A DNA stretch of 64,000 nucleotides from Capsulimonas corticalis (GTDB lineage Bacteria; Armatimonadota; Armatimonadia; Armatimonadales; Capsulimonadaceae): NCBI RefSeq assembly GCF_003574315.2, contig NZ_AP025739.1:5332001-5396000 (forward strand), written 5' to 3'. This document shows positions 1-64,000 of this stretch, piece after piece. Position 1 is the stretch's first letter. Each line of letters begins with the position of its first letter. Under the pieces are notes generated by a model. That model was given only the letters and a program-made list of their open reading frames with translations. It was not told the origin of the DNA and ran no database searches. The position numbers were made by a program, and so were the translations under genes.

Positions 1-1
1 C

Positions 2-1333
2 CCCGCGCTGCTTTTTGAGAACGTGAAAGGATCGAAGTTCCCGCTCGCGATCAATTTGATGGGCTCCCGGAAGCGCATGTCCTGGGCGCTCGGCGTGGAC
101 GACATCGAAGAGATCGCCGACGAGATCGCCGCGCTTACCAGACTGCCCTCCAATATGCCGGCGTCGCTGCTCGGCAAGATCCAGATCCTGCCGCAGCTCG
201 CGGCTCTGGGCGCCATTGCGCCCAAGCTCATCTCTCCCGTCACGGCGCCGTGCCAGGAGGTCGTGAAGCTTGGCAAGGACGCGAACCTCGACGAGCTTCC
301 GATCCTCACCTGCTGGCCGGATGACGGCGGGCCGTTTATCACCCTGCCGCTGGTGTTCACCAAGGACGAAGGCACGGGCAAGCGTAACGTCGGCATGTAT
401 CGGATTCAGAAGCAAGGTCCGCACGAGACGGGGATGCACTGGCAGCGTCACAAAGTGGGCAGCCGCCACTATGCGAACTACGAAGCCAAGGGCCGCGATA
501 TTCCCGTCGCCATCGTTCTGGGCGGCGATCCCGCATTGACTTACGCCGCCACTGCGCCCCTGCCCGACGAGATCGACGAGATGGTCTTCGCCGGCTTCCT
601 GCGCAAGAAACCCGTGGAGTTGGTGAAGTGCAAGACCATCGACATGGAAGTGCCCGCCGACGCCGACTTCGTGCTGGAGGGCTATGTCGCCCATAGCGAA
701 CGTCGGCGCGAGGGACCGTTTGGCGACCACACCGGATACTACAGCCTCGCCGACGACTACCCCGTCTTTCGGATCACGGCGATCACGCATCGCCGCAGCG
801 CCGTCTACCCCTGCACCATCGTCGGCCCGCCACCGATGGAGGACAAATATCTGGGCCTCGCCACCGAGCGCCTCTTCCTGCCGCTCGCGCGCCTCATGGT
901 CCCGGAAATAATCGACTACCACCTGCCGTCGGAAGGCGCGTTTCACAACCTTGCCCTCATTCGCATCAAGAAGCGATATCCGGGACACGCGTTCAAAGTC
1001 ATGCACGCCCTCTGGGGATTAGGGCAGATGATGTTCACGAAGTGTATCGTCGTGGTGGATGAAGATGTGGATGTGCAGAACCCCGGCGAAGTCGTTTGGC
1101 GCGCCTTCGCGAATATCGACCCCGAACGCGATATTACATTTGTGAAGGGACCGATCGACGTTCTCGACCACGCCTCGCCGCTGATGGCCTTCGGATCGAA
1201 GATGGGGGTGGACGCCACGCGCAAGTGGCCGGATGAGGGATTCACCCGGGAATGGCCGGAAGTGCTGACGATGACGCCCGCGATCAAACAGCGCGTGGAC
1301 GCCATTTGGAGGTCGCTTGGCATCGAGGCGTAG
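2..1333 (+). CDS. ubiD: UbiD family decarboxylase (5' end cut by window edge)
   Basis: Prenylated-FMN-dependent, non-oxidative decarboxylase of the UbiD family, cytosolic. The frame is open to base 2 and reads PALLFENVKGS before the first possible internal start (GTG at 23), so the true start lies left of the window. About 444 residues are visible against roughly 480-500 for full-length members. Family signatures seen: MYRIQ and MHWQRHK (central part), DPALTYAATAPLP, the catalytic-loop motif REGPFGDHTGYY, and KMGVDATRKWPDEG near the C-terminus. ubiX lies 373 bp downstream on the same strand and makes the cofactor this enzyme needs. The substrate cannot be read from sequence; a quinone precursor (polyprenyl-hydroxybenzoate or a futalosine-route intermediate) is a family-based guess. 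Confidence 0.93.
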   Translation, partial: PALLFENVKGSKFPLAINLMGSRKRMSWALGVDDIEEIADEIAALTRLPSNMPASLLGKIQILPQLAALGAIAPKLISPVTAPCQEVVKLGKDANLDELPILTCWPDDGGPFITLPLVFTKDEGTGKRNVGMYRIQKQGPHETGMHWQRHKVGSRHYANYEAKGRDIPVAIVLGGDPALTYAATAPLPDEIDEMVFAGFLRKKPVELVKCKTIDMEVPADADFVLEGYVAHSERRREGPFGDHTGYYSLADDYPVFRITAITHRRSAVYPCTIVGPPPMEDKYLGLATERLFLPLARLMVPEIIDYHLPSEGAFHNLALIRIKKRYPGHAFKVMHALWGLGQMMFTKCIVVVDEDVDVQNPGEVVWRAFANIDPERDITFVKGPIDVLDHASPLMAFGSKMGVDATRKWPDEGFTREWPEVLTMTPAIKQRVDAIWRSLGIEA

Positions 1334-1375
1334 GGTTGCGCCCTGGTAAAAATACGGTGAGTTTTTTGTGAAAAG

Positions 1376-1404
1376 TTGCCGAAAAGAATATTGTGCTGTA
1401 TAAT
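1376..1404 (+). promoter_or_regulatory. Sigma-70-type promoter for the small membrane protein/ubiX unit
   Basis: TTGCCG at 1376-1381 and TATAAT at 1399-1404 are separated by exactly 17 bases, about 70 bases before the next start codon. The -10 is consensus and the -35 is weak. It would start a transcript separate from ubiD. Confidence 0.5.
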
Positions 1405-1473
1405 TAGGTTCTACTACCCGGTTTACAGAGATCTCAAACGCGTTAATTTCTTGTACGAAAGAGGAATTCCCGG

Positions 1474-1689
1474 ATGGATGCAAAGTCACTTTTCACCAGC
1501 ACCGAAGTTTTGTCCGGCTTTGGCCTGATCGCCGTGGGCATCAGCGCGCAAGCCTTAGGAATACATGATATCTTTGCGGTGGCCATGGCCCCGTTCGGCG
1601 TCGGCCTGATCCTCAGCGATATGCTGTCCAAAGTTGCTCGCGCCACTCGCGACCGCGTCAAGGTCCGCATCCCGCGCGACAACGACTAG
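1474..1689 (+). CDS. Small hypothetical membrane protein (71 aa)
   Basis: A 71-residue protein of no family I recognise. It has two likely membrane-spanning stretches (about residues 12-28 and 31-48, rich in A, G, I, L, V) and a basic tail (KVARATRDRVKVRIPRDND). The ATG is preceded by AGAGGAATTCCCGG, a plausible ribosome-binding site. The stop lies 16 bases before the ubiX start, so the two are probably co-transcribed from the promoter at 1376-1404. The position between ubiD and ubiX suggests a role near quinone or membrane metabolism, but this is only context. Confidence 0.6.
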   Translation: MDAKSLFTSTEVLSGFGLIAVGISAQALGIHDIFAVAMAPFGVGLILSDMLSKVARATRDRVKVRIPRDND

Positions 1690-1705
1690 AATTGCCTTTG
1701 ATCTT

Positions 1706-2314
1706 ATGCCCAACCCCAAACGTCTCGTCGTTGCGGTGACCGGCGCCAGCGGCGCTCTGTACGCGATTCGGTTTCTCCAGCAGGCGTCCCGGCATTACGA
1801 TCAAATCTACCTGATGCTCTCCGACCAGGCGGCGATGGTGTTTTCCACGGAAACGGGCGGCTCTCTGTCTCGCCCGTTCACCGCCGCCCAGTACCTGGGC
1901 GAAGAGTACGCCGACGCGCCGATCCAATTTCTCGACTCCAAAGACTACTACACCCCGCCCGCTTCTGGATCGTTCGTCCATGACGGCATGGTCATTATTC
2001 CGTGCTCCATGGGCACGCTGGGACGGATCGCGTCCGGCGTCTCCAACGACCTCACCACCCGCTCCGCCGACGTGTGCCTCAAAGAACGCCGCAAGCTCAT
2101 CCTTGTGGCCCGCGATACACCTTTTCATTTAATTCACCTCCGAAACATGGTAACAGTAACAGAGGCGGGCGCGATCGTCCTTCCCGCCGTCCCCGCGTTC
2201 TACCACCGGCCAAAAACCGTGGAAGACGTCGTGGATACCGTTGTCGCGCGCGTGCTGCAAAATCTCGGAGTCCCACAAACGCTGCAGCCGCAATGGCAAG
2301 CGGAAGACGAATAA
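1706..2314 (+). CDS. ubiX: Flavin prenyltransferase UbiX
   Basis: Transfers a dimethylallyl group to FMN, giving the prenylated FMN used by UbiD decarboxylases. The 202 residues match the family length. The N-terminal flavin-binding motif AVTGASGALYAIRFL is present, followed by IIPCSMGTLGRIASGVSNDL, the DVCLKERRKLILVARDTP segment, IHLRNM, and AFYHRPKTVEDVVDTVVARVLQNLGV at the C-terminus. The open frame extends back to 1634, but the family N-terminus fits the ATG at 1706 (MPNPKRLVVAV). It is the partner of the upstream UbiD. Confidence 0.95.
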   Translation: MPNPKRLVVAVTGASGALYAIRFLQQASRHYDQIYLMLSDQAAMVFSTETGGSLSRPFTAAQYLGEEYADAPIQFLDSKDYYTPPASGSFVHDGMVIIPCSMGTLGRIASGVSNDLTTRSADVCLKERRKLILVARDTPFHLIHLRNMVTVTEAGAIVLPAVPAFYHRPKTVEDVVDTVVARVLQNLGVPQTLQPQWQAEDE

Positions 2315-2374
2315 TCGTATCGCGCTTCCCCGTCGGAACAATCCCAATCCGTGATCATAGGAGATCGTGTATTT

Positions 2375-3598
2375 ATGAAGAGGCACTTGGCGTTTGTCGC
2401 CGGAGCGGGCGCCGTCAGTTTATTCGGAGCGGCCCACGCCGTGTACGCGCAGGTACTGCCGGGCGATATCGACCGCAGCCAGTTCCGCGCCAGCGCCCAT
2501 GCGCTCGGCATGGGCGGTTCCGATCTGCTCCTGAACGACGGCATTGATTCCGCCGCCGCCAACCCAGCGGCGATCGGCGATTCGGGCAAGTTCAGCTTCG
2601 GCCTCTCCGCGGAGGCCCGAACCGACAATGTCAAATGGAGCGATATCAACGATGTCGTCGACAATGTCACCAAGGTCCGTGACCAGATCGACAACACCAC
2701 CGGCGGAATATCGACCGGCCAGGTTACGGCCGCCTACGACGCCTTTGACAGCATCTACAACTTCGCCATCAAAGCCGGCGCGCAGCCGAACGGCGGTCCC
2801 GCCACGCTCAAAGCCGTCGGCGCTCCATCGCTAGGGTTCAGCTTCGGCAAGTTCGGCGTCATCGCTTACGGCGGCGTCGCCGTCAACCTCAAGCTGAGCG
2901 CGGGAACTGGAACAGGTCCGGGCCTGGGACTTGGGTTAATCCCCACAGGCGTCGTACGCCCTTCAGCCGTGCAGATCGGGGATAAGCGCAAGGTCTCGGT
3001 CGACGGCGGCCTGCTGGCGATGAGCACCGTGGCAGTCCCCATCGCCGTACCTATCGCCGTTGGCGTGATTGGCGTGAGTCCCAAGTTTGTGCGCGCCGAT
3101 TACGGCGCATTGAGCTATACGGCGGACGCCAGCAATAACCTCATCTCGGGGACAAACTACAACAGCGTCAGCGATCAAAAGCTGGACGTGGACCTTGGAT
3201 TCCAATCCAAATCCTTCCTGGGCGTGCGCTACGCCGCCGTCGTGCGCAATCTGCTCCAGCCAAAATTCAATCTCAAGCGCCGGGTCGGCGGACACGATCA
3301 AGCTGGCGACTTTAACTTCACCAACAGCACCGAGTTCGACCTCGGCGCGATGTACACCAAGGAGAACGCCAGCTACGTCGTCGAGGAGCACAACCTCAGC
3401 GGCGCGAACGGCGCCAACTCCACCTTCCATCTCGGCGGCGAATACCGCGTCGGCCCCGTCTTCGCCCTCCGCGCCGGCTACGACGACGACCGTTTCGTCG
3501 CGGGCCTGGGCTTCAACCTCCACGGAACACGCTTCGACATCGCCAGCAGCAGCGACCCCGACCAGCGCATCGCCGCCTCCGTCACCGGCAAGTTCTGA
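2375..3598 (+). CDS. Outer-membrane beta-barrel protein (TraF/PorV-like)
   Basis: Secreted 407-residue protein. The start at 2375 (MKRHLAFVAG) is chosen because GGAGA sits about 10 bases upstream and a signal peptide follows, ending near HAVYAQ. After it comes ASAHALGMGGSDLLLNDGIDSAAANPAAIG, the hallmark N-terminus of TraF/UPF0164/PorV-like outer-membrane proteins (LGMGG..., NPAAL). The rest is alternating beta strand, glycine-rich, and the protein ends in ...SVTGKF, a terminal aromatic residue typical of outer-membrane barrels. The exact substrate or role is unknown. It ends just before a strong hairpin. Confidence 0.65.
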   Translation: MKRHLAFVAGAGAVSLFGAAHAVYAQVLPGDIDRSQFRASAHALGMGGSDLLLNDGIDSAAANPAAIGDSGKFSFGLSAEARTDNVKWSDINDVVDNVTKVRDQIDNTTGGISTGQVTAAYDAFDSIYNFAIKAGAQPNGGPATLKAVGAPSLGFSFGKFGVIAYGGVAVNLKLSAGTGTGPGLGLGLIPTGVVRPSAVQIGDKRKVSVDGGLLAMSTVAVPIAVPIAVGVIGVSPKFVRADYGALSYTADASNNLISGTNYNSVSDQKLDVDLGFQSKSFLGVRYAAVVRNLLQPKFNLKRRVGGHDQAGDFNFTNSTEFDLGAMYTKENASYVVEEHNLSGANGANSTFHLGGEYRVGPVFALRAGYDDDRFVAGLGFNLHGTRFDIASSSDPDQRIAASVTGKF

Positions 3599-3612
3599 GA
3601 GTGAATCAAAAT

Positions 3613-3646
3613 AACGCCTCCGCCGGAAATCTCCAGCGGAGGCGTT
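3613..3646. terminator. Bidirectional hairpin terminator between convergent genes
   Basis: Perfect 11-bp stem AACGCCTCCGC/GCGGAGGCGTT with a 12-base loop, between the barrel-protein gene (+) and the TPR gene (-). On the minus strand the stem is followed by ATTTTGATT, so it is better as a terminator for the TPR gene. Confidence 0.7.
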
Positions 3647-3704
3647 GCTGCGCTATAGTGGGCGAATTGTAGCGGCGAAGGCACTTTTGGCGACGATTTA
3701 GCAA

Positions 3705-5810
3705 TCATCCTCTCGAAAGCGGCCATTTCAACTGCTGGAAGAGGTTCGTAATATCCTGAGCGCTCGTAATATCCAGCTCTATGAGCCCGAGCGAATTAGA
3801 AAAATAGAGATAGAGAAAATTGTTGCGTACAAACTGGAGTTCTTTCCGCGCCCGATCACGCTCCCCCCGCTCCCAGAAGATCAGAGCGATTTGGCAACGC
3901 GCCTCCGGGTTCCAGGATGCGAACGCAAGCGCCTCATGGAACTTCTCAATCGCCTTATCCAAATCCCCTTGCTTTTTCAATATACGCGCCTGGGTCATGG
4001 CGACAGAAATAAGGGCGTTCAAATCGGGAGAGATCTCTTCGCCAGGCTTCATGACGTAATCGAGCGCCATGATCGTCTGGTAAACATCTTTGCATAAACG
4101 CTCGGCTTCCTCAAGATTGCCGTTCATCATCAAGGAATGGGCCAGCCCCGCTTTGTGGGCCATTTCGGCTCCCGCGACAATCATGGAAGCCCTTTGTACA
4201 TTCAACGCCTCTTCGTATCGACCGCAACGTTCATAGAGTTCCCGTAGATCGCGCCGCCACTCCTCATTTTGCGGCTCAAGCTCAACCGCTTTTTGGTGGG
4301 CTTTAATCAAATTCTCTTCTTCATGGAATGCATAGCGCCGGCTGTGTAGGTTGTGCAGACTGGTTGCTGCGATTTCCAAAAGCCGATATAGATTGCCAAT
4401 CTCATGATATCGAAACGCCTGATCGCCAGCAAGATTGAGAGCGATGGATAGCGCCTGTTCGGTTTCCTGGTATCGATGATCCCGATACAAAGATCTTGCC
4501 AGCCAGCGATAGCTATCATAGTATTTCGAATTCAAAGCAATCGCCTTTTGCGCGGCGTCAATCACCTCGTTATAGTTAGGCTGCTTGTTTCCTCGGTTTT
4601 CAATTTCTATGTATAGCCAGCGCGCCAACAATGCGTACACTTCAAAAGAATTCGGGGAAGTCGCGATGGCATTTCGGGCGGCATCAATTTCCAAAGCGAT
4701 CGGGTCAGATTCCAGAGTTTGCCGGATGAATTCCATTTCCGCTTCCACGGAGATTGGCGCACCCTCGGGAGAAACAGCGTTGGGAAGAGGGAGACACGAA
4801 TCGCAATTCACCAAACTCGGCCAGCGCATGTACTCAAGAATCCATCGAATACCTTCCGTGCTGTTGATGCGTTCGGAAAAGCCGCATGTATAGTATTCTC
4901 TGAGCGCGTGGTGATAGCGGGCAATCGACATCTGCGTCATGGCGTCGCCTTGCCGTCCCGCTTCACTGAGGATCAGGGCAATTTCGCACCGCGCTTCGGG
5001 GGCGTCGGAGACGAGAGCAAGCGCCTCTTGGAATTTAGCGATTGCCTGATTTGTCTCTCCCTTGCTTTTGAAAACCAGTGCCTGCGTCATGCACGCCGTG
5101 ACGAGCAGAGACACATGATGTTGCTCCATCACGTCGAGACGGTCTTCCCATAATCGGGCATAATCAAGCGATAGGATCTTTTGATAGACTTCATCGCATA
5201 AGCGCGAAGCTTCGTCAATGTCTCCATTCATGACATACGCGTCGGCGAGATATGTTTGATAGGTCAAATCATCTCCTGACGAACTCACCGACGCTTGCCA
5301 TGCGTTCAAAGCTTCTTCATATCGCCCAAGGCTCTCGTACGCAAGCCTGAGATGGAAGCGCCAGCGATACTCCTCTGGCTCCAGCGCAACGGCCTTCTGA
5401 TAGGCTTCTACGACTCTTTCCCCATTTCTGAGCAGTTGGGCGATCTCATGATAACAATAAGCCTTATTGCCAGCGAACTCCATCGCCTTCGAAAGCGCCA
5501 GATCAGACGCCTCATATTTGCAGGCAAAAGTTAATACCTTGGCAAACCAGAGATAGCTCTCATAGCTTCGGAGGTCGATCTCAATCGCTTTCCGTAATTC
5601 CGTTTCTACCTCATCAGGATGAGGCCATGCTTCCAAAGAGTAAAGAGAACACATGTAGCGAAGCAAGCCAAGCAGTTCATACAATTCCCGAGAATCTGGG
5701 AATGCCGCGACAGCCTTACTTACAGTCTCCAGCGCAACATCGAGGGTTTGAACATCGGAAGGATGTTCGAGAATTTGCCGGATCGCCGTCAGCTCAGATT
5801 CCAATGACAT
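3705..5810 (-). CDS. TPR-repeat protein with two tandem ~350-residue modules
   Basis: A 701-residue tetratricopeptide-repeat protein, probably a protein-interaction scaffold; no catalytic domain is seen. The start at 5810 (MSLESELTAIRQILE) is preferred over the frame start at 5882, because it matches the start of the internal second module (VEAEMEFIRQTLE). Module 1 covers about residues 1-348 and module 2 about 350-701. Both contain the same ordered segments: YHEI, EAYQKAVALEP/KAHQKAVELEP, GRYEEALN, MNGDIDEA/MNGNLEEA, AIAKFQEALA/AIEKFHEALA and EARCEIALI/EARCQIALI. It overlaps by 17 bases the remnant of a third, upstream copy that was cut by the IS element. Its base composition looks more AT-rich than the neighbours. 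Confidence 0.75.
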   Translation of the reverse strand: MSLESELTAIRQILEHPSDVQTLDVALETVSKAVAAFPDSRELYELLGLLRYMCSLYSLEAWPHPDEVETELRKAIEIDLRSYESYLWFAKVLTFACKYEASDLALSKAMEFAGNKAYCYHEIAQLLRNGERVVEAYQKAVALEPEEYRWRFHLRLAYESLGRYEEALNAWQASVSSSGDDLTYQTYLADAYVMNGDIDEASRLCDEVYQKILSLDYARLWEDRLDVMEQHHVSLLVTACMTQALVFKSKGETNQAIAKFQEALALVSDAPEARCEIALILSEAGRQGDAMTQMSIARYHHALREYYTCGFSERINSTEGIRWILEYMRWPSLVNCDSCLPLPNAVSPEGAPISVEAEMEFIRQTLESDPIALEIDAARNAIATSPNSFEVYALLARWLYIEIENRGNKQPNYNEVIDAAQKAIALNSKYYDSYRWLARSLYRDHRYQETEQALSIALNLAGDQAFRYHEIGNLYRLLEIAATSLHNLHSRRYAFHEEENLIKAHQKAVELEPQNEEWRRDLRELYERCGRYEEALNVQRASMIVAGAEMAHKAGLAHSLMMNGNLEEAERLCKDVYQTIMALDYVMKPGEEISPDLNALISVAMTQARILKKQGDLDKAIEKFHEALAFASWNPEARCQIALIFWERGERDRARKELQFVRNNFLYLYFSNSLGLIELDITSAQDITNLFQQLKWPLSRG

Positions 5811-6099
5811 GCGACACATTCTCCTTCCATAACTTCTGAGCCTTCTCCGAGACTTCGGGATCCATCGCATTAAATATGGCAATCACCAGTTCTTTCATTG
5901 CCGCTTCTCGCTCACCCAATTCCAGCAGAAGCTGGACTGCTTCGAGACGCGTCTCGGAGTCTTCGGCGGAGAGGTAGAGAATTTCTCGGAATTTCGCTAG
6001 CGCCTGCACAGTCTCGCCCTGGCTTTTGAAAATGAGTGCTTGTGTGTATTGTACAGAAATCAGTGCAGAAGGATCGGGAGGGGGAATAAGGTGGTCCAA
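5794..6099 (-). pseudogene. 5'-truncated TPR module interrupted by the IS3 element
   Basis: The 101 readable residues align with the C-terminal quarter of both modules of the downstream TPR protein. For example, ALISVQYTQALIFKSQGE corresponds to ALISVAMTQARILKKQGD, and QALAKFREIL to KAIEKFHEAL. The homologous part begins exactly at the IS boundary (6091/6092). The only start codons available (a TTG at 6099) lie within the IS inverted repeat. No TPR sequence resumes beyond the other IS end at 7357, so the N-terminal three quarters are lost. The stop overlaps the next TPR gene's start, showing the two genes were coupled. Confidence 0.7.
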
Positions 6100-6137
6100 T
6101 TTGTCAAGACAGTTTGAGAGCCTTTTTTAAGGTGGAT
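6092..6137 (+). repeat. Left inverted repeat of the IS3 element
   Basis: 46-bp end beginning TGGTCC and ending TAAGGTGGAT. It is the partner of 7311-7356. Confidence 0.75.
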
Positions 6138-6156
6138 CGCGTCCTTTCGTTTTTGG

Positions 6157-7302
6157 TCATTTTCGGATCAATCGGTGCGGTTCGGCATGGACGAGCGCAG
6201 GCGTCAGATTGCCTAGTGACTGATGCGGCCGAACCTCATTGTAGAACTTCAAATAAGACGCCAAACCTTGGCGAGCCTCGTGCGGCGTTTCGTAATCGGC
6301 GAGGTAGACTTCCTCTTGTTTGACGCTGCGCCACAGGCGCTCCGTGAAAATGTTATCCACATAGCGTCCGCGACCATCCATCGAGATGCGCGCTCCCGCC
6401 GCCAAAAATCGGCGGGTGAACCGTTCACTCGTAAAATGACTGCCCTGATCTGAGTTGACAATTTCAGGCACAGCATGGCCTAGGGCCGTATCTATACAAG
6501 ACAGGACGAACGGCATTTCCAATGTATCGGATAATTCCCAGGCGACAACGTGTCGGGAAAACCAGTCCAAGAACGCTACCAGATAAAGGAAGCCGCCGCG
6601 CAGCCGAATATAGGTGATGTCTACGCCCCAGACTTGATTGGGTCGATCAATGCAAAGACCGCTCAGTAGGTACGGATAAATCTTGTGGTCTGGACCACTG
6701 GGCTTCGACAGATTTGGCGCACAATACAGAGTAAACGGGCCCATTTCCGCACGATACCGACGGATCGTATGCCGCCCGACGATGATGCCTTCCTGCGCCA
6801 AAAGCGTCACCAGTTTGCGTGTTCCAAGACACGGCCGCTGGGTGTACCATTCGTCCAGTCGATGCTTGATTGCGATCTCCGCCTCCCGAGCGGGACGCGG
6901 TTCGTAGTACAAGCTGCTGCGCGCCACGGACAGCAGATCGGCCTGCCAGAGCAGCGGCATAGCATGGCGCTCTTCGCGTTCGACCAGGGCCAGGCGCTCG
7001 TTAAGCGTCAGGTTCGAGGCCAGATTTTTTTTTAGCCAGTTCACCTGCGTCGTGAGGCGACCGATCTCCTGGTAAAGCTGTTCGACTTTTTGCTCCTGGG
7101 CTTCTTGAGCTTTGGCCTGCGAGTTCTTTCGCTCAAAGACGAGAGCCAAATCCGCGATGGCTTCCTGCTTCCACTTGGTCAGCAGGTTCGGATGAATCTG
7201 ATGCTCGGAAGCAAGCTGGGCAACAGTCTTTGTCTCTTTGAGCGCCTCCAAAACGACCTGGGCTTTGAAGGCGGCGGAATACTGTTTTCGGGTGTTGGGC
7301 AT
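6157..7302 (-). CDS. IS3-family transposase, OrfA and OrfB in one frame
   Basis: A 381-residue transposase. Residues 1-85 are the OrfA-like helix-turn-helix and leucine-rich region (KQYSAAFKAQVVLEAL ... QIHPNLLTKWKQEA). Residues 120-170 are the HTH_21 part (RPCLGTRKLVTLL). Residues 215-375 are the integrase core with the DDE triad: D in VWGVDITYI, D in VNSDQGSHF and E in NIFTERLWRSVK. In IS3 elements the two parts are usually joined by a -1 frameshift. Here one uninterrupted frame crosses an A9 run on the coding strand (7025-7033) right at the junction (WLKKNLA). It appears intact. Confidence 0.92.
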   Translation of the reverse strand: MPNTRKQYSAAFKAQVVLEALKETKTVAQLASEHQIHPNLLTKWKQEAIADLALVFERKNSQAKAQEAQEQKVEQLYQEIGRLTTQVNWLKKNLASNLTLNERLALVEREERHAMPLLWQADLLSVARSSLYYEPRPAREAEIAIKHRLDEWYTQRPCLGTRKLVTLLAQEGIIVGRHTIRRYRAEMGPFTLYCAPNLSKPSGPDHKIYPYLLSGLCIDRPNQVWGVDITYIRLRGGFLYLVAFLDWFSRHVVAWELSDTLEMPFVLSCIDTALGHAVPEIVNSDQGSHFTSERFTRRFLAAGARISMDGRGRYVDNIFTERLWRSVKQEEVYLADYETPHEARQGLASYLKFYNEVRPHQSLGNLTPALVHAEPHRLIRK

Positions 7303-7310
7303 GGTGGTGA

Positions 7311-7356
7311 ATCCACCTTAATTGTGCCCCATTTACTGTCCGAATTTATGGGACCA
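7311..7356 (+). repeat. Right inverted repeat of the IS3 element
   Basis: The reverse complement of this stretch has the same outer TGGTCC and inner TAAGGTGGAT as 6092-6137. Confidence 0.75.
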
Positions 7357-7481
7357 TTATACTTTGTTCCGAGACAGTCAACGTCAATATCTCCATTCCT
7401 TAAGGTTCGACGAGGACATAATCGCAGAACACTTAAGGAGGACATATTCGCGGAACAGTAACATAATTATGCGAATATTGC

Positions 7482-7510
7482 TTGACAGGAGCGCATCGAT
7501 ATGATATTCT
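7482..7510 (+). promoter_or_regulatory. Promoter of the LacI/beta-helix unit
   Basis: TTGACA at 7482-7487 and TATTCT at 7505-7510 with a 17-base spacer. The -10 overlaps the left edge of the operator palindrome at 7507-7532. Confidence 0.7.
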
Positions 7511-7532
7511 TTGTTACGCGCGTAACAAAGAA
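7507..7532. promoter_or_regulatory. LacI-type operator, 26-bp perfect palindrome
   Basis: Perfect dyad of 13 + 13 bases centred on GCGC, with half-site TTCTTTGTTACGC. It overlaps the -10 and the expected transcription start and ends 6 bases before the lacI-type start codon. It is almost certainly the autoregulatory operator of the adjacent repressor. Confidence 0.8.
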
Positions 7533-7538
7533 GCAGAA

Positions 7539-8522
7539 ATGAACAAAATTCCAACAAGCGAAGAGGTGGCTCGGGTGGCGGGGGTGTCCCGCGCGACGGT
7601 TTCTTATGTCTTCAGTGGACGGAAGAACGCGTCGGTTCCGGAGGCCACACGTCAGCGCGTGCTGGATGCGGCGGCGGCGATTGGCTATCAGCCCAATCGG
7701 AATGCGCGGGCGCTTGCTCGGGGACGAACGCAGCAGATCGCGCTGCTGCTGCCGCGCATCTCTTCGCCGTTCTACGCGCAGGTCGCCGAACATGTGCAGC
7801 GCTTAGCGATTGAGACGGGCTTTGAAACGCTGATTGTCAGCTGCGACGCCGTCCGAAACTCCGCGCGGATGTCGGATTTGCAGGTGGACGGCGTTTTAGC
7901 CTTCGATATTCCGCCGGCCGGCGGCCGCACCCCCTGGGTCAGTGTGGGACACTATCATACGGAAGGCGGCGATTTCGTGGGGGTCGATCTCTTTGCAGGA
8001 GCGGCGCAGGCCACACGTCATCTGATCGAAGCGGGATGCAAACGAGTCGCTCTGGGGATTTACAGCGCCGCGAATCAGATCGGCGACGCTCGGCGGGACG
8101 GATATGTCTCGGCGATCGCGGCGGCTGGTCAAACGCCGGAGATCATTGCCGTTCCGCTGCCAACGCGCGCTTCCGCGCGGGAATCGCTTCGACAATATTG
8201 GCGGCACAGCGATGGCGTGGACGGAATCTTTTGCTGGGATGATAGTTTGGCGCTGGGCTTTTATCGAGGCTGCCATGAGCTCGGCCTCGCCATTCCAGCG
8301 GATGTCGCACTGATCGGATGCGATGGAATTGAGGATACGCTGTTTGTGGACACACAGCTCTCCACGATCGCTCAGCCTCTCGAAGAAATTTGCCGAACAT
8401 CCTGGGAATTTCTGTGTCAGCGCATTGCCGCGCCGGAATTGCCGCTCCAGCAAATTGTGTTGGCGCCCCAGCTAATGATCCGAGAATCGACAATGAGAAA
8501 GGAAACCAACAAAAATCACTAA
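7539..8522 (+). CDS. LacI-family transcriptional regulator
   Basis: A 327-residue repressor. The N-terminal helix-turn-helix (TSEEVARVAGVSRATVSYVF) and hinge (YQPNRNARALARGRT) are followed by a periplasmic-binding-protein-like sugar-sensing domain (LLLPRISSPFYAQV..., HLIEAGCKRVALG, GVDGIFCWDDSLALGFYRG, LIGCDGIEDT). The ATG at 7539 lies just after the operator. It is followed 59 bases later by a secreted beta-helix/lectin gene, which it probably controls together with itself. The effector cannot be told from sequence. Confidence 0.93.
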   Translation: MNKIPTSEEVARVAGVSRATVSYVFSGRKNASVPEATRQRVLDAAAAIGYQPNRNARALARGRTQQIALLLPRISSPFYAQVAEHVQRLAIETGFETLIVSCDAVRNSARMSDLQVDGVLAFDIPPAGGRTPWVSVGHYHTEGGDFVGVDLFAGAAQATRHLIEAGCKRVALGIYSAANQIGDARRDGYVSAIAAAGQTPEIIAVPLPTRASARESLRQYWRHSDGVDGIFCWDDSLALGFYRGCHELGLAIPADVALIGCDGIEDTLFVDTQLSTIAQPLEEICRTSWEFLCQRIAAPELPLQQIVLAPQLMIRESTMRKETNKNH

Positions 8523-8581
8523 TCATTTCGAATGAATTCAGTCTATTTGCTACAATAATTAAACAAAACAGGAGAAGCTCG

Positions 8582-10261
8582 ATGATGATTCCTTCAGGTC
8601 TTTCACAGTGCGCTCAAAATGCGATAATCACTAGCATTGCAATATTGTCATTGTCGCCTATGGCGCATGCGCAATTGATCGTCAATGACGCCTATGTGAC
8701 GAGTCACGGCGGCGCGTCCACCACCATTAGCGGGACGTTCACATGTCCGAACAACACCACGCCGGCGATTATCATCAGCACCTCCAAGCCGGTGACTATC
8801 ACCAACTCTTATCTTCGCGGCGCCAGCGACTTGATTTCCGCCCTGGGAGCGAATCCCATCAATTTGACAGTTACCAATACTGTCGGATACGGAACCAACC
8901 CGAACTCCAACGGCGCATCGAAGGGCTACTTCGTCAACGCCGGATACGTCGCCAAACTCGTTGTTCAGGGCTGTTATCTTGAGGGGACGGCTTATGGAAT
9001 CAAGGCCAATCAATACAACGGGACGCGCAACGGCGACAATACGATCAACATCTCCAACAATCGCATGCACAATATCGACGGGCGATATAGCAATGGCTCG
9101 GGCGGTTATCAGACCTCCGGGCTTGGATCGCCGCACGCCATCCAAATCCAGGATGTTCATGGCGTTCCCAATGCCCTGATCGCCTGGAATGAAATCATCG
9201 GCGAGCCTTACAACAGCTACGACACGGATGTGATCAACTTCACGCGGTTTAGCGGAACATCCGGCAGCCACGTAAACTGCACCTACAACTACATCCAGGG
9301 ACAGTACGCTCCCGATCCCATCCATCAAGGAAACGCCGGCGTCGGCATTCTCACCGACGGAGCCGGCGGCGATTCCTTCAGCGATTCGTGTGCTTACATC
9401 GACATCACGAACAATCAGGTCGTCAATGGATCGAACTGCGCCTTCGGGATCGCGGAAGGACACGACAACGGTTTGTACTGGAACCGGGCCATCTCCAGCG
9501 GTAAGGTTCCTGGAACCACAAATACAATTCAGGCCAGCAATGTCGGCATCTACATCAGCCCGCAGTCCGGACAGCCTCAGCCGCCATTCGGCAACAATAC
9601 GGCGCAGAACAACACCTCCTCTTGGATCAACGCTGGCGGAGCCGACAACTCTTTCTTTTTAAATACGGGCTATGTCAACTCGTTCAACAATGGCGGGATC
9701 GGCCACAACGCCACGGTGGCCGATGAGGCCAATGAGTATGTGACCTGGCAGCAGCGCACCAAGAACAGCAACATTCGGATCGGATCGTCATTCCTTCCGG
9801 ATGGGCTTTATAAGATCACGGCCAAAACAAGCGGCGATGCGCTGGACTGCTATGCATATGGCTCCGGCAACAATACCCCTATTCAGCTCTGGCCCTACTC
9901 CGGGTCCAACAACCAGAAATGGTGGCTGCACAATCTGGGCAATGGTTACTATTCGATCCGGACCTATGACCCAAGCATGCCTGGAAACATAGGGCGCTCC
10001 CTGGATGCGACCGGCTGCTCTGGAGCCGACGGCACAGTCATCCAGCTTTACGATTACAGCGGCGCGGGATGCCAGCAATGGTCTATCACACAGACATCGG
10101 GAAGTTTCTGTAGTATCGCGACAAGTAATGCGAAAAGCGACGGATCCCATGACGTGCTCGACGGCAACGGCTGCACAGGAGCGGACGGAACGCGCATCAG
10201 CCTCTGGTCCTGGGGAGGCGGCAGCTGCCAGCAGGAATGGAATTTCACGCTGGTTCAATAA
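8582..10261 (+). CDS. Secreted right-handed beta-helix protein with C-terminal ricin-type lectin domain
   Basis: A 559-residue exported protein. The start is placed at ATG 8582, with GGAGAAG six bases upstream; the longer frame overlaps the upstream regulator. A signal peptide runs to about PMAHAQ. Residues ~30-400 are Asn/Gly-rich beta-helix repeats typical of polysaccharide lyases and depolymerases. Residues ~405-559 form a ricin B-type beta-trefoil (CBM13): LYKITAKTSGDALDC, NNQKWWLHNL, CQQWSITQ and CQQEWNFTLV give the QxW repeats. Its N-terminal part is paralogous to the convergent gene at 10338-11951 (shared TSKPVTITNS, RMHNIDGR/KVHNIDGR). A carbohydrate target is likely, but catalytic residues are not recognisable. 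Confidence 0.75.
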   Translation: MMIPSGLSQCAQNAIITSIAILSLSPMAHAQLIVNDAYVTSHGGASTTISGTFTCPNNTTPAIIISTSKPVTITNSYLRGASDLISALGANPINLTVTNTVGYGTNPNSNGASKGYFVNAGYVAKLVVQGCYLEGTAYGIKANQYNGTRNGDNTINISNNRMHNIDGRYSNGSGGYQTSGLGSPHAIQIQDVHGVPNALIAWNEIIGEPYNSYDTDVINFTRFSGTSGSHVNCTYNYIQGQYAPDPIHQGNAGVGILTDGAGGDSFSDSCAYIDITNNQVVNGSNCAFGIAEGHDNGLYWNRAISSGKVPGTTNTIQASNVGIYISPQSGQPQPPFGNNTAQNNTSSWINAGGADNSFFLNTGYVNSFNNGGIGHNATVADEANEYVTWQQRTKNSNIRIGSSFLPDGLYKITAKTSGDALDCYAYGSGNNTPIQLWPYSGSNNQKWWLHNLGNGYYSIRTYDPSMPGNIGRSLDATGCSGADGTVIQLYDYSGAGCQQWSITQTSGSFCSIATSNAKSDGSHDVLDGNGCTGADGTRISLWSWGGGSCQQEWNFTLVQ

Positions 10262-10280
10262 CTATTCGAAAGAGTAGACA

Positions 10281-10321
10281 GATGCATTCCCATCGCCCAC
10301 GCAGGGCGATGGGGACGCATC
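10281..10321. terminator. Hairpin between two convergent beta-helix genes
   Basis: Stem-loop with outer GATGC/GCATC and inner CCCATCGCCC/GGGCGATGGG around a 5-base loop. There is no strong T tract on either side. It lies in the 76-base gap between convergent stops, so a bidirectional terminator is likely. Confidence 0.55.
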
Positions 10322-10337
10322 TCGTCATCGAAACCGT

Positions 10338-11951
10338 TTATGATCCAGCCTGGAACGACCACATCGCGCTCCACCATCCGGGCTGAATATTCGTGCACTG
10401 GAAGCCGCTCTCCGTATTGATGTACGTCCCCTGCCAGCGATTCTTCAGACGGAAGTAGCCGTCGCTGGTGCGCTCGATGGACCACTGCGCGCTCCACCAG
10501 TCCGAAACAATGCCCGTGCATTGGAAACCATTCTCCGTATTGATATAGGAATTGGTCGGTCCCGCCGGCCCCTGCTCCCGATTGCGCAGTTTATAGTAGC
10601 CATCGGTGGTCATCTCGAAGGCCCACTGAGCGTCCCAGTAGTTCGTTCCCACATTGCTGCACGTGAAGCCGCTGTCCGTGTTGATCAGGTTGTTCGTCCA
10701 CCGGTTGCGCACGACGATATATCCGCTAAGCGCGCCGACAAAGACGTTGTTATTGTTGAGCCGCTGCGTCCAGCCGTTATACTCATTCGCCTCATCCGAA
10801 ATCGTGGGATGCGCGCCATCGTTAGGCGTCCACCATGTCTGGTGATTGTAATCGTCGGGGTTCTCCGGAAAATAAGCGTCGCCGCGCGCCCCCGTGCTTC
10901 CGCCGTTGTTGATCGTGCCCGCCGGCCACACCCACCCGATGACATTGCCGACATTGACGTTGCCAGGCTGATGCGCGATGTTGTTGTTACCTTGATCGAG
11001 AATTCCCCCGCGATTCATCGCCCAAATCTTCTCGCCGCTTGGCAAAAAGCCCGACGCGACGATCCGGTTGTTCCAGTAGGCGCAGTTGGAGCCCCCGTTG
11101 ATCTGAACGCCATAGTTCGTCGTCCCAACCACGATATTGTCATGCGCCTGCACCCAGCTCGCGCCGCCTCCCCCGCCGTCGGACAATAGAATTCCGCCAC
11201 CGCTAAATGTCTGCTGATACTGCGCCCCCGGCAGGGCGGGATACGCCCCCTGAATATAGTTATCGTGGATCTGCATGGGGCTGCCGGACGTCCCGCTGCC
11301 GCCGCCGCCAATATTAATGTTATCTTCCACGCGGCTGTTATAAGGATCGTTGACAACCTCATTCCAGGCGATCTCGATCCCATTGACCGGTCCATTGTTT
11401 CCGATGTGATTGAGCTGAACAAACTGGGCGCGAAAGAAATCGTTGTTGGTATTCCCGTTACGGTATCCTCCATTGCCGTCGGTCTTTCGCCCGTCGATAT
11501 TGTGGACTTTGTTGTATCGGATCCGAATGGTCTGGTTCGCCGACGTATCACCTTTGTAGTCGTCCAGATAAATGCCGCCGGTGCTTTCCAGCGTGCAGTG
11601 CTCGATGGTGACACCCTCCGGACCATCGATCTTGACGAAGCGCCCCTTATACTGGCCGGTCCCGCCCGGATACGTTCCTGTTCCGAGAGTATTCATAATG
11701 GTGATGTTCGGGTTCGACGCATAATAGGAGTAGATCAGGTCGCCCGGGCCCGAAACCACGCTGTTAATGATCGTGACAGGCTTGCTTGTCGCGATGGTGA
11801 TCGCGGGCTGCGAGTTCGTTCCCACATAGGTTCCGCTAAACACCCCGTTCCCGTAGTTGCTGTCCGTAATCGTCAGCGTCTGCGCCGACACGGCGCCGCC
11901 TGTAAATCCTAGAATTGCTATTACAGCAATTAATCTTATTGCTTTCTTCAT
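10338..11951 (-). CDS. Secreted right-handed beta-helix protein with fascin-like C-terminal repeats
   Basis: A 537-residue exported protein with signal peptide MKKAIRLIAVIAILG...VSAQ and AGGGAGA upstream of the ATG. The beta-helix region (residues ~25-400) is a paralogue of the product of 8582-10261. The C-terminal ~130 residues differ from that protein. They contain three copies of a beta-trefoil-like repeat (INTDSGFTCSNV, INTENGFQCTGI, INTESGFQCTNI, each followed by W.AQW/SAMWSF) resembling fascin/actin-crosslinker folds that bind sugars or protein. The two genes face each other, as expected after duplication and inversion with exchange of the binding domain. The substrate is unknown. Confidence 0.7.
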   Translation of the reverse strand: MKKAIRLIAVIAILGFTGGAVSAQTLTITDSNYGNGVFSGTYVGTNSQPAITIATSKPVTIINSVVSGPGDLIYSYYASNPNITIMNTLGTGTYPGGTGQYKGRFVKIDGPEGVTIEHCTLESTGGIYLDDYKGDTSANQTIRIRYNKVHNIDGRKTDGNGGYRNGNTNNDFFRAQFVQLNHIGNNGPVNGIEIAWNEVVNDPYNSRVEDNINIGGGGSGTSGSPMQIHDNYIQGAYPALPGAQYQQTFSGGGILLSDGGGGGASWVQAHDNIVVGTTNYGVQINGGSNCAYWNNRIVASGFLPSGEKIWAMNRGGILDQGNNNIAHQPGNVNVGNVIGWVWPAGTINNGGSTGARGDAYFPENPDDYNHQTWWTPNDGAHPTISDEANEYNGWTQRLNNNNVFVGALSGYIVVRNRWTNNLINTDSGFTCSNVGTNYWDAQWAFEMTTDGYYKLRNREQGPAGPTNSYINTENGFQCTGIVSDWWSAQWSIERTSDGYFRLKNRWQGTYINTESGFQCTNIQPGWWSAMWSFQAGS

Positions 11952-11980
11952 TGATAGTCTCCCTCTTTTTGATCTTCAGT

Positions 11981-12175
11981 GGGGTAGGTTCTTCGATTGC
12001 GAACTTCGTCAGAAGCCCGGCGAATGAATTCGCGGCTAAAAGTACAGCCGTCCACCTTCGTGGACTTCGGAACGATTGCGATTACGTTTCTGAACCCGCG
12101 AAGGCGGGTGACTGTACTTCAAGGCGCGAATTCATTCGCCGGCCTCTTGAGAGCTGCAATCGAAAAACCTACCCC
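11981..12175. repeat. Palindromic repeat element, copy 1, within a larger inverted repeat
   Basis: The core at 12017-12142 (126 bp) has 18-bp perfect terminal inverted repeats (CCGGCGAATGAATTCGCG). It holds two internal hairpins, GTCCAC-CTTC-GTGGAC and ACCCGC-GAAG-GCGGGT. It is the reverse complement, with few changes, of 19033-19158. The core is itself bracketed by a second inverted repeat: GGGGTAGGTTCTTCGATTGC at 11981-12000 and its complement with one mismatch at 12156-12175. Short ORFs in it are an artefact of the repeat. The rest of the 296-base gap (11952-12247) shows nothing else. Confidence 0.85.
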
Positions 12176-12247
12176 AATCCCCTCTCTTGATCACGCATCT
12201 GGATTGCGATGAAAACAATCAGTATTAATTTCTCTTTTCCCCTCCTC

Positions 12248-13270
12248 TTATGCTGTGATCTCGCTCGTTTCGCCGTCCGCAAATGTATAAGGTATCGCTT
12301 GTGGCGCCAGGAGAAGCTCTGGCGCTTCTAATTTTTGCCGCAGCATTTCCACCGCACGGACGCCGATGGCGTATTGCGGGATGATCGCCGTTGCGATATT
12401 CCGGCCGCAATCCTCCAACACCTGATCGTCAAATGTCGCCACGTCAAGGTCGTCCGGCCCGCCCCGGCCAAGCCGCAGCGCGACTTGCATGAGCGCGCGC
12501 GCGGGCCAGGGACCGTAGGCGACCACCGCCGTGGGAGCGTCTTCCGCGCCGAACCGCCCCAGCAGCAGAGCCATACATTCGGCGTTGGAGATTTCGTCAG
12601 CTCCATAGCTGATGATCTCCGAACGAAGGCCGCCGGCGTCCATGGCGCGTTTGTAGCCGGCGCGCCGGTCGGCATCGCTGTAATGGACGGAAGCTGGGTA
12701 GACGAAGTATGCGATTCGGCGATGCCCGCGCGTAATAAACCGCTCCGTCAAGTATCGCGCCGCCTGAAAGTCGTCAGGATACACACAATCGGCGTCCAGT
12801 TGATGATTGATCCAGACATAAGGGATGCGGTCTTCGCGTACTTTTTCTAGAAAGGTCTCCGGAATATGATAGTGGTAGTTGATCAGCAAGCCGTCCACAA
12901 ACTGCTCACGCAGAAATTTCGGCAGAGCATCCGGCCCGATCAGCTTTTCATCCGGAAGCCTGCTGATATTGAGATGCATGCCATTGTCCGCAAGCGTGTC
13001 GTGAATCCCATCTAAAAGTCCCATGGGCAGGTTGCTGGTGTACGCCTTTGTGCTCAAAATGATGGCGGCGCAGCCGAAGCGTCCTGTGCTGATGGCCCGC
13101 GCCGAGCTGTTGGGGCGATACCCGAGCTCCCGCGCCGCCGCCAATACTTTTTCACGCGTGTCGGGGGAGATGGAGACGCCCTGGCGATTCGTCAGCACCA
13201 TGGATACGGTCGTTTGCGAGACTCCCGCTTTACGCGCAACATCAATGCTGTTAATTCGTTGTTTCGTCAT
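12248..13270 (-). CDS. LacI-family transcriptional regulator
   Basis: A 340-residue repressor with helix-turn-helix NSIDVARKAGVSQTTVSMVL, hinge LGYRPNSSARAISTGRFG, and a sugar-binding-type domain. It belongs to the same local subfamily as the products of 14487-15506 and 27962-28963 (shared PNSSARA...TGRFG, PKFLREQFVDGLLINY, PYVWIN, RHYSDADR-like stretch). It starts 7 bases after the stop of the GH43 gene, so the two form an operon in which the enzyme comes first. It probably responds to a product of that enzyme. Confidence 0.92.
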   Translation of the reverse strand: MTKQRINSIDVARKAGVSQTTVSMVLTNRQGVSISPDTREKVLAAARELGYRPNSSARAISTGRFGCAAIILSTKAYTSNLPMGLLDGIHDTLADNGMHLNISRLPDEKLIGPDALPKFLREQFVDGLLINYHYHIPETFLEKVREDRIPYVWINHQLDADCVYPDDFQAARYLTERFITRGHRRIAYFVYPASVHYSDADRRAGYKRAMDAGGLRSEIISYGADEISNAECMALLLGRFGAEDAPTAVVAYGPWPARALMQVALRLGRGGPDDLDVATFDDQVLEDCGRNIATAIIPQYAIGVRAVEMLRQKLEAPELLLAPQAIPYTFADGETSEITA

Positions 13271-13277
13271 GATCTGA

Positions 13278-14189
13278 TCATCGGCCCGAAGGGCTGTCAG
13301 TGGTGATCGGCCAGGCCCCCACTCCCGTATGCGTCAGTGTTACGGGCGCAATCGAACCGTCGTCGCGAAACACGAATTTGTCGATGCAGGCAACTCGATG
13401 GTTCGCCTCCGTCTCCTCCAGCGGACGCCGATGGTAGCAGATGATCCATTCGTCCTCAGTTCCCGGCAACAGGAGCACGGAATGATGGCCGGCGCCGGTC
13501 GCGATTTCCGGATTGTTCTCCAGGATCTTGCCGCCGTATTCGAACGGGCCGTACGGATTATCCGAGACGCCGTAGGCGGCAAGATAGGTATGATCGGTCC
13601 ATCCACCCTCGCTCCACGTCAGATAGTAAAGTCCCTTACGCTTGATCATAAACGGCCCTTCGACGTATCCGGGGGACGGAGTGATGTCCTTGAAATCTTG
13701 ATTGAAGGCGCACAGGGTCGGCGTCAACCGGGCGACGACGCATTTGCGGTGGCCGCCAAAATAAAGATAAGATGTTCCATCATCATCCGTGAAACAATGC
13801 GCGTCGATCGGCTGTGCGCCATGCGGATAGTGTCCGACCAGCGGTATCCCAATGGCGTCGCGAAACGGCCCGGCAGGCGAATCCGAAACGGCGACGCCCA
13901 GTCCCGCGCCGTCTCCCGCCGAAAAGTACAGATAATACTTGCCGTTCTTCTCCGCGCACGACGGAGCCCAAGCCGCAAAGTTCGTCGACCACCGCACATC
14001 CGCCAAATCGAGGATCATCCCTTCGTTGCGCCAATCCGTCAGATCCGTGGACGACCAGCATTCAAATAAGGCTTGTTGGGAGAAGCTGGAAGAGGTCGTC
14101 GGGTAAATATAATACTTACCTTCGAAATAGTGGATCTCTGGATCGGCGTACCAGCCGGGAAACAGCGGGTTGCCGCTCATTCGTGTCAT
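13278..14189 (-). CDS. Glycoside hydrolase family 43-type enzyme
   Basis: A 303-residue five-bladed propeller hydrolase, GH43-like (arabinofuranosidase/xylosidase class). The start is placed at 14189 (MTRMSGNPLFPGW), with AGGAAGAG 5-6 bases upstream. Likely catalytic residues are D in GWYADPE (residue ~16, base), D in PIDAHCFTDDDG (~130, pKa modulator) and E in YVEGPFMI (~178, acid). No signal peptide, so it probably works on imported oligosaccharides in the cytosol. It is first in an operon with a LacI regulator. A GH43-like family such as GH117 or GH130 is a less likely alternative. Confidence 0.85.
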   Translation of the reverse strand: MTRMSGNPLFPGWYADPEIHYFEGKYYIYPTTSSSFSQQALFECWSSTDLTDWRNEGMILDLADVRWSTNFAAWAPSCAEKNGKYYLYFSAGDGAGLGVAVSDSPAGPFRDAIGIPLVGHYPHGAQPIDAHCFTDDDGTSYLYFGGHRKCVVARLTPTLCAFNQDFKDITPSPGYVEGPFMIKRKGLYYLTWSEGGWTDHTYLAAYGVSDNPYGPFEYGGKILENNPEIATGAGHHSVLLLPGTEDEWIICYHRRPLEETEANHRVACIDKFVFRDDGSIAPVTLTHTGVGAWPITTDSPSGR

Positions 14190-14343
14190 ACAAACTCTTC
14201 CTATCAACGATAGCAATATCTGATCCGAAACATTCGGGTTGGCTCCAAAAATCTCAAAATTGCAAATATATCTAAAACACTAAACCCTTTGCGCTGCCTA
14301 CTGACGCCGCTCAAGAGCTTTGCCGGTATTTGGGGTGCTTAAC

Positions 14344-14380
14344 ATCATAACACGTCAAAACCAGTCTGTCAATACGTATT
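14344..14380 (-). promoter_or_regulatory. Promoter of the GH43-lacI operon with a small dyad
   Basis: On the minus strand TTGACA (14367-14372) and TATGAT (14344-14349) are 17 bases apart. A 10-bp perfect palindrome AATACGTATT (14371-14380) with the central CG typical of LacI sites overlaps the -35 and is a candidate operator. The start codon is about 155 bases away, leaving a long leader. Confidence 0.55.
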
Positions 14381-14411
14381 ACTAACACAGTCGCCCTCAG
14401 AAAATGGCATA

Positions 14412-14463
14412 TTGACAGCGAGGGGAATTTGTATTATCATAGGGGTTAACTTACCGTTAAGTT
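14412..14463 (+). promoter_or_regulatory. Promoter and operator of the lacI/GH30-like unit
   Basis: TTGACA (14412-14417) and TATCAT (14435-14440) are 17 bases apart. Immediately downstream, 14448-14463 (AACTTACC/GTTAAGTT, one mismatch, central CG) is a LacI-type dyad. The 297-base gap 14190-14486 thus carries two divergent promoters. Confidence 0.7.
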
Positions 14464-14486
14464 TTCTCGATGAAGTACACCTCCCT

Positions 14487-15506
14487 ATGATCACATTGAG
14501 CGATATTGCGAAGCGAGTTGGGGTGAGCAAGGTCACGGCGTCGGCGGTCTTAAATCACGTCGGCGCCAATACCAAGGTGTCCGAGGCGACGCGGCTGAGA
14601 ATTCTGGAGGCGGCGCGAGAGATGGGGTATCGCCCCAACAGCTCCGCACGCTCCATGCGCACCGGCAAGTTCGGCTGTGTGGGCCTTGTCCTCAGCACGC
14701 ACTCGTCTCGCAGCACCCTCCCCCGTGATGCGCTCGGCGGAATCAACGCCGCCCTGGCCGAGCGCGACTATCACCTCACGGTGGGGACTGCTCCCGATGA
14801 AATTCTGTCCAGCGCGGAGAACATGCCCAAAATGCTTCGGCAATGGATGGCGGACGGCTTGCTGATCAACTATTCTTTTGGAGCGCCGGAGGGCATGGCG
14901 CGGTATATTCAGGAGAACAGCATTCCTTCGGTATGGATCAACGGCGCGGCGGAAACCGATACGGTCTCCCCGGACGATTGGGGAGCCAGCCGAGAAGTCA
15001 CGACTCGTCTGTTCGCACTGGGACACCGCCGCATTGGATACTGCGAATACGACTTTCAAGAGGAGACGGTGCTGCACTATAGCGTCGCCGCCCGCGCCGA
15101 CGGCTACATGGAAGCGATGCGCGCGGCCGGATTAGAGCCGTGGCGCGAAAAGACGCGATCCGCCTCCTGGGCAAGCGATGACCGCGCGCGAATACGACGG
15201 CGGCTTTCCGCCGCCGATCGGCCGACCGCGATCGTGACGTACTGGCCGTCGGTCGCGAATGTCATCTTCAGCCAGGCGCTCGCCCTGGGGCTGCGGGTTC
15301 CCGAAGACGTCACGATCGTCACCTTCTCGGATTTTGGGGATATGGCCGAAGGATTGCCGATCAACATATGCCGGCTTCCCTCCTACGAAATCGGCCGCCG
15401 GGCGGTGACCATGTTATGGGAAAAGTTCGATGCGCCCGCGCGGGCGCTTCCCTCCGAATCGCTGACGTTCTCGTTCGACGACGAATATCTTCATCGGCTG
15501 AAATAA
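14487..15506 (+). CDS. LacI-family transcriptional regulator
   Basis: A 339-residue repressor. The start at 14487 (MITLSDIAKRVGVSKVTASAVL) puts the helix-turn-helix at the N-terminus; the longer frame would include the promoter. The hinge is YRPNSSARSMRTGKFG. The ligand domain contains [30 protein letters not shown] and LFALGHRRIGYC. It lies 51 bases upstream of the GH30-like gene and is divergent from the GH43-lacI operon, whose regulator is a paralogue. Autoregulation through the dyad at 14448-14463 is likely. Confidence 0.92.
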   Translation: MITLSDIAKRVGVSKVTASAVLNHVGANTKVSEATRLRILEAAREMGYRPNSSARSMRTGKFGCVGLVLSTHSSRSTLPRDALGGINAALAERDYHLTVGTAPDEILSSAENMPKMLRQWMADGLLINYSFGAPEGMARYIQENSIPSVWINGAAETDTVSPDDWGASREVTTRLFALGHRRIGYCEYDFQEETVLHYSVAARADGYMEAMRAAGLEPWREKTRSASWASDDRARIRRRLSAADRPTAIVTYWPSVANVIFSQALALGLRVPEDVTIVTFSDFGDMAEGLPINICRLPSYEIGRRAVTMLWEKFDAPARALPSESLTFSFDDEYLHRLK

Positions 15507-15557
15507 GATCACGGCCCGAAATAATCATCGCCATCATTGCGATATAAGACAAAAACT

Positions 15558-17024
15558 ATGCTTCATCATCACCTTCAACACATTGCTCGCCCTCGACCAT
15601 TCGCGATCGCAGCGGCTATTCTGCTTAGCTCCGGAACCGGCCATGCACAGGCGCCGCCAGACGAACATGTCGCCATCACCGTGGCGGCCGGCGCGCGTCA
15701 GACATTTGGGGGATTTGGGACCAGCCAGAACGGCGACTTCGGCGGCGAGTACACCTCGCTGACGCCCGCTCAAAAAACGCTGCTGGCGCGCCTGGTGTGG
15801 CGCGACGCCAAGTTCAACACGCTGCGGATGTGGTTCGACCCGACGGAATACGCCCCGGCGCCCGGCAAGCGCGACATCAGCAAATTCACGCGAAATTTTA
15901 TCGACAGCGGCATCGTGCGCGAGGCGAAAGCCGCCGGCTGTAAAACGCTGCTGCTGGTTCCCACGGAAGCGCCGGCGTATATGGGCGACTCGAAAACCGG
16001 GCTGCTGAAGGAAGAGGAATATGGAAACTACGGCGCGCTCCTGGCCGACTTTATCCTGCAGATGAAGGTGGAGCGCGGCGTCGTCATCCAGGCGACGGGG
16101 CTGCTCAATGAGCTCAATGATCGGAAATTTCGCATTCCTCCGGAGAAAGTCCCGGCGGCGGTGAAGGCGCTGCGGCGGGCGCTAGATGCGCGCGGGCTCA
16201 CGAACGTCAAGATCGTGGCCCCTGAGAACGCCAATGTGGACGGCGTGCTTTATCAGGCGTTCGATGCGCTCACAGCCGACCCGGAGGCGTGGCGCGGACT
16301 GTATGCATTCGCCTCCCATTCCTACAACAACTCCACCACGAACGAGATCGCCGAAAAGATCGCGGGCGCCGGCGGCAAGGAGTACTGGATGACCGAGGCA
16401 AGCGCGAACGGTTCCGAGGAGATTGGCGATACGCAGGCGGCCGCCTCCGCCGCCTCGCGGGTTCTCAACGACCTCAACCACCGCGTCACCCGCTGGATCT
16501 GGTTCCTCGGCTACGAGCCGGCGGACCCCAACGACGATCAGACCCGCCTGATTCGCTACCACGCCAGGCCGTTTCAATACGATCTGCTGGAGCCGTACTA
16601 CTATTTGAAGCAGCTTGCCGCCACCTTCGATGTGGGATCGGTCTGCCGCCGCGCGACCAGTTCACTGGACGGCGATATGGCTTACACCTCGGGCAAAAAG
16701 CCGCGCATCACGGCGGCGGCGGCAAAAAATCCCGATGGAAGCTGGAGCATCGGAATCAGCAACGACACGTCGCCAAATTTCAAAGACGAAGACGACGAGA
16801 AAGATTTCCGCCTCCACAACAGCGGCTACGCAGCGCGCACGTTCCAGGTGACGGTCAGTGTCGCGGAGCTGGCCGGGATGGGAAACAAGACGTTCTCTCT
16901 GCACCGGAGCAGCAAAACCAACAATCTGCCCAGCGAGACGGTGATCATGCACGACGGGCAAGTGACCGTCTCTGTGGCGCCGCTCCAACTGGTCACCCTA
17001 CGCTCCTCGCGCGGCAAGCATTAG
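15558..17024 (+). CDS. Secreted GH30-like glycoside hydrolase
   Basis: A 488-residue exported enzyme with signal peptide (IAAAILLSSGTGHAQ) and the clan GH-A N-terminal motif RQTFGGFGTSQ. The acid/base Glu is likely in LLNELNDRKF (residue ~185; most relatives have NEP, here NEL). The nucleophile Glu is likely in YWMTEAS (~278). The C-terminal ~110 residues form the beta-sandwich usual in GH30 (WSIGISNDTS, VAPLQLVTLRS). It is a close paralogue of the C-terminal third of the 1316-residue protein at 23044-26994. The start is set at ATG 15558; a TTG at 15537 is also possible. Endo-acting galactanase, glucanase or xylanase activities are all possible in GH30. Confidence 0.75.
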   Translation: MLHHHLQHIARPRPFAIAAAILLSSGTGHAQAPPDEHVAITVAAGARQTFGGFGTSQNGDFGGEYTSLTPAQKTLLARLVWRDAKFNTLRMWFDPTEYAPAPGKRDISKFTRNFIDSGIVREAKAAGCKTLLLVPTEAPAYMGDSKTGLLKEEEYGNYGALLADFILQMKVERGVVIQATGLLNELNDRKFRIPPEKVPAAVKALRRALDARGLTNVKIVAPENANVDGVLYQAFDALTADPEAWRGLYAFASHSYNNSTTNEIAEKIAGAGGKEYWMTEASANGSEEIGDTQAAASAASRVLNDLNHRVTRWIWFLGYEPADPNDDQTRLIRYHARPFQYDLLEPYYYLKQLAATFDVGSVCRRATSSLDGDMAYTSGKKPRITAAAAKNPDGSWSIGISNDTSPNFKDEDDEKDFRLHNSGYAARTFQVTVSVAELAGMGNKTFSLHRSSKTNNLPSETVIMHDGQVTVSVAPLQLVTLRSSRGKH

Positions 17025-17062
17025 GGCTTCACGCCTCTTCCGCAGATGTGACGCAACAAAAT

Positions 17063-17088
17063 AGCCAGGAGGATTTCTCCTCCCGGCT
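17063..17088 (-). terminator. Rho-independent terminator for the prepilin gene
   Basis: Stem AGCC-AGGAGGA/TCCTCCC-GGCT (one unpaired position). On the minus strand it is followed by ATTTTGTTG. It lies between the convergent GH30-like and prepilin genes. Confidence 0.65.
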
Positions 17089-17101
17089 GTCGGCTTCGAA
17101 C

Positions 17102-17890
17102 TTATTGAAGTCGATCGTCGTCAAGCTTGAAGGGCACGCCAAACTGATAATTGTATCCCAGCGCGCCTCGAGACGGGTTTATCGCCATGCTGCTTTGATG
17201 GAAGTATTTGGCGTGTCCATCCGCATACAAGATATTCGAGCCGTCCGTATGGCGCGCCATGCCGGGCGTCGGCGTATCCGGCGAAAACCAGGGCGTCAGC
17301 GTTGGGTCGCTGGGATTCATGATTCGGCGAATTTCATTCCACAGCATAAAACTGGAGTCCGAGATAAATGGCGTATCCGCCGGACGATGAAGCTGGGCCA
17401 TGGAGACAGCTTGCGGATTTGTCGCATCGCCACTGAAGTTCACGATGCTCTCATTTGCTCCCAGACAATGGAAAAACGGGAGCTTCAGCCCGGTGGCCGG
17501 GTCGTTATTCTGCCCGTTGACAAAGGTGTCCACGGTATTGCTTCCGTCGGGGCATCGCAGAACGTCAATGTTCTTCAGATAAGGCTGGCATTCTTGGAAC
17601 CAAGAGCTAAATTTTGGAATACTCGCATCTCCATTGACCGATCCCGATGTCGCGAAGGCTGTATTGCAAACAGGATAATCCTCATCATTGTCCTGGACAT
17701 ATTGGAGAGCCGCCACCCCAAGCTGCTTCTCATTGGACAGACATGCTGTTTGACGCGCCTTCTCGCGCGCTTTTGCAAACACAGGGAACAGAATGGCGGC
17801 AAGAATTGCTATAATTGCTATAACAACTAGTAACTCTATTAAAGTAAATCCTTTAAAGCCGCAACCATGCTTTCCATTTTGTGATTTCAT
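17102..17890 (-). CDS. DUF1559-type prepilin-like protein
   Basis: 262 residues. It has a short basic leader, then the type IV prepilin/pseudopilin signature G^[16 protein letters not shown] with Glu at +5, followed by [25 protein letters not shown], the conserved start of DUF1559 proteins. Near the C-terminus it has the family's H-x-DG motif ([19 protein letters not shown]). Prepilin peptidase would cleave it and leave it membrane-anchored. The function of these much-duplicated proteins is unknown. RBS AAGGAGC precedes the ATG. It is related to 27033-27902 and to two very short ORFs (41222-41443, 56809-57003). Confidence 0.88.
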
Positions 17891-17920
17891 AATAGCTCCT
17901 TAGTATTCCGAAGATAGTTC

Positions 17921-17990
17921 ATTTTATCACCATACACGGATATGCGTCAAGAAGCAGCATGTGACAATGCTTATCATTTTGTGATACAAT
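17921..17990. promoter_or_regulatory. Divergent promoters, prepilin (-) and AraC regulator (+)
   Basis: Minus strand: TTGACG (17945-17950) and TAAAAT (17921-17926) with an 18-base spacer. Plus strand: GTGACA (17961-17966) and TACAAT (17985-17990), 18-base spacer. The plus-strand -10 ends only 6 bases before the AraC start codon and there is no Shine-Dalgarno, so a leaderless mRNA is expected. Confidence 0.5.
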
Positions 17991-17996
17991 GCGATT

Positions 17997-19004
17997 ATGA
18001 ATAATGTCTATCCATTAGAGACAACACGTTTGGAGCTGCCGCCGCTCGCATCTCGCGCGCGCGTTACGTCGGCCTCCGAAGGAGAGACGCGCGCGTGGTT
18101 CGATGAACACGATCGGCATCACCAGACAGCATGGTATCTCGATTTTCATATTCTCGATCCGATCGATACCTGGATGCAGCCCTATTTCATGGACTTTCAA
18201 ACAGTGACATCTCCCGCATACCGTTCGGAACCGCGATACCGGCAATTTGAAAATCATTGCTACTTTTGCTATACGGTAAGCGGCCGAGGCGGGCTCGCGA
18301 CGCCTCGCGGCGTTCACGAGATTCTCCCCGGCCAGGGCTTTTTGATGGAAATCCGGGACCCCGGCTCCTGGTATTTCTATCCCAAGGACGGGTGCGAGCC
18401 ATGGCGTTTTCTTGGGTTCAATTTCCGGGGCGTGGAAAGCCACGTCGCTGTTCGCGGTCTGGTGGAAAAGCATGGCGCCGTTTACACTCCGCCTGCGAAT
18501 TCCGAAGCGATCCAGCGCCTGCTCATGATGGAATCGACAGGATATCGCAGCGTCGATATGAGTGCTGTGGATGGCTCCAGAATGGTGTTTGAACTGCTGA
18601 TGCTGCTGGCGGAAAGCGTTCAAATTCAGAACGCGCTGGACACTGCGATGAACTACCTGACACGCGAAACGCTGCGCCTGATCAATACCGAAGCCGGATC
18701 ACGTTTCACTGTCGAAGCGTTAGCTCACCAGCTCGGCGTATCGCGCGAACACCTTTCGCGCGTATTTCAGAGTAAGATTGGGCGTTCACTGCGGGACATC
18801 ATTCAGCTTCACCGCATGCGCCACGCCTGCTATTTGCTAAAAGAAACGAAACTGCCGCTGAAGGTGATTGCCGATCGTGTCGGCTACGCAAATTCCGCAA
18901 ACTTCTCCCGCTCTTTTCAGCAATTTTTTCAAATGACGCCAAGCGAGTTTCGAACGCGAGGCTCCCGCAAAGCACTTTTATCCGTGCAAGTGCCTGGCGA
19001 ATGA
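17997..19004 (+). CDS. AraC-family transcriptional regulator
   Basis: 335 residues with an N-terminal cupin-like sensor (residues ~60-180; FCYTVSGRGGLATPRG, LPGQGFLMEI) and a C-terminal double helix-turn-helix (FTVEALAHQLGVSREHLSRVF and LKVIADRVGYANSANFSRSFQ). It is divergent from the prepilin gene, a possible target. Its stop codon TGA is part of a GGCGAATGAAC stretch that matches the terminus of the palindromic element immediately downstream. Confidence 0.92.
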   Translation: MNNVYPLETTRLELPPLASRARVTSASEGETRAWFDEHDRHHQTAWYLDFHILDPIDTWMQPYFMDFQTVTSPAYRSEPRYRQFENHCYFCYTVSGRGGLATPRGVHEILPGQGFLMEIRDPGSWYFYPKDGCEPWRFLGFNFRGVESHVAVRGLVEKHGAVYTPPANSEAIQRLLMMESTGYRSVDMSAVDGSRMVFELLMLLAESVQIQNALDTAMNYLTRETLRLINTEAGSRFTVEALAHQLGVSREHLSRVFQSKIGRSLRDIIQLHRMRHACYLLKETKLPLKVIADRVGYANSANFSRSFQQFFQMTPSEFRTRGSRKALLSVQVPGE

Positions 19005-19032
19005 ACACCCGCAAGCGGTACCCGTCAGAAGG

Positions 19033-19158
19033 CCGGCGAATGAATTCGCGCCTACAAATACAGTCACCCGCCTGAGCGGGTTCAGAAACGTGATCGCAAT
19101 CGTTCCGAAGTCCACGAAGGTGGACGGCTGTACTTTTAGCCGCGAATTCATTCGCCGG
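19033..19158. repeat. Palindromic repeat element, copy 2 (inverted relative to copy 1)
   Basis: 126 bp with the same 18-bp terminal inverted repeats as 12017-12142 and in opposite orientation. Flanks also form an imperfect inverted repeat unlike that of copy 1: GCAAGCGG..CCCGTC at 19011-19026 and its complement at 19183-19199. Partial copies of the terminus occur outside it (18996-19006 and 19165-19176), suggesting insertion into or next to an older copy. The gap 19005-19299 holds nothing else I recognise. Confidence 0.85.
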
Positions 19159-19299
19159 GCCCCGGTTCATTCGCTGGGCTCGGACGGGCGCCCGCTTGCA
19201 GCGATCAGAAGACGCACGCCGTACGGGGGCCACACTACATCATGGATCGTTCCTTGATATTTTCATGGCGGCGACATCGTAAGGTAAGATAGAGGCGTC

Positions 19300-19956
19300 A
19301 TGCCTCAAACACCCCGTAATAATCGATTAGAAGTCGCCCGCGTTCTGGAGCGCGCCATCCTCACCGGCCAGTATCGCTCCGGCGACCGCCTGCCGGAAAT
19401 GCACATCGCGCGCGAGCTGGGCGTGTCGCAGGCCAGCGTACGCGAGGCGCTTCAGGAACTGGAAGGGCTGGGCCTTGTGCTCAAGTATCCAAACCGGGGC
19501 TCCGTAGTGACCCAGCTCAGCGGCGATGATTTGGTGCATATTTATCAAATTCGCAAGGAGCTGGAGCCGCTGGCGGTCAGCCTCGCCGCCTCGCACATCC
19601 GCGTCGAGTCGTTGCGGGAGCTACAGGACTGCCTCGCGGCGATGCGCGACGCGAGCGACCGTGCGGACTTCGCTTCGTTCTCGGAGGCGGACGTACGCTT
19701 TCACCGTTTGATCTGGGGATCTCAGCCGAATCGATTCTTGGAAAAATCGCTCCAGACCGTCTGCCTTCCCCTCTTCGCATTTGATCTGATCCGCCGCCAT
19801 TCGGCGCCGCAAGTCGATTTCACCCGCACGATCCGGCAGCATCAATTGATCCTGAACGTCCTGCGATCGCGCAACGCCGAACTCGCCGCGCGCATGATGC
19901 GGCGCATGATCGAGCAATGGCTGCGCCAGGACCTGGCGGATTACGAAATGCTCTGA
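19300..19956 (+). CDS. GntR-family (FCD) transcriptional regulator
   Basis: 218 residues with an N-terminal winged helix (YRSGDRLPEMHIARELGVSQASVREALQEL, YPNRGSVV) and an all-helical FCD domain (residues ~80-215) with metal/ligand residues in DVRFHRLIWG, IRQHQLI and MRRMIEQWL. FadR/FCD regulators usually sense organic or sugar acids. Two ATTATCGATAAT palindromes lie downstream, before the dioxygenase gene at 20174, which is the likely target. Confidence 0.9.
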   Translation: MPQTPRNNRLEVARVLERAILTGQYRSGDRLPEMHIARELGVSQASVREALQELEGLGLVLKYPNRGSVVTQLSGDDLVHIYQIRKELEPLAVSLAASHIRVESLRELQDCLAAMRDASDRADFASFSEADVRFHRLIWGSQPNRFLEKSLQTVCLPLFAFDLIRRHSAPQVDFTRTIRQHQLILNVLRSRNAELAARMMRRMIEQWLRQDLADYEML

Positions 19957-19994
19957 GAATTCGCTCGCCAGCATCCCAGAACAATCTTATTTAT

Positions 19995-20006
19995 ATTATC
20001 GATAAT
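19995..20006. promoter_or_regulatory. ATTATCGATAAT palindrome, candidate FCD-GntR site 1
   Basis: 12-bp perfect palindrome in the AT-rich gap after the gntR gene. The same 12 bases recur inside the longer palindrome at 20115-20132. Confidence 0.5.
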
Positions 20007-20114
20007 TTTTTAACGCATCACCAATCCGTTGGTTTCCATGCAGCAAAACGTAGCCTTCTCTTGGCAATGCGGCTGCGTTATTACTTGTAAATTTTTAATT
20101 TTTGCGCCATACTA

Positions 20115-20132
20115 AATATTATCGATAATATT
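20115..20132. promoter_or_regulatory. 18-bp palindrome before the PhyH gene, candidate FCD-GntR site 2
   Basis: AATATTATCGATAATATT is a perfect palindrome 41 bases upstream of the start at 20174. Together with the copy at 19995 it is the best candidate operator of the neighbouring GntR regulator. Confidence 0.6.
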
Positions 20133-20173
20133 CTTCGCGATGCATGAATTGCCCCCTGAAGGAACACTGTCCC

Positions 20174-20884
20174 ATGATCACTCCTTATGAAAAAGCGTTC
20201 TTTCTGGAACACGGATATTTGCACGTTTCCGGCGTCCTCACCCCGGACCATCTCGCCCAGGTTCAGGCCGAGTTTGACCGGGTCTGGGAGCTGCCGGGCC
20301 AGAACAACCAGACGAAGCTGCTACAGCACCAGACATTTCTGGAGCTGATCGAGCACCCCGCCATTCTCGACCGGCATCGCGCCCTCTTCGGCGCGCAGAC
20401 GCAGCTGCTGCAATATGACTTGCTGCGCCAGGGGCCGCGCAACGAAACCTTCCCCACGCGCGCCTGGCACCGTGATTTCGTGTTTCCCGGCGACCGCCCA
20501 CTCTCCGTCAACACGATTGTCTATCTGGACGAGATGATCGAGGAGCGCGGGCCGACCTATGTCGCGCCGGGGACGCATCGCGGCGAAGCCCTCCCGCCAG
20601 CCGAGATGATCCACGAGCCGCTGCCCGGAGAGATCGCCGTGCTGGCTCAGGCCGGCGACGTCGTGTTTATCAACTCCGCCATCTGGCACTCCGGCGCCCG
20701 CAACCGCAGCGACGGTCAGCGGCGCGGCATTTATCTATACTATGGCTATTGGTGGCTGAAACGGTATGAAAGCAACGCCGCGCTGCCGTGGCGGGCGCTG
20801 GAGGGAGCAAGCGATCAGCGTCTGGAGCTGCTAGGCGTCAAGACGCCCGCCGGAGACATCCACCAGTACGATCCGCTGGCGTGA
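20174..20884 (+). CDS. Phytanoyl-CoA dioxygenase (PhyH) family protein
   Basis: Fe(II)/2-oxoglutarate-dependent oxygenase-like protein, 236 residues. Start at ATG 20174 (MITPYEKAFFLEHGYLHV) with AAGGA 10 bases upstream; an ATG at 20144 is the alternative. The iron triad is likely H and D in AWHRDFVFP and H in AIWHSGARN; the 2-oxoglutarate-binding Arg may be in QRRGIYLYY. It sits after an FCD-GntR regulator. The substrate is unknown. Confidence 0.85.
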   Translation: MITPYEKAFFLEHGYLHVSGVLTPDHLAQVQAEFDRVWELPGQNNQTKLLQHQTFLELIEHPAILDRHRALFGAQTQLLQYDLLRQGPRNETFPTRAWHRDFVFPGDRPLSVNTIVYLDEMIEERGPTYVAPGTHRGEALPPAEMIHEPLPGEIAVLAQAGDVVFINSAIWHSGARNRSDGQRRGIYLYYGYWWLKRYESNAALPWRALEGASDQRLELLGVKTPAGDIHQYDPLA

Positions 20885-20897
20885 CGCATAGGATAAA

Positions 20898-20928
20898 AGG
20901 CCGGTGCGGAATAATATCCCACCGGCCT
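20898..20928. terminator. Hairpin terminator between convergent genes
   Basis: Stem AGGCCGGTG/CACCGGCCT with a 13-base loop. On the minus strand it is followed by TTTTATCC, so it fits best as the end of the long glycosidase operon from the right. Confidence 0.65.
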
Positions 20929-20938
20929 CGTTCGCTTC

Positions 20939-22987
20939 TTATCCCCTCGTAAAGTAATCGGGGATTTCCAGCAGAAGCCGCCCGTTTGCATGGGGCAGTT
21001 CCACCTCGCCATCGCTTGGACCCGGCGATAACTCGCCGGCGCCAAAGACGCGCACCTGTCTGTGGCCGGGGAGGCGCAGCGTCAGTTCGGCGAAGCTGGA
21101 TCGCTCCTCAATGATATCGATATCCAGCGACTTGCGTACGGGAATGTAGTGCAGCAGGGTCAGCAGCAAGTCATCGCCCCGGCGGCGCGGCGTACACAGA
21201 ACGGTTGTCGGCAATCCCGAACCGAATGTGGGAGGGCCGATCAATCGCTCTGCGGCGGCCTTCGCACCGTCACGCACCGCGAGGTTGCCGGTTTGCCGGT
21301 ACTCGCCAAAGATGGGATCGGCGAAACACACGAACCGCTCGCCGGCGACGGCGGCGGGAAATGGGCCGGCGTCGCGAACCGGGGGCGTTTGAAAGTGTGA
21401 GCTGAAGTGGATGTCCGTACGCTGAAAGTACGGAGAAACGCGTTCAATCAGGATTTCCATCTCAGGACGCGGCGTAATATTGACGCCGCGCCCATAGACA
21501 ACGCGATCGCTGCGGCTCAAGGTCTGGGAGAACTCGGGACGCGTGCGCCAGTAGGTCGGCCACGACGACGTCTCCCCCTCGAACGCAAGCGACAGAAATG
21601 GCAGCGCCCACTCCCCGTGGGCGTCGAACCCGGATTTGTAAGACAGCAGCAAACAGCCGCCGGCTTCGTAATAGCGGCTGAGCTTCTCGCCCAGGGCTTT
21701 GGTGATCACGACGCTGTCCGGCAGAATAACAAGATCCAGGCCGGAGAGATCCCCCCGCTCATCCAGCGCCACGCATTCGTAATGCGATTCTTCGCAAAAC
21801 ATCACTGCGCCTTCCAGTGCGAGATCCGCCGTCTGTTCGTCTCGCCCGGGATATCCCGGCAGGACAACGCCCACTTGCGGCAGCGGCTCGGAGCCCGCAT
21901 AAAACGGCTCCGCCGCCGCCACTTGCGCGTAAACGGAGCCGATCAAATCGTACGCGGCGGGGTCGAGAACGCCGCGTGGCGGCAATTGGTCTCCGACGCT
22001 GCATCCTCCACCCAGCGCCTGCGCCCGGAAACATTCGTACTCCAGCGCAGGCTGCGGCTTAACGTCGCCGAAATCGCCCCACTGCCTTTGGAACCGCCCC
22101 GTCATTCCCAGCCACGAGATGGGAGATCCATCGTCCCGGCGCCAGGTGGAGACAAGGCGCGCCATGCGCGGGAAATGATGGTAGCCCCAGAAGCCCGACG
22201 GCAGGGATTCGATCTCGACATGGCTGCTGGCGGACAGGCGCGCCCGCGCCCCGACATCCCCCGTGACAAAAAGATGATGCCCTGAGTTATAAAAGACGGT
22301 GGCGTTGGGGCGGCGGTCGCGCAGCAAGCCGCTGAACCGCTGTGTGAAAAGCCGCTGCGCCAGGCTTTCAAAGCGGGCGTGCGTCTCCGCGTCCGCCGAC
22401 ATCAGACCGTGCGCCTGCCGAAACGCGACGCTGGATTCGCTCCAGTCGGCATCGGCGTGCATCATCAGAATATCAAAGAAAAGACCGTCGACGTCGTCTC
22501 CGTAGCGATCCAAGATCTCCCGGACGTGCGCCTCAATATAATCTTGGTAATCGGGATGGAGAAAATTGAGCCACTTCCAGGCGCCGGGATGCGGACCGGA
22601 ATAATCCGTCGCCATGCTCGTCCCCGCGAATGCTCCATCCCGCCGGATTTGCCTCCACTCCGGATGCTTCTGAGCGGCGTCCTCCTCCCACACGACCGTG
22701 GTGTAGATCGGCGCGCGGATTCCCGCGCGGTGCAGCGCCTGAATTTGCTCGCCGAGCAGATCACGCCCGGCCAGAGCCGGATGCGCCGTTCCCGTATGCG
22801 TGGGATAGTAACACATGCCATGGTGGCACTTGCCGAACACAGTCACGCTGTTCACGTGCGATTCGCGCAGCGTCCGCGCAAAGTCATCGGCGTTGAATTC
22901 AACGCCGACATCGGGGATCGCAGGAGACGTATGGAAATCGAGATGAATTTGTCGTCCCGATAATGACGAGGCCGGAGAGTAAGTCAT
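20939..22987 (-). CDS. GHL6-like putative glycoside hydrolase
   Basis: A 682-residue protein without a clear signal peptide. The start is set at ATG 22987 (MTYSPASS) with AAAAGG upstream. The N-terminal ~370 residues look like a TIM-barrel glycosidase: IHLDFHTSPAIPDVG, HVNSVTVFGKCHHGM, YTTVVWEEDAAQKHPEW, NFLHPDYQDYI and DVDGLFFDILM. The middle part (VGVVLPGYPG..., EESHYECVALDE, LDLVILPDSVVI) resembles the beta-galactosidase trimerization/glutamine-amidotransferase-like domain. This matches the 'hypothetical glycosyl hydrolase 6' class, related in fold to alpha-fucosidases. Last gene of the operon beginning at 28963, 56 bases after the double glycosidase. Confidence 0.65.
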   Translation of the reverse strand: MTYSPASSLSGRQIHLDFHTSPAIPDVGVEFNADDFARTLRESHVNSVTVFGKCHHGMCYYPTHTGTAHPALAGRDLLGEQIQALHRAGIRAPIYTTVVWEEDAAQKHPEWRQIRRDGAFAGTSMATDYSGPHPGAWKWLNFLHPDYQDYIEAHVREILDRYGDDVDGLFFDILMMHADADWSESSVAFRQAHGLMSADAETHARFESLAQRLFTQRFSGLLRDRRPNATVFYNSGHHLFVTGDVGARARLSASSHVEIESLPSGFWGYHHFPRMARLVSTWRRDDGSPISWLGMTGRFQRQWGDFGDVKPQPALEYECFRAQALGGGCSVGDQLPPRGVLDPAAYDLIGSVYAQVAAAEPFYAGSEPLPQVGVVLPGYPGRDEQTADLALEGAVMFCEESHYECVALDERGDLSGLDLVILPDSVVITKALGEKLSRYYEAGGCLLLSYKSGFDAHGEWALPFLSLAFEGETSSWPTYWRTRPEFSQTLSRSDRVVYGRGVNITPRPEMEILIERVSPYFQRTDIHFSSHFQTPPVRDAGPFPAAVAGERFVCFADPIFGEYRQTGNLAVRDGAKAAAERLIGPPTFGSGLPTTVLCTPRRRGDDLLLTLLHYIPVRKSLDIDIIEERSSFAELTLRLPGHRQVRVFGAGELSPGPSDGEVELPHANGRLLLEIPDYFTRG

Positions 22988-23043
22988 GTACAACCTTTTC
23001 CATCGAAGCGGTCATTGTTGTAAAGCCGTTCGCCATCGCCGCG

Positions 23044-26000
23044 TCAGCGCTGGGAGCGAAGCGTAATCAAATCGAATGGTCCGACGTTTGGGACGATCGC
23101 TTCGCCGTAATGCATGACGACCTCGCCTCTCGGCGCATCGTTGACGCCGCGATTGCTGCGGCGCACGGTGAAGCGCACAGCGCGCGCTTTGGCTAACTCG
23201 GGAATGCGCACAGTGACGTCAAACGTCCGCGCAGGATATCCCCCCTGACGCCGATACCAATCGGGAGTGCTTGGGCGCTGGAAATCATCCGAGGTAAAGT
23301 TTGAGAGGCCGACGCCCCAGGTTCCATCTGGATTTCGCGCGACGGCGGCGTTGACATGCGGCTTTTGCTGCGGTGGATTGACGTACGAGTAATCCATCTC
23401 TCCATCTAGTGAACTGGCGGAGTGACGAAAGACGGCGCCGACGTCAAACGTCTCGGCAAGCTGTTTGAGAGAATAATACTTTTGGAGGACCGTCATATGG
23501 AACGGAGCGACATCATATTTCAAAATGCGTCCACTGTCGCCGTTCGGGTCCGATTGCTCGAAGCCAATGAAAAACTGCCAGTGCGTGACGCCGTGGTTGA
23601 CGTCGTTGAGAAATCGCGACGCGATGCTCGCCGCCTGAAGCGCATCCCCCGCCTGCTCCTCGGTGTCCGTCATCCCACCCGCTTCCGTCACCCAGTAGGA
23701 TTTGCCGGCGGCGCGCTTCGCCATCTCCTCCGTGGCGGCGTTGTTGTACGAATGCGTGGCGACGCCTTGAAGGCTCGCCCAGGCTTGGGTGTCCGATTGG
23801 ATCGCGTCCACCACCGCGTAGGCGTCCGCGCCGCAATTGGCGGATTCGGGGGCGACGATCCCCACCGCTGGCAGCCCGCGAGCGTCGAGCGCCTGTCTCA
23901 GCGCCTTGATCAGCACGGGCCACTGCGCATTGGAGGGCTTGACCGGCCGGTCGTTGGGCTCGTTCAATACGCCGCAATGATTGATCAGGATGCCGGTCTT
24001 GTCTTTGAATTGGCGAATAAAATCCGCCAGCAGCGCGGCGTATTGGGGAATGGCGTCATCGCGAATGCGGCCATGGCCGTCGCCCAGCGCCTCCGGAATC
24101 TCGTTCGGAGCGAGGATCAGATCTTTCGCGCCGGCCGCCAGCGCATCGGGGAGTTTGTGCGAGCCCACATAGCCGTCCACATAGGAATCGATCTTTCCGG
24201 CGGCGACATCGCCGGGATGAATCCAGAGACGGATGCTGCGCATTTTGGCGTCCCCCCAGAGCATTCGAGCCATGTCCCGATTCTGCGCGCGCGTGACCTG
24301 CGTATTGTAGAGAGCGGCGGGCGTCCAGCCGTTCATCGTGGCGCCTGTCCCCGCGAACGTCTGCCGCCCGCCTTTGTCAACGGTAATGATGAGGGAATCC
24401 GCCCTGGCCGCGCCAGACGCGCCGGAAGGCGTCAGCGCGCCGGCGGTGGGCGCGGGCGCATCAGCGGGAGTGGGAGCATCGATTGGCGTCCCGCGCGTCA
24501 CGCGACCAGGAAGGATCGCGGGGCGATGCGGGAAAATCAAATAGCGCGGCGCTTCATCGATCGGCAGACGCCCGCTGGCTGGCGGCGAAATCGCATTGCC
24601 AAAGAGGTCAAAGAACTGTGTCCCCGCCGGCAGTTTCAGGGCGACAGTCACCGGGACCACGCGCGCAGGATCGAAGTACCGGACGCGCGACGGCTTGTCG
24701 TAGGTCACATCGATCCCGCGCTGATCGGCGCCGGCCAGCGGCGCGGATTGGACTCCCTGCACCGCCTTTTCGTTCGCGGCGTTCATCGTGAGCGTCTCAT
24801 CCTCCACGCGCCAGAAAGCGAGCGCGTAGCGGCCATCTCTCAGCGTGAAACCATGCGCCTCGACATCCGATCCCCAGGAATATCGTTTGGCGCCCGGCCA
24901 GGCGTAAGCCCGATCATAGCGCGCCGAGGACAGCAGACGGCTGGTCCAGCCGAAGGACGGCGCGGCGAGAAACGGTTCGCCTGCGGTGAGCAGGCGATGG
25001 TGCAGAAACATCTTCTGGACGCCCAGCGCCATTGTCAGCATCATCGCACGCGGAACGAAGTCGGCTTTGCGCCGTTCGTCGGCAGGCCGGTACGACCAGC
25101 CGGGCGACCAGTTGGGCCATTGTCCCGGCATCGCTTCTGCGGCGATCTGATCCTGCGTCAACGGCAGCCCCGCCTGCTTGGGTTCCTCCCCGAGATCGAA
25201 ACCGATTTCGGACACCCAGATCGGCTTGATCGCCCCACCCTTGCGCATCACCTCACGCGCGGCCTGCACCCGGTAAGCGTAATTCTTTTGATCGTTGAAG
25301 CCATAGCCGACTTCGGACGACATCGGAATGGTGTAAGGGTGAAACGAGAGAATATCGAAGTATTGCAAGCCGCCCAGATCCACGATGCGCTGCAAAAACG
25401 GCAGAAACTGTCCTGTACCGGAGGGAGCAAGGATCTGGGCCTGTGGGTCCTCGGCTTTGACGGCGGTATACGCGGCCTTCAGCAAGTCGAAATACCGCTC
25501 CGGCGGCCCCAAAAAGAAGAAGCCTTTGGGGGCGATTCCGTTATTGTTCGGCTCGTTCCAAACTTCGTAATACTTCACCTTGCCTCGATAACGCCGGGCT
25601 ATCTGACGGCAGTAGTTCGCCCAGGCGTTCATGTCTTTGGGCGGCGTGCGCAGCAGATCGCCGCCTGGGTCTTCCGACGCCCACGCGGGCGCGCCGGCAA
25701 GCACGATGAGCGACTTGAGGCCCGCCGACTGATCGTTGCGCACAAACTCGTCCATCGGCCCCCAGTTCCAAACACTAGGCTGAGGCTCGGTGTCGCGCCA
25801 GAAGAAATCGGCGTAATCCCAGGCGCGATGCCACTTGGCGCCGACGCGCGCGAACGGCTCGCCGTGAATGCCGAAGGGTGAGGAATCGGGAAGCTCGGAC
25901 GGCGCCGGCGCACGAGTGACGGCCCAATCGGTGACGCGCTCCGCCTCCAGGGGCGATCCCTGGGCGTCGGTCAATAGCCGCCAGAGATGGAACGTCCCCG

Positions 26001-26994
26001 CGACGCCGCGAGGCAAAACAACACCGATCGTTTGTGCGCCAGTCGGCGTGAGACGCAGAGGGTAGTCGCGCGCCGCAACCCGCCGATCCTGCCAGTCCGT
26101 AACCCAGGTCTTGAGAACGACGCGGTTGGTTTCCGATTTCAAATTGGAGATCCGCACATCGATGACCGGCTTTTCGCGGGGAGTCCAGAGATAACCATAC
26201 AGCGCCTCGCGTCCCGGCGGACCTCCGGCCAATTGGATTCCAGGCAGCGGTCGGCCCTGACGGGGCAGCGCCTGCGAGACTGCGGACGCCGGCGCGAGCG
26301 GAGTGATGTTCAGCCCGGAGAAGACCGCCGGCGCCGCCGCACTCGGAGAATCTCCTGGCAGCGCCTCCAGAGCGAAATCCATAATCTGAGGCGCCGTTCC
26401 ACGCCAGCGCCCCACCGCCGCTTTCTCCGCTCCGGCGGCGATCTCGGCTTCGATCCCATCGCCCCGGCGCACCAGGCGCAGGGTGTCCGGAGCGGCGGTC
26501 AGCGCCAGATCCTTCCAGGGAGCGAATTCGGTTTTGCCGTCAAAGACCCGCACCAAACGCGCTTTCCTCTCCGCGCTTCGGTATTGCAGCCAAACTTGCC
26601 AGTGCTTGCCGCCGGCGTTGTCCAGCAGGCCAAAGGCCATCGGAGTCGCTATGGCGTCGTTCTGAAGATACGCCTCGGCGGTAAAATCACCAAAGGCGGG
26701 CCGCTTGCCGCTCCGCAGGGGATAAAAGCGGTAAGCCAGAATGGTGGGCCCTGATGATATAGCCGCGAGGCGCAGCGTCTTCTCTTGAACCGTCACGCCT
26801 GCCGAGGAACCAGACAGAATTCGCCAGGATTTCGGAGCCAAGGACGCACTCTCGAACGTCTCCTGCTGAGCGTAAGGAACCGCAAGCGCCCCGCCGGGAT
26901 AGCCAAGCCAGCCCGCCAATAATACGCTGACCCCGATTTTGCCGACATGGGCGGGCGCGCGCCGCGAGGCTGCGAAAATCGATCCGATCGTCAT
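23044..26994 (-). CDS. Secreted two-headed glycosidase: GH39-like barrel plus GH30-like module
   Basis: 1316 residues. Start ATG 26994 with GAAGGG upstream; the signal region ends near GALAVPYAQQ. Residues ~42-215 look like a concanavalin-type sandwich. Residues ~380-760 are a GH39-like TIM barrel with acid/base Glu in YEVWNEPNNNG (~480) and nucleophile Glu in WVSEIGFDLG (~596). A Pro/Ala/Thr-rich linker (TPADAPAPTAGALTPSGA) leads to residues ~866-1316, a GH30-like domain with Glu in GVLNEPNDRP (~1011) and YWVTEAGG (~1103). The last part is a paralogue of the free-standing enzyme at 15558-17024. Both active sites look intact. It follows the prepilin gene by 38 bases. Confidence 0.72.
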   Translation of the reverse strand: MTIGSIFAASRRAPAHVGKIGVSVLLAGWLGYPGGALAVPYAQQETFESASLAPKSWRILSGSSAGVTVQEKTLRLAAISSGPTILAYRFYPLRSGKRPAFGDFTAEAYLQNDAIATPMAFGLLDNAGGKHWQVWLQYRSAERKARLVRVFDGKTEFAPWKDLALTAAPDTLRLVRRGDGIEAEIAAGAEKAAVGRWRGTAPQIMDFALEALPGDSPSAAAPAVFSGLNITPLAPASAVSQALPRQGRPLPGIQLAGGPPGREALYGYLWTPREKPVIDVRISNLKSETNRVVLKTWVTDWQDRRVAARDYPLRLTPTGAQTIGVVLPRGVAGTFHLWRLLTDAQGSPLEAERVTDWAVTRAPAPSELPDSSPFGIHGEPFARVGAKWHRAWDYADFFWRDTEPQPSVWNWGPMDEFVRNDQSAGLKSLIVLAGAPAWASEDPGGDLLRTPPKDMNAWANYCRQIARRYRGKVKYYEVWNEPNNNGIAPKGFFFLGPPERYFDLLKAAYTAVKAEDPQAQILAPSGTGQFLPFLQRIVDLGGLQYFDILSFHPYTIPMSSEVGYGFNDQKNYAYRVQAAREVMRKGGAIKPIWVSEIGFDLGEEPKQAGLPLTQDQIAAEAMPGQWPNWSPGWSYRPADERRKADFVPRAMMLTMALGVQKMFLHHRLLTAGEPFLAAPSFGWTSRLLSSARYDRAYAWPGAKRYSWGSDVEAHGFTLRDGRYALAFWRVEDETLTMNAANEKAVQGVQSAPLAGADQRGIDVTYDKPSRVRYFDPARVVPVTVALKLPAGTQFFDLFGNAISPPASGRLPIDEAPRYLIFPHRPAILPGRVTRGTPIDAPTPADAPAPTAGALTPSGASGAARADSLIITVDKGGRQTFAGTGATMNGWTPAALYNTQVTRAQNRDMARMLWGDAKMRSIRLWIHPGDVAAGKIDSYVDGYVGSHKLPDALAAGAKDLILAPNEIPEALGDGHGRIRDDAIPQYAALLADFIRQFKDKTGILINHCGVLNEPNDRPVKPSNAQWPVLIKALRQALDARGLPAVGIVAPESANCGADAYAVVDAIQSDTQAWASLQGVATHSYNNAATEEMAKRAAGKSYWVTEAGGMTDTEEQAGDALQAASIASRFLNDVNHGVTHWQFFIGFEQSDPNGDSGRILKYDVAPFHMTVLQKYYSLKQLAETFDVGAVFRHSASSLDGEMDYSYVNPPQQKPHVNAAVARNPDGTWGVGLSNFTSDDFQRPSTPDWYRRQGGYPARTFDVTVRIPELAKARAVRFTVRRSNRGVNDAPRGEVVMHYGEAIVPNVGPFDLITLRSQR

Positions 26995-27032
26995 GTATAT
27001 CCCTTCAATAAGACGCCGTGTGATCCCATCGT

Positions 27033-27902
27033 TTAACGGGGGCTAAACGTTGCGGCGAACTGCCCGGCCGTGTCTTCTGTCCCGGCGGCGTTTTCGCACT
27101 GCGGAGCCCCTTGTGGGTCGGTTGCGCTGAGAGCGGGTTTGCCGGGCGAAACCTTTTCCGCGCGCATCCATTTGGCGTGCCCATCGGCCAGCAGGAAATT
27201 CGAGCCGTCGGTATGACGCCCGGGAATCGACCAATTCCCATAGCCGCCGTTGCAGGTGACGTGGTTGAGATCTCCACCCAGCAGACCGGTGGCGAACAAT
27301 AAGTGACCTGGATAAGTGTTTCCAAAGTAACCTTCACGCCCATTGCCCGCTTGCGAGACAGTCACGTTTGGATTGGCGGTTAATCCTTCGTCGATAGAAG
27401 TGATCTGCGCTGATCCTCCCTGACCTTCGTACAGCAGAACAGTTTTCGAGGGCGCGTTGAAGCCCGGTATAAAATTCCCAACCGCATATTGCGCTCCATC
27501 CCGATCTCGCGCCGCATCCATGTTATAAAAATAGGAGACAGTGGAAGCGCCGGTTACGGTGGCGTCAAAGGCTTCATCGGGACATTTAAAAACTCCCGTG
27601 CTCTTGACATAGGGATAGACTTGCCCTCCCCAGCCGGCGCCTTCATACACAGGTCCGTCGGGAAGACTGTATCGATCCCATGTGCCGCAGGGGAGACGCT
27701 CGTCATTGTCTTGCGTATATTGCATGAAGCCTAACCCAAGCTGCTTCTCATTGGAAATGCAGGCAATCGCCCTTGCCTTTTCGCGCGCCTTCGCAAACAC
27801 AGGGAATAAGATCGCCGCTAGAATTGCAATTATTGCGATAACAACTAGCAATTCAATCAGTGTAAAGCCTGTTTTTTTCTCAGTGAAGCGAATAGTTTTC
27901 AT
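27033..27902 (-). CDS. DUF1559-type prepilin-like protein
   Basis: 289 residues. Start ATG 27902 ([12 protein letters not shown]) with AAAGGAT upstream gives the usual short basic leader before G^[41 protein letters not shown] follows, and near the C-terminus [21 protein letters not shown]. It lies between a LacI regulator and a large secreted glycosidase in one operon, linking this membrane-anchored family to polysaccharide use. The role is unknown. Confidence 0.88.
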
Positions 27903-27961
27903 CAATGTATCCTTTCGATAACCTATGGAATGAGACAAACAAATAATGGCTGAACCACGCC

Positions 27962-28963
27962 TTATGTGGGTGGCGAAGCGCAGGTCAGTCCATGGAAACC
28001 ATCAAACGGCAGCAGCTGCGCGGGAAGACTGGTCTGCGGATCGGCAATCTTCTGAACAAGCATCTCCGTCGCCGAACGCCCCATCGCATGCGAGGGAAGG
28101 AGATAAGTCGTGAGCGGCAGCGCCGTCTCCTCCACCACATGCTCCGCGAATGTGATGAGTGAAAGGTCCTTCGGAATGTGCATGCCGGATGTCAGGGCGG
28201 CGTAGAAGGCGCCTTGAGCGATATGTGGCATGTACGCGATGACCGCTGTTGGCCGACTTGGTCGGGTGAGTTCTTCCCTCCAGAAGCCAGCCCAGGCGTA
28301 AGCGTCCCCTTCAAACTCGATCCGTCTCTCGGGCAGCCCCGCCGCGCGCATCGCCTCCCGGCAGCCTTCCCAGCGATCTGCGGCGCTGTAGTGGCGCGTG
28401 CCGTGGACAGCGTAGGCGATTCGCTGATGCCCTAAGCCCAAGAGATGCTCGGCGGCCATACGCCCGGCCCCAAAATCATCAGGCCGCACACAATCGCTCG
28501 CTTGCTGGGAATTGATCCAGATAGATGGCAGATTGTAGCGATGAAGGATCTCTTGCAGGGGCGCCGGGATGTCCATATGATAGTTTATCAGAAGCCCGTC
28601 CGCAGTCCACTGCCGCAGGAATTTGGGCATCAATTCGGAACTGCCCAGAACCTGGTCGGAAAGCCGAGCCAGCATCAGATGCAAGTCATGCTCGGCGAGA
28701 GTGTCTTCAATGCCGCTGAGCAGCCCTTCAAACACCGTACTGCGGTCGGATACGGTGCTCCGAACGAGCGCAATGCTTCCAAACCGCCCCGTCCGAGTGG
28801 CGCGCGCCGAACTATGCGGCCGGTAGCCAAGTTCTTCCGCGACGCGAAGCACATGTTCGCGCGTTTCCGCGCGGTAAGAAGGAGCCTGATTGTTCAGGAT
28901 CTTGCTCACTGTCTGAAACGACAGCCCACTGCGCTCCGCGATCTGTTTCAACGTGACTGGCAT
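27962..28963 (-). CDS. LacI-family transcriptional regulator
   Basis: 333 residues with helix-turn-helix [19 protein letters not shown], hinge [16 protein letters not shown] and ligand domain ([65 protein letters not shown]). It is a paralogue of the regulators at 12248 and 14487. First gene of a four-gene minus-strand operon (regulator, prepilin, double glycosidase, GHL6-like enzyme). Confidence 0.93.
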
Positions 28964-28981
28964 TGTCGCTGCACTCTCTCA

Positions 28982-29037
28982 ATGCGAACGTTCGCATAAC
29001 GTATCGGTATTATAAAACAGCGGGCAAGATTTGTCAA
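28982..29037 (-). promoter_or_regulatory. Consensus promoter and LacI operator of the glycosidase operon
   Basis: On the minus strand TTGACA (29032-29037) and TATAAT (29009-29014) are both perfect and 17 bases apart. The 16-bp perfect palindrome ATGCGAACGTTCGCAT (28982-28997), with central CG, covers the region just after the expected transcription start. This is classic autoregulated LacI architecture. Confidence 0.85.
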
Positions 29038-29240
29038 GCACAATTTTGGAAACACTGCTCATCAATTCGCCGATTGGCCCCGACCGATCGGCATTGTCTC
29101 AAAAAGCGATTGCTTTCGAGACAATATGTATTATTTCTTAGATTTCTATTCGAGAATTAGGCATTATGTTTTGACAGTATTTGACGCCACACTCGCCGAA
29201 ATCGAAGCCATCGCCACCGCATTGATGCGAAACTGCCTTA

Positions 29241-29270
29241 TTGACACGGGTATAGTGTAGTCGTTATAAC
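29241..29270 (+). promoter_or_regulatory. Promoter of the PhyH gene at 29310
   Basis: TTGACA (29241-29246) and TATAAC (29265-29270) with an 18-base spacer. The remaining part of the 346-base gap 28964-29309, between this and the operon promoter at 29037, shows no gene or clear repeat. Confidence 0.6.
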
Positions 29271-29309
29271 CTGGCAACAATAAATCTTTTTCACTTTAAG
29301 GGGTGAATC

Positions 29310-30326
29310 GTGAATCCATTTGATCGGCAAATCATCGCCGACGCCGATGAAACAGGCTCGATTGGGGTCGTTTATCTGAAGCGTTACTGGTCACGCAACA
29401 TGGCGTTTCGAACATGCGGTAATCCGAGCCCGGTAACGGAGGACGATACAATCGCAGAGGCCGTGCTGCTGGCCGGACTGCGTCTTGGAATTCGGGAGAC
29501 ACTGGACTTTCTGATGGCGGCGACGCCGTCATTCGAAGCATTCGAGGAATGGGTTCTGACCAAGAATGACAATACCATCGAGCCAGAGCGACTGCGGCGA
29601 TTGAACGGCGCTTTGCGCGGAGACGATACGTTTGCACTGGAGACCATCCTTTCGGAGCCGGTGCTGTCGGCGTCGGACCTTGCATTTTGGGATGAACACG
29701 GCTATGTTGTCGTGAAGCAGGCAGTGGACCGTGAGCAGTGCCAGGCGGCAGTGGACGCAATCTGCAATTACACAGGCATGTCGATGGACGAGCCCGACTC
29801 ATGGTATAAGGATCAAATCTGGATTCCACTGGCGCACAGCCCCGCGCTCTGGTCAAACCGTAATTCGTCGCGGATCCATACGGCTTTTTCTCAGATCTAC
29901 AAGCGACGCGATCTCTGGATGAACGTGGACGTATGCGGCGTGAATCCCCCCATGCGGCCTGGTTACAGTTTTCGAGGCGCCCCTCTGCACTGGGACATGA
30001 CCCTGGCGCCCCCGCACTGTTTTGGTACGCAAGCGATCCTTTACCTCACGGACACCGCCGAGGATCAAGGCGCGTTCAGTTGCGTCCCAGGATTTCACCG
30101 AAGGCTCGAACGATGGCTTGCGGAATTGCCCGCCGGCGCCAACCCGCGCGCACACGCGATCGCCGAGCTGCAAGCGACGCCGATTTCAGGTGATGCCGGC
30201 GACCTGATCATCTGGCATCAGGCGCTGCCACACGGAGCGACACCGAACCGAGCCGCCTTGCCACGCACGGTCCAGTATCTCAATATGTTTCCTAGCCGAT
30301 TTGAAGTCAACACGACTTGGATCTAA
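29310..30326 (+). CDS. Phytanoyl-CoA dioxygenase (PhyH) family protein with N-terminal extension
   Basis: 338 residues, GTG start with AAGGGG upstream. The N-terminal ~115 residues are an extension not seen in the other two PhyH proteins of the window. The oxygenase part (~118-338) begins FWDEHGYVVVKQAVD. It has the iron ligands H and D in APLHWDMTL and the distal H in WHQALPHGATPNR, with DQGAFSCVPGFHRRLE between. Probably a cytosolic 2-oxoglutarate-dependent oxygenase of unknown substrate. Confidence 0.82.
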   Translation: MNPFDRQIIADADETGSIGVVYLKRYWSRNMAFRTCGNPSPVTEDDTIAEAVLLAGLRLGIRETLDFLMAATPSFEAFEEWVLTKNDNTIEPERLRRLNGALRGDDTFALETILSEPVLSASDLAFWDEHGYVVVKQAVDREQCQAAVDAICNYTGMSMDEPDSWYKDQIWIPLAHSPALWSNRNSSRIHTAFSQIYKRRDLWMNVDVCGVNPPMRPGYSFRGAPLHWDMTLAPPHCFGTQAILYLTDTAEDQGAFSCVPGFHRRLERWLAELPAGANPRAHAIAELQATPISGDAGDLIIWHQALPHGATPNRAALPRTVQYLNMFPSRFEVNTTWI

Positions 30327-30448
30327 ATAAGCGGTCAAAAATCCAGCTGTACATAATCCCGTCCAGGCCGCGCCAGCTTCGATTCCCCCACCCGTGCGGT
30401 AATTTCCTATTGCTCCGTGTGCAGCGCCTGCGGTTATGTCAGAAACTC

Positions 30449-30477
30449 TTGCAATCGGGTGATCAGTCCCTTATAAT
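30449..30477 (+). promoter_or_regulatory. Promoter of the GxGYxYP protein gene
   Basis: TTGCAA (30449-30454) and a perfect TATAAT (30472-30477), 17 bases apart, about 50 bases before the start codon. Confidence 0.6.
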
Positions 30478-30525
30478 CACAGAAATGAGCTATAGGTGTT
30501 CATAACAGGCTCCAAGGAAATACCC

Positions 30526-32124
30526 ATGTCAAAGCTATACCGCACCGCTGCCGCCGCCATTGCGCTTACTGGCGCAATCATCCATCCATCCATCGCCGGA
30601 ATCAATTGGCCGAAGAAGCAGCTTCTCCCCACATTCGCCCAGCCCGCTCCGACGCAGGATCTCATTTCACTGCCGACGACGGGAAGTGCGTCCCCAAAAG
30701 CGGAAACCGTTCTGTTCAGTTCTCTCAAGGGCTTGGTCAATCGAACGAAACCCCGGATTTGGACATGTGAAGGATCGGGTGATGACAAGTACGAATGGCT
30801 CACCGAGCTTGGCCTCTCTTATACGGAGCCCTCGGATCCCTGGTCGCTGATCATCAAGTATCGGCAGGAAATCAAGGGCATTATCGTTTACGATGACGCC
30901 CAGCCGGACACAATCAACCTTGCCACCACCATCGCCGGTTCGTCGAACGCGTTGGTGGCGTCCCCGGATCTTGTGGCGAAGTTGACCAGTGAGCCCTACT
31001 CGCTCCCGATTCTGAAGGATCTGCGCGGGAAATTTCATGGACGCCTCAGTGTTTATCAGTACTTGTACGACAACTACTGGGCCAAGACAACCCATCGCGT
31101 TCTGACCGGCCTCGACCCCACAGCGATTTACGGGAACTTGCGGGAATATGCTGTGGCCATCAATTCCACAGTCCTCTGGCTCGATCCTCGGAAACCCAAG
31201 GAGAAGGCGCTCCTCAACCGCTATCTGGCGTCGATGGGGCCCGGAACGCTATACATGGGCTGGTGGGCCGAGGAAGGATCGGGCGTCAGGGCCGCTTCCG
31301 CGTATGGCATTGTCACGTGCGCCAGCGACTGGTCGACCAATCTCACAAATTTTGGCGGCACGTCGAGAAAGGTCGAGGTCAAGCCGACCCCGGCGGCGAT
31401 TCCCCCCATCGAGAACAAAATCTACATCGCGTTCATTATTAGCGACGGCGATAACTTCCAGTACCTGGAGCATCACTTTCATCAAATGTGGCTCGATCCC
31501 GAACGCGGCAAAATCCCGATGGGCTGGACAGTGTCGCCGACGATGCTCGACGCCATGCCGGGTGTTCTCAACTACTACTACAAGACCGCCACTGACAACG
31601 ACTGCCTCCTCTGCGGCCCATCAGGTTACGGCTACACATACCCGAACTACTGGCGCGATGGCAAAGCGCTCAACCAGTTCGTAGCAAAATCCGACGAATA
31701 CTGCAATCGCGCGGGATTGAAGATCATCACGATTTGGAATACGATCACCGGCGGCATCGATCCCAAAGTCGGCGAGTCCTACGCGAAATATGCGCCATCG
31801 CTTCTGGGGTTGACAGGTCAACACGCCGGCCGAGGGCTCAAGATTTACGACCATAAACTTCCAACTTTCGACCTCACAGCGACCTATTGCGGAGTGATGG
31901 ACCATTTGGTCCGGGAGGTCAAAGGCGGATCCGCAGGATGGGATGGCAAATCGCCGCGTTTCCTGATCATTCAGGCAGAACCGTGGCACGGCTTGATGCC
32001 GGCCGACTTCGTCACATTCGTCAAAGGTCTCAACTCCAATTACCAGATTGTGCGGCCGGACACCATCTTCAAAATGATGCGCTCCGTCAATCAGCTTCCG
32101 ACTGATCCGTTGAAGTCGAAGTAA
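30526..32124 (+). CDS. GxGYxYP-motif putative glycoside hydrolase, secreted
   Basis: 532 residues. The start at 30526 (MSKLYRTAAAAIALTG) has AAGGA upstream and gives a signal peptide ending near HPSIAG. The family motif appears as GPSGYGYTYPNYW around residue 363. Other conserved-looking stretches are AFIISDGDNFQYLEHH (~305) and WDGKSPRFLIIQAEPWHG (~475). The N-terminal part (ETVLFSSLKGLVNRTKPRIW) fits the GxGYxYP N-terminal domain. Activity has not been established for the family as far as I know. Confidence 0.85.
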   Translation: MSKLYRTAAAAIALTGAIIHPSIAGINWPKKQLLPTFAQPAPTQDLISLPTTGSASPKAETVLFSSLKGLVNRTKPRIWTCEGSGDDKYEWLTELGLSYTEPSDPWSLIIKYRQEIKGIIVYDDAQPDTINLATTIAGSSNALVASPDLVAKLTSEPYSLPILKDLRGKFHGRLSVYQYLYDNYWAKTTHRVLTGLDPTAIYGNLREYAVAINSTVLWLDPRKPKEKALLNRYLASMGPGTLYMGWWAEEGSGVRAASAYGIVTCASDWSTNLTNFGGTSRKVEVKPTPAAIPPIENKIYIAFIISDGDNFQYLEHHFHQMWLDPERGKIPMGWTVSPTMLDAMPGVLNYYYKTATDNDCLLCGPSGYGYTYPNYWRDGKALNQFVAKSDEYCNRAGLKIITIWNTITGGIDPKVGESYAKYAPSLLGLTGQHAGRGLKIYDHKLPTFDLTATYCGVMDHLVREVKGGSAGWDGKSPRFLIIQAEPWHGLMPADFVTFVKGLNSNYQIVRPDTIFKMMRSVNQLPTDPLKSK

Positions 32125-32185
32125 AGCAAGATTTAGCATTCCTACGCTCACTACGAAGAGGCCGTAGCACGGGACTCGTCTTGAG

Positions 32186-32215
32186 CGGCGCCGGCGATTG
32201 ATATTGCCGGCGCCG
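32186..32215. terminator. Hairpin terminator between convergent genes
   Basis: Perfect 10-bp stem CGGCGCCGGC/GCCGGCGCCG with a 10-base loop, followed by TCTCTTT on the plus strand. Confidence 0.65.
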
Positions 32216-32227
32216 TCTCTTTCGGCG

Positions 32228-32971
32228 TTATCCTTCGTACTGATTGCCGGCGAGGTCTTCTCCCCGCGCGAGCCAGATCTTATGCCCTGCGTTGCGCTCG
32301 GGGTAAACCTTGGAGGATGTCGGGAAGTAGCGCATCGTATACCCCGCTCGGCGGAACGGCGAGGTGTTGGCTTTCGCGCCGTGGATGATACGCGCTTCGT
32401 GCAGGCTGCACTCATTGGGCTCCAGACGGAAGTAAACCGCGCTGGACTCGTCGAACTGGTCGGCCTTAATCTCCGTCCCAAAGATGTTCTCGGTTTCGCT
32501 GACGGCTTCGTACTCCGAAAAGCCGTTCTTATGCGTGCCGGGAATGACGCTCATGCATCCATTCTCCGGCATCGTCTTGTCCAGCGCCAGCCACACGGTG
32601 CAGATTCCCTCCATTGTAGAGACGCGGCCATTCCAGTAGGACGAATCTTCGTGCCATGGGGTCGCCTTCCCCGTGAACGGCGGCTTGGAGATAAAATGGC
32701 TGCTCCAGAGGCCGATATTCGGGCCGACGACCGGTTCGACCAGGTCGAGAACTTCATCGCTGAGCAGAAACTCCAGCAGCCGCGCGTCTCGAAAATGTAT
32801 CGTGTCCAGATTGTCTTCACCGTACCGTTCGAGATTTTCCTCAAAGATCGCTTTGAGCCGCGCGAACTTCTCCTCCGAGAAAACCGGCTTCTTCCAGAGC
32901 GCATAACCGTCGCGATCGTATTGAGAGATCTGTTCTTCCGTCAGCGATCCCGCCTGTGTTTGTGTTGTCAT
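32228..32971 (-). CDS. Phytanoyl-CoA dioxygenase (PhyH) family protein
   Basis: 247 residues, ATG 32971 with AAGGAGATAGGT upstream. Begins LTEEQISQYDRDGYALWKKP, the usual PhyH start. Iron ligands are likely H and D in TPWHEDSSYWNG and H in ARIIHGAKANTS, with RRAGYTMRYFP carrying the 2-oxoglutarate Arg. NGCMSVIPGTHKNG is typical of the family. It is divergent from an AraC regulator gene, which probably controls it. Confidence 0.88.
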   Translation of the reverse strand: MTTQTQAGSLTEEQISQYDRDGYALWKKPVFSEEKFARLKAIFEENLERYGEDNLDTIHFRDARLLEFLLSDEVLDLVEPVVGPNIGLWSSHFISKPPFTGKATPWHEDSSYWNGRVSTMEGICTVWLALDKTMPENGCMSVIPGTHKNGFSEYEAVSETENIFGTEIKADQFDESSAVYFRLEPNECSLHEARIIHGAKANTSPFRRAGYTMRYFPTSSKVYPERNAGHKIWLARGEDLAGNQYEG

Positions 32972-33034
32972 ACCTATCTCCTTGTGTTGCGTGATATTGT
33001 ATTATAAGCGCCTGATAATACTTGTGTCTTCTAC

Positions 33035-33060
33035 AAAATGACCATTTTATGAACTATAAT
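33035..33060 (+). promoter_or_regulatory. Operator-like dyad and -10 of the AraC regulator gene
   Basis: AAAATG-AC-CATTTT (33035-33048) is an inverted repeat in the divergent intergenic region. TATAAT (33055-33060) ends 5 bases before the AraC ATG, again implying a leaderless message. No good -35 is present, which fits an activator-dependent promoter. Confidence 0.45.
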
Positions 33061-33065
33061 GATCT

Positions 33066-33929
33066 ATGGAGATACCCAGGCTTTGTTTTTCTCAGATCGC
33101 CGCGCCCTGTGCGGCCTTCCACGCCGCGCATGCGATATTTTCCTCCGAGGGCCAAACGGAGGTGCGCCTGCACCGCCACGACTTTCACGAGTGGCTGGTA
33201 GTGCTGGAGGGAGAAGCGCGTCACCTGGTCAACGGTGAGGAGACGGCTCTGCGGCGTGGACAGCTCGTGCTGATTCGGCCGGACGATTGCCATGCGATCG
33301 CGCCAAGACCAGGAGGCGTCGAGTTCGTCAATGTGGCGTTTCCGGAAGATGTTTGGGAGGATCTCGTGCGCGCGACGGGACTGGAGGAGGAGGCGCAGGA
33401 GTGGTCCGAAAGCGATCTCGCCGTTAGCCTGGAGATGACTCCCGATCAGCGCTTGAATCTGCGCGCGGAGGCGATGGCGGCGGTGCGCGCCTACCATGAC
33501 CGGCCGACGCGTCTGGCGTTCAGCCAGTTCTGGAGCGCCGCCGCCGGAGCGCTGGCGCAGCGCGCCGAAGGACGCGACGGCGGAAGCGGCGCAGCGCCGC
33601 TCTGGATGCGCAATGCGCTGGCCTGGGCGCAATCGGCGGACATGGACGAGTTGTCGCTGGAAGCATTTGTCGAGGCGTCCGGCGTCAGCTTCGGGCATCT
33701 GAGCCGCACGCTCAAGAGCCGCATAGGCCAGACGCCGACGGAGTTTCTCAATGAGATTCGCGTCAAGCGCGCCGCCTACGAACTGGCGACCACGGACCGG
33801 GACATCGCCGCGATCGCATTCGACTGCGGCTTCGAAAATCTCTCTTACTTTTACCGCCGATTCCGCCAGCATCATGGCAAAGCGCCCCGCTCCTACCGTG
33901 AGGAGGCGAGGCGCTCGCTGCCTTTATAA
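33066..33929 (+). CDS. AraC-family transcriptional regulator
   Basis: 287 residues with an N-terminal cupin sensor (LHRHDFHEWLVVLEGEARHLVNG, LRRGQLVLIRPDDCH) and a C-terminal AraC DNA-binding domain (LSLEAFVEASGVSFGHLSRTL; IAAIAFDCGFENLSYFYRRFR). Divergent from the PhyH gene at 32228-32971. Confidence 0.92.
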   Translation: MEIPRLCFSQIAAPCAAFHAAHAIFSSEGQTEVRLHRHDFHEWLVVLEGEARHLVNGEETALRRGQLVLIRPDDCHAIAPRPGGVEFVNVAFPEDVWEDLVRATGLEEEAQEWSESDLAVSLEMTPDQRLNLRAEAMAAVRAYHDRPTRLAFSQFWSAAAGALAQRAEGRDGGSGAAPLWMRNALAWAQSADMDELSLEAFVEASGVSFGHLSRTLKSRIGQTPTEFLNEIRVKRAAYELATTDRDIAAIAFDCGFENLSYFYRRFRQHHGKAPRSYREEARRSLPL

Positions 33930-34257
33930 ACAGCCGGAGACACCGAAACCGGGCCCAATTCCGCCTGGCCTTTGTCCACCAGCAGGCCGATTGCTCCGGA
34001 AGACGGCAGGCCACCCCATGCGGCCGCGTGATCTCTCCATCGGCGCTTGCGAGACTTCCCGTGTCCGACGCGCAGGGGCTGGCGAGACAGTCCATCCTCC
34101 ACTTCTCCAGCATGATTGGCGCCCCGGGCATCGAAGGCAGCATCGGCTACGGCGTCAACCACGACCCGAGGATCGATCCCATCACGACCAAGAGAATCGT
34201 GTACAACTGCCTGGCGGCGCCAGCTTCGCAGCGGCACTTTTTGGTATACTGATTTTC
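33930..34257. other. 328-base gap with no recognisable gene
   Basis: Open frames exist on both strands (for example 34028-34252 +), but none has a recognisable domain or a convincing ribosome-binding site. It may be a decayed gene remnant. Confidence 0.4.
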
Positions 34258-35055
34258 ATGCGATCCTTCAAAATGCAGCACCAAGAATTTGAACCTCCGG
34301 AAGAGTTAAGAGGCGCCATCAAGTGCTTTTGGTGGAACAGAATTGACTTTGGAGAGCTGCTATCGAGCTTTGAGGTGCTGCCGGATGGATACGCGGAAAT
34401 TATCTTTCATTTCGGAGGCGCCTGCTGTATTCTTGACAACGGCGAATTGCAGCCCTTGCCGTCGCCGTTTTTGATGGGACTGCTCGATCAGCCTGTGATG
34501 TTAAGCACAAACCGTTTAGACATCATTGGCGTCCGATGCTTTCCGTGGACCGTATTCGATTTGCTCGGATTGCCGTCCAGCCAGGACAAAGTGCGCATAT
34601 TTGAGCACCCCATCGTCCAGCTTCAATCGGCGCTGAATAAGCAGGTTCGCGACGGCAGAATAGAGGACGCTCTGGATCAACTAAAGGAGTATTTCTGGAA
34701 TGCGCGGTCTCGGATTGCTATCGACAGTATGTTATTCGACGCGGGGATTGCGATGAGAGAAGCAAACGGCGCCATGCCGATCCGCCAGGTCGCGGCGGCG
34801 GTTCATGCGACGGTTCGTACACTGGAGCGGAAGTTCAAGCAATCCTCTGGCTATACCGTGAAGGACGTGTCCGGTCTGATGCGCTTTGAGCAGGTGCGAA
34901 ACCAATTATGGCTTTCTCCAAATTCCAGCATTGCCGATGTCGCGTATGAGCTGGGCTACACAGATCAATCCCATCTCAGTAGGGAATTCAAACGCTATGC
35001 CGGCGTTGCGCCAGGAGCGTTCGTGCGAAAGGCGAGAGAAGCAAAAAAGCTGTAG
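34258..35055 (+). CDS. AraC-family transcriptional regulator with DUF6597-like sensor
   Basis: 265 residues from ATG 34258 (MRSFKMQHQEFEPPEEL); the longer frame runs into the previous gene and looks non-coding. The N-terminal domain (IKCFWWNRIDFGELLSSFEVLPDGYAEIIFHFGG split at about residue 40) is that of regulators with an unknown sensor. The C-terminal AraC helix-turn-helix includes ATVRTLERKFKQSSGYTVKD and IADVAYELGYTDQSHLSREF. 59 bases upstream of the FAD monooxygenase, its likely target. Confidence 0.85.
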   Translation: MRSFKMQHQEFEPPEELRGAIKCFWWNRIDFGELLSSFEVLPDGYAEIIFHFGGACCILDNGELQPLPSPFLMGLLDQPVMLSTNRLDIIGVRCFPWTVFDLLGLPSSQDKVRIFEHPIVQLQSALNKQVRDGRIEDALDQLKEYFWNARSRIAIDSMLFDAGIAMREANGAMPIRQVAAAVHATVRTLERKFKQSSGYTVKDVSGLMRFEQVRNQLWLSPNSSIADVAYELGYTDQSHLSREFKRYAGVAPGAFVRKAREAKKL

Positions 35056-35114
35056 GCGGCAATTTTGTCGCATTTATACAAGCCGGATGAAGAGTTTTGT
35101 GTTTCAATCATAAT

Positions 35115-36638
35115 ATGAAAGCTGCACAAGATCATCTTATTTACGATGTCGTCATTTCGGGCGCAGGACCAGTCGGTCTATTCCTCGCCTGTGAACTGGC
35201 CTTAGCCAAATGTTCCGTCCTCATACTGGAAAAAGCGGAGAATCCGCACTCACCACTGAAGCAACTTCCTTTCGGGATTCGGGGGCTCTCGGCGTCGACG
35301 ATTGAAGCACTCTACCGACGTGGATTGCTCGATGAGCTTAAGATCCATCAACGCCTGAAAAATCCCCACCAGAACGCCGGACAAGGGGCGCGTCGCCACG
35401 TGGGGCATTTCGCCGGTATTCCATTGTACGACGGCAATATCGACGCCTCACAGTGGAAATCTCGCCTGCCAACCTCAACCAGCGCCAGCTTGATCTCGGA
35501 AATGGAGGAACTGGAAACGGTCCTGGCTCGCCGCGCGGAAGCCCTAGGCGTGGAAATTCAGCGCGGCTTTGCCGTTACTGATTTTCACCAGACGGAAGAC
35601 CAAGTCACTGTTCAGTCCAGTGACTATTCGTTTCAAGGTCAATGGCTCGTGGGGTGCGACGGCGCCCGAAGCATCATCCGCAAGGCCGGCGGTTTTGAAT
35701 TCCCTGGCACAGAACCAGAATTCACCGGCTACTCCACGCATGTAGATCTTGCCGATCCGGAGAAGCTCAGCCAAGGCAGAGTTGTGACGCCGCAAGGGAT
35801 GTATCTTCAATCCCAGCCAGGTTTCGTCGTCATCCAGGATTTTGATGGCGGTGCGTTTCATCATACTGGCGAGCCAATTACGTTGAAACACGTGCAGGAG
35901 GTTCTCCGCCGCATCTCAAACACCGAGGTTACGATCAGCGCCTTGCATATCGCAACGACTTGGACCGACCGGGCGCGGCAAGCCGCAACCTATCGCAATG
36001 GACGGGTGTTTTTAGCCGGCGACGCCGCCCATATTCACGCGCCCCTGGGAGGCCAGGGGCTGAACCTTGGACTGGGCGACGCTATGAATCTGGGTTGGAA
36101 GCTTGCCGCGGCGATCCATAACACAGCTCCAGAAGGGTTGCTGGACAGCTATCAAGCGGAACGTCATCCGATTGGCGCGCAGGTTTTGGATTGGTCGCGC
36201 GCTCAGGTTGCGATCATGAGACCCGACCCACACGCCCGTGCAGTGAATGCAATCTTCCGAGATCTTGTGAATACGCGCGACGGCGCCACCTATATTGCCG
36301 GAAGATTATGGGGCCTTTTCACACATTACGATCTCGGCGGCGCCCATCCTCTCGTCGGCCATAGCGTTCCTAACTTTGAGTTTGAAGACGGGACAACGAT
36401 TGGCGAACTCATGCGCGACGGCAAAGGAATACTGCTTGATTTTGACGGCAATACTTTACTGGGAGCGTTAGCAAGTGAGTACGATTGCCAAATGAAGTAT
36501 GTTTCGGGCCGGGCAAAAGAACAATTAGACTTGAGCACTGTACTGATACGTCCTGATGGAGTTATCGCCTGGGCTTCTGACAGCGAACCGAACGAGCAAT
36601 CCATCCGGCAGGCGACTGCTCTCTGGTTTGCCCAATAG
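35115..36638 (+). CDS. FAD-dependent monooxygenase, PheA/TfdB type
   Basis: 507 residues. The start at 35115 (MKAAQDHLIYDVV) places the FAD Rossmann motif VISGAGPVGLFLACELA at residues ~11-27. The DG motif is WLVGCDGARSIIRKAG (~178). The GD motif is VFLAGDAAHIHAPLGGQGLNLG (residues ~297 on, in two halves). The C-terminal ~110 residues resemble the thioredoxin-like domain of aromatic hydroxylases. Such enzymes hydroxylate phenols or drugs such as rifampicin or tetracycline; the substrate here is not predictable. Ends before a strong terminator. Confidence 0.88.
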   Translation: MKAAQDHLIYDVVISGAGPVGLFLACELALAKCSVLILEKAENPHSPLKQLPFGIRGLSASTIEALYRRGLLDELKIHQRLKNPHQNAGQGARRHVGHFAGIPLYDGNIDASQWKSRLPTSTSASLISEMEELETVLARRAEALGVEIQRGFAVTDFHQTEDQVTVQSSDYSFQGQWLVGCDGARSIIRKAGGFEFPGTEPEFTGYSTHVDLADPEKLSQGRVVTPQGMYLQSQPGFVVIQDFDGGAFHHTGEPITLKHVQEVLRRISNTEVTISALHIATTWTDRARQAATYRNGRVFLAGDAAHIHAPLGGQGLNLGLGDAMNLGWKLAAAIHNTAPEGLLDSYQAERHPIGAQVLDWSRAQVAIMRPDPHARAVNAIFRDLVNTRDGATYIAGRLWGLFTHYDLGGAHPLVGHSVPNFEFEDGTTIGELMRDGKGILLDFDGNTLLGALASEYDCQMKYVSGRAKEQLDLSTVLIRPDGVIAWASDSEPNEQSIRQATALWFAQ

Positions 36639-36668
36639 CTATGAAATGAGGAGAAGACCACACGCAAG

Positions 36669-36705
36669 CCGCCTTGCAGAGAGGAATCTCTGTAAGGCGG
36701 TTTTT
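36669..36705 (+). terminator. Rho-independent terminator
   Basis: Stem CCGCCTTGCAGAGA/TCTCTGTAAGGCGG with a GGAA tetraloop and one G-T pair, followed by TTTTT. It shares its stem sequence (GCCGCCTTGCAGA) with the terminator at 60308-60349. Confidence 0.85.
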
Positions 36706-36774
36706 CCTTTGCGAGGTATAATGAGGCGAAAAGTCCAACGGCACGTTATCAACTGTCACTGAAAGAATCATCGA

Positions 36775-37875
36775 ATGGGATTTAAATGCGGTATCGTCGG
36801 GTTGCCCAATGTCGGCAAATCCACTTTGTTTAATGCGCTGCTCTCCACCGCACAGGCGGAAGCGGCCAACTATCCGTTTTGCACGATTGAGCCCAATGTC
36901 GGGCGCGTCGGCGTGCCGGATGAACGCCTTGAAAAACTGGCGGCCATCGTCAATTCCGAGACGATCATTCCGACTCAGCTGGAATTTGTCGATATCGCCG
37001 GACTTGTCCGCGGCGCCAGCAAGGGCGAAGGGTTGGGCAATAAGTTTTTGTCGCACATCCGCGAAGTGGACGCTATTGTTTATGTGCTTCGCTGCTTTGA
37101 AGACGGCAACATTATCCATGTGGAAAACAGCATCGACCCGATGCGCGACGCCGATATCGTCGAAACGGAACTGACGCTCGCGGATCTCGAAAGCCTGGAA
37201 AAGCGCTTGCCTGCTTTGCAGAAAAGAGCGAAGACGGAGAAAGAATTGGCGGAGCAGGTCGCGGTCATGGAGCGCGTGCTGAAGGTTGTCGCCGAAGGCC
37301 ACCCGGCGCGCACAACCGAAATCAATGACGCCAGCGAGCGCCGCCACCTGGAGATGATGCAGCTGCTCACTTCCAAACCGGTGATGTATGTCTGCAATGT
37401 CGATGAAGACAGCGCCGCCACCGGCAATGCGCTCTCCGCTAAGGTTGCGGAGATGGCGAAGCTGAAGAACGCGCCCTGCGTGGTGATTTCCGCGCGCATC
37501 GAAGCGGAGATTTCTTCGCTGCCCAGCGCCGAAGACAAAGCCGATTTCTTGTCGTCGCTGGGGCTTGAGGAAACGGGCCTCGCGCAAATTATCAAAGCCG
37601 GCTACCGCCTGCTGGATCTCGTCACCTATTTCACCGCCGGCCCCAAAGAAACCCGCGCCTGGACAATCGTCAAGGGCATGCAGGGCCCCGCCGCCGCTGG
37701 CGTCATCCATACCGATTTTGAAAAGGGCTTTATCCGCGCGGAAACCATCGCATATGACGACTTTATCGCGTATAACGGCGAGCAGGGCGCCAAAGAGGCC
37801 GGTAAGTTCCGTTTGGAAGGCAAAGAGTATGTCGTGCAAGATGGAGACGTATTGCATTTCCGATTCAAAGCTTGA
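36775..37875 (+). CDS. ychF: YchF/OLA1-type GTP/ATP-binding protein
   Basis: 366 residues, the universal Obg-related P-loop NTPase that associates with ribosomes and redox stress response. The Walker A motif [14 protein letters not shown] is at residues ~9-22. The switch II region is [22 protein letters not shown]. The degenerate base-specificity motif is in VMYVCNVDE. The C-terminal TGS-like domain is [15 protein letters not shown] ... [12 protein letters not shown]. It is likely an ATPase, as in other YchF proteins. Confidence 0.96.
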
Positions 37876-37932
37876 CGAATCATCTCTCACTCTCACAGTC
37901 CAAGCGCCAGCGCCAAACCAAGGAAAGTAACG

Positions 37933-38412
37933 ATGAACAAGAACACAATCTGCCTATGGTACGTTCGTGACGCGGAAGAGGCCGCGCAATTTTACGCCCA
38001 GACCTTTCCTGACAGCGCGGTCGTCGCGGTTCACCGGGCGCCATCCGACTTTCCCGGCGGCAAGGCAGGCGATGTCCTGACTGTCCACTTCACCGTGTGC
38101 GGCATCCCGTGCTTTGGCCTCAACGGCGGAGACACGTTCAAACACAGCGAAGCGTTCTCCTTTCAGATCGCCACCGACGACCAGGAGGAAACCGATCGCT
38201 ACTGGAACGCAATCGTCGGCAACGGCGGCGAGGAAAGCATGTGCGGCTGGTGCAAGGACAAATGGGGCCTGTCGTGGCAGATCACCCCGCGCGCCCTGAC
38301 CGACGCATTTTCCCAGGGCGGCGATGTGGCGAAACGCGCGTTTGAGGCGATGATGGAGATGCGGAAGATCGATATCGCCAAGATCGAGGCGGCCGCACGC
38401 GGCAATGTGTGA
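37933..38412 (+). CDS. VOC-family protein (PhnB-like)
   Basis: 159 residues with AAGGAAAGTAACG before the ATG. A single glyoxalase/bleomycin-resistance-type fold: NTICLWYVRDAEEAAQFYAQTFPDS, FGLNGGDTFKHSEAFSFQI, ESMCGWCKDKWGLSWQITP. This is the PhnB/3-demethylubiquinone-methyltransferase-like subgroup of VOC proteins, of unassigned function. Placed 57 bases after ychF, possibly co-transcribed. Confidence 0.85.
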   Translation: MNKNTICLWYVRDAEEAAQFYAQTFPDSAVVAVHRAPSDFPGGKAGDVLTVHFTVCGIPCFGLNGGDTFKHSEAFSFQIATDDQEETDRYWNAIVGNGGEESMCGWCKDKWGLSWQITPRALTDAFSQGGDVAKRAFEAMMEMRKIDIAKIEAAARGNV

Positions 38413-38494
38413 GATGGCGCCGTAGGTCTATGTTAGCGCAAGACGCGGACAAACAAGCACCGCACATGAGAATTGAAGCGCGGGAAAATGTTGC

Positions 38495-38518
38495 CGGTCA
38501 GAGCCTTCGCTCTGACCG
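38495..38518 (-). terminator. Hairpin terminator for the propeller/CBM gene
   Basis: Perfect stem CGGTCAGAG/CTCTGACCG with a 6-base loop, 11 bases past the stop of the minus-strand gene; GCAACATTTTCC follows on that strand. Confidence 0.55.
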
Positions 38519-38529
38519 ACAATCAGTTT

Positions 38530-41220
38530 TTAGAGGATCGTAATACGGTCGAGGTCAGGCGCGTTCGCGCCGGGGTTGTGGAATTTGATGGTGTTGGCGC
38601 CGGAGTTAAGCGTCACTGTCATCGTTGCCGAACCACTGGAGCCCGAGCACGTCAGTGTCTGATCCGCGCCGCCGTTGACGCTTACTTTGAAATCGCGGCC
38701 GCCCGTGAAGTAGTAGACGGTCAGCGTGTGGCTGCCGGCGGTCGAGGTGATGCTGTTGACGATCGCGTATCCGTCGGTTCCGCCGCCGATATAACGGACG
38801 ACTTTACCTCCCGAAGCGGAGGCGTTTGTGTCCACAAATGCGCCGTTACCGATCGTATTGGCGGTTGCCTCGCCTTCATAGCTGGTCGGAGCGGGCGGCG
38901 TGGAGGTGACGGTAATGCGATCGAGATCAGGCGCGTTCGCGCCGGGATTGTGGAATTTGATCGTGTTGGCGCCGGCATTGAGCGCAACGGACATTGTGGC
39001 CGATCCACCGGAGATGGGGCATGTCAATGTCTGATCCGCGCCGCCATTGACGCTTACCTTAAAGTCACGACCGCCCGTGAAGTAATAAACGGTCATCGTC
39101 TGAGCGCCTGCGGCGCTTTCGGTCACATTATTGATGGTGTCGTAGCCATCGCCGCCACCGCCGATATAACGGACGACCTGACCACCCGAAGCGGAGGAGT
39201 TTGTATCCACAAATGCGCCGTTGCCGATCGTATTGGCCGACGCTTCGGCTTCGTAACTGCCAGGCGTGCTCGAACCACCGGGCAGCCAGCGATACATCAG
39301 CGTCTTAATAGCGTAGTTGTCCTCGCAAAGGATGACATACTCGCCGTTCGAACGCAGCAGGACATTCGTCGGGTACTCCATATCGACATTGCCGACCGCG
39401 CTCGGGCCGCCGACATTCGCGCCGGGAACCAGCGAACCGACGTAAGCGCCGCTGTTGACATCGTAGACATCGATCTGGTGGACATCGTAGAGCGTCACGA
39501 ACACGTAGTTTCCTGCAACATTGATGCCTTTCGGCGTGTCGTTGATGGGCGTGGTGTTGCCCGTCAGCACGATGCCGTCGCCGGAATAATGGGCGGTGCG
39601 CGTTCCGGTCCAATTGTCGTAGCGCTGCAGAACCTTGCCGGCGCGCCCCCAGTCCCCATTGGAGTTCGGATTGCTGTTGGTGTAGCCGCTGATGTACATG
39701 CGATCGTTCGCGGCATCGTAAACGACGCGATCCATCTCCGTCCACCCAGAGCCGTTTGCAGGAACGCCGTAATGGACGACTCCGCCGGTGTTCCATGTCG
39801 GAGCGCCGTTGGCGTCAAGCGTCGCGTTGATCGGGTACTTGTTGACGCCGCTGCTGATGTCCCACCAATTGCCCTGGCTGTCGACGCAGCCTTCGTTTCC
39901 GGTGGGAGTATTGCCCGCAGGAATGGCGACCTCACCGTCGGTCGCGCTATTGAAGCGATAGACGCCGTTCGGGACGCCGTTCTGCGGCCCCATAAACAAG
40001 AAGCGCGCGCCATGGATGCGGCGCACCCAACATCCGCACGTCCAGTTCGAGCGGCGGGAGTCGGAGGGATACTTGCTCTCGTTCAAAGTGTAGCCGATAT
40101 CGCTCCACTCCGAGCCGGGCGTCGTATTGCCGTAATTGACCTTGATATGCTGAGCGGGTGAGAAGATATCGGTCTCGGAACCAGGATCGAAGTCGCAGGC
40201 GACCGTCCAGTGGAGGCCGTTAAGCACCCAGTTGCGCGATCCGCCGGAGGTGTAGCTCTCTAGCACGGAACTTCCTGTCGCGCCACTATCCTGGGTTCCT
40301 TGGCGCTGAGCGACATAGATATTGCCGTTTCCATCAATGCCCACGGCTTGGGGATGTACGAAGCGCAATGCTCCCACCGTCCCAATTGTCGATCCGGCGC
40401 CGGAGAGCGCGCCTCCCACGACGCCGAGTGTCGATGTGCGGCTGGGCGACGTGTCAATATTCGTGTAGATTTTGATATTTTGATCCGAGCCGTCGTCTGC
40501 CGCGTAGAGCTTATTGCCGCCGCCCACGCAGATGCCCATCGGCTTACCCACGTCGGTGATCTGCTGGCCCAGGTAGTTGCCGTTCTTGTCGTAATGCTTG
40601 ATAGCGGAACCGGTAACGACCCAGAGCGAGCCGCTGCTTCCCATGCAAATTCTCCCCGGATTGCTCAATGCCCAGGATCGAAGCTGCGTCATGCTGTTCG
40701 TATCGTAAACGTGAACGACATTGTTGACCCGATCGGCGACATAGAGTTCGGTTCCGTTGCAGGCGAGGCCGACGACGCCATTTGTGGCGACTTCCCGCAC
40801 GCTGCCGTCAACAGCGCCGCCGCTGAAGGGCGAGTGCGCTCCGCTCATCGTATACCGACCGACGCCATTATCGCCATCGGTCGCGGTAAAGAAATACGTC
40901 CCGTTGGTGCAGATGCCCCCCGTGCCGCCCTGGTAGCTGGATGTGTCGTCGAAACGGCTGACGAATGCGCCGTTCTTGTAGACGCCGATCTCTGTCGCCC
41001 CCTCCTCCCAGGCGCAATCGGCGTAGCAGGTCCCGTCCGACGCCACATAGAGCGAGAACATATCCTGCTGTATATGTGTCGCAAGGGTCCCCGTGCTGTT
41101 GCCGACCCAGCTTGTCGTGTACGATCCAGGCAGCGTCGTTGCGGAACTCAAGGGTTGTATCGCAATCATTGCGAAAGATGTTACAGCGGCATAGCGAACC
41201 GCGTTTCGAAACAATGTCAT
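38530..41220 (-). CDS. Secreted NHL/beta-propeller protein with two C-terminal carbohydrate-binding modules
   Basis: 896 residues. The start is placed at ATG 41220, with GGAGGAC 6 bases upstream, giving signal peptide MTLFRNAVRYAAVTSFAM...SSAT. Residues ~30-650 are propeller-like repeats (VDGSVREVATNGVVGLACNG split at residue ~145, GRICMGSSGSLWVV, GNIYVAQRQG). Residues ~656-896 hold two nearly identical ~117-residue modules (SYEAEASANTIGNGAFVDTN, YYFTGGRDFKVSVNGG, NTIKFHNPGANAPDLDRI) of the CBM6/CBM35 type. It probably binds plant polysaccharide at the cell surface. A tiny prepilin-like ORF ends one base before its start codon. Confidence 0.78.
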   Translation of the reverse strand: MTLFRNAVRYAAVTSFAMIAIQPLSSATTLPGSYTTSWVGNSTGTLATHIQQDMFSLYVASDGTCYADCAWEEGATEIGVYKNGAFVSRFDDTSSYQGGTGGICTNGTYFFTATDGDNGVGRYTMSGAHSPFSGGAVDGSVREVATNGVVGLACNGTELYVADRVNNVVHVYDTNSMTQLRSWALSNPGRICMGSSGSLWVVTGSAIKHYDKNGNYLGQQITDVGKPMGICVGGGNKLYAADDGSDQNIKIYTNIDTSPSRTSTLGVVGGALSGAGSTIGTVGALRFVHPQAVGIDGNGNIYVAQRQGTQDSGATGSSVLESYTSGGSRNWVLNGLHWTVACDFDPGSETDIFSPAQHIKVNYGNTTPGSEWSDIGYTLNESKYPSDSRRSNWTCGCWVRRIHGARFLFMGPQNGVPNGVYRFNSATDGEVAIPAGNTPTGNEGCVDSQGNWWDISSGVNKYPINATLDANGAPTWNTGGVVHYGVPANGSGWTEMDRVVYDAANDRMYISGYTNSNPNSNGDWGRAGKVLQRYDNWTGTRTAHYSGDGIVLTGNTTPINDTPKGINVAGNYVFVTLYDVHQIDVYDVNSGAYVGSLVPGANVGGPSAVGNVDMEYPTNVLLRSNGEYVILCEDNYAIKTLMYRWLPGGSSTPGSYEAEASANTIGNGAFVDTNSSASGGQVVRYIGGGGDGYDTINNVTESAAGAQTMTVYYFTGGRDFKVSVNGGADQTLTCPISGGSATMSVALNAGANTIKFHNPGANAPDLDRITVTSTPPAPTSYEGEATANTIGNGAFVDTNASASGGKVVRYIGGGTDGYAIVNSITSTAGSHTLTVYYFTGGRDFKVSVNGGADQTLTCSGSSGSATMTVTLNSGANTIKFHNPGANAPDLDRITIL
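38533..38883 (-). repeat. CBM-module repeat, C-terminal unit
   Basis: Encodes about 117 residues (SYEGEATANTIG... LDRITIL) nearly identical in protein and DNA to 38908-39255. It is an in-frame tandem duplication within the propeller/CBM gene. Confidence 0.85.
38908..39255 (-). repeat. CBM-module repeat, first unit
   Basis: Encodes about 116 residues (SYEAEASANTIG... LDRITV), separated from the second copy by the short linker TSTPPAPT. Confidence 0.85.
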
Positions 41221-41221
41221 A

Positions 41222-41443
41222 CTAGTCCTCCACATCGAAGAAATAACGGCGGTGTTGGTTATACTTTCTCCTGTCTTGTATCCGTACAGTGGTCAACTTA
41301 TCTGCTTGAGGTTGCTGGCGCAGCTTGTCTGACTGGCCTTCTCGCGAACCTTTGCAAAGTAGGGAAAACATGACGACAACGATAGTAATAATAGCAATTA
41401 CAACCATATGCTCAATAAGAACAAATGCTGATTGCTTACGCAA
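41222..41443 (-). CDS. Very short prepilin-like peptide upstream of the propeller/CBM gene
   Basis: 73 residues if it starts at TTG 41443 (RKQSAFVLIEHMVVIAII), with GGAGAG about 12 bases upstream; the frame is open to 41533. A^FVLIE keeps the processing site and Glu+5 of prepilins, and LLCKGSREGQSDKLRQQPQ parallels [19 protein letters not shown] of the full-length proteins, but the DUF1559 body is missing. Its stop TAG is separated by a single base from the next gene's ATG, and its last codons carry that gene's Shine-Dalgarno. It is either a decayed prepilin or a coupled leader peptide. Confidence 0.45.
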   Translation of the reverse strand: MRKQSAFVLIEHMVVIAIITIVVVMFSLLCKGSREGQSDKLRQQPQADKLTTVRIQDRRKYNQHRRYFFDVED

Positions 41444-41518
41444 CGTGATGTATGCTCTCCAACAAGATGTCAAAACCGACCGGAAGCTTGATATACTACG
41501 TAATACATCGAACGTAAT

Positions 41519-41547
41519 ATGGTAACACAACATCTTCTATTTGTCAA
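41519..41547 (-). promoter_or_regulatory. Promoter of the peptide/propeller-CBM unit
   Basis: Minus-strand TTGACA (41542-41547) and TACCAT (41519-41524), 17-base spacer. Just downstream are two ACGTAATA repeats (around 41498-41506 and 41512-41519) that could bind a regulator. Confidence 0.55.
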
Positions 41548-41839
41548 CAACGGCAACCAGAAATCATTTTGCAGATCGATTCAAAGAAATGAGCGCCAAG
41601 ACGAGGCGCTTGCGAATTCTGACGACCGGCCCCACGAACGGTAACGCCCTTTCTTTTGCTTAGCGGTTAGGATTCCCTCCACCGCCGGGGACTTGCCTCC
41701 CCGAAAACGGGCGCATGCCCGGCGCACCAATAAAGAGCCACCCCGGAAATTCGGCGTGGCTCATTTGCTCTCACAATTAATCCGATTCTCATATCAGAAT
41801 CCTACTTATCCGCCACCAGCGCGATATCGAACACAAACC
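41548..41839. other. Intergenic region after the GH28 gene
   Basis: Part of a 306-base gap. Apart from the hairpin at 41735-41762 no gene or repeat is recognised. Confidence 0.4.
41735..41762 (-). terminator. Hairpin terminator at the end of the pectin operon
   Basis: Stem GAGCCAC/GTGGCTC with an internal partly paired loop. On the minus strand TTTATTG follows. It lies 78 bases past the GH28 stop. Confidence 0.55.
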
Positions 41840-43378
41840 TTACAAGTGGCCGTCGGCGGGGTGGTCCTGCCGGCTGTCCGGGAGCCCCTGGACATCGCGT
41901 AACTGAAGGCCCGTGACCGACTTCAGGGAGAAGATCGGGATCGAGGCGGCGTGCTCGGCGTCGAGGCCGGTGAAGCGTGCGCCGGATACGTCGTCGAGTA
42001 CGAGCGCAGGGCGCTGGTCCGGGGTCTGGGTGTGTGTCTGAAGGCCGTCCACGGTGATTCCCTGGACGTGCCGCAGGTAGACGCCGTAGGCGGGCAGGAC
42101 GCCGAAGCGGTTGGGTTCGGGATATCCCGCGACGTCTTCCGGCGGAGTGCGCGTCGCCTGCGCCGCCGTGCCGCCGCCTTTGTACCAGATGCGGATGTCG
42201 CTGAGAGACAGATCCTGCACCGGCGCGCCGGGGACACCCGCGACGATCACCGAGGATGTGGCGGCGGCGTTGTAGACCGTGATGTGGCTAATGCTGACTC
42301 GCCGCACTGTTCCCATCGGCGTCCCAGCGGGGGCGCGCTGGCGTCCGCCCAGGCGTACGAAGATCGGGGCGTTGACGATATCGCGCATGGTCAGGTTGCT
42401 GATCGATACGTCTTCCAGCGAGCCGCCGTCTACTTCCTCCAGCGCCAGGCCGTGGCAGTAGGAAAAGACGCAGTTTGAGACGGTAATGTTCTTGAACCCG
42501 CCATTGGATTCTGTGCCGAATTTGATGCGGCCAGTTCCGCCGTCATGAGCTCGACTAAACGTGCCGTCGAGCACAGAGCCCTCCTCATAGCCGCTGACCA
42601 CGCAATTCGTGATCGTCACGTTCTCGGTCCCCCGATTGAAGCCGAGACCGTAGGAGCTTTTCAGACAGATGCCGTCGTCGTGGGGAGAGTTGACCGTACA
42701 GTCCGAGACGTGGACGACGCGGCAGGCGTCGATGTCCATGCCATCGCGGTTGGTGTCGATCCGCAGGCCGCTGATCGTCAGGTTGTCTACCCCGGTGGCG
42801 AGGATGCCGAACCAGCCGCCGTGCGCGATGGTGAAGTCGCGTAGGGTGACGTTGCGGCAGAGCTTGAGGGCGATGGCCTTGTTGCCGTCGCCCGACTGCT
42901 TGGTTTCGTCCTTCACCAATCCGCGTCCCCAGATGCGCCCTGTCCCGACAATGGCGACATCATGGAGGTTTTCCCCCCAGATCAGGCTGTTGCGCCAGTG
43001 CGTGTGGCCGAAGTCCTGGTACTGTCCGGCGGTGGGGTTATCCTCCGGCGCATCGTAAGCGACTCCATTTCCCGGCGTCGCCGCCAGCAGCGTCGCCCCC
43101 GCCGCGATCTCCAGGGTGACATTGCTCTGGAGGTGGACCGTGGTGGTCGGGTATGTCCCCGCCGTCAAACGAACCGTGCCGCCGCCCGCCGCCGACGCCG
43201 CCGCGATGGCCTTGTCAATCGCCTCCGTGTCGAGCGTCTGGCCGTCGCCTTTTGCCCCGAACGCGTGGACGTCAAAGACGCCGTTGACGGGCGCCGCCGG
43301 TGTGTCCGCCCGGACGATTGGCGCGGCCACGCAGGACAGAACACCCGCCAGAAGAAGGCGTTTCCCTAAATGCATCAT
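41840..43378 (-). CDS. GH28-type polygalacturonase, secreted
   Basis: 512 residues. Start at ATG 43378 or 43375 with GAGG upstream; the signal peptide ends near PIVRAD. A pectate-lyase-3-like start (FDVHAFGAKGDGQTLDTEAI) leads into a right-handed beta-helix. GH28 active-site motifs are recognisable: NRDGMDID (variant of NTDGID, ~211), PHDDGICLKSS (the DD pair, ~234) and RIKFGTES (~285). The usual GHG motif is replaced around GYEEGSVLDG. It should cut polygalacturonan or rhamnogalacturonan, feeding the galacturonate enzymes encoded upstream in the same operon. Confidence 0.85.
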   Translation of the reverse strand: MMHLGKRLLLAGVLSCVAAPIVRADTPAAPVNGVFDVHAFGAKGDGQTLDTEAIDKAIAAASAAGGGTVRLTAGTYPTTTVHLQSNVTLEIAAGATLLAATPGNGVAYDAPEDNPTAGQYQDFGHTHWRNSLIWGENLHDVAIVGTGRIWGRGLVKDETKQSGDGNKAIALKLCRNVTLRDFTIAHGGWFGILATGVDNLTISGLRIDTNRDGMDIDACRVVHVSDCTVNSPHDDGICLKSSYGLGFNRGTENVTITNCVVSGYEEGSVLDGTFSRAHDGGTGRIKFGTESNGGFKNITVSNCVFSYCHGLALEEVDGGSLEDVSISNLTMRDIVNAPIFVRLGGRQRAPAGTPMGTVRRVSISHITVYNAAATSSVIVAGVPGAPVQDLSLSDIRIWYKGGGTAAQATRTPPEDVAGYPEPNRFGVLPAYGVYLRHVQGITVDGLQTHTQTPDQRPALVLDDVSGARFTGLDAEHAASIPIFSLKSVTGLQLRDVQGLPDSRQDHPADGHL

Positions 43379-43424
43379 CAATATCCTCTTTCTCGAAAAA
43401 TTAGACTTATGTTCTCTGTTTCGT

Positions 43425-44747
43425 TCACTCAGAAGTCCCGCCGCGCGCCCATTCGGGCGGGGTTTTGAGATGAAAGAGCATCTCGCCGGCGTTGGGAACG
43501 CACAGAACGCCCTCCGCCTCCCGGTTCTGATAGTCTTCGATCCGAATCGAGGCGTGATCGCGGTATCCCAGATTAATCGCCCGGCAGACGTCTTCCGGAA
43601 TTTGCGTCGCCAGCGTCACCCGCACACGCGGGCGCTCCACGCCGTTCTCGTAGGAGCCAATCCCGCGCACATGAGTTGAGTGCGCCAAGATGCCCCACGG
43701 CTCGTCTTTAAATTTGTCCCATTGTTTCAGGAAGTAGTCGCGCGTGTGGTATCCGATCCGCCGGATCAAGTCTCCGTGGGTGACGGAGATTTCATGGATG
43801 TGGGGCGCATAGATGATCAGCTCCCCGCCGTCCGCCACCACCGGCTCCAGCTTGTACATGCACTTGCCGGCTACCCAGATTTCGTCGTACATCGGCGGCG
43901 CACACGATAGAACCGTGTGGAAGGGACGATCTTTGTACACGATATTCAGTCGGGCGCTATGGTCGGCGGCCACCGACCAGGCGGCCTCGGGCGCCCCCGC
44001 ATAGAGACCGACGAGATCATGCCCGTGGATCACCATGCAGAATGCGAACCGAGGCGTCGGGATCAGTGACGCGGCGTAGTCGATCACTCGCCGCACCGGC
44101 GTCCACTTGTGGCCGATGATGCCCGGGTTGGTGATGACCGCCCCCAGCCAGTGGAAGAAATTCAGAACCTCGGGGCCGCTGACGCCGGGGAACAGATACT
44201 TGTTGCCGCCCGAGAAGCCGGCGACCTCGTGCGGAAAGACTGGGCCGACAATGATCAGCTGATCGTAATCGAAGACAGCCCGGTTGACTGTCACCGGCAC
44301 ATCCATCTCAAACAGGCCATCCGAGAGACGGCGTATCTCGGACGCCGGGATGACGCCAAGCTCCGCCAGAGCGGCGGGATCGTCCCAGGCGTGATTCAAG
44401 AAGCCAACTCGCCCGTAGCGCCCTGCCCTCTCTTCCACCGTAATCTCCAGACGATGGCGGATCGCTTCCTCGCTCATCGGCGGGTGCGTGCCGAGCGCGA
44501 TCATCACATCCAGACGCGCCGCCGCCTCGCCAATTTGATCAAAAATCGTGCGAAACATCAGCCCAACCGGCGCGGTGCGCGTCGCGTCGGGGACGATCAA
44601 CAGCACTCTTTTGCCGACCAAGTTCAGCGCCGTCAGAGCTTGGGCGACGATTCTGCGAACTTCATCATCGGCGAGGAGTTCTTTCCCCCGCCCGTCCGTT
44701 TCGTTTCGCTGATCGTCATCGTCGGTCAGCGTGGCGCTGTTTCCCAT
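43425..44747 (-). CDS. LarA-like (DUF2088) nickel-pincer racemase/epimerase family protein
   Basis: 440 residues from ATG 44747 (MGNSATLTDD) with GAGGGAAAGC upstream. Family motifs: PDATRTAPVGLMF, ALGTHPPMSEEAI, and HEVAGFSGGNKYLFPGVSG, which contains the Lys that carries the nickel-pincer cofactor in lactate racemase. Starts 10 bases after the SDR gene within the hexuronate operon, so the substrate is more likely a sugar acid than lactate. No larB/larC/larE cofactor genes are present in the window. Confidence 0.8.
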   Translation of the reverse strand: MGNSATLTDDDDQRNETDGRGKELLADDEVRRIVAQALTALNLVGKRVLLIVPDATRTAPVGLMFRTIFDQIGEAAARLDVMIALGTHPPMSEEAIRHRLEITVEERAGRYGRVGFLNHAWDDPAALAELGVIPASEIRRLSDGLFEMDVPVTVNRAVFDYDQLIIVGPVFPHEVAGFSGGNKYLFPGVSGPEVLNFFHWLGAVITNPGIIGHKWTPVRRVIDYAASLIPTPRFAFCMVIHGHDLVGLYAGAPEAAWSVAADHSARLNIVYKDRPFHTVLSCAPPMYDEIWVAGKCMYKLEPVVADGGELIIYAPHIHEISVTHGDLIRRIGYHTRDYFLKQWDKFKDEPWGILAHSTHVRGIGSYENGVERPRVRVTLATQIPEDVCRAINLGYRDHASIRIEDYQNREAEGVLCVPNAGEMLFHLKTPPEWARGGTSE

Positions 44748-44757
44748 GCTTTCCCTC

Positions 44758-45576
44758 TCAAATCGTGGTCGCGGAGAAGCCGCCGTCGACGACGATGTTT
44801 TGGCCGGTGACGAACGAGGAAGCGCGCGGCGCGGCGAGCCAGATTGCCGCCCCCGCGAGTTCCTGCGACTCGCCAAAACGTCCCATCGGCGTGTGAGCGA
44901 TGATCTGCCCGCCGCGTTCGGTGTAGCTCCCCTCCGGGTTCATCAGCAGAGCCCGATTCTGTTCGGCGGGGAAGAAGCCGGGGCTGATGGCGTTAACCCG
45001 GACACCCCGGCCCGCCCACTCGCGCGCCAGAAACTGCGTCAGGTTCAGCACCGCCGCCTTGGCCGCCGAATAGGCGACCACTCGTGATAGCGGCGTCATT
45101 CCAGACAGCGACGCCACATTGATGATGCTTCCCTGTCCCGACGCCAGCATTGCCTCGCCGAAGATCTGGCATGGCAGCAGCACCCCGCCGACCAAATTCA
45201 GGTCGAAGACGCCGCGCCACGCTTCCAGCGGCAGGACGCAGAAGTCCGCGCCGGGCGGCAGTGTCGCGTCGGGACGGTTGCCGCCCGCCGCGTTCACCAG
45301 CACGCTGACCGCTCCCCACTGCTCCGCGACGGCGTCACGCGCCGCCGCCAGCGATTCCGGATCCATCGCGTCCACGGACTGGAACAGCGCCGCGCCGCCC
45401 GCCTGCGAAATGCGGCGCACGGCCTCGTCGCCGCGCTCCCGACTGCGTCCCAGAACAGCCACTCGCGCGCCCGCACCCGCCAGGGCGTCGGCCATCGCCC
45501 CGCCCAGCACACCCGTGCCGCCGATCACGACGGCGACCTCACCCGTCAAATCGAACAATCCCGTTTGGGTCGTCAT
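44758..45576 (-). CDS. SDR-family fructuronate reductase / D-mannonate oxidoreductase
   Basis: 272 residues from ATG 45576; the ATGA overlaps the uxaC stop by 4 bases. NAD(P)-binding motif VIGGTGVLGGAMADAL, NAG motif variant VNAAGGNRPD, catalytic Ser in VASLSGM and YSAAKAA (YxxxK), C-terminal GQNIVVDGGFSATTI. The context with tagaturonate epimerase and uronate isomerase points to reduction of D-fructuronate to D-mannonate (a UxuB function in the SDR superfamily). A gluconate 5-dehydrogenase-like activity is the alternative. Confidence 0.82.
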   Translation of the reverse strand: MTTQTGLFDLTGEVAVVIGGTGVLGGAMADALAGAGARVAVLGRSRERGDEAVRRISQAGGAALFQSVDAMDPESLAAARDAVAEQWGAVSVLVNAAGGNRPDATLPPGADFCVLPLEAWRGVFDLNLVGGVLLPCQIFGEAMLASGQGSIINVASLSGMTPLSRVVAYSAAKAAVLNLTQFLAREWAGRGVRVNAISPGFFPAEQNRALLMNPEGSYTERGGQIIAHTPMGRFGESQELAGAAIWLAAPRASSFVTGQNIVVDGGFSATTI

Positions 45577-46997
45577 GACTTCCCGCTCGCCTCCGGGATG
45601 TCCAGCGCTAGATATCGTTTGGCGTTCCCAAAGCAGATGTTTTCGATCATCGGCCCGACCAATTCCTCGTCGCCCGGGATCTCGCCGCTTTCTATTTCCC
45701 GCCCGATCACATTGCACAGCACCCGACGGAAATACTCATGACGGGGGTAGGACATAAACGAACGGGAATCGGTCAGCATCCCAACGAAGCGCGAGAGCAG
45801 GCCCGTGTTGGACAGGGTGTTGAGCTGCCATTCGATCCCCTCTTTGGTGTCCAAGAACCACCAGCCGGACCCGAACTGGATCTTCCCGGGCGTGGAGCCG
45901 TCTTGAAAGTTGCCGGCCATTGTCGCCAGCACATAGTTGTCGTTCGGATTGTTGTTGTAAAGAATTACCTTCGGCAACGCGTCTTCTTGCTGGAGCCGAT
46001 CCAGATAGGCGCCGAGCGACGCGGCCTGCGGCCAATCGCCGATGGAATCGAAGCCCGTATCCGGGCCCAGCTTCTGTAAGCCGCGCGTGTTGACGCTGCG
46101 CAGAGCTCCCAGGTGGAGCTGCTTGGTCCAGCCGCGTTTGGCGTCCAGCCGTCCGAAGAAGAGCATCAGATAGGAGGCGAATTTGGCGTGGTCGTCAGCC
46201 CCAGCGGCCTGCCCGGCGCGCGCACGGTCAAAAATGGCCGCCGCTTCGGCTTCGCTCGGGAAGTCGGCATAGCAACGAGCGAGGCCGTGGTCGGAAAGGC
46301 GACTCCCGATCTCATGGAACGCGCGATGGCGTTTGTCCAGCGCATCCAAAAGATCCGGCAGACGGCCGATTTGCGTGTCGCTGATGGCCTCCAGCTTTCC
46401 CAGCCATGCGTTGAACGCCTCGGGCTGGTCCACCGCCAGCGCCTTGTCCGGGCGGAAGGCCGGGTAGACACGCGTCGGCAGATCCGAGTCGGCGATTGAC
46501 CGGTGGGCCGCCAGGTCGCCGGTTGGATCATCCGTGGTGCAGAGGGCGGCGACTTGGAATTTCCGGAGGATTCCCCAGGTCGTCAGATCGGAGGTCTGGA
46601 GCTGTGCGTTAGCGCGCTCCCAGATCGCAGGCGCGGTCTTCTCATTCAGCAGTTCATCGATCCCGAAATATCGCTTGAGTTCGAGATGGGTCCAGTGATA
46701 GATCGGATTGCGAAGGGTGTGCGGTACGGTCTTTGCCCAGGCCAGGAATTTCTCGTATGGATCGGCGTCCCCGGTGCAGTAGCGCTCCTCGACGCCGTTG
46801 GCGCGCATGGCGCGCCACTTATAATGATCTCCCGCCAGCCAGATCTCGGCAAGATCGTTAAAGCGTCGATTTCCGGCGATGTCGTCTGGGGGCAGGTGGT
46901 TATGGTAATCGAGAATCGGTTGGTCTGCCGCGTATTGATGATACAAAAGGCGGGCCGTTTGGGTTTGCAGGAGGAAGTCCTCGTGAATAAACGACAT
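45573..46997 (-). CDS. uxaC: Glucuronate/galacturonate isomerase
   Basis: 474 residues, the usual length. Converts D-galacturonate to D-tagaturonate (or glucuronate to fructuronate). An amidohydrolase-fold enzyme with metal-binding DYHNHLPPDDI near the N-terminus, then NPIYHWTHLELKRYFGI, CTTDDPTGD and LYNNNPNDNY. Starts 3 bases after the uxaE stop and overlaps the SDR gene by 4 bases, showing translational coupling. Confidence 0.95.
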   Translation of the reverse strand: MSFIHEDFLLQTQTARLLYHQYAADQPILDYHNHLPPDDIAGNRRFNDLAEIWLAGDHYKWRAMRANGVEERYCTGDADPYEKFLAWAKTVPHTLRNPIYHWTHLELKRYFGIDELLNEKTAPAIWERANAQLQTSDLTTWGILRKFQVAALCTTDDPTGDLAAHRSIADSDLPTRVYPAFRPDKALAVDQPEAFNAWLGKLEAISDTQIGRLPDLLDALDKRHRAFHEIGSRLSDHGLARCYADFPSEAEAAAIFDRARAGQAAGADDHAKFASYLMLFFGRLDAKRGWTKQLHLGALRSVNTRGLQKLGPDTGFDSIGDWPQAASLGAYLDRLQQEDALPKVILYNNNPNDNYVLATMAGNFQDGSTPGKIQFGSGWWFLDTKEGIEWQLNTLSNTGLLSRFVGMLTDSRSFMSYPRHEYFRRVLCNVIGREIESGEIPGDEELVGPMIENICFGNAKRYLALDIPEASGKS

Positions 46998-47000
46998 CGT

Positions 47001-48266
47001 TTAATGCCCTCCTGCGTTGCTGAGAAACAGCGGCTGTAGATGACGCGCGTAGAGGTTTTCGGTGACGTTACGGGCGATTGCCGCCTCGCACGCGTCCAGC
47101 ATCCCCAGATATCGGTCGCCCATCTGCCCCGCAATCTTGTAGCCGACATGAAGCAGTTGACGCATATCGGGATTGAATTGAGGATTTGTGGGGTCGTGGC
47201 GCACGGCGGCTGTGAATTGCTCCGAAGTCCAGCCATTGACCGTCTCGGCGCTGGGCAGGCGAGCAGGATCGATGTCGATCACCGCCGCATAGGGCGCGCA
47301 GAGCGCGTCCCGCTTGGCGAGCGCCGCCGCGTAGATCTCCTGCGCCAGCTCCAGTCCCTCGCCGCCGGATTCCGCCAGTCCGATCAGCTCTTCCAGCCAG
47401 GTCGTCCCGGCGGTCTTGATGTGCAGGCCAGCCCCGGTGTCGCGCAGCGCCCGCTGGATCGGGCCATAGAGCGAGAACTTATCACTGCCGGAATGGACGC
47501 TGAGTTTCAGCGTTGTCGGCAGTCCATATTGCTTGACCGCGAAGGCGATCACCGCCAGATCATCGCGAAACTCCGTCTCGAACTTCGCCAGATCGCCGAC
47601 ATAATCAACGCCTTTGTTGAACCGCCCGGTGAATTTCGGGGCGATGGTCTGCGCGGGAATGCCTTCCTCGGCGATAAGCGCCAGAATCACCAGCAGCTCG
47701 GGCGGAGTCTGCGGGCTGTCGGTCTCGTCCATGGAAATCTCCGTGATGAACCGTCCCTCGCCCTTCGCGGCGGCGATGCCCCGATAGATCCGGCCCGCCT
47801 CCTGAACCGCGCGCTGATATTTCCCGGCGATCCGCTCGATATCCGCCCGCGTGGTTTCCAGCGGCTCGGCAATGCCGGGAATCGCCAGCCGCCCTATCAG
47901 CTCATTGTGACGGGCAGAAAAGGCCCCTAACAACTCTTCGTCTGGAGCAAGCCCGATTGCGTCGGCCACATCCAGCGTGTAGAAATCGCTTCCGGCGAGG
48001 AAACCGTCCACCGTCTCCAGCCGAACATGGTCGGCGTCTACATGATACGGCCCGTCCCAGCCCAACGCCTTGACCGCGGCGTCCGCCGCCGCGCGCACGC
48101 TTGACGGCTCCGATCCAATCGTCGCATGTTCTCGGTAAGACTTATTCCAGACGGGCGTGATCTCGACGCCCTGTTCCGCCGCCATCTGGCAGGCGCGCAG
48201 CTGCGCCTTCGCCTGGTGGGCAAAACGATCCCCCACCCCAAACGAGTATTTCCCAATCTTCAGCAT
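47001..48266 (-). CDS. uxaE: Tagaturonate/fructuronate epimerase
   Basis: 421 residues. Begins MLKIGKYSFGVGDRFAHQAKAQL, the family start, then WNKSYREHATIG, VDADHVRLETV, TEISMDETDSPQTP, KLSVHSGSDKFSLYGPI and GTTWLEELIGLA. It interconverts D-tagaturonate and D-fructuronate, so galacturonate-derived carbon can enter through fructuronate and mannonate. This route replaces UxaB/UxaA, which are absent here. Between the transporter and uxaC. Confidence 0.9.
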   Translation of the reverse strand: MLKIGKYSFGVGDRFAHQAKAQLRACQMAAEQGVEITPVWNKSYREHATIGSEPSSVRAAADAAVKALGWDGPYHVDADHVRLETVDGFLAGSDFYTLDVADAIGLAPDEELLGAFSARHNELIGRLAIPGIAEPLETTRADIERIAGKYQRAVQEAGRIYRGIAAAKGEGRFITEISMDETDSPQTPPELLVILALIAEEGIPAQTIAPKFTGRFNKGVDYVGDLAKFETEFRDDLAVIAFAVKQYGLPTTLKLSVHSGSDKFSLYGPIQRALRDTGAGLHIKTAGTTWLEELIGLAESGGEGLELAQEIYAAALAKRDALCAPYAAVIDIDPARLPSAETVNGWTSEQFTAAVRHDPTNPQFNPDMRQLLHVGYKIAGQMGDRYLGMLDACEAAIARNVTENLYARHLQPLFLSNAGGH

Positions 48267-48338
48267 TCGTAATTCCGTTCCTTTTCCACATTCCGTTTCT
48301 ACATTCCGTCAATTTCACAATAATCCATCGACAGATAT

Positions 48339-49688
48339 TTACACGCTCGTCCCGTCATCAGTGACCACGCGGCGTTCATTCTCGCGAGCGTCAACAAGTT
48401 TGGGGACGAGAATCTGGATCGCCAGCAGAGAAAGCAGATACATAGTGGAGGCCCAGGCGAAGATCAGGGCGTAGCTGCCGGTCTTGGTCACCACATACCC
48501 CACCACCTGGGCGTTGCCCATGCTCGCGATCCCCGAGACGAAGCCGCCCAGCCCGACCACGGAGCTGACGGCGCGCTTGGGCATCGTGTCGGAGACGAAC
48601 GTGTACAGGTTGGCGGACCAGCCCTGGTGGGCGGCGGCGGCCAGGCCCACGAGCGCCACCGTGACCCAGGAGTTTTCGACGGAGGCGGCAAAAAAGACCG
48701 GCGTGACGCAGACGGCGCAGACAAGGAGCGAGGTCTTGCGGGCGGCGTTGAGGCTCCAGCCACGGCCGATCAGCTTTGCCGCGAGCCAGCCTCCGCCGAT
48801 GCTGCCGACGATCGCCATTGTGTACACGATTCCCACGCGCACACCCGTCTGCTGCAATGTCAGATGGTAGCGTTTCTGGAGAAAATCCGGCAGCCAGAAG
48901 AGATAGAACCACCAGACCGGCCCCGCCAGCAGGCCGGCGATCATGTACGCCCAGGCGGCGCGAAAGCGCAGCAGGCTCAGCCATGGCGCCGCCGCTTCCG
49001 TCGTCACCACCCGGCCTTCCTCAATATAAGCGCGCTCGGCGACCGAGAGCCGAGGATGGGTCTCAGGGGAGTCGTACAGCAGCGCCCACGCGACGATCCA
49101 CCCCAACCCCAGCGCGCCCGTGATGTAGAACGCCGCCGGCCACCCGAACTTCGCGGCCAGCAGAGGAACGGTCAGCGGACAGACGATCGCGCCGATGTTG
49201 CTGGCGCTATTGAAGACGCCCGTCGCCAGCGCCCGCTCCTTCAGGGGAAACCATTCCGTGACGGTTTTGATCGCCGCCGGAAAGTTGCCGCCCTCCGCGA
49301 GCCCCAATCCCAAACGGGCGATGCTGAAGCCGAGCACCGTACGAACGAGTCCATGCGCGACAGCGGCCACGCTCCACAGAAAGGCGGCCCAGGACAGTCC
49401 GCGACGCACGCCAAAACGGTCCATGAGGCGCCCCCCAAAAAGATAACCGCAGGCGTAGGCGAGCTGGAAGGCGCTGACGATATTGGCGTAGCCGGTGTCG
49501 GTCCACCCCAGTTCGTGCGAGAGCTGGGGCTTGAGGACGCCGATGATCTGCCGATCCATATAGTTGATCATGGTCGCGAAAAACAGCAGGCCGCAGATCA
49601 CCCACCGGAAGTTGCCGACGCGCGCGCCCGGCGCGCCGGATTCCACGGCCGACGAGGCCGACGGATGCGTATCTTTGATAGGCGTCAT
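48339..49688 (-). CDS. MFS hexuronate transporter (ExuT-like)
   Basis: 449 residues from ATG 49688 with AAAGGAAGC upstream; the longer frame is not supported. Twelve predicted membrane spans. The first helix region is ICGLLFFATMINYMDRQ, a hallmark of the anion:cation symporter branch. MFS motif A is GGRLMDRFGVRRG, and FSIARLGLGLAEGGNFPAAI is the matching helix-4/5 signature. Its place in a galacturonate operon supports proton-coupled hexuronate uptake. A gap of 72 bases follows to uxaE. Confidence 0.88.
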   Translation of the reverse strand: MTPIKDTHPSASSAVESGAPGARVGNFRWVICGLLFFATMINYMDRQIIGVLKPQLSHELGWTDTGYANIVSAFQLAYACGYLFGGRLMDRFGVRRGLSWAAFLWSVAAVAHGLVRTVLGFSIARLGLGLAEGGNFPAAIKTVTEWFPLKERALATGVFNSASNIGAIVCPLTVPLLAAKFGWPAAFYITGALGLGWIVAWALLYDSPETHPRLSVAERAYIEEGRVVTTEAAAPWLSLLRFRAAWAYMIAGLLAGPVWWFYLFWLPDFLQKRYHLTLQQTGVRVGIVYTMAIVGSIGGGWLAAKLIGRGWSLNAARKTSLLVCAVCVTPVFFAASVENSWVTVALVGLAAAAHQGWSANLYTFVSDTMPKRAVSSVVGLGGFVSGIASMGNAQVVGYVVTKTGSYALIFAWASTMYLLSLLAIQILVPKLVDARENERRVVTDDGTSV

Positions 49689-49728
49689 AAATGCTTCCTT
49701 TTGCCCGAAGACTAAAGTACGGTGCGCC

Positions 49729-51246
49729 TCAGTTCGCTCGAATGACCAGCACGAGGCCGGGATCGGACTTATCGCCGGGCGTCGCGGCGTTGCGGCCGAT
49801 GCGGTCAATCACGGCGCCGGGAATCGTCACACGGCTGCCCGAGACGCGAACCTGGCGAGTAATCTCCTGTGGAATGTCGCCGGCCAGGTCCTGTGCGAGG
49901 ATTCGTCGCGCGGTCACCGGTTTGTCGAACACCAGGGTCAGAGAATGATAGCGTCCGAAGATTCCGATGGGGCCGGAGTACTGCCCGACTTGCAGTGTCA
50001 CATCGGCCACTTCCCCAGTGATCCACTGGCGGTCCGTAGCGCTCGGACAAATCGTCCGCCCCAGTGTCGCCACAGCCACCGCCCCATTGGGATTGCGCGA
50101 TGCGACGACGAACGGCTTGACGCCGCCGGAAGCCAGCGCCACCTCCGGCAAGGGAAGCCCGCGCGTAACGATTGCCGGAGCAGTTTCCGTCTGATCCTGA
50201 CCGGCGGCGATGCGCCAGGATTCGTCCTTTTGAAAGATCCAGTTGTCCGTCATCTGCTCGGGAGAGATCGCCGCAGCGTTGGCGCCGACGGCGAACGCCG
50301 GCGCGAGCCGATGCCACCGGACGGCGCGGACGACCTCGTCCGTGCAATGTTTTAGGTCGCGAGTGAGCGGCGGAAAGACAAAATCCTGACGCCCGCTCGG
50401 CAGAGCGCCGGCGAAGCTGTGTCGCATCACCCCGTAGCAACATCCGAGGGCCGCGCCCATATACACTTCATCCTCGCAATTGATCAGCCCCTTGGCCGGC
50501 GGCTCTGCTTTGAAATCCAGCTCCTTCACAACTCGACTAAGCGTTTGCGGAACCGATAACAGCGCGTCCACATCGTAGGTCCGATAGGTGTCTCCCCACG
50601 CAATTGCCTGCGGAAGCATCGCCGTTTCAATGGTCAGTGTGGGCGCGGTCCGCCGGCCCAGGTCCGTCAAATGACGCCGCCACGCTTCGTCTCGGCTCTG
50701 ATTACCATAGTCGACCTTCCAATAGGCCACCCCACTGGCTTGCATCCATTGCAACCGCTGTGTCCAAAAGTCATCCGTCTTGGCGTCCGCGCGCATCCAT
50801 AAGCCCAGCCCACGCCACCCGCTTTTCTTCACGGCGTCCGAAAGCTTTTGGAAGTTTTCCGGCTGAGTCCCGGCGGAGTAAGAAGGAAATCTGGCGGGCA
50901 TCACCTCGATGTTCTCATTCGGCAAATCCCACCCTTCGTCCATCAAAAAGTAAAGATCCTGCCGTACCGGAGCGTACTGCCCCAGCCAGTTCTGATTGGC
51001 TCCCTGTCCGAACATCTGGCTTTCCTGGACGGCGTCCTTCTGCTGACCTTTCCCATAGCTCGAGTAGTACCCCTGGATGTTCCATGTGCAGAAATAATCG
51101 GGAGACGTATTGGCCGTTGTGGGAACGAGGCTCTGTTGCTTCTGCGCCGCCGAGCAGGCAGGCAAGAAACAGAATACCGACGCAACGGCGAGAGCCAGAG
51201 CCGCCCCCATATTATTGTGATTGCTGAGATCGGAAGTCAGACGCAA
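49729..51246 (-). CDS. Clan-D-like (GH27/GH36) secreted glycosidase
   Basis: 505 residues, TTG start with AGGAATAAAAG upstream. The leader ends in VFCFLPACSAAQ; the Cys may be a lipidation site, so it could be a surface lipoprotein. The barrel contains YFLMDEGWDLP, LGLWMRADAKTDDFW, and ASGVAYWKVDYGNQ, where the Asp matches the nucleophile position of GH27/GH36. The usual acid/base Asp could be in KGLINCEDEV or elsewhere; I cannot place it. An alpha-galactosidase-like activity is a family-level guess. Part of the pectin operon. Confidence 0.65.
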   Translation of the reverse strand: MRLTSDLSNHNNMGAALALAVASVFCFLPACSAAQKQQSLVPTTANTSPDYFCTWNIQGYYSSYGKGQQKDAVQESQMFGQGANQNWLGQYAPVRQDLYFLMDEGWDLPNENIEVMPARFPSYSAGTQPENFQKLSDAVKKSGWRGLGLWMRADAKTDDFWTQRLQWMQASGVAYWKVDYGNQSRDEAWRRHLTDLGRRTAPTLTIETAMLPQAIAWGDTYRTYDVDALLSVPQTLSRVVKELDFKAEPPAKGLINCEDEVYMGAALGCCYGVMRHSFAGALPSGRQDFVFPPLTRDLKHCTDEVVRAVRWHRLAPAFAVGANAAAISPEQMTDNWIFQKDESWRIAAGQDQTETAPAIVTRGLPLPEVALASGGVKPFVVASRNPNGAVAVATLGRTICPSATDRQWITGEVADVTLQVGQYSGPIGIFGRYHSLTLVFDKPVTARRILAQDLAGDIPQEITRQVRVSGSRVTIPGAVIDRIGRNAATPGDKSDPGLVLVIRAN

Positions 51247-51293
51247 CTTTTATTCCTAGTCCCACGCCTTCTTTCGGCGTCGTCTGCCGCGAC

Positions 51294-53528
51294 TCATGCC
51301 TTTGTTTTCAAGACCACGTTGAAACGACGCACCGGATCGCCATCTAAAAGCGTCGTCGGAGCCTTCGAGCTCACGGAGACTTGAACCGTGAAGTACCCCG
51401 TCGCCGCATTGTATGCGGCTGGCTGTGCGCTGCCGCCCTTCACGCTGACAGTTGGGGCGGAGGCGGCGTAGCCGTGCAGCGTCACGGCGTCTTCCGTGGG
51501 AGACAGCACGAGGGAGACGGTCAGTTTTCCAGGCGCGTCCTGTAGGGAGGAGATTCGGCTTCGGCCGGTGCCGACGATCTTTCCGGCGTCTCCCAGAAAT
51601 GCGACGCCGGAGCGACCGACCGGGGCAATGACATATTCGGCCCAGTCGGGAGCCCCCAGCGTATCGGAATAAGTTTCCGAGGCGCTCAAACGCCGGCCGC
51701 TTCCATCGGCGGATTTGTAAACATAAACTGGACCAGACAGACCCAGCGAGGAGGGAGTAAAGGAAACACCGGGCGCGTCGCCGCTCCGTGTGTAGGCGAA
51801 CGCGTAAACGGTGCGCTGTCCGTTGTCCGTAAAGGTCGACGCCAGAAATGGGTGATGCAGGCTGGAGGCGTCGGCGACCAGGGTGGCGTCGACCGGAAGC
51901 AGAGGCGCATCGGGACGGACAATGGCTCCGTCCTCGCGAACAGCCCGCAGGAGGTTGGGCCGCGATTCCGCCCCGATCGCGTCGCCTGTCCCGACGGGGC
52001 CGGATGAAAGTACGGCAATCGTCAAGTTATCCATCTCCGTGGACATAAAGACATCGGTCCAGGGACGGATATTCATGGCGTCGGCCAGAATGGAGGTGTA
52101 AAGAAAGTCATTCCAACGACTTCGACTAAAACGATCGTTGCTGGTGCGGATCGTCGTCAGATTATTGTAGTGCGTCCCTTGCAGGAAAAAGCGCGGCAGG
52201 GGCATGCAGTACTGCAACGTTTGACCGTGCGCTTTCGCGGCGCGGGCCATGTTGTCGGCGAACGCCGGGCCGGTCTCCAGGGTGCTCGCCATTTCGGGAG
52301 AGTTTTTGTAAATCTCGTTCAGCCAGTCCTGCTCGTAGGTCACCACCCCGCTGCTCTTCAAATAGTCGGTGCGGTCGTCCCACCAGCGCGGATCGACAGC
52401 GGCCACTCCGCTGATCTTGTAGTTCGCATGATACGGGCTAGTCCGGTCAATCCAGCGCCCGTGGACGACTAGCGGCAGGCCAAGTTGCTTCTGGAACGCC
52501 GCCAGCCCGTCCGGGAACAGAGCTGGGGACGCCGAGTAGTCCAGCGTTCCGCCGTAAGCATTCCAATTCTCCGCGGGCAGGCTCGCCACCTTCAGGCCGC
52601 CGGGAGCGCCTCCGCCCGCCGGAACCTGCGTTTTTTGATACCACCAGCTATCGATTTGCATGTAACGGATCGGAATGTTCTTCGCCCGATACTCATCCGC
52701 CACGGCCTGAATCGTCCCGGCGTAGCCTTTGTCCTTGTCGTAATTGTAGTAGTAATACGCCCCGTTGTCGGTCCAGTAGCCGAGTGACTTGAGCGTCAGA
52801 TCGGCGTCATCAGCGGGACGCGTCTTTCCGCTCACGGTGGTGATCGCATCGCCCCAGGCGTGAACCGTCACTTCGATCCCTGGCCCAATCGCAAGCCACG
52901 ACGTATGCGTGAAGCCGGCGGGCGTGTCGGCAAGACTGGGGTTCAGACCGCTGGCGAGGAGCGTTTTCCCGTCCCCATGCATCTGCGCCACAAAAAAATC
53001 CGATCCGGCGGAAAGGACAGCCGCGTGCGCCTCATCATCGAACAAAAACCAGGGCGTGCCATTGTTTCTCAGATGATTGACGGACGGCGGGGACATCGCA
53101 TTTTCTACATAGCTCAGCGTGTGGATGTTCTGAGGGAACGTCGTGAACGCCGGAAAATCTTGAGTAAGATGCGACGCCTGCGGAGTTGCGATCGAAAACT
53201 GCACGAGCGGCCGGGCGTCGTATACCCGGATCGTCCCCTCGCGCGACGCGTCGGTCTTCCATCCAAACGCGATCTGGCGATATCCGCCGAGCTTGTCGCG
53301 GCCACTGGTGGACCGGACATCGGTCAGCGGCGCCCCGACGGTTCCGGAAAATGTCCAGGCCGGGTTTTGTGCGGTCACGGTGTATGCTCCGCTGGCTTCG
53401 TCCACGGAAACAGAGAGCCCTGCGGCCGACGGCGTCAGCGTTGCAGCCGGCGTCTTCGATGCGGACAGCGCCAGCATGCCGGACAGCAGCGCGAGAGTCG
53501 AAAGCGATGAAATTTGTAGCGTACTCAT
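51294..53528 (-). CDS. Large secreted GH36/raffinose-synthase-like glycosidase
   Basis: 744 residues with a signal peptide (STLALLSGMLALSASKTPA). Residues ~30-240 are a beta-rich N-terminal domain. Residues ~250-560 are a TIM barrel with YWTDNGAYYYYNYD, IPIRYMQIDSWWYQK (Asp as candidate nucleophile), VVTYEQDWLNEIY and LQYCMPLPRFFLQ. The C-terminal ~170 residues are beta-sandwich. It resembles clan-D glycosidases that remove alpha-linked galactose from side chains. 47 bases upstream of the related gene at 49729-51246. Confidence 0.6.
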   Translation of the reverse strand: MSTLQISSLSTLALLSGMLALSASKTPAATLTPSAAGLSVSVDEASGAYTVTAQNPAWTFSGTVGAPLTDVRSTSGRDKLGGYRQIAFGWKTDASREGTIRVYDARPLVQFSIATPQASHLTQDFPAFTTFPQNIHTLSYVENAMSPPSVNHLRNNGTPWFLFDDEAHAAVLSAGSDFFVAQMHGDGKTLLASGLNPSLADTPAGFTHTSWLAIGPGIEVTVHAWGDAITTVSGKTRPADDADLTLKSLGYWTDNGAYYYYNYDKDKGYAGTIQAVADEYRAKNIPIRYMQIDSWWYQKTQVPAGGGAPGGLKVASLPAENWNAYGGTLDYSASPALFPDGLAAFQKQLGLPLVVHGRWIDRTSPYHANYKISGVAAVDPRWWDDRTDYLKSSGVVTYEQDWLNEIYKNSPEMASTLETGPAFADNMARAAKAHGQTLQYCMPLPRFFLQGTHYNNLTTIRTSNDRFSRSRWNDFLYTSILADAMNIRPWTDVFMSTEMDNLTIAVLSSGPVGTGDAIGAESRPNLLRAVREDGAIVRPDAPLLPVDATLVADASSLHHPFLASTFTDNGQRTVYAFAYTRSGDAPGVSFTPSSLGLSGPVYVYKSADGSGRRLSASETYSDTLGAPDWAEYVIAPVGRSGVAFLGDAGKIVGTGRSRISSLQDAPGKLTVSLVLSPTEDAVTLHGYAASAPTVSVKGGSAQPAAYNAATGYFTVQVSVSSKAPTTLLDGDPVRRFNVVLKTKA

Positions 53529-53582
53529 AAAGTCAATCTACCGTATCTTTTTGTCTAATTTGCAATGGCGTTGATGGGCCGA

Positions 53583-54692
53583 TCAATGCAGGGATTCGCC
53601 GGGATTCTCGGGGACGCCCGGATCGTCCAGGACCTGCACGGCGGTCGCATCGCCAATGTCTTTCCAGTCCTGAAGAACCCAGACCACCTTCTTATCGGGC
53701 GTCACCTCGATGAGCTGCGGGCCTTGTCCGCCTTTGCCGCGTGATGTAAAGATCGTGTTTCCGTTCGCCAGCCGAGTGCAGCTCTGCGGCGCGGAGGTGA
53801 ATTGGTATTGCGCCGGCAGATCGGCGCTGCAACTGAACTCCCAAACCGTGGCGCCTTTGGGGTCGACTTCGCGCGTCAGGGCGTCCTTCTCATCCGTGAT
53901 CAAAGTATTGCCGTTCTTGAGACGAAGCGCGGCCCACGGCGAGTTGATCTTGTAGGTCCAGATCTCCTTGAAGTCTTTGTCGTATTCCACGACTTGATTT
54001 CTAGTCAGAAAGGAGACGAGGTAAGTTCCCTGAGCGGTCACACGGGCGCGGCGGAACTGTCCGTGGATACCGCTGGGATCCCCCGCCTCGAAACCGGGGA
54101 TTTCGTGGTTGACCTCAACAGCCCCCGTCTTGATGTTGACGACCATCAGTTTGGGCGGCAGGCCGTTCACCACGAACATGACCTTGTCCAGCCCAATGGG
54201 CTGGCAGGTATGGACCTCGGTATGATCGAGGCCACCGGGGGTCTTGAAGTCATAGCGCCAGATCACCTTCTTGGCGGGAGTGATTTCGGCGACGTATTTC
54301 ATACGGGTGAAGAGAATGTTGCCGTTGGAAAGCATCCAGACATCGTCGTACTCCGGCCCTTTGCCGGTGGCGTATGTCCAGATCGGCTTGCCGTCCTTAA
54401 CGAGGAACATCGTGTTGCAGTTCTCGCCGACATAGAGCATTGGATGCTGCGCCAGGCCCTTGCCGGGCAAGTCCGGCGGCGCGACGGCGGCCGGGTTCCC
54501 GAAGGGGGCGGCCTCTTCGTCCGACCCCATCGCCGGCACATCGGGGGCAGTGAATTTGTCCAGCGCCGCCATACACGGCGTCGCGGGAGCGGCAGCCGCA
54601 TGGCGGCCACGCGCCTGCGCCGCAATGCCGCTCATTGTAGAAAAGCCGATCATCGAAAATGCAGCCCATTGTGCGATGGATTTAGTATTCAT
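53583..54692 (-). CDS. Secreted beta-propeller protein (arylsulfotransferase/PQQ-like repeats)
   Basis: 369 residues from ATG 54692 with AGAGGAAGC upstream; signal peptide to about GIAAQARG. Repeats carry LSNGNILFTR, LKNGNTLITD and LANGNTIFTSRG, each before a KKVIWRYD/KGATVWEF/KKVVWVLQDW strand: the propeller-blade pattern of arylsulfotransferase-like and PQQ-like proteins. No catalytic His/Arg set for sulfotransfer can be confirmed. It is probably a binding or structural component of the pectin operon. Confidence 0.6.
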   Translation of the reverse strand: MNTKSIAQWAAFSMIGFSTMSGIAAQARGRHAAAAPATPCMAALDKFTAPDVPAMGSDEEAAPFGNPAAVAPPDLPGKGLAQHPMLYVGENCNTMFLVKDGKPIWTYATGKGPEYDDVWMLSNGNILFTRMKYVAEITPAKKVIWRYDFKTPGGLDHTEVHTCQPIGLDKVMFVVNGLPPKLMVVNIKTGAVEVNHEIPGFEAGDPSGIHGQFRRARVTAQGTYLVSFLTRNQVVEYDKDFKEIWTYKINSPWAALRLKNGNTLITDEKDALTREVDPKGATVWEFSCSADLPAQYQFTSAPQSCTRLANGNTIFTSRGKGGQGPQLIEVTPDKKVVWVLQDWKDIGDATAVQVLDDPGVPENPGESLH

Positions 54693-54732
54693 GGTTTCGC
54701 TTCCTCTTAACAATCAGACTCGCAAGCATCGT

Positions 54733-56802
54733 CTAACGCGCTTCCCCTCCGGCGAGAACGCGCGGAGTATAATCCACCGTGGCCGTTTTTGGTCCGCGCG
54801 GTGGGAACGGCAGGAACGTCAGCACGGCGCTGACGCTTTGTTTTGGCGCCAGCGCGGGGAAATTGTGGTAGAACACGCCAGCCTGCCCGGAAGCGCTGGT
54901 CGCGCCGTTGCCGCTCCCACTTTCCAGTGTTAGCCTCACTCCCGCGCTCAGACTGTCCAGCGCCAGCGAAACGGGACTGGGGAGAGTCGCCGCGCCGACA
55001 TTGGTGAGCGTGACGGTCTGGGTCATGCGCCCGGTGGCTTTGTCCACTTTTATCTTGCCGCGCTTGATTTTGACGTCCGCCGTGACATCTATTCCCAGGG
55101 CCGGGGATTTCACGCCGTAAACGAGAATGCTGCCCGCCGTCGCCACATAGACGCGCCCGTTGGTGATAGTCGGCGGGTTGAACTTCATAAAATTTCGGTA
55201 AACGACGCCGTCAATGGTCGGGGCGGTGTCGCCGCTGCTGTAAAGCTCCTCCAGCGTCGCGGCGTCATAAGCGTGCAGACGCATCCGTCCCGGGTCCGCA
55301 TGGTCCCTCATGTTTAGGCCGGTCGGATAGTAGGACTCGGTCACCCAGACGACGCCATTGTCGGCGCCGTCGGCCGAAACGCTGGGGGTGGCTCCCGGGA
55401 ATCCGAAGCGTAATGACGTGTTGGAAACGGTCTGCGATTCTTCCAGACGCCCATTCGCAATTGGGACGCGCTTGAGATACTCGCCGGTTCGCAGATAGTA
55501 GACCGCCCCATGGAAGTATGCGGGGACGCTGTACAGGCCGTACCATTGCTTGCTGGTGTTCCCATCGCCGTCGGCGGGCACTTCGATCTCCTGCACGACT
55601 TTGTTCGCGGCGGCGTCGAATCCGCCGAGCGCATCACGGTCCACGAGGGAGAGCATCCCCACCTTGCCGCCGGAGAACATCAGATGACGATGCTTGGCGC
55701 TCCCGACATCGTCGGGCAGCAGCAGCATTCCGCTCGTGCCCAAATCGGCGTCTCCCCGGTCCAGGCCCACATGGTTGAACGGGCAAAAGTAGTCTTTGAC
55801 GTTGAGCGTTTCGCCGTTCAATTTCAGGAAGCACTCGCCCCAGTTCCCCGTCGGAGCGTCGAAGACGCCGTTGCCGGTGCTGACATAGACGTTCCCGGCG
55901 GTGTCGATGGACGGTGAACCGCCGCTCTGCCAAATGCCCGCGCCGAACTGGGCCACGCTCGGCGAATCGTTGAGCGCCGCACGGACAGCGCCGGTCCTGG
56001 CGTCGCAGGCGATCACCCAGCCATGATACGGCCCCTTATCCTGATGGGAGGCCCACGCGATATAGACCTTGCCGGCGTTCAAAACCAGGCCGCAGCGCTG
56101 ATTCTCCAGGTCCGGACGAAATGTGATCGGACCGGTGTCCGGCCGCCCTTCCGTCCCTGTGGATGTCGCCGTGATCTCCACGGGAAAGCCGGGCGCGAAC
56201 TTATTCGCGCCGGTCGCGCAGTCGAGCGCATACAGACGCTGGTGATAATCGGACGGCGTTAAGCCGCCGTTTTCCATCGTCAAGACCACGACATAAAGCG
56301 TCCCGGTCGCCGGGTCGATTACGGGCGTGCCGGTGACGCCAATCTCCGGCTGCAAGTCGGAGTTGCCAAAGAAAGGCTGGCGCGTCTGCCCATCCACAAA
56401 ATCCGTTCGCTTCCAAAGCGTCTCCCCGGAGTCGGCGTCGAAAGCGTAGACGCTGTCATGCTCGGTGGCGACAAAAAGGACATTACGCCGGCGCCCATCC
56501 GGCAGCGGCGTCCCGGCCAGATACAAAGGCTGTGCGTAGATTTGCGCGCCGCTGAGGTTATGGGGGATATTTGGTCCGACGCCTGCGTCCACGGGAATGC
56601 GAAACAGCAGGCCAAACCGGCCGGCGCGCAGAAGGGCCGGAGTCAGCAATTTCTCCTGTAGATTCTGACCGGTGTTGGCGCAATCGTTGTGCGACTTCAA
56701 GACATCGGCGGTCTGTGCCGACGCCAGGCGATTGGTCAAAGCCGGGAACGCCGCGAGAAGGACGCCCAGAAGCGGTAACATTTTCTTCAATCGGTGAAAC
56801 AT
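54733..56802 (-). CDS. Secreted PQQ-like beta-propeller protein with C-terminal immunoglobulin-like domain
   Basis: 689 residues, signal peptide LLGVLLAAFPAL...ASAQ. Propeller repeats of the PQQ/quinoprotein type: VLFVATEHDSVYAFDADSGETLWKR (two halves, ~residue 105), LYVVVLTMENGG, GNVYVSTGNGVF and GRVYVATAGSILVYG. The last ~110 residues (MTQTVTLTNVGAATLPSPV) look like a CARDB/Ig-like domain. No quinone-binding residues can be assigned, so dehydrogenase activity is unproven. Its start codon is 6 bases after a tiny prepilin-like ORF. First large gene of the pectin operon. Confidence 0.65.
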   Translation of the reverse strand: MFHRLKKMLPLLGVLLAAFPALTNRLASAQTADVLKSHNDCANTGQNLQEKLLTPALLRAGRFGLLFRIPVDAGVGPNIPHNLSGAQIYAQPLYLAGTPLPDGRRRNVLFVATEHDSVYAFDADSGETLWKRTDFVDGQTRQPFFGNSDLQPEIGVTGTPVIDPATGTLYVVVLTMENGGLTPSDYHQRLYALDCATGANKFAPGFPVEITATSTGTEGRPDTGPITFRPDLENQRCGLVLNAGKVYIAWASHQDKGPYHGWVIACDARTGAVRAALNDSPSVAQFGAGIWQSGGSPSIDTAGNVYVSTGNGVFDAPTGNWGECFLKLNGETLNVKDYFCPFNHVGLDRGDADLGTSGMLLLPDDVGSAKHRHLMFSGGKVGMLSLVDRDALGGFDAAANKVVQEIEVPADGDGNTSKQWYGLYSVPAYFHGAVYYLRTGEYLKRVPIANGRLEESQTVSNTSLRFGFPGATPSVSADGADNGVVWVTESYYPTGLNMRDHADPGRMRLHAYDAATLEELYSSGDTAPTIDGVVYRNFMKFNPPTITNGRVYVATAGSILVYGVKSPALGIDVTADVKIKRGKIKVDKATGRMTQTVTLTNVGAATLPSPVSLALDSLSAGVRLTLESGSGNGATSASGQAGVFYHNFPALAPKQSVSAVLTFLPFPPRGPKTATVDYTPRVLAGGEAR

Positions 56803-56808
56803 AGGTGT

Positions 56809-57003
56809 CTATGGAGCGACGCCGCAGGGCGGGGAGCCGGTAAAGCCGCTCATACTCTCGTGATCGTGCGCTGCCGCGAAAACGGGGAAGAGGATCGCCA
56901 TATGAATAGCGATGATAGCGATAACAATGAGCAAATCACTCAACATCAAACGCGATGCCGAGTAGAATGATGCACGAAGTCGTCTCTTCTCCTGAGAAGC
57001 CAT
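56809..57003 (-). CDS. Very short, degenerate prepilin-like peptide at the head of the pectin operon
   Basis: 64 residues from ATG 57003 (MASQEKRRLRASFYSASR) with GGAGGA about 11 bases upstream; it starts after the promoter at 57077-57105, so longer starts are excluded. LMLSDLLIVIAIIAIHMAI and LFPVFAAAHDHE parallel [16 protein letters not shown] and [12 protein letters not shown] of the DUF1559 prepilins, but Glu+5 has become Asp and the protein stops shortly after. Stop codon to the next start is 6 bases. Remnant or coupled membrane leader peptide; see the twin at 41222-41443. Confidence 0.45.
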   Translation of the reverse strand: MASQEKRRLRASFYSASRLMLSDLLIVIAIIAIHMAILFPVFAAAHDHESMSGFTGSPPCGVAP

Positions 57004-57068
57004 ACTTGGCCCATCCTCCGGGAATGCTTGCCGCGTCCTCCGATGGCCGAGCTCATCGCGCCAAGAAT

Positions 57069-57161
57069 GTACCGGTAGTGTAACATGATCTGGACCCATT
57101 GTCAATAGTACTTCATATTATTATGGTACAAAGTTTTGGAGCACTGAAATTTGGTACACAG
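57069..57161 (-). promoter_or_regulatory. Promoter and operator sites of the pectin operon
   Basis: Minus strand TTGACA (57100-57105) and TACACT (57077-57082), 17-base spacer. TGTACCGGTA (57069-57078) overlaps the expected start. Upstream are two direct copies of the 12-bp site, TATGGTACAAAG (57122-57133) and TTTGGTACACAG (57150-57161), 28 bases apart. The same site occurs twice beyond the other end of the regulator gene (58565-58576, 58623-58634), which supports binding by the GntR/LacI hybrid. Confidence 0.72.
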
Positions 57162-57222
57162 ATGCCAAAATCTGCATAATTCTGGCTTCTTTCTCCCATA
57201 TGTTCGTCTCACGCCGTGTCAG

Positions 57223-58479
57223 TCATCCATTGGCGGCTTGGGAGCGATTGAGATCAATCTCGGCGCTCTCTCGAACGATCAGATCCGCCGGGAGGCCAAC
57301 AGATACGATGGTGGCGCGCCGGTCCCGGATACGGCGCATCAGCAAATCTACGGCCTGGATTCCGATCTCCTCGTATGGCTGCGCCAGCGTCGTCAGGCCG
57401 ACGCCGTTGGGGAGGGCCGGGACGATATCGTCGACTCCCGTGAGCGCCACATCTCCCGGAATCGAAAGCCCGAGATGCTCCAATCGCTCCGCCACGGCCA
57501 CCGCCAGATAGTCGCTGACGCAGACCGCCGCTGTCGGGCGCTGGTCTTTCGGCAGGCGAAAGAGGGCGTCGAAGAGTGTCCAGGAGCGCTCGCCTTTGTA
57601 AGGCGGGATATTCAGGATCATCTCCGTCACCTCCGGATCGCCGGCGCCGCGCACCGCATCCACGTACCCCTGCGTGCGGTTCTGGACCGTCTGGATCGGC
57701 TCGAAGCGCGTCATGAAGGCGATCCGGCGATGTCCCCGCGCCAGCAGGTATTCGACCACTGTGACCATGGCGCCGTGATTCTCCAGTCCCATGAAGTCGA
57801 CATCGACCCCGGGCATATTCCGGTCGAGCAGGACGAGCGGGACGCTGCGGCTGACTTCGCGCGCCAAATCGTGGTTGTGACGATACGCATATGGATAAAA
57901 CAGCGCCCCGCCGAACCCCTGGTCCCGAATATAGCGCAGGTGTTCGGCCTCGCGCGCCGCGTTCTCCTCATCCGATCCGATGTGCTTCCCTCCGATGTCG
58001 AGAAACACCGCATGGCGCCCAAGCTGCATCAATGCCTGGTTCATGCCCCAGAAGATCCGCTGCTGCGCGGTGCCGGCGTGCTCCAGCGGCCCGCCGCCAT
58101 GCCACATGATCAGGGCGACGAGGTTAGACGCCGAGATCCGAGGAGGCGTTCTGCGGCTGACTTGCTCCGCTGGCGCGCTCCGCTTCTCATCCCTCGCCTT
58201 CTCGTCGCTCGTCTCCAGTGGCGCGGAGCCGACGGTCGGACGACATTTGGGCCGATGGGTGACGAGACCGTCGCGAACCAGATGTTCGATAGCGATCCGC
58301 ACTGATCGCCGGTGGACTCCCAGATCTGCGGCCAACGTCCGCTCCGTGGGCAGCGGTTCTCCTGCGACATAGACCCCCGACCGGATCCGGTCGGAGAGCA
58401 CGGCGGCGACGCGCTCCGACACCTGCCGCCGCGAAGCCTGACCGGCTTCATTCGGGAGCCCTGAGAGATGGAATGTCAT
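57223..58479 (-). CDS. GntR/LacI-hybrid regulator (AraR-type architecture)
   Basis: 418 residues. Residues ~15-85 are a GntR winged helix (GVYVAGEPLPTERTLAADLGVHRRSVRIAIEHL in two parts; DGLVTHRPKCRPTVG). A charged linker follows, then residues ~118-410 form a LacI-type sugar-binding domain (LVALIMWHGGGP, FGGALFYPYAYR, VPLVLLDRNMPGVDVDFMG, RGHRRIAFMTR, VCVSDYLAVAVAERL, IPGDVALTGVDDI). This is the domain order of AraR-like repressors. It lies directly upstream of, and in the same direction as, the pectin operon; the repeated GGTACA sites on both sides are its likely operators. Confidence 0.9.
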   Translation of the reverse strand: MTFHLSGLPNEAGQASRRQVSERVAAVLSDRIRSGVYVAGEPLPTERTLAADLGVHRRSVRIAIEHLVRDGLVTHRPKCRPTVGSAPLETSDEKARDEKRSAPAEQVSRRTPPRISASNLVALIMWHGGGPLEHAGTAQQRIFWGMNQALMQLGRHAVFLDIGGKHIGSDEENAAREAEHLRYIRDQGFGGALFYPYAYRHNHDLAREVSRSVPLVLLDRNMPGVDVDFMGLENHGAMVTVVEYLLARGHRRIAFMTRFEPIQTVQNRTQGYVDAVRGAGDPEVTEMILNIPPYKGERSWTLFDALFRLPKDQRPTAAVCVSDYLAVAVAERLEHLGLSIPGDVALTGVDDIVPALPNGVGLTTLAQPYEEIGIQAVDLLMRRIRDRRATIVSVGLPADLIVRESAEIDLNRSQAANG

Positions 58480-58564
58480 AGGTTTGGCTCGATCTGTAAC
58501 GATCTGTCTATCATACTGATGTGCGCGGGAGTAATACCATGATATCCCCCAAAAGTTTAGCCGT

Positions 58565-58634
58565 CATTGTACCATACCTCAAGGAGGAAAGGCTCAAAGC
58601 ATCCATCGCTCCCAAACGCCGTGATTGTACCAAA
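58565..58634. promoter_or_regulatory. Two further GGTACA-type operator sites
   Basis: CATTGTACCATA (58565-58576) and GATTGTACCAAA (58623-58634) are inverted copies of the TWTGGTACAAWG site before the pectin operon. They lie in the 321-base gap 58480-58800 between the regulator (-) and the xylanase (+) and could act on either. Nothing else but the xylanase promoter is seen in the gap. Confidence 0.65.
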
Positions 58635-58706
58635 ACGCAGAATCGCAGGATGGAGGGACACGGCCCGTTTCCTAAAATTCATACACCGTCTTATTGTGAG
58701 AGTTGA

Positions 58707-58735
58707 TTGACAGATAGCCTTAGATGAACTATAAT
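58707..58735 (+). promoter_or_regulatory. Consensus promoter of the xylanase gene
   Basis: Perfect TTGACA (58707-58712) and TATAAT (58730-58735), exactly 17 bases apart, 65 bases before the start codon. Confidence 0.85.
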
Positions 58736-58800
58736 TAGCCACTGATATACCGTTAACAATCTTAAAGCGCTCGAATATTGCGCGGCGGAATGAGGATGAT

Positions 58801-60288
58801 GTGAATAATCGTTCAGTTCATTATCGGAGATGGAAAACAGTTATGGGCGTCGCCGCTATCGCGATGATATTTGGATCGTCGCCCGAGGCGCCGGCGCAAT
58901 CGGGCTTTCCGGATAGCCTGCGTAAGTACTCAGACAACCATCATGTTCCCTTTCGGATCGGGACCGCCGTCACGCTGCAGGGCGGCCCGTCTTTGTACCC
59001 CGTCAACGGATATCTGCCCGGACTGCTGAGCGGCTCCGAGCGAGATCGCGTCTATCAAGCGCTAATCGCGCGCCAGTTCAATCAGGTCGAACCGGGAAAC
59101 GAGTTCAAGATGATGAGCCTCTGGACCGGCGGCGCGGCGCGCGTCAATGGCCGGTATGTCGCCAAAACCAATCTCAGCGATCCTTCCGGCCCCCTGATGT
59201 CCCTCTGCCGCTGGGCCGAGTCTCAGCCGGGCCGGCTCACGGTGCGCGGCCATTGCATGGTGTATAACCCGTCGTATACGCTTCCCACCTTTCCCAAGGA
59301 TCAGCCTCCGCTCTTTGTCGAAGACAAAGGCGATACTCGGACCCTGAGTTCTTCCTATCAGCCGCGCGATTTACGCGACATGCTCCAATCCTATGTCGAG
59401 CAAGTCGTGGACGCAACGATGGCGCAGAACGCGCAGTCGCGCATGCAATATGGCTACAAGGTTGTGGCGGCGTGGGACGTGACCAATGAAGTCGTCAGCG
59501 ATGACGACGCCGGCGCGGAATATCCCGGCGCCGGATTCGCTTACCGCTCCGGCGATCCCTGGTATCGCAACGGACCGCGCGCGGAAGGCGCGGGCGGCTA
59601 TGACTACATCGGCGATATCTATCGCTGGGCGTTCCAGCGAATGAAGAAGAACATCGGGACAACTCTTCAGGGCCGAAAGATTACCTCCGCCGATTCGTTC
59701 CTGTTATATTACAACGATTACAATCTGGAGTGGAGCGCGCCCAAAATGGCGCGCGTGCTGAACTTGATCCGCCGCATCCGCCACAGCGGCGGAAATGTCG
59801 ATGGGCTGGGCTTCCAGGCGCACACCGAGGCGGGCAAGCTCAACGCGTCCCAGTTTGCGACAAACATCAAAGCAGCGATCCAGGAAGGCTTGCGGTTCAG
59901 CATTACGGAGAACGACATCACCATCACGCCGCCAGCCACGGATGCGTCTCAGCCTTCCATCGCCCAGCAGGAACAGGCCCAGGGACGTGAATACGGCGCG
60001 ACTATGGGACTTTGCCTCAAATATCGAAAATCCTGCGATGCTTATCAGATCTGGGGCGCAACGGATGATGGTTCGTGGCTGCAAAACAAGGAAGCCACGC
60101 CCTTTACCCGCTGGATCTCCGACACTCGCATCGGCGCAACTCATAACATGTTCGGATATTGGCCCAAGATGGGGCAGTACGCGCCGCAAACGCTATTCAA
60201 CCCTAAAACCAACGATTTGGATCCGCATTCAGGGCACAATGTCAGCGACGCCTACGCTCAACTCTTAACCGCGCTCAAAGCTCCATAA
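58801..60288 (+). CDS. GH10 endo-1,4-beta-xylanase, secreted
   Basis: 495 residues, GTG start with GAGG upstream and a signal peptide (VMGVAAIAMIFGSSPEAPAQ). GH10 motifs: NQVEPGNEFKMMSLW (substrate-binding strand), RGHCMVYNPS (HxMVW-like), acid/base Glu in AWDVTNEVVSD (~230), GLGFQAH, and nucleophile Glu in FSITENDI (~371; TELD in most relatives). QIWGATDDGSW near the C-terminus replaces the usual TWG..D.SW. No binding module. It cleaves the xylan backbone outside the cell. Confidence 0.93.
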   Translation: MNNRSVHYRRWKTVMGVAAIAMIFGSSPEAPAQSGFPDSLRKYSDNHHVPFRIGTAVTLQGGPSLYPVNGYLPGLLSGSERDRVYQALIARQFNQVEPGNEFKMMSLWTGGAARVNGRYVAKTNLSDPSGPLMSLCRWAESQPGRLTVRGHCMVYNPSYTLPTFPKDQPPLFVEDKGDTRTLSSSYQPRDLRDMLQSYVEQVVDATMAQNAQSRMQYGYKVVAAWDVTNEVVSDDDAGAEYPGAGFAYRSGDPWYRNGPRAEGAGGYDYIGDIYRWAFQRMKKNIGTTLQGRKITSADSFLLYYNDYNLEWSAPKMARVLNLIRRIRHSGGNVDGLGFQAHTEAGKLNASQFATNIKAAIQEGLRFSITENDITITPPATDASQPSIAQQEQAQGREYGATMGLCLKYRKSCDAYQIWGATDDGSWLQNKEATPFTRWISDTRIGATHNMFGYWPKMGQYAPQTLFNPKTNDLDPHSGHNVSDAYAQLLTALKAP

Positions 60289-60307
60289 CAAGCCCCGAGA
60301 TCAAAAT

Positions 60308-60349
60308 AAAAGCCGCCTTGCAGATGATATCATCTGCAAGGCGGCTTTT
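60308..60349. terminator. Bidirectional terminator between xylanase and katG genes
   Basis: Perfect 21-bp dyad AAAAGCCGCCTTGCAGATGAT-type with A and T tracts at its ends, so it works on both strands. The stem half GCCGCCTTGCAGA is also found at 36670-36682. Confidence 0.88.
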
Positions 60350-60380
60350 TCGTCAAGGCCAATTTAGAACCGGGTCAAGC

Positions 60381-62660
<2,280 letters not shown>

Positions 62661-63101
62661 TCATGTAGATAAAGTCTCTTGCTGACATTGGGGACACAAA
62701 CCCCAAAAAATTACTTCCGCCTCCTGGATCACAAATCCATGATTAGCGGAAGGCTCCAGACAGGGAGCTGCGCCGACGGCGCAGTCCACGTCATTCGTCA
62801 GACCGCAAACGCGGCAGACAATGTGATGGTGGTTGTCCCCCACCCGCGCTTCATAGCGAGCCGGATGCCCCGACGGCTGGATGCGGCGAATGAGGCCAAC
62901 CTCCTCCAAAACGTGCAGATTGTCGTACACGGCCTGGGTAGAGAGAGCCCCAAGCCGCTTGCGGGCCGCGACCGCAATCGCCTCCGCATCCCGATGCGAT
63001 CCCTCACCCTGCACCGACATGAGCACGGCAAGACGCGGCGCCGTCACCCGCAGGCCGGCCCTGCGCAAGGAATCGTGAGTTGTGTTCTCGTCAGACGACA
63101 T
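62661..63101 (-). CDS. Fur-family regulator, PerR-like
   Basis: 146 residues from ATG 63101 ([20 protein letters not shown]). Winged helix with [25 protein letters not shown], metal-binding His cluster [12 protein letters not shown], and a second CxxC in WGLCPQCQQ, which together give a structural zinc site. Its location directly before katG suggests a peroxide-sensing (PerR/FurA) role rather than iron uptake control. Confidence 0.92.
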
Positions 63102-63108
63102 GATCGCT

Positions 63109-63137
63109 ATTGTAAACGATAATCTGGAATAAGTCAA
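63109..63137 (-). promoter_or_regulatory. Promoter of the fur-katG operon
   Basis: Minus strand TTGACT (63132-63137) and TACAAT (63109-63114), 17-base spacer, 8 bases before the start codon. The AT-rich spacer (ATTATCGTTTACAAT) has weak dyad symmetry and may hold the autoregulatory box. A very short or absent leader is expected. Confidence 0.65.
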
Positions 63138-63184
63138 GATTACGAATAATTAAGTTTTAACCAGGTGGTCATATTTTTTCGTCG

Positions 63185-63213
63185 TTGACAAGCGGCGAAA
63201 GGAGTGGTAAAAT
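63185..63213 (+). promoter_or_regulatory. Promoter of the right-end lacI gene
   Basis: TTGACA (63185-63190) and TAAAAT (63208-63213), 17-base spacer, directly abutting the operator palindrome. Confidence 0.7.
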
Positions 63214-63214
63214 C

Positions 63215-63244
63215 ACTCATCACTTAACTGGTTAAGTGATGAGT
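63215..63244. promoter_or_regulatory. LacI-type operator, 30-bp near-perfect palindrome
   Basis: Two 14-base arms (ACTCATCACTTAAC and its complement) around a TG centre, with no mismatch in the arms. It covers the expected transcription start and ends 17 bases before the regulator's ATG. Confidence 0.8.
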
Positions 63245-63261
63245 ACCGAGTGGGAAATGTC

Positions 63262-64000
63262 ATGGCAACAATCAAAGATGTCGCGGAACGAAGCGGCGTC
63301 TCCAAGGCGACGGTTTCCTACATCCTCAACAACCGCCCCATCCCCATTGGGGTCGAAACACGGGAACGAGTCCTCGCGGCAATGAGAGATCTCAATTATC
63401 GTCCCGTGTCCGCCCGTCAAAGCTCCTCCGCAAAGCGCACGAACACGGTGGGAGTGATCTTTCCCAGCTTTGGAGGACGCCTTGTCGATCTGCCCTATTA
63501 CAATTATTTGATCGATGGGATTCTGTTTGTCGCCATCCAAAGCAAGTGGAACACGCTCCTGTTCAATTGCGAGACCTGGGAGGACGCTCACCAGAGCCTG
63601 CGCAGCTACTGCGATGGGAGCTGCGCGGGGCTGATCCTGATCGGTCCGTCTCCCATGGGAGATCTCGTCGTCGCGCTCAAGGAGCGGGGCATCCCCTTTA
63701 TCCTCATCAATACGGGAACGCAGCAGAGCGATATCTCCTCTGTGGATATCGATAACGAAGCCGCAGCCGTCCAGGCCGTCCGCTATCTGATCGATGAAGG
63801 GCATCGCCGGATCGCGATGCTGCCGGGGGCGGCCGGCCACGACAGTACGCAGCTCCGCGTACGCGGTTTCCGACGTGCATTGACAGAGGCCGGCCTGAAA
63901 TACCGAGAAGAGTGGGTAATGCCAGGGGAATATTCGGAAGAATCGGGATACCAGCGCACTCATCTATTGCTCCAAGCCGAATCTCACCCTTCAAAGCGTC
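63262..64000 (+). CDS. LacI-family regulator (3' end cut by window edge)
   Basis: The open frame from ATG 63262 to the last base encodes 246 residues of a typical ~340-residue repressor. It begins MATIKDVAERSGVSKATVSYI (helix-turn-helix), hinge LNYRPVSARQ, then the ligand domain with VGVIFPSFGGR, LIDGILFVAIQSKWNTLLFN, YCDGSCAGLILIGPS, IPFILINTG, SVDIDNEAAAVQAVRYLIDEGHRRIA (two parts) and GFRRALTEAGL. RBS-like GGGAAA upstream. What it controls lies beyond the window. Confidence 0.92.
   Translation, partial: MATIKDVAERSGVSKATVSYILNNRPIPIGVETRERVLAAMRDLNYRPVSARQSSSAKRTNTVGVIFPSFGGRLVDLPYYNYLIDGILFVAIQSKWNTLLFNCETWEDAHQSLRSYCDGSCAGLILIGPSPMGDLVVALKERGIPFILINTGTQQSDISSVDIDNEAAAVQAVRYLIDEGHRRIAMLPGAAGHDSTQLRVRGFRRALTEAGLKYREEWVMPGEYSEESGYQRTHLLLQAESHPSKR

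Follow-up and report, generated by a model that had tools for sequence, protein, structure and literature searches.

A mini-ORF ahead of a secreted propeller gene in Capsulimonas corticalis is very probably the remnant of a decayed DUF1559 prepilin gene

Translationally coupled leader peptides, of the attenuation or uORF type, are encoded by short ORFs that end beside the start codon of the gene they regulate. In operons whose first cistron decays in place, the promoter and the downstream gene are kept and the upstream cistron is degraded and truncated. The DUF1559 prepilins (PF07596 with PF07963, N_methyl) are known from Planctomycetota and Armatimonadota, and an expansion of DUF1559 has been reported in Rhodopirellula baltica, with 74 genes (PMC2754498). 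The genome of Capsulimonas corticalis (7.65 Mb, one contig) holds at least 152 matches to PF07596. Our survey for prepilins and their remnants covered 2.06 Mb (27%) of it, with intact genes found by their FTLIE motif, and returned 71 intact FTLIE-type genes, along with a small number of variant prepilins and two remnants. Both remnants lie within the window, by which we mean the whole 64,000-nucleotide stretch of DNA analyzed here. Some relic candidates picked up by a looser motif were rejected: they are prepilins of FTLVE or TRTELL type, read in another frame. The genes next downstream of prepilin genes often encode regulator-like (LacI or GntR type) or secreted proteins.

The first of the two remnants is a mini-ORF of 73 amino acids at 41443-41222 on the minus strand, as are all window features given below, with a TTG start at 41443 and a TAG stop at 41222. 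As an earlier note on this DNA had described, a single base (41221) separates the stop from the ATG at 41220 of an 896-aa gene (38530-41220), and the Shine-Dalgarno sequence of that gene, GGAGGA at 41231-41226 (-9.3 kcal/mol, 5 nt from the ATG), lies inside the mini-ORF. The gene is intact and encodes a signal-peptide protein resembling a beta-propeller; the CBM label previously attached to it finds no support from Pfam at cut-off, and an NHL match is also sub-threshold. The A^FVLIE motif and hydrophobic stretch reported for the mini-ORF are present, the motif at 41428-41411, and together they conform to the class III signal, G/A^F-x-x-x-E followed by a hydrophobic helix, with a Pfam N_methyl match (E 0.0084) that falls below that family's cut-off. 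The stop-to-stop frame around the mini-ORF extends to an ATG at 41533, within the predicted promoter. Also in the window, positions 41840-49808 carry genes for a GH28 protein, a Lar_N protein, an SDR-like protein, uronate isomerase (UxaC), tagaturonate epimerase (UxaE) and an MFS transporter, likely a locus for pectin/galacturonate (uronate) use.

A prepilin origin of the mini-ORF, proposed before, is borne out at the level of both DNA and protein. A DNA profile built from 55 DUF1559 prepilin 5' ends of the same genome matches window positions 41448-41299 in nhmmer with an E-value of 1.1e-21; the alignment places two 1-nt deletions after the helix, ahead of the post-helix segment. A frameshift-aware protein alignment to prepilins scores 59 bits, compared to at most 12 in shuffled sequences. 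The helix, FVLIEHMVVIAIITIVVVM at 41369-41425, is recognized in frame 0 by the profile and the frameshift-aware alignments. The earlier note had also seen an echo of the prepilin post-helix segment in the mini-ORF; the segment exists, but it is out of frame there and intact in frame +1, where FPYFAKVREKASQTSCASNLKQIS followed by TGA occupies 41293-41367. Frame +1 alone, with no frameshift allowed, scores 43.5 bits, and the echo in the mini-ORF frame is thus a frameshifted shadow of the intact segment. What the mini-ORF preserves, in degraded form, is the beginning of a DUF1559 prepilin gene.

The lesions affect the start, the frame, the helix and the C-terminus. The frame lesion at 41360-41369 is a net loss of 2 nt, aligned by nhmmer as two 1-nt deletions. 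In the homologous frame a TGA at 41295-41293 follows LKQIS, and nothing corresponds to the last ~200 residues of other family members. A functional prepilin gene would be open from its start codon to the end of the C-terminal domain, over about 240-300 aa, and those of the 55 sampled paralogues that are complete measure 229-299 aa; no such frame exists here. A weak alignment (LTTVR.IQD with LA.MQY.QD) hints at a third, frame-restoring 1-nt loss near 41300, although the profile match stops short of it. Upstream, the putative Shine-Dalgarno sequence of the former prepilin gene, TGGAGA at 41456-41461 (-6.4 kcal/mol), stands 12 nt from the TTG at 41443 and 6 nt from an ATC at 41447-41449. This ATC lies in the helix frame and at normal spacing, and the simplest view is that it was once the ATG start codon.

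The prepilin helix is near-invariant in the family, and 8 of the 19 helix residues of the remnant differ from it. Over these 19 codons the amino-acid-changing difference is 0.253 per site between remnant and paralogues and 0.033 among the paralogues; the remnant lies above both the median (0.026) and the maximum (0.160) of the per-paralogue values. Silent differences are alike in the two comparisons (0.77 and 0.73), and the changes in the remnant fall at all codon positions. The helix, though altered, is still hydrophobic, and the prepilin constraint on it has been relaxed or lost. The combination of a strong profile match with indels, a truncation and a probable loss of the start codon is that of a decayed prepilin, i.e., a pseudogene.

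The surroundings of the remnant recur elsewhere in the genome. A scan placed a sigma-70-like promoter, TTGACA-N17-TACCAT (10 of 12 matches), at 41519-41547, upstream of the remnant, and the layout TTGACA-N17-TAxxxT is also seen at the second remnant and at L034 and L035, two loci with paralogous propeller genes. Between promoter and remnant, at 41490-41509, is a 20-bp near-palindromic, operator-like site that reads GATATACTACGTAATACATC on the plus strand. The one further exact copy in the genome, at 3076580, has a LacI-family gene on one side and an intact 253-aa prepilin gene on the other, and a paralogous propeller gene starts 103 nt after the prepilin. At 267020 the site, with 3 mismatches, lies ahead of another propeller paralogue and no prepilin stands between them. 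A reversed-pattern control for the 20-bp site gave 0 matches, and the LacI-family protein encoded just upstream of the site at L035 matches Peripla_BP_3 (E 2.9e-10). A near-palindromic, putative operator beside promoters, adjoining a LacI-family gene in one case, is thus common to three propeller loci.

The 13-bp core of this site, ATACTACGTAATA, occurs six times, at five loci, and at four of these it lies ahead of signal-peptide genes. The loci with site or core include L035 948-5533, L034 1500-5327, 41490-41509 in the window and G000:C1:1466371 and 1466413. The core copy at 1210285 adjoins an ORF that looks reverse-transcriptase-like in translation and is probably due to chance. Four secreted-protein genes, three for propellers and one CARDB-like, have the near-palindromic site ahead of them. 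The sharing of the site, with one copy adjoining a LacI-family gene, suggests a small regulon of secreted proteins.

Between a like site and a like gene, then, the prepilin is intact at 3076580, decayed in the window and absent at 267020, and nothing speaks more strongly for decay in place than this series. We regard it as very probable that a DUF1559 (type IV-pilin-like) gene once stood first in an operon under the control of a repressor, presumably of the LacI family, and that the mini-ORF is what decay has left of its 5' end. The ancestral order would have been promoter, operator, prepilin and secreted propeller gene. The prepilin gene would have been damaged in three ways, by loss of the ATG, by a frameshift behind the helix and by a deletion of the ~200 C-terminal residues, and the promoter, operator and downstream gene would have been retained because the secreted propeller was still needed. 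The former prepilin promoter probably drives the propeller gene by transcription across the remnant, whose open frame would be no more than a fortuitously readable stretch of leader RNA, and translation of the propeller probably begins at the Shine-Dalgarno sequence belonging to that gene. A search for orthologues of the propeller gene in 40 relatives, 19 genomes of the order and GTDB contigs gave paralogue-level matches only.

The earlier note had suggested that the mini-ORF, as a translationally coupled frame, may be a retained leader peptide. On this reading it would be translated from the TTG, and its termination beside the ATG would increase or control the synthesis of the propeller protein. 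We consider this unlikely. The stop one base from the ATG and the downstream Shine-Dalgarno sequence inside the ORF suit such a role, and a predicted local fold pairs part of the first Shine-Dalgarno bases, the overall pairing being mixed. The helix frame stays open for ~50 codons beyond the lesion, which counts against a reading as plain debris; an end within 10 nt of the ATG was seen in ~1% of dinucleotide shuffles of the 148 nt after the helix, a post hoc figure that does not outweigh the lesions of the remnant. As an initiation signal, the TTG is 12 nt from a Shine-Dalgarno sequence of moderate strength, and the codon in register with that sequence is the ATC. Frame-disrupting changes lie in the mini-ORF while the downstream gene is intact, a finding that the earlier note had itself named as speaking against its reading, and the helix shows relaxed constraint. 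The propeller gene has a strong Shine-Dalgarno sequence of its own, so coupling is not needed; the same holds for the paralogous propeller genes at L034 and L035 (-8.7 and -9.3 kcal/mol), which have no such leader ORF. The mini-ORF is therefore most likely debris within a leader, probably without function, rather than a working leader peptide.

Very improbable, in our judgment, is a functional small membrane protein, i.e., a new, short pilin-like product under selection. It would account for the retained A-FVLIE and hydrophobic helix, but not for the many replacements in a helix that is otherwise near-invariant, for the lost start or for the half of the ORF that is out-of-frame prepilin sequence, and the 2.06 Mb surveyed contain no relative of such form. 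That a sequencing or assembly error has broken an otherwise intact prepilin gene is hardly credible: the indels do adjoin TTTT and CCC runs, where long-read errors are common, but the joined frame would still have the TGA after LKQIS, no ATG and a heavily changed helix, and there is no space before 41220 for ~200 more residues.

The second prepilin-derived mini-ORF, of 64 aa at 57003-56809 (nhmmer E 9.5e-13), lies 15 kb from the first and just downstream of a gene for a GntR-LacI type regulator. It has an ATG and a Shine-Dalgarno sequence (-9.5 kcal/mol, 10 nt spacing), and its helix has lost G-F-x-x-x-E, the prepilin cleavage motif. It ends 6 nt before the ATG of a 689-aa signal-peptide gene for a PQQ/BamB-type propeller (54733-56802), a stop position reached by chance in ~6% of shuffles. 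This gene has no Shine-Dalgarno sequence (-1.7 kcal/mol), an absence that is only suggestive because starts of this kind are common in the genome: in 13% of long ORFs, Shine-Dalgarno pairing is weaker than -3 kcal/mol at each of the first four starts. Genome G003 contains an ortholog of the PQQ-propeller gene, at 73% identity, and no prepilin stands upstream of it; the evidence is weak because the contig is not syntenic. By these sequence features, 57003-56809 appears to be a better candidate for a coupled leader peptide than 41443-41222. Both remnants end no more than 6 nt before a signal-peptide gene, a likeness in geometry that counts against reading the first as plain debris. A broader idea is that prepilins standing first in repressor-controlled secretion operons decay to short leader ORFs for a membrane helix. 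These ORFs would be kept because their translation supplies the downstream secreted-protein gene with ribosomes, perhaps at the membrane; we hold this idea to be improbable.

Our literature searches found no study of an arrangement of a decayed prepilin with a secreted gene. The case, a prepilin pseudogene relic within the leader of an operon, is ordinary in kind and informative through its three-stage series. It illustrates how an operon may lose one gene of a very large pilin-like family and yet keep its operator and its secreted product, and it brings to light a small, putative set of shared operators for secreted propeller proteins. Should the second remnant prove to be a working coupled leader, a dying structural gene would have been reused as a translation leader.

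Compared to the known systems, the remnant at 41443-41222 is like the DUF1559 prepilins over the first ~45 mature residues, in DNA and protein, and its upstream region resembles their layout of promoter, Shine-Dalgarno sequence and ATG; it differs from them in having no start codon, a frame broken after the helix, no C-terminal domain and a helix whose constraint is lost. With translationally coupled leader peptides it shares an end beside a start codon, but it has no good start of its own and the downstream gene has an independent Shine-Dalgarno sequence. As in the in-place decay of an operon's first cistron, promoter and downstream gene are kept and the upstream cistron is degraded and truncated, except that here the frame happens to be open to one base before the next gene.
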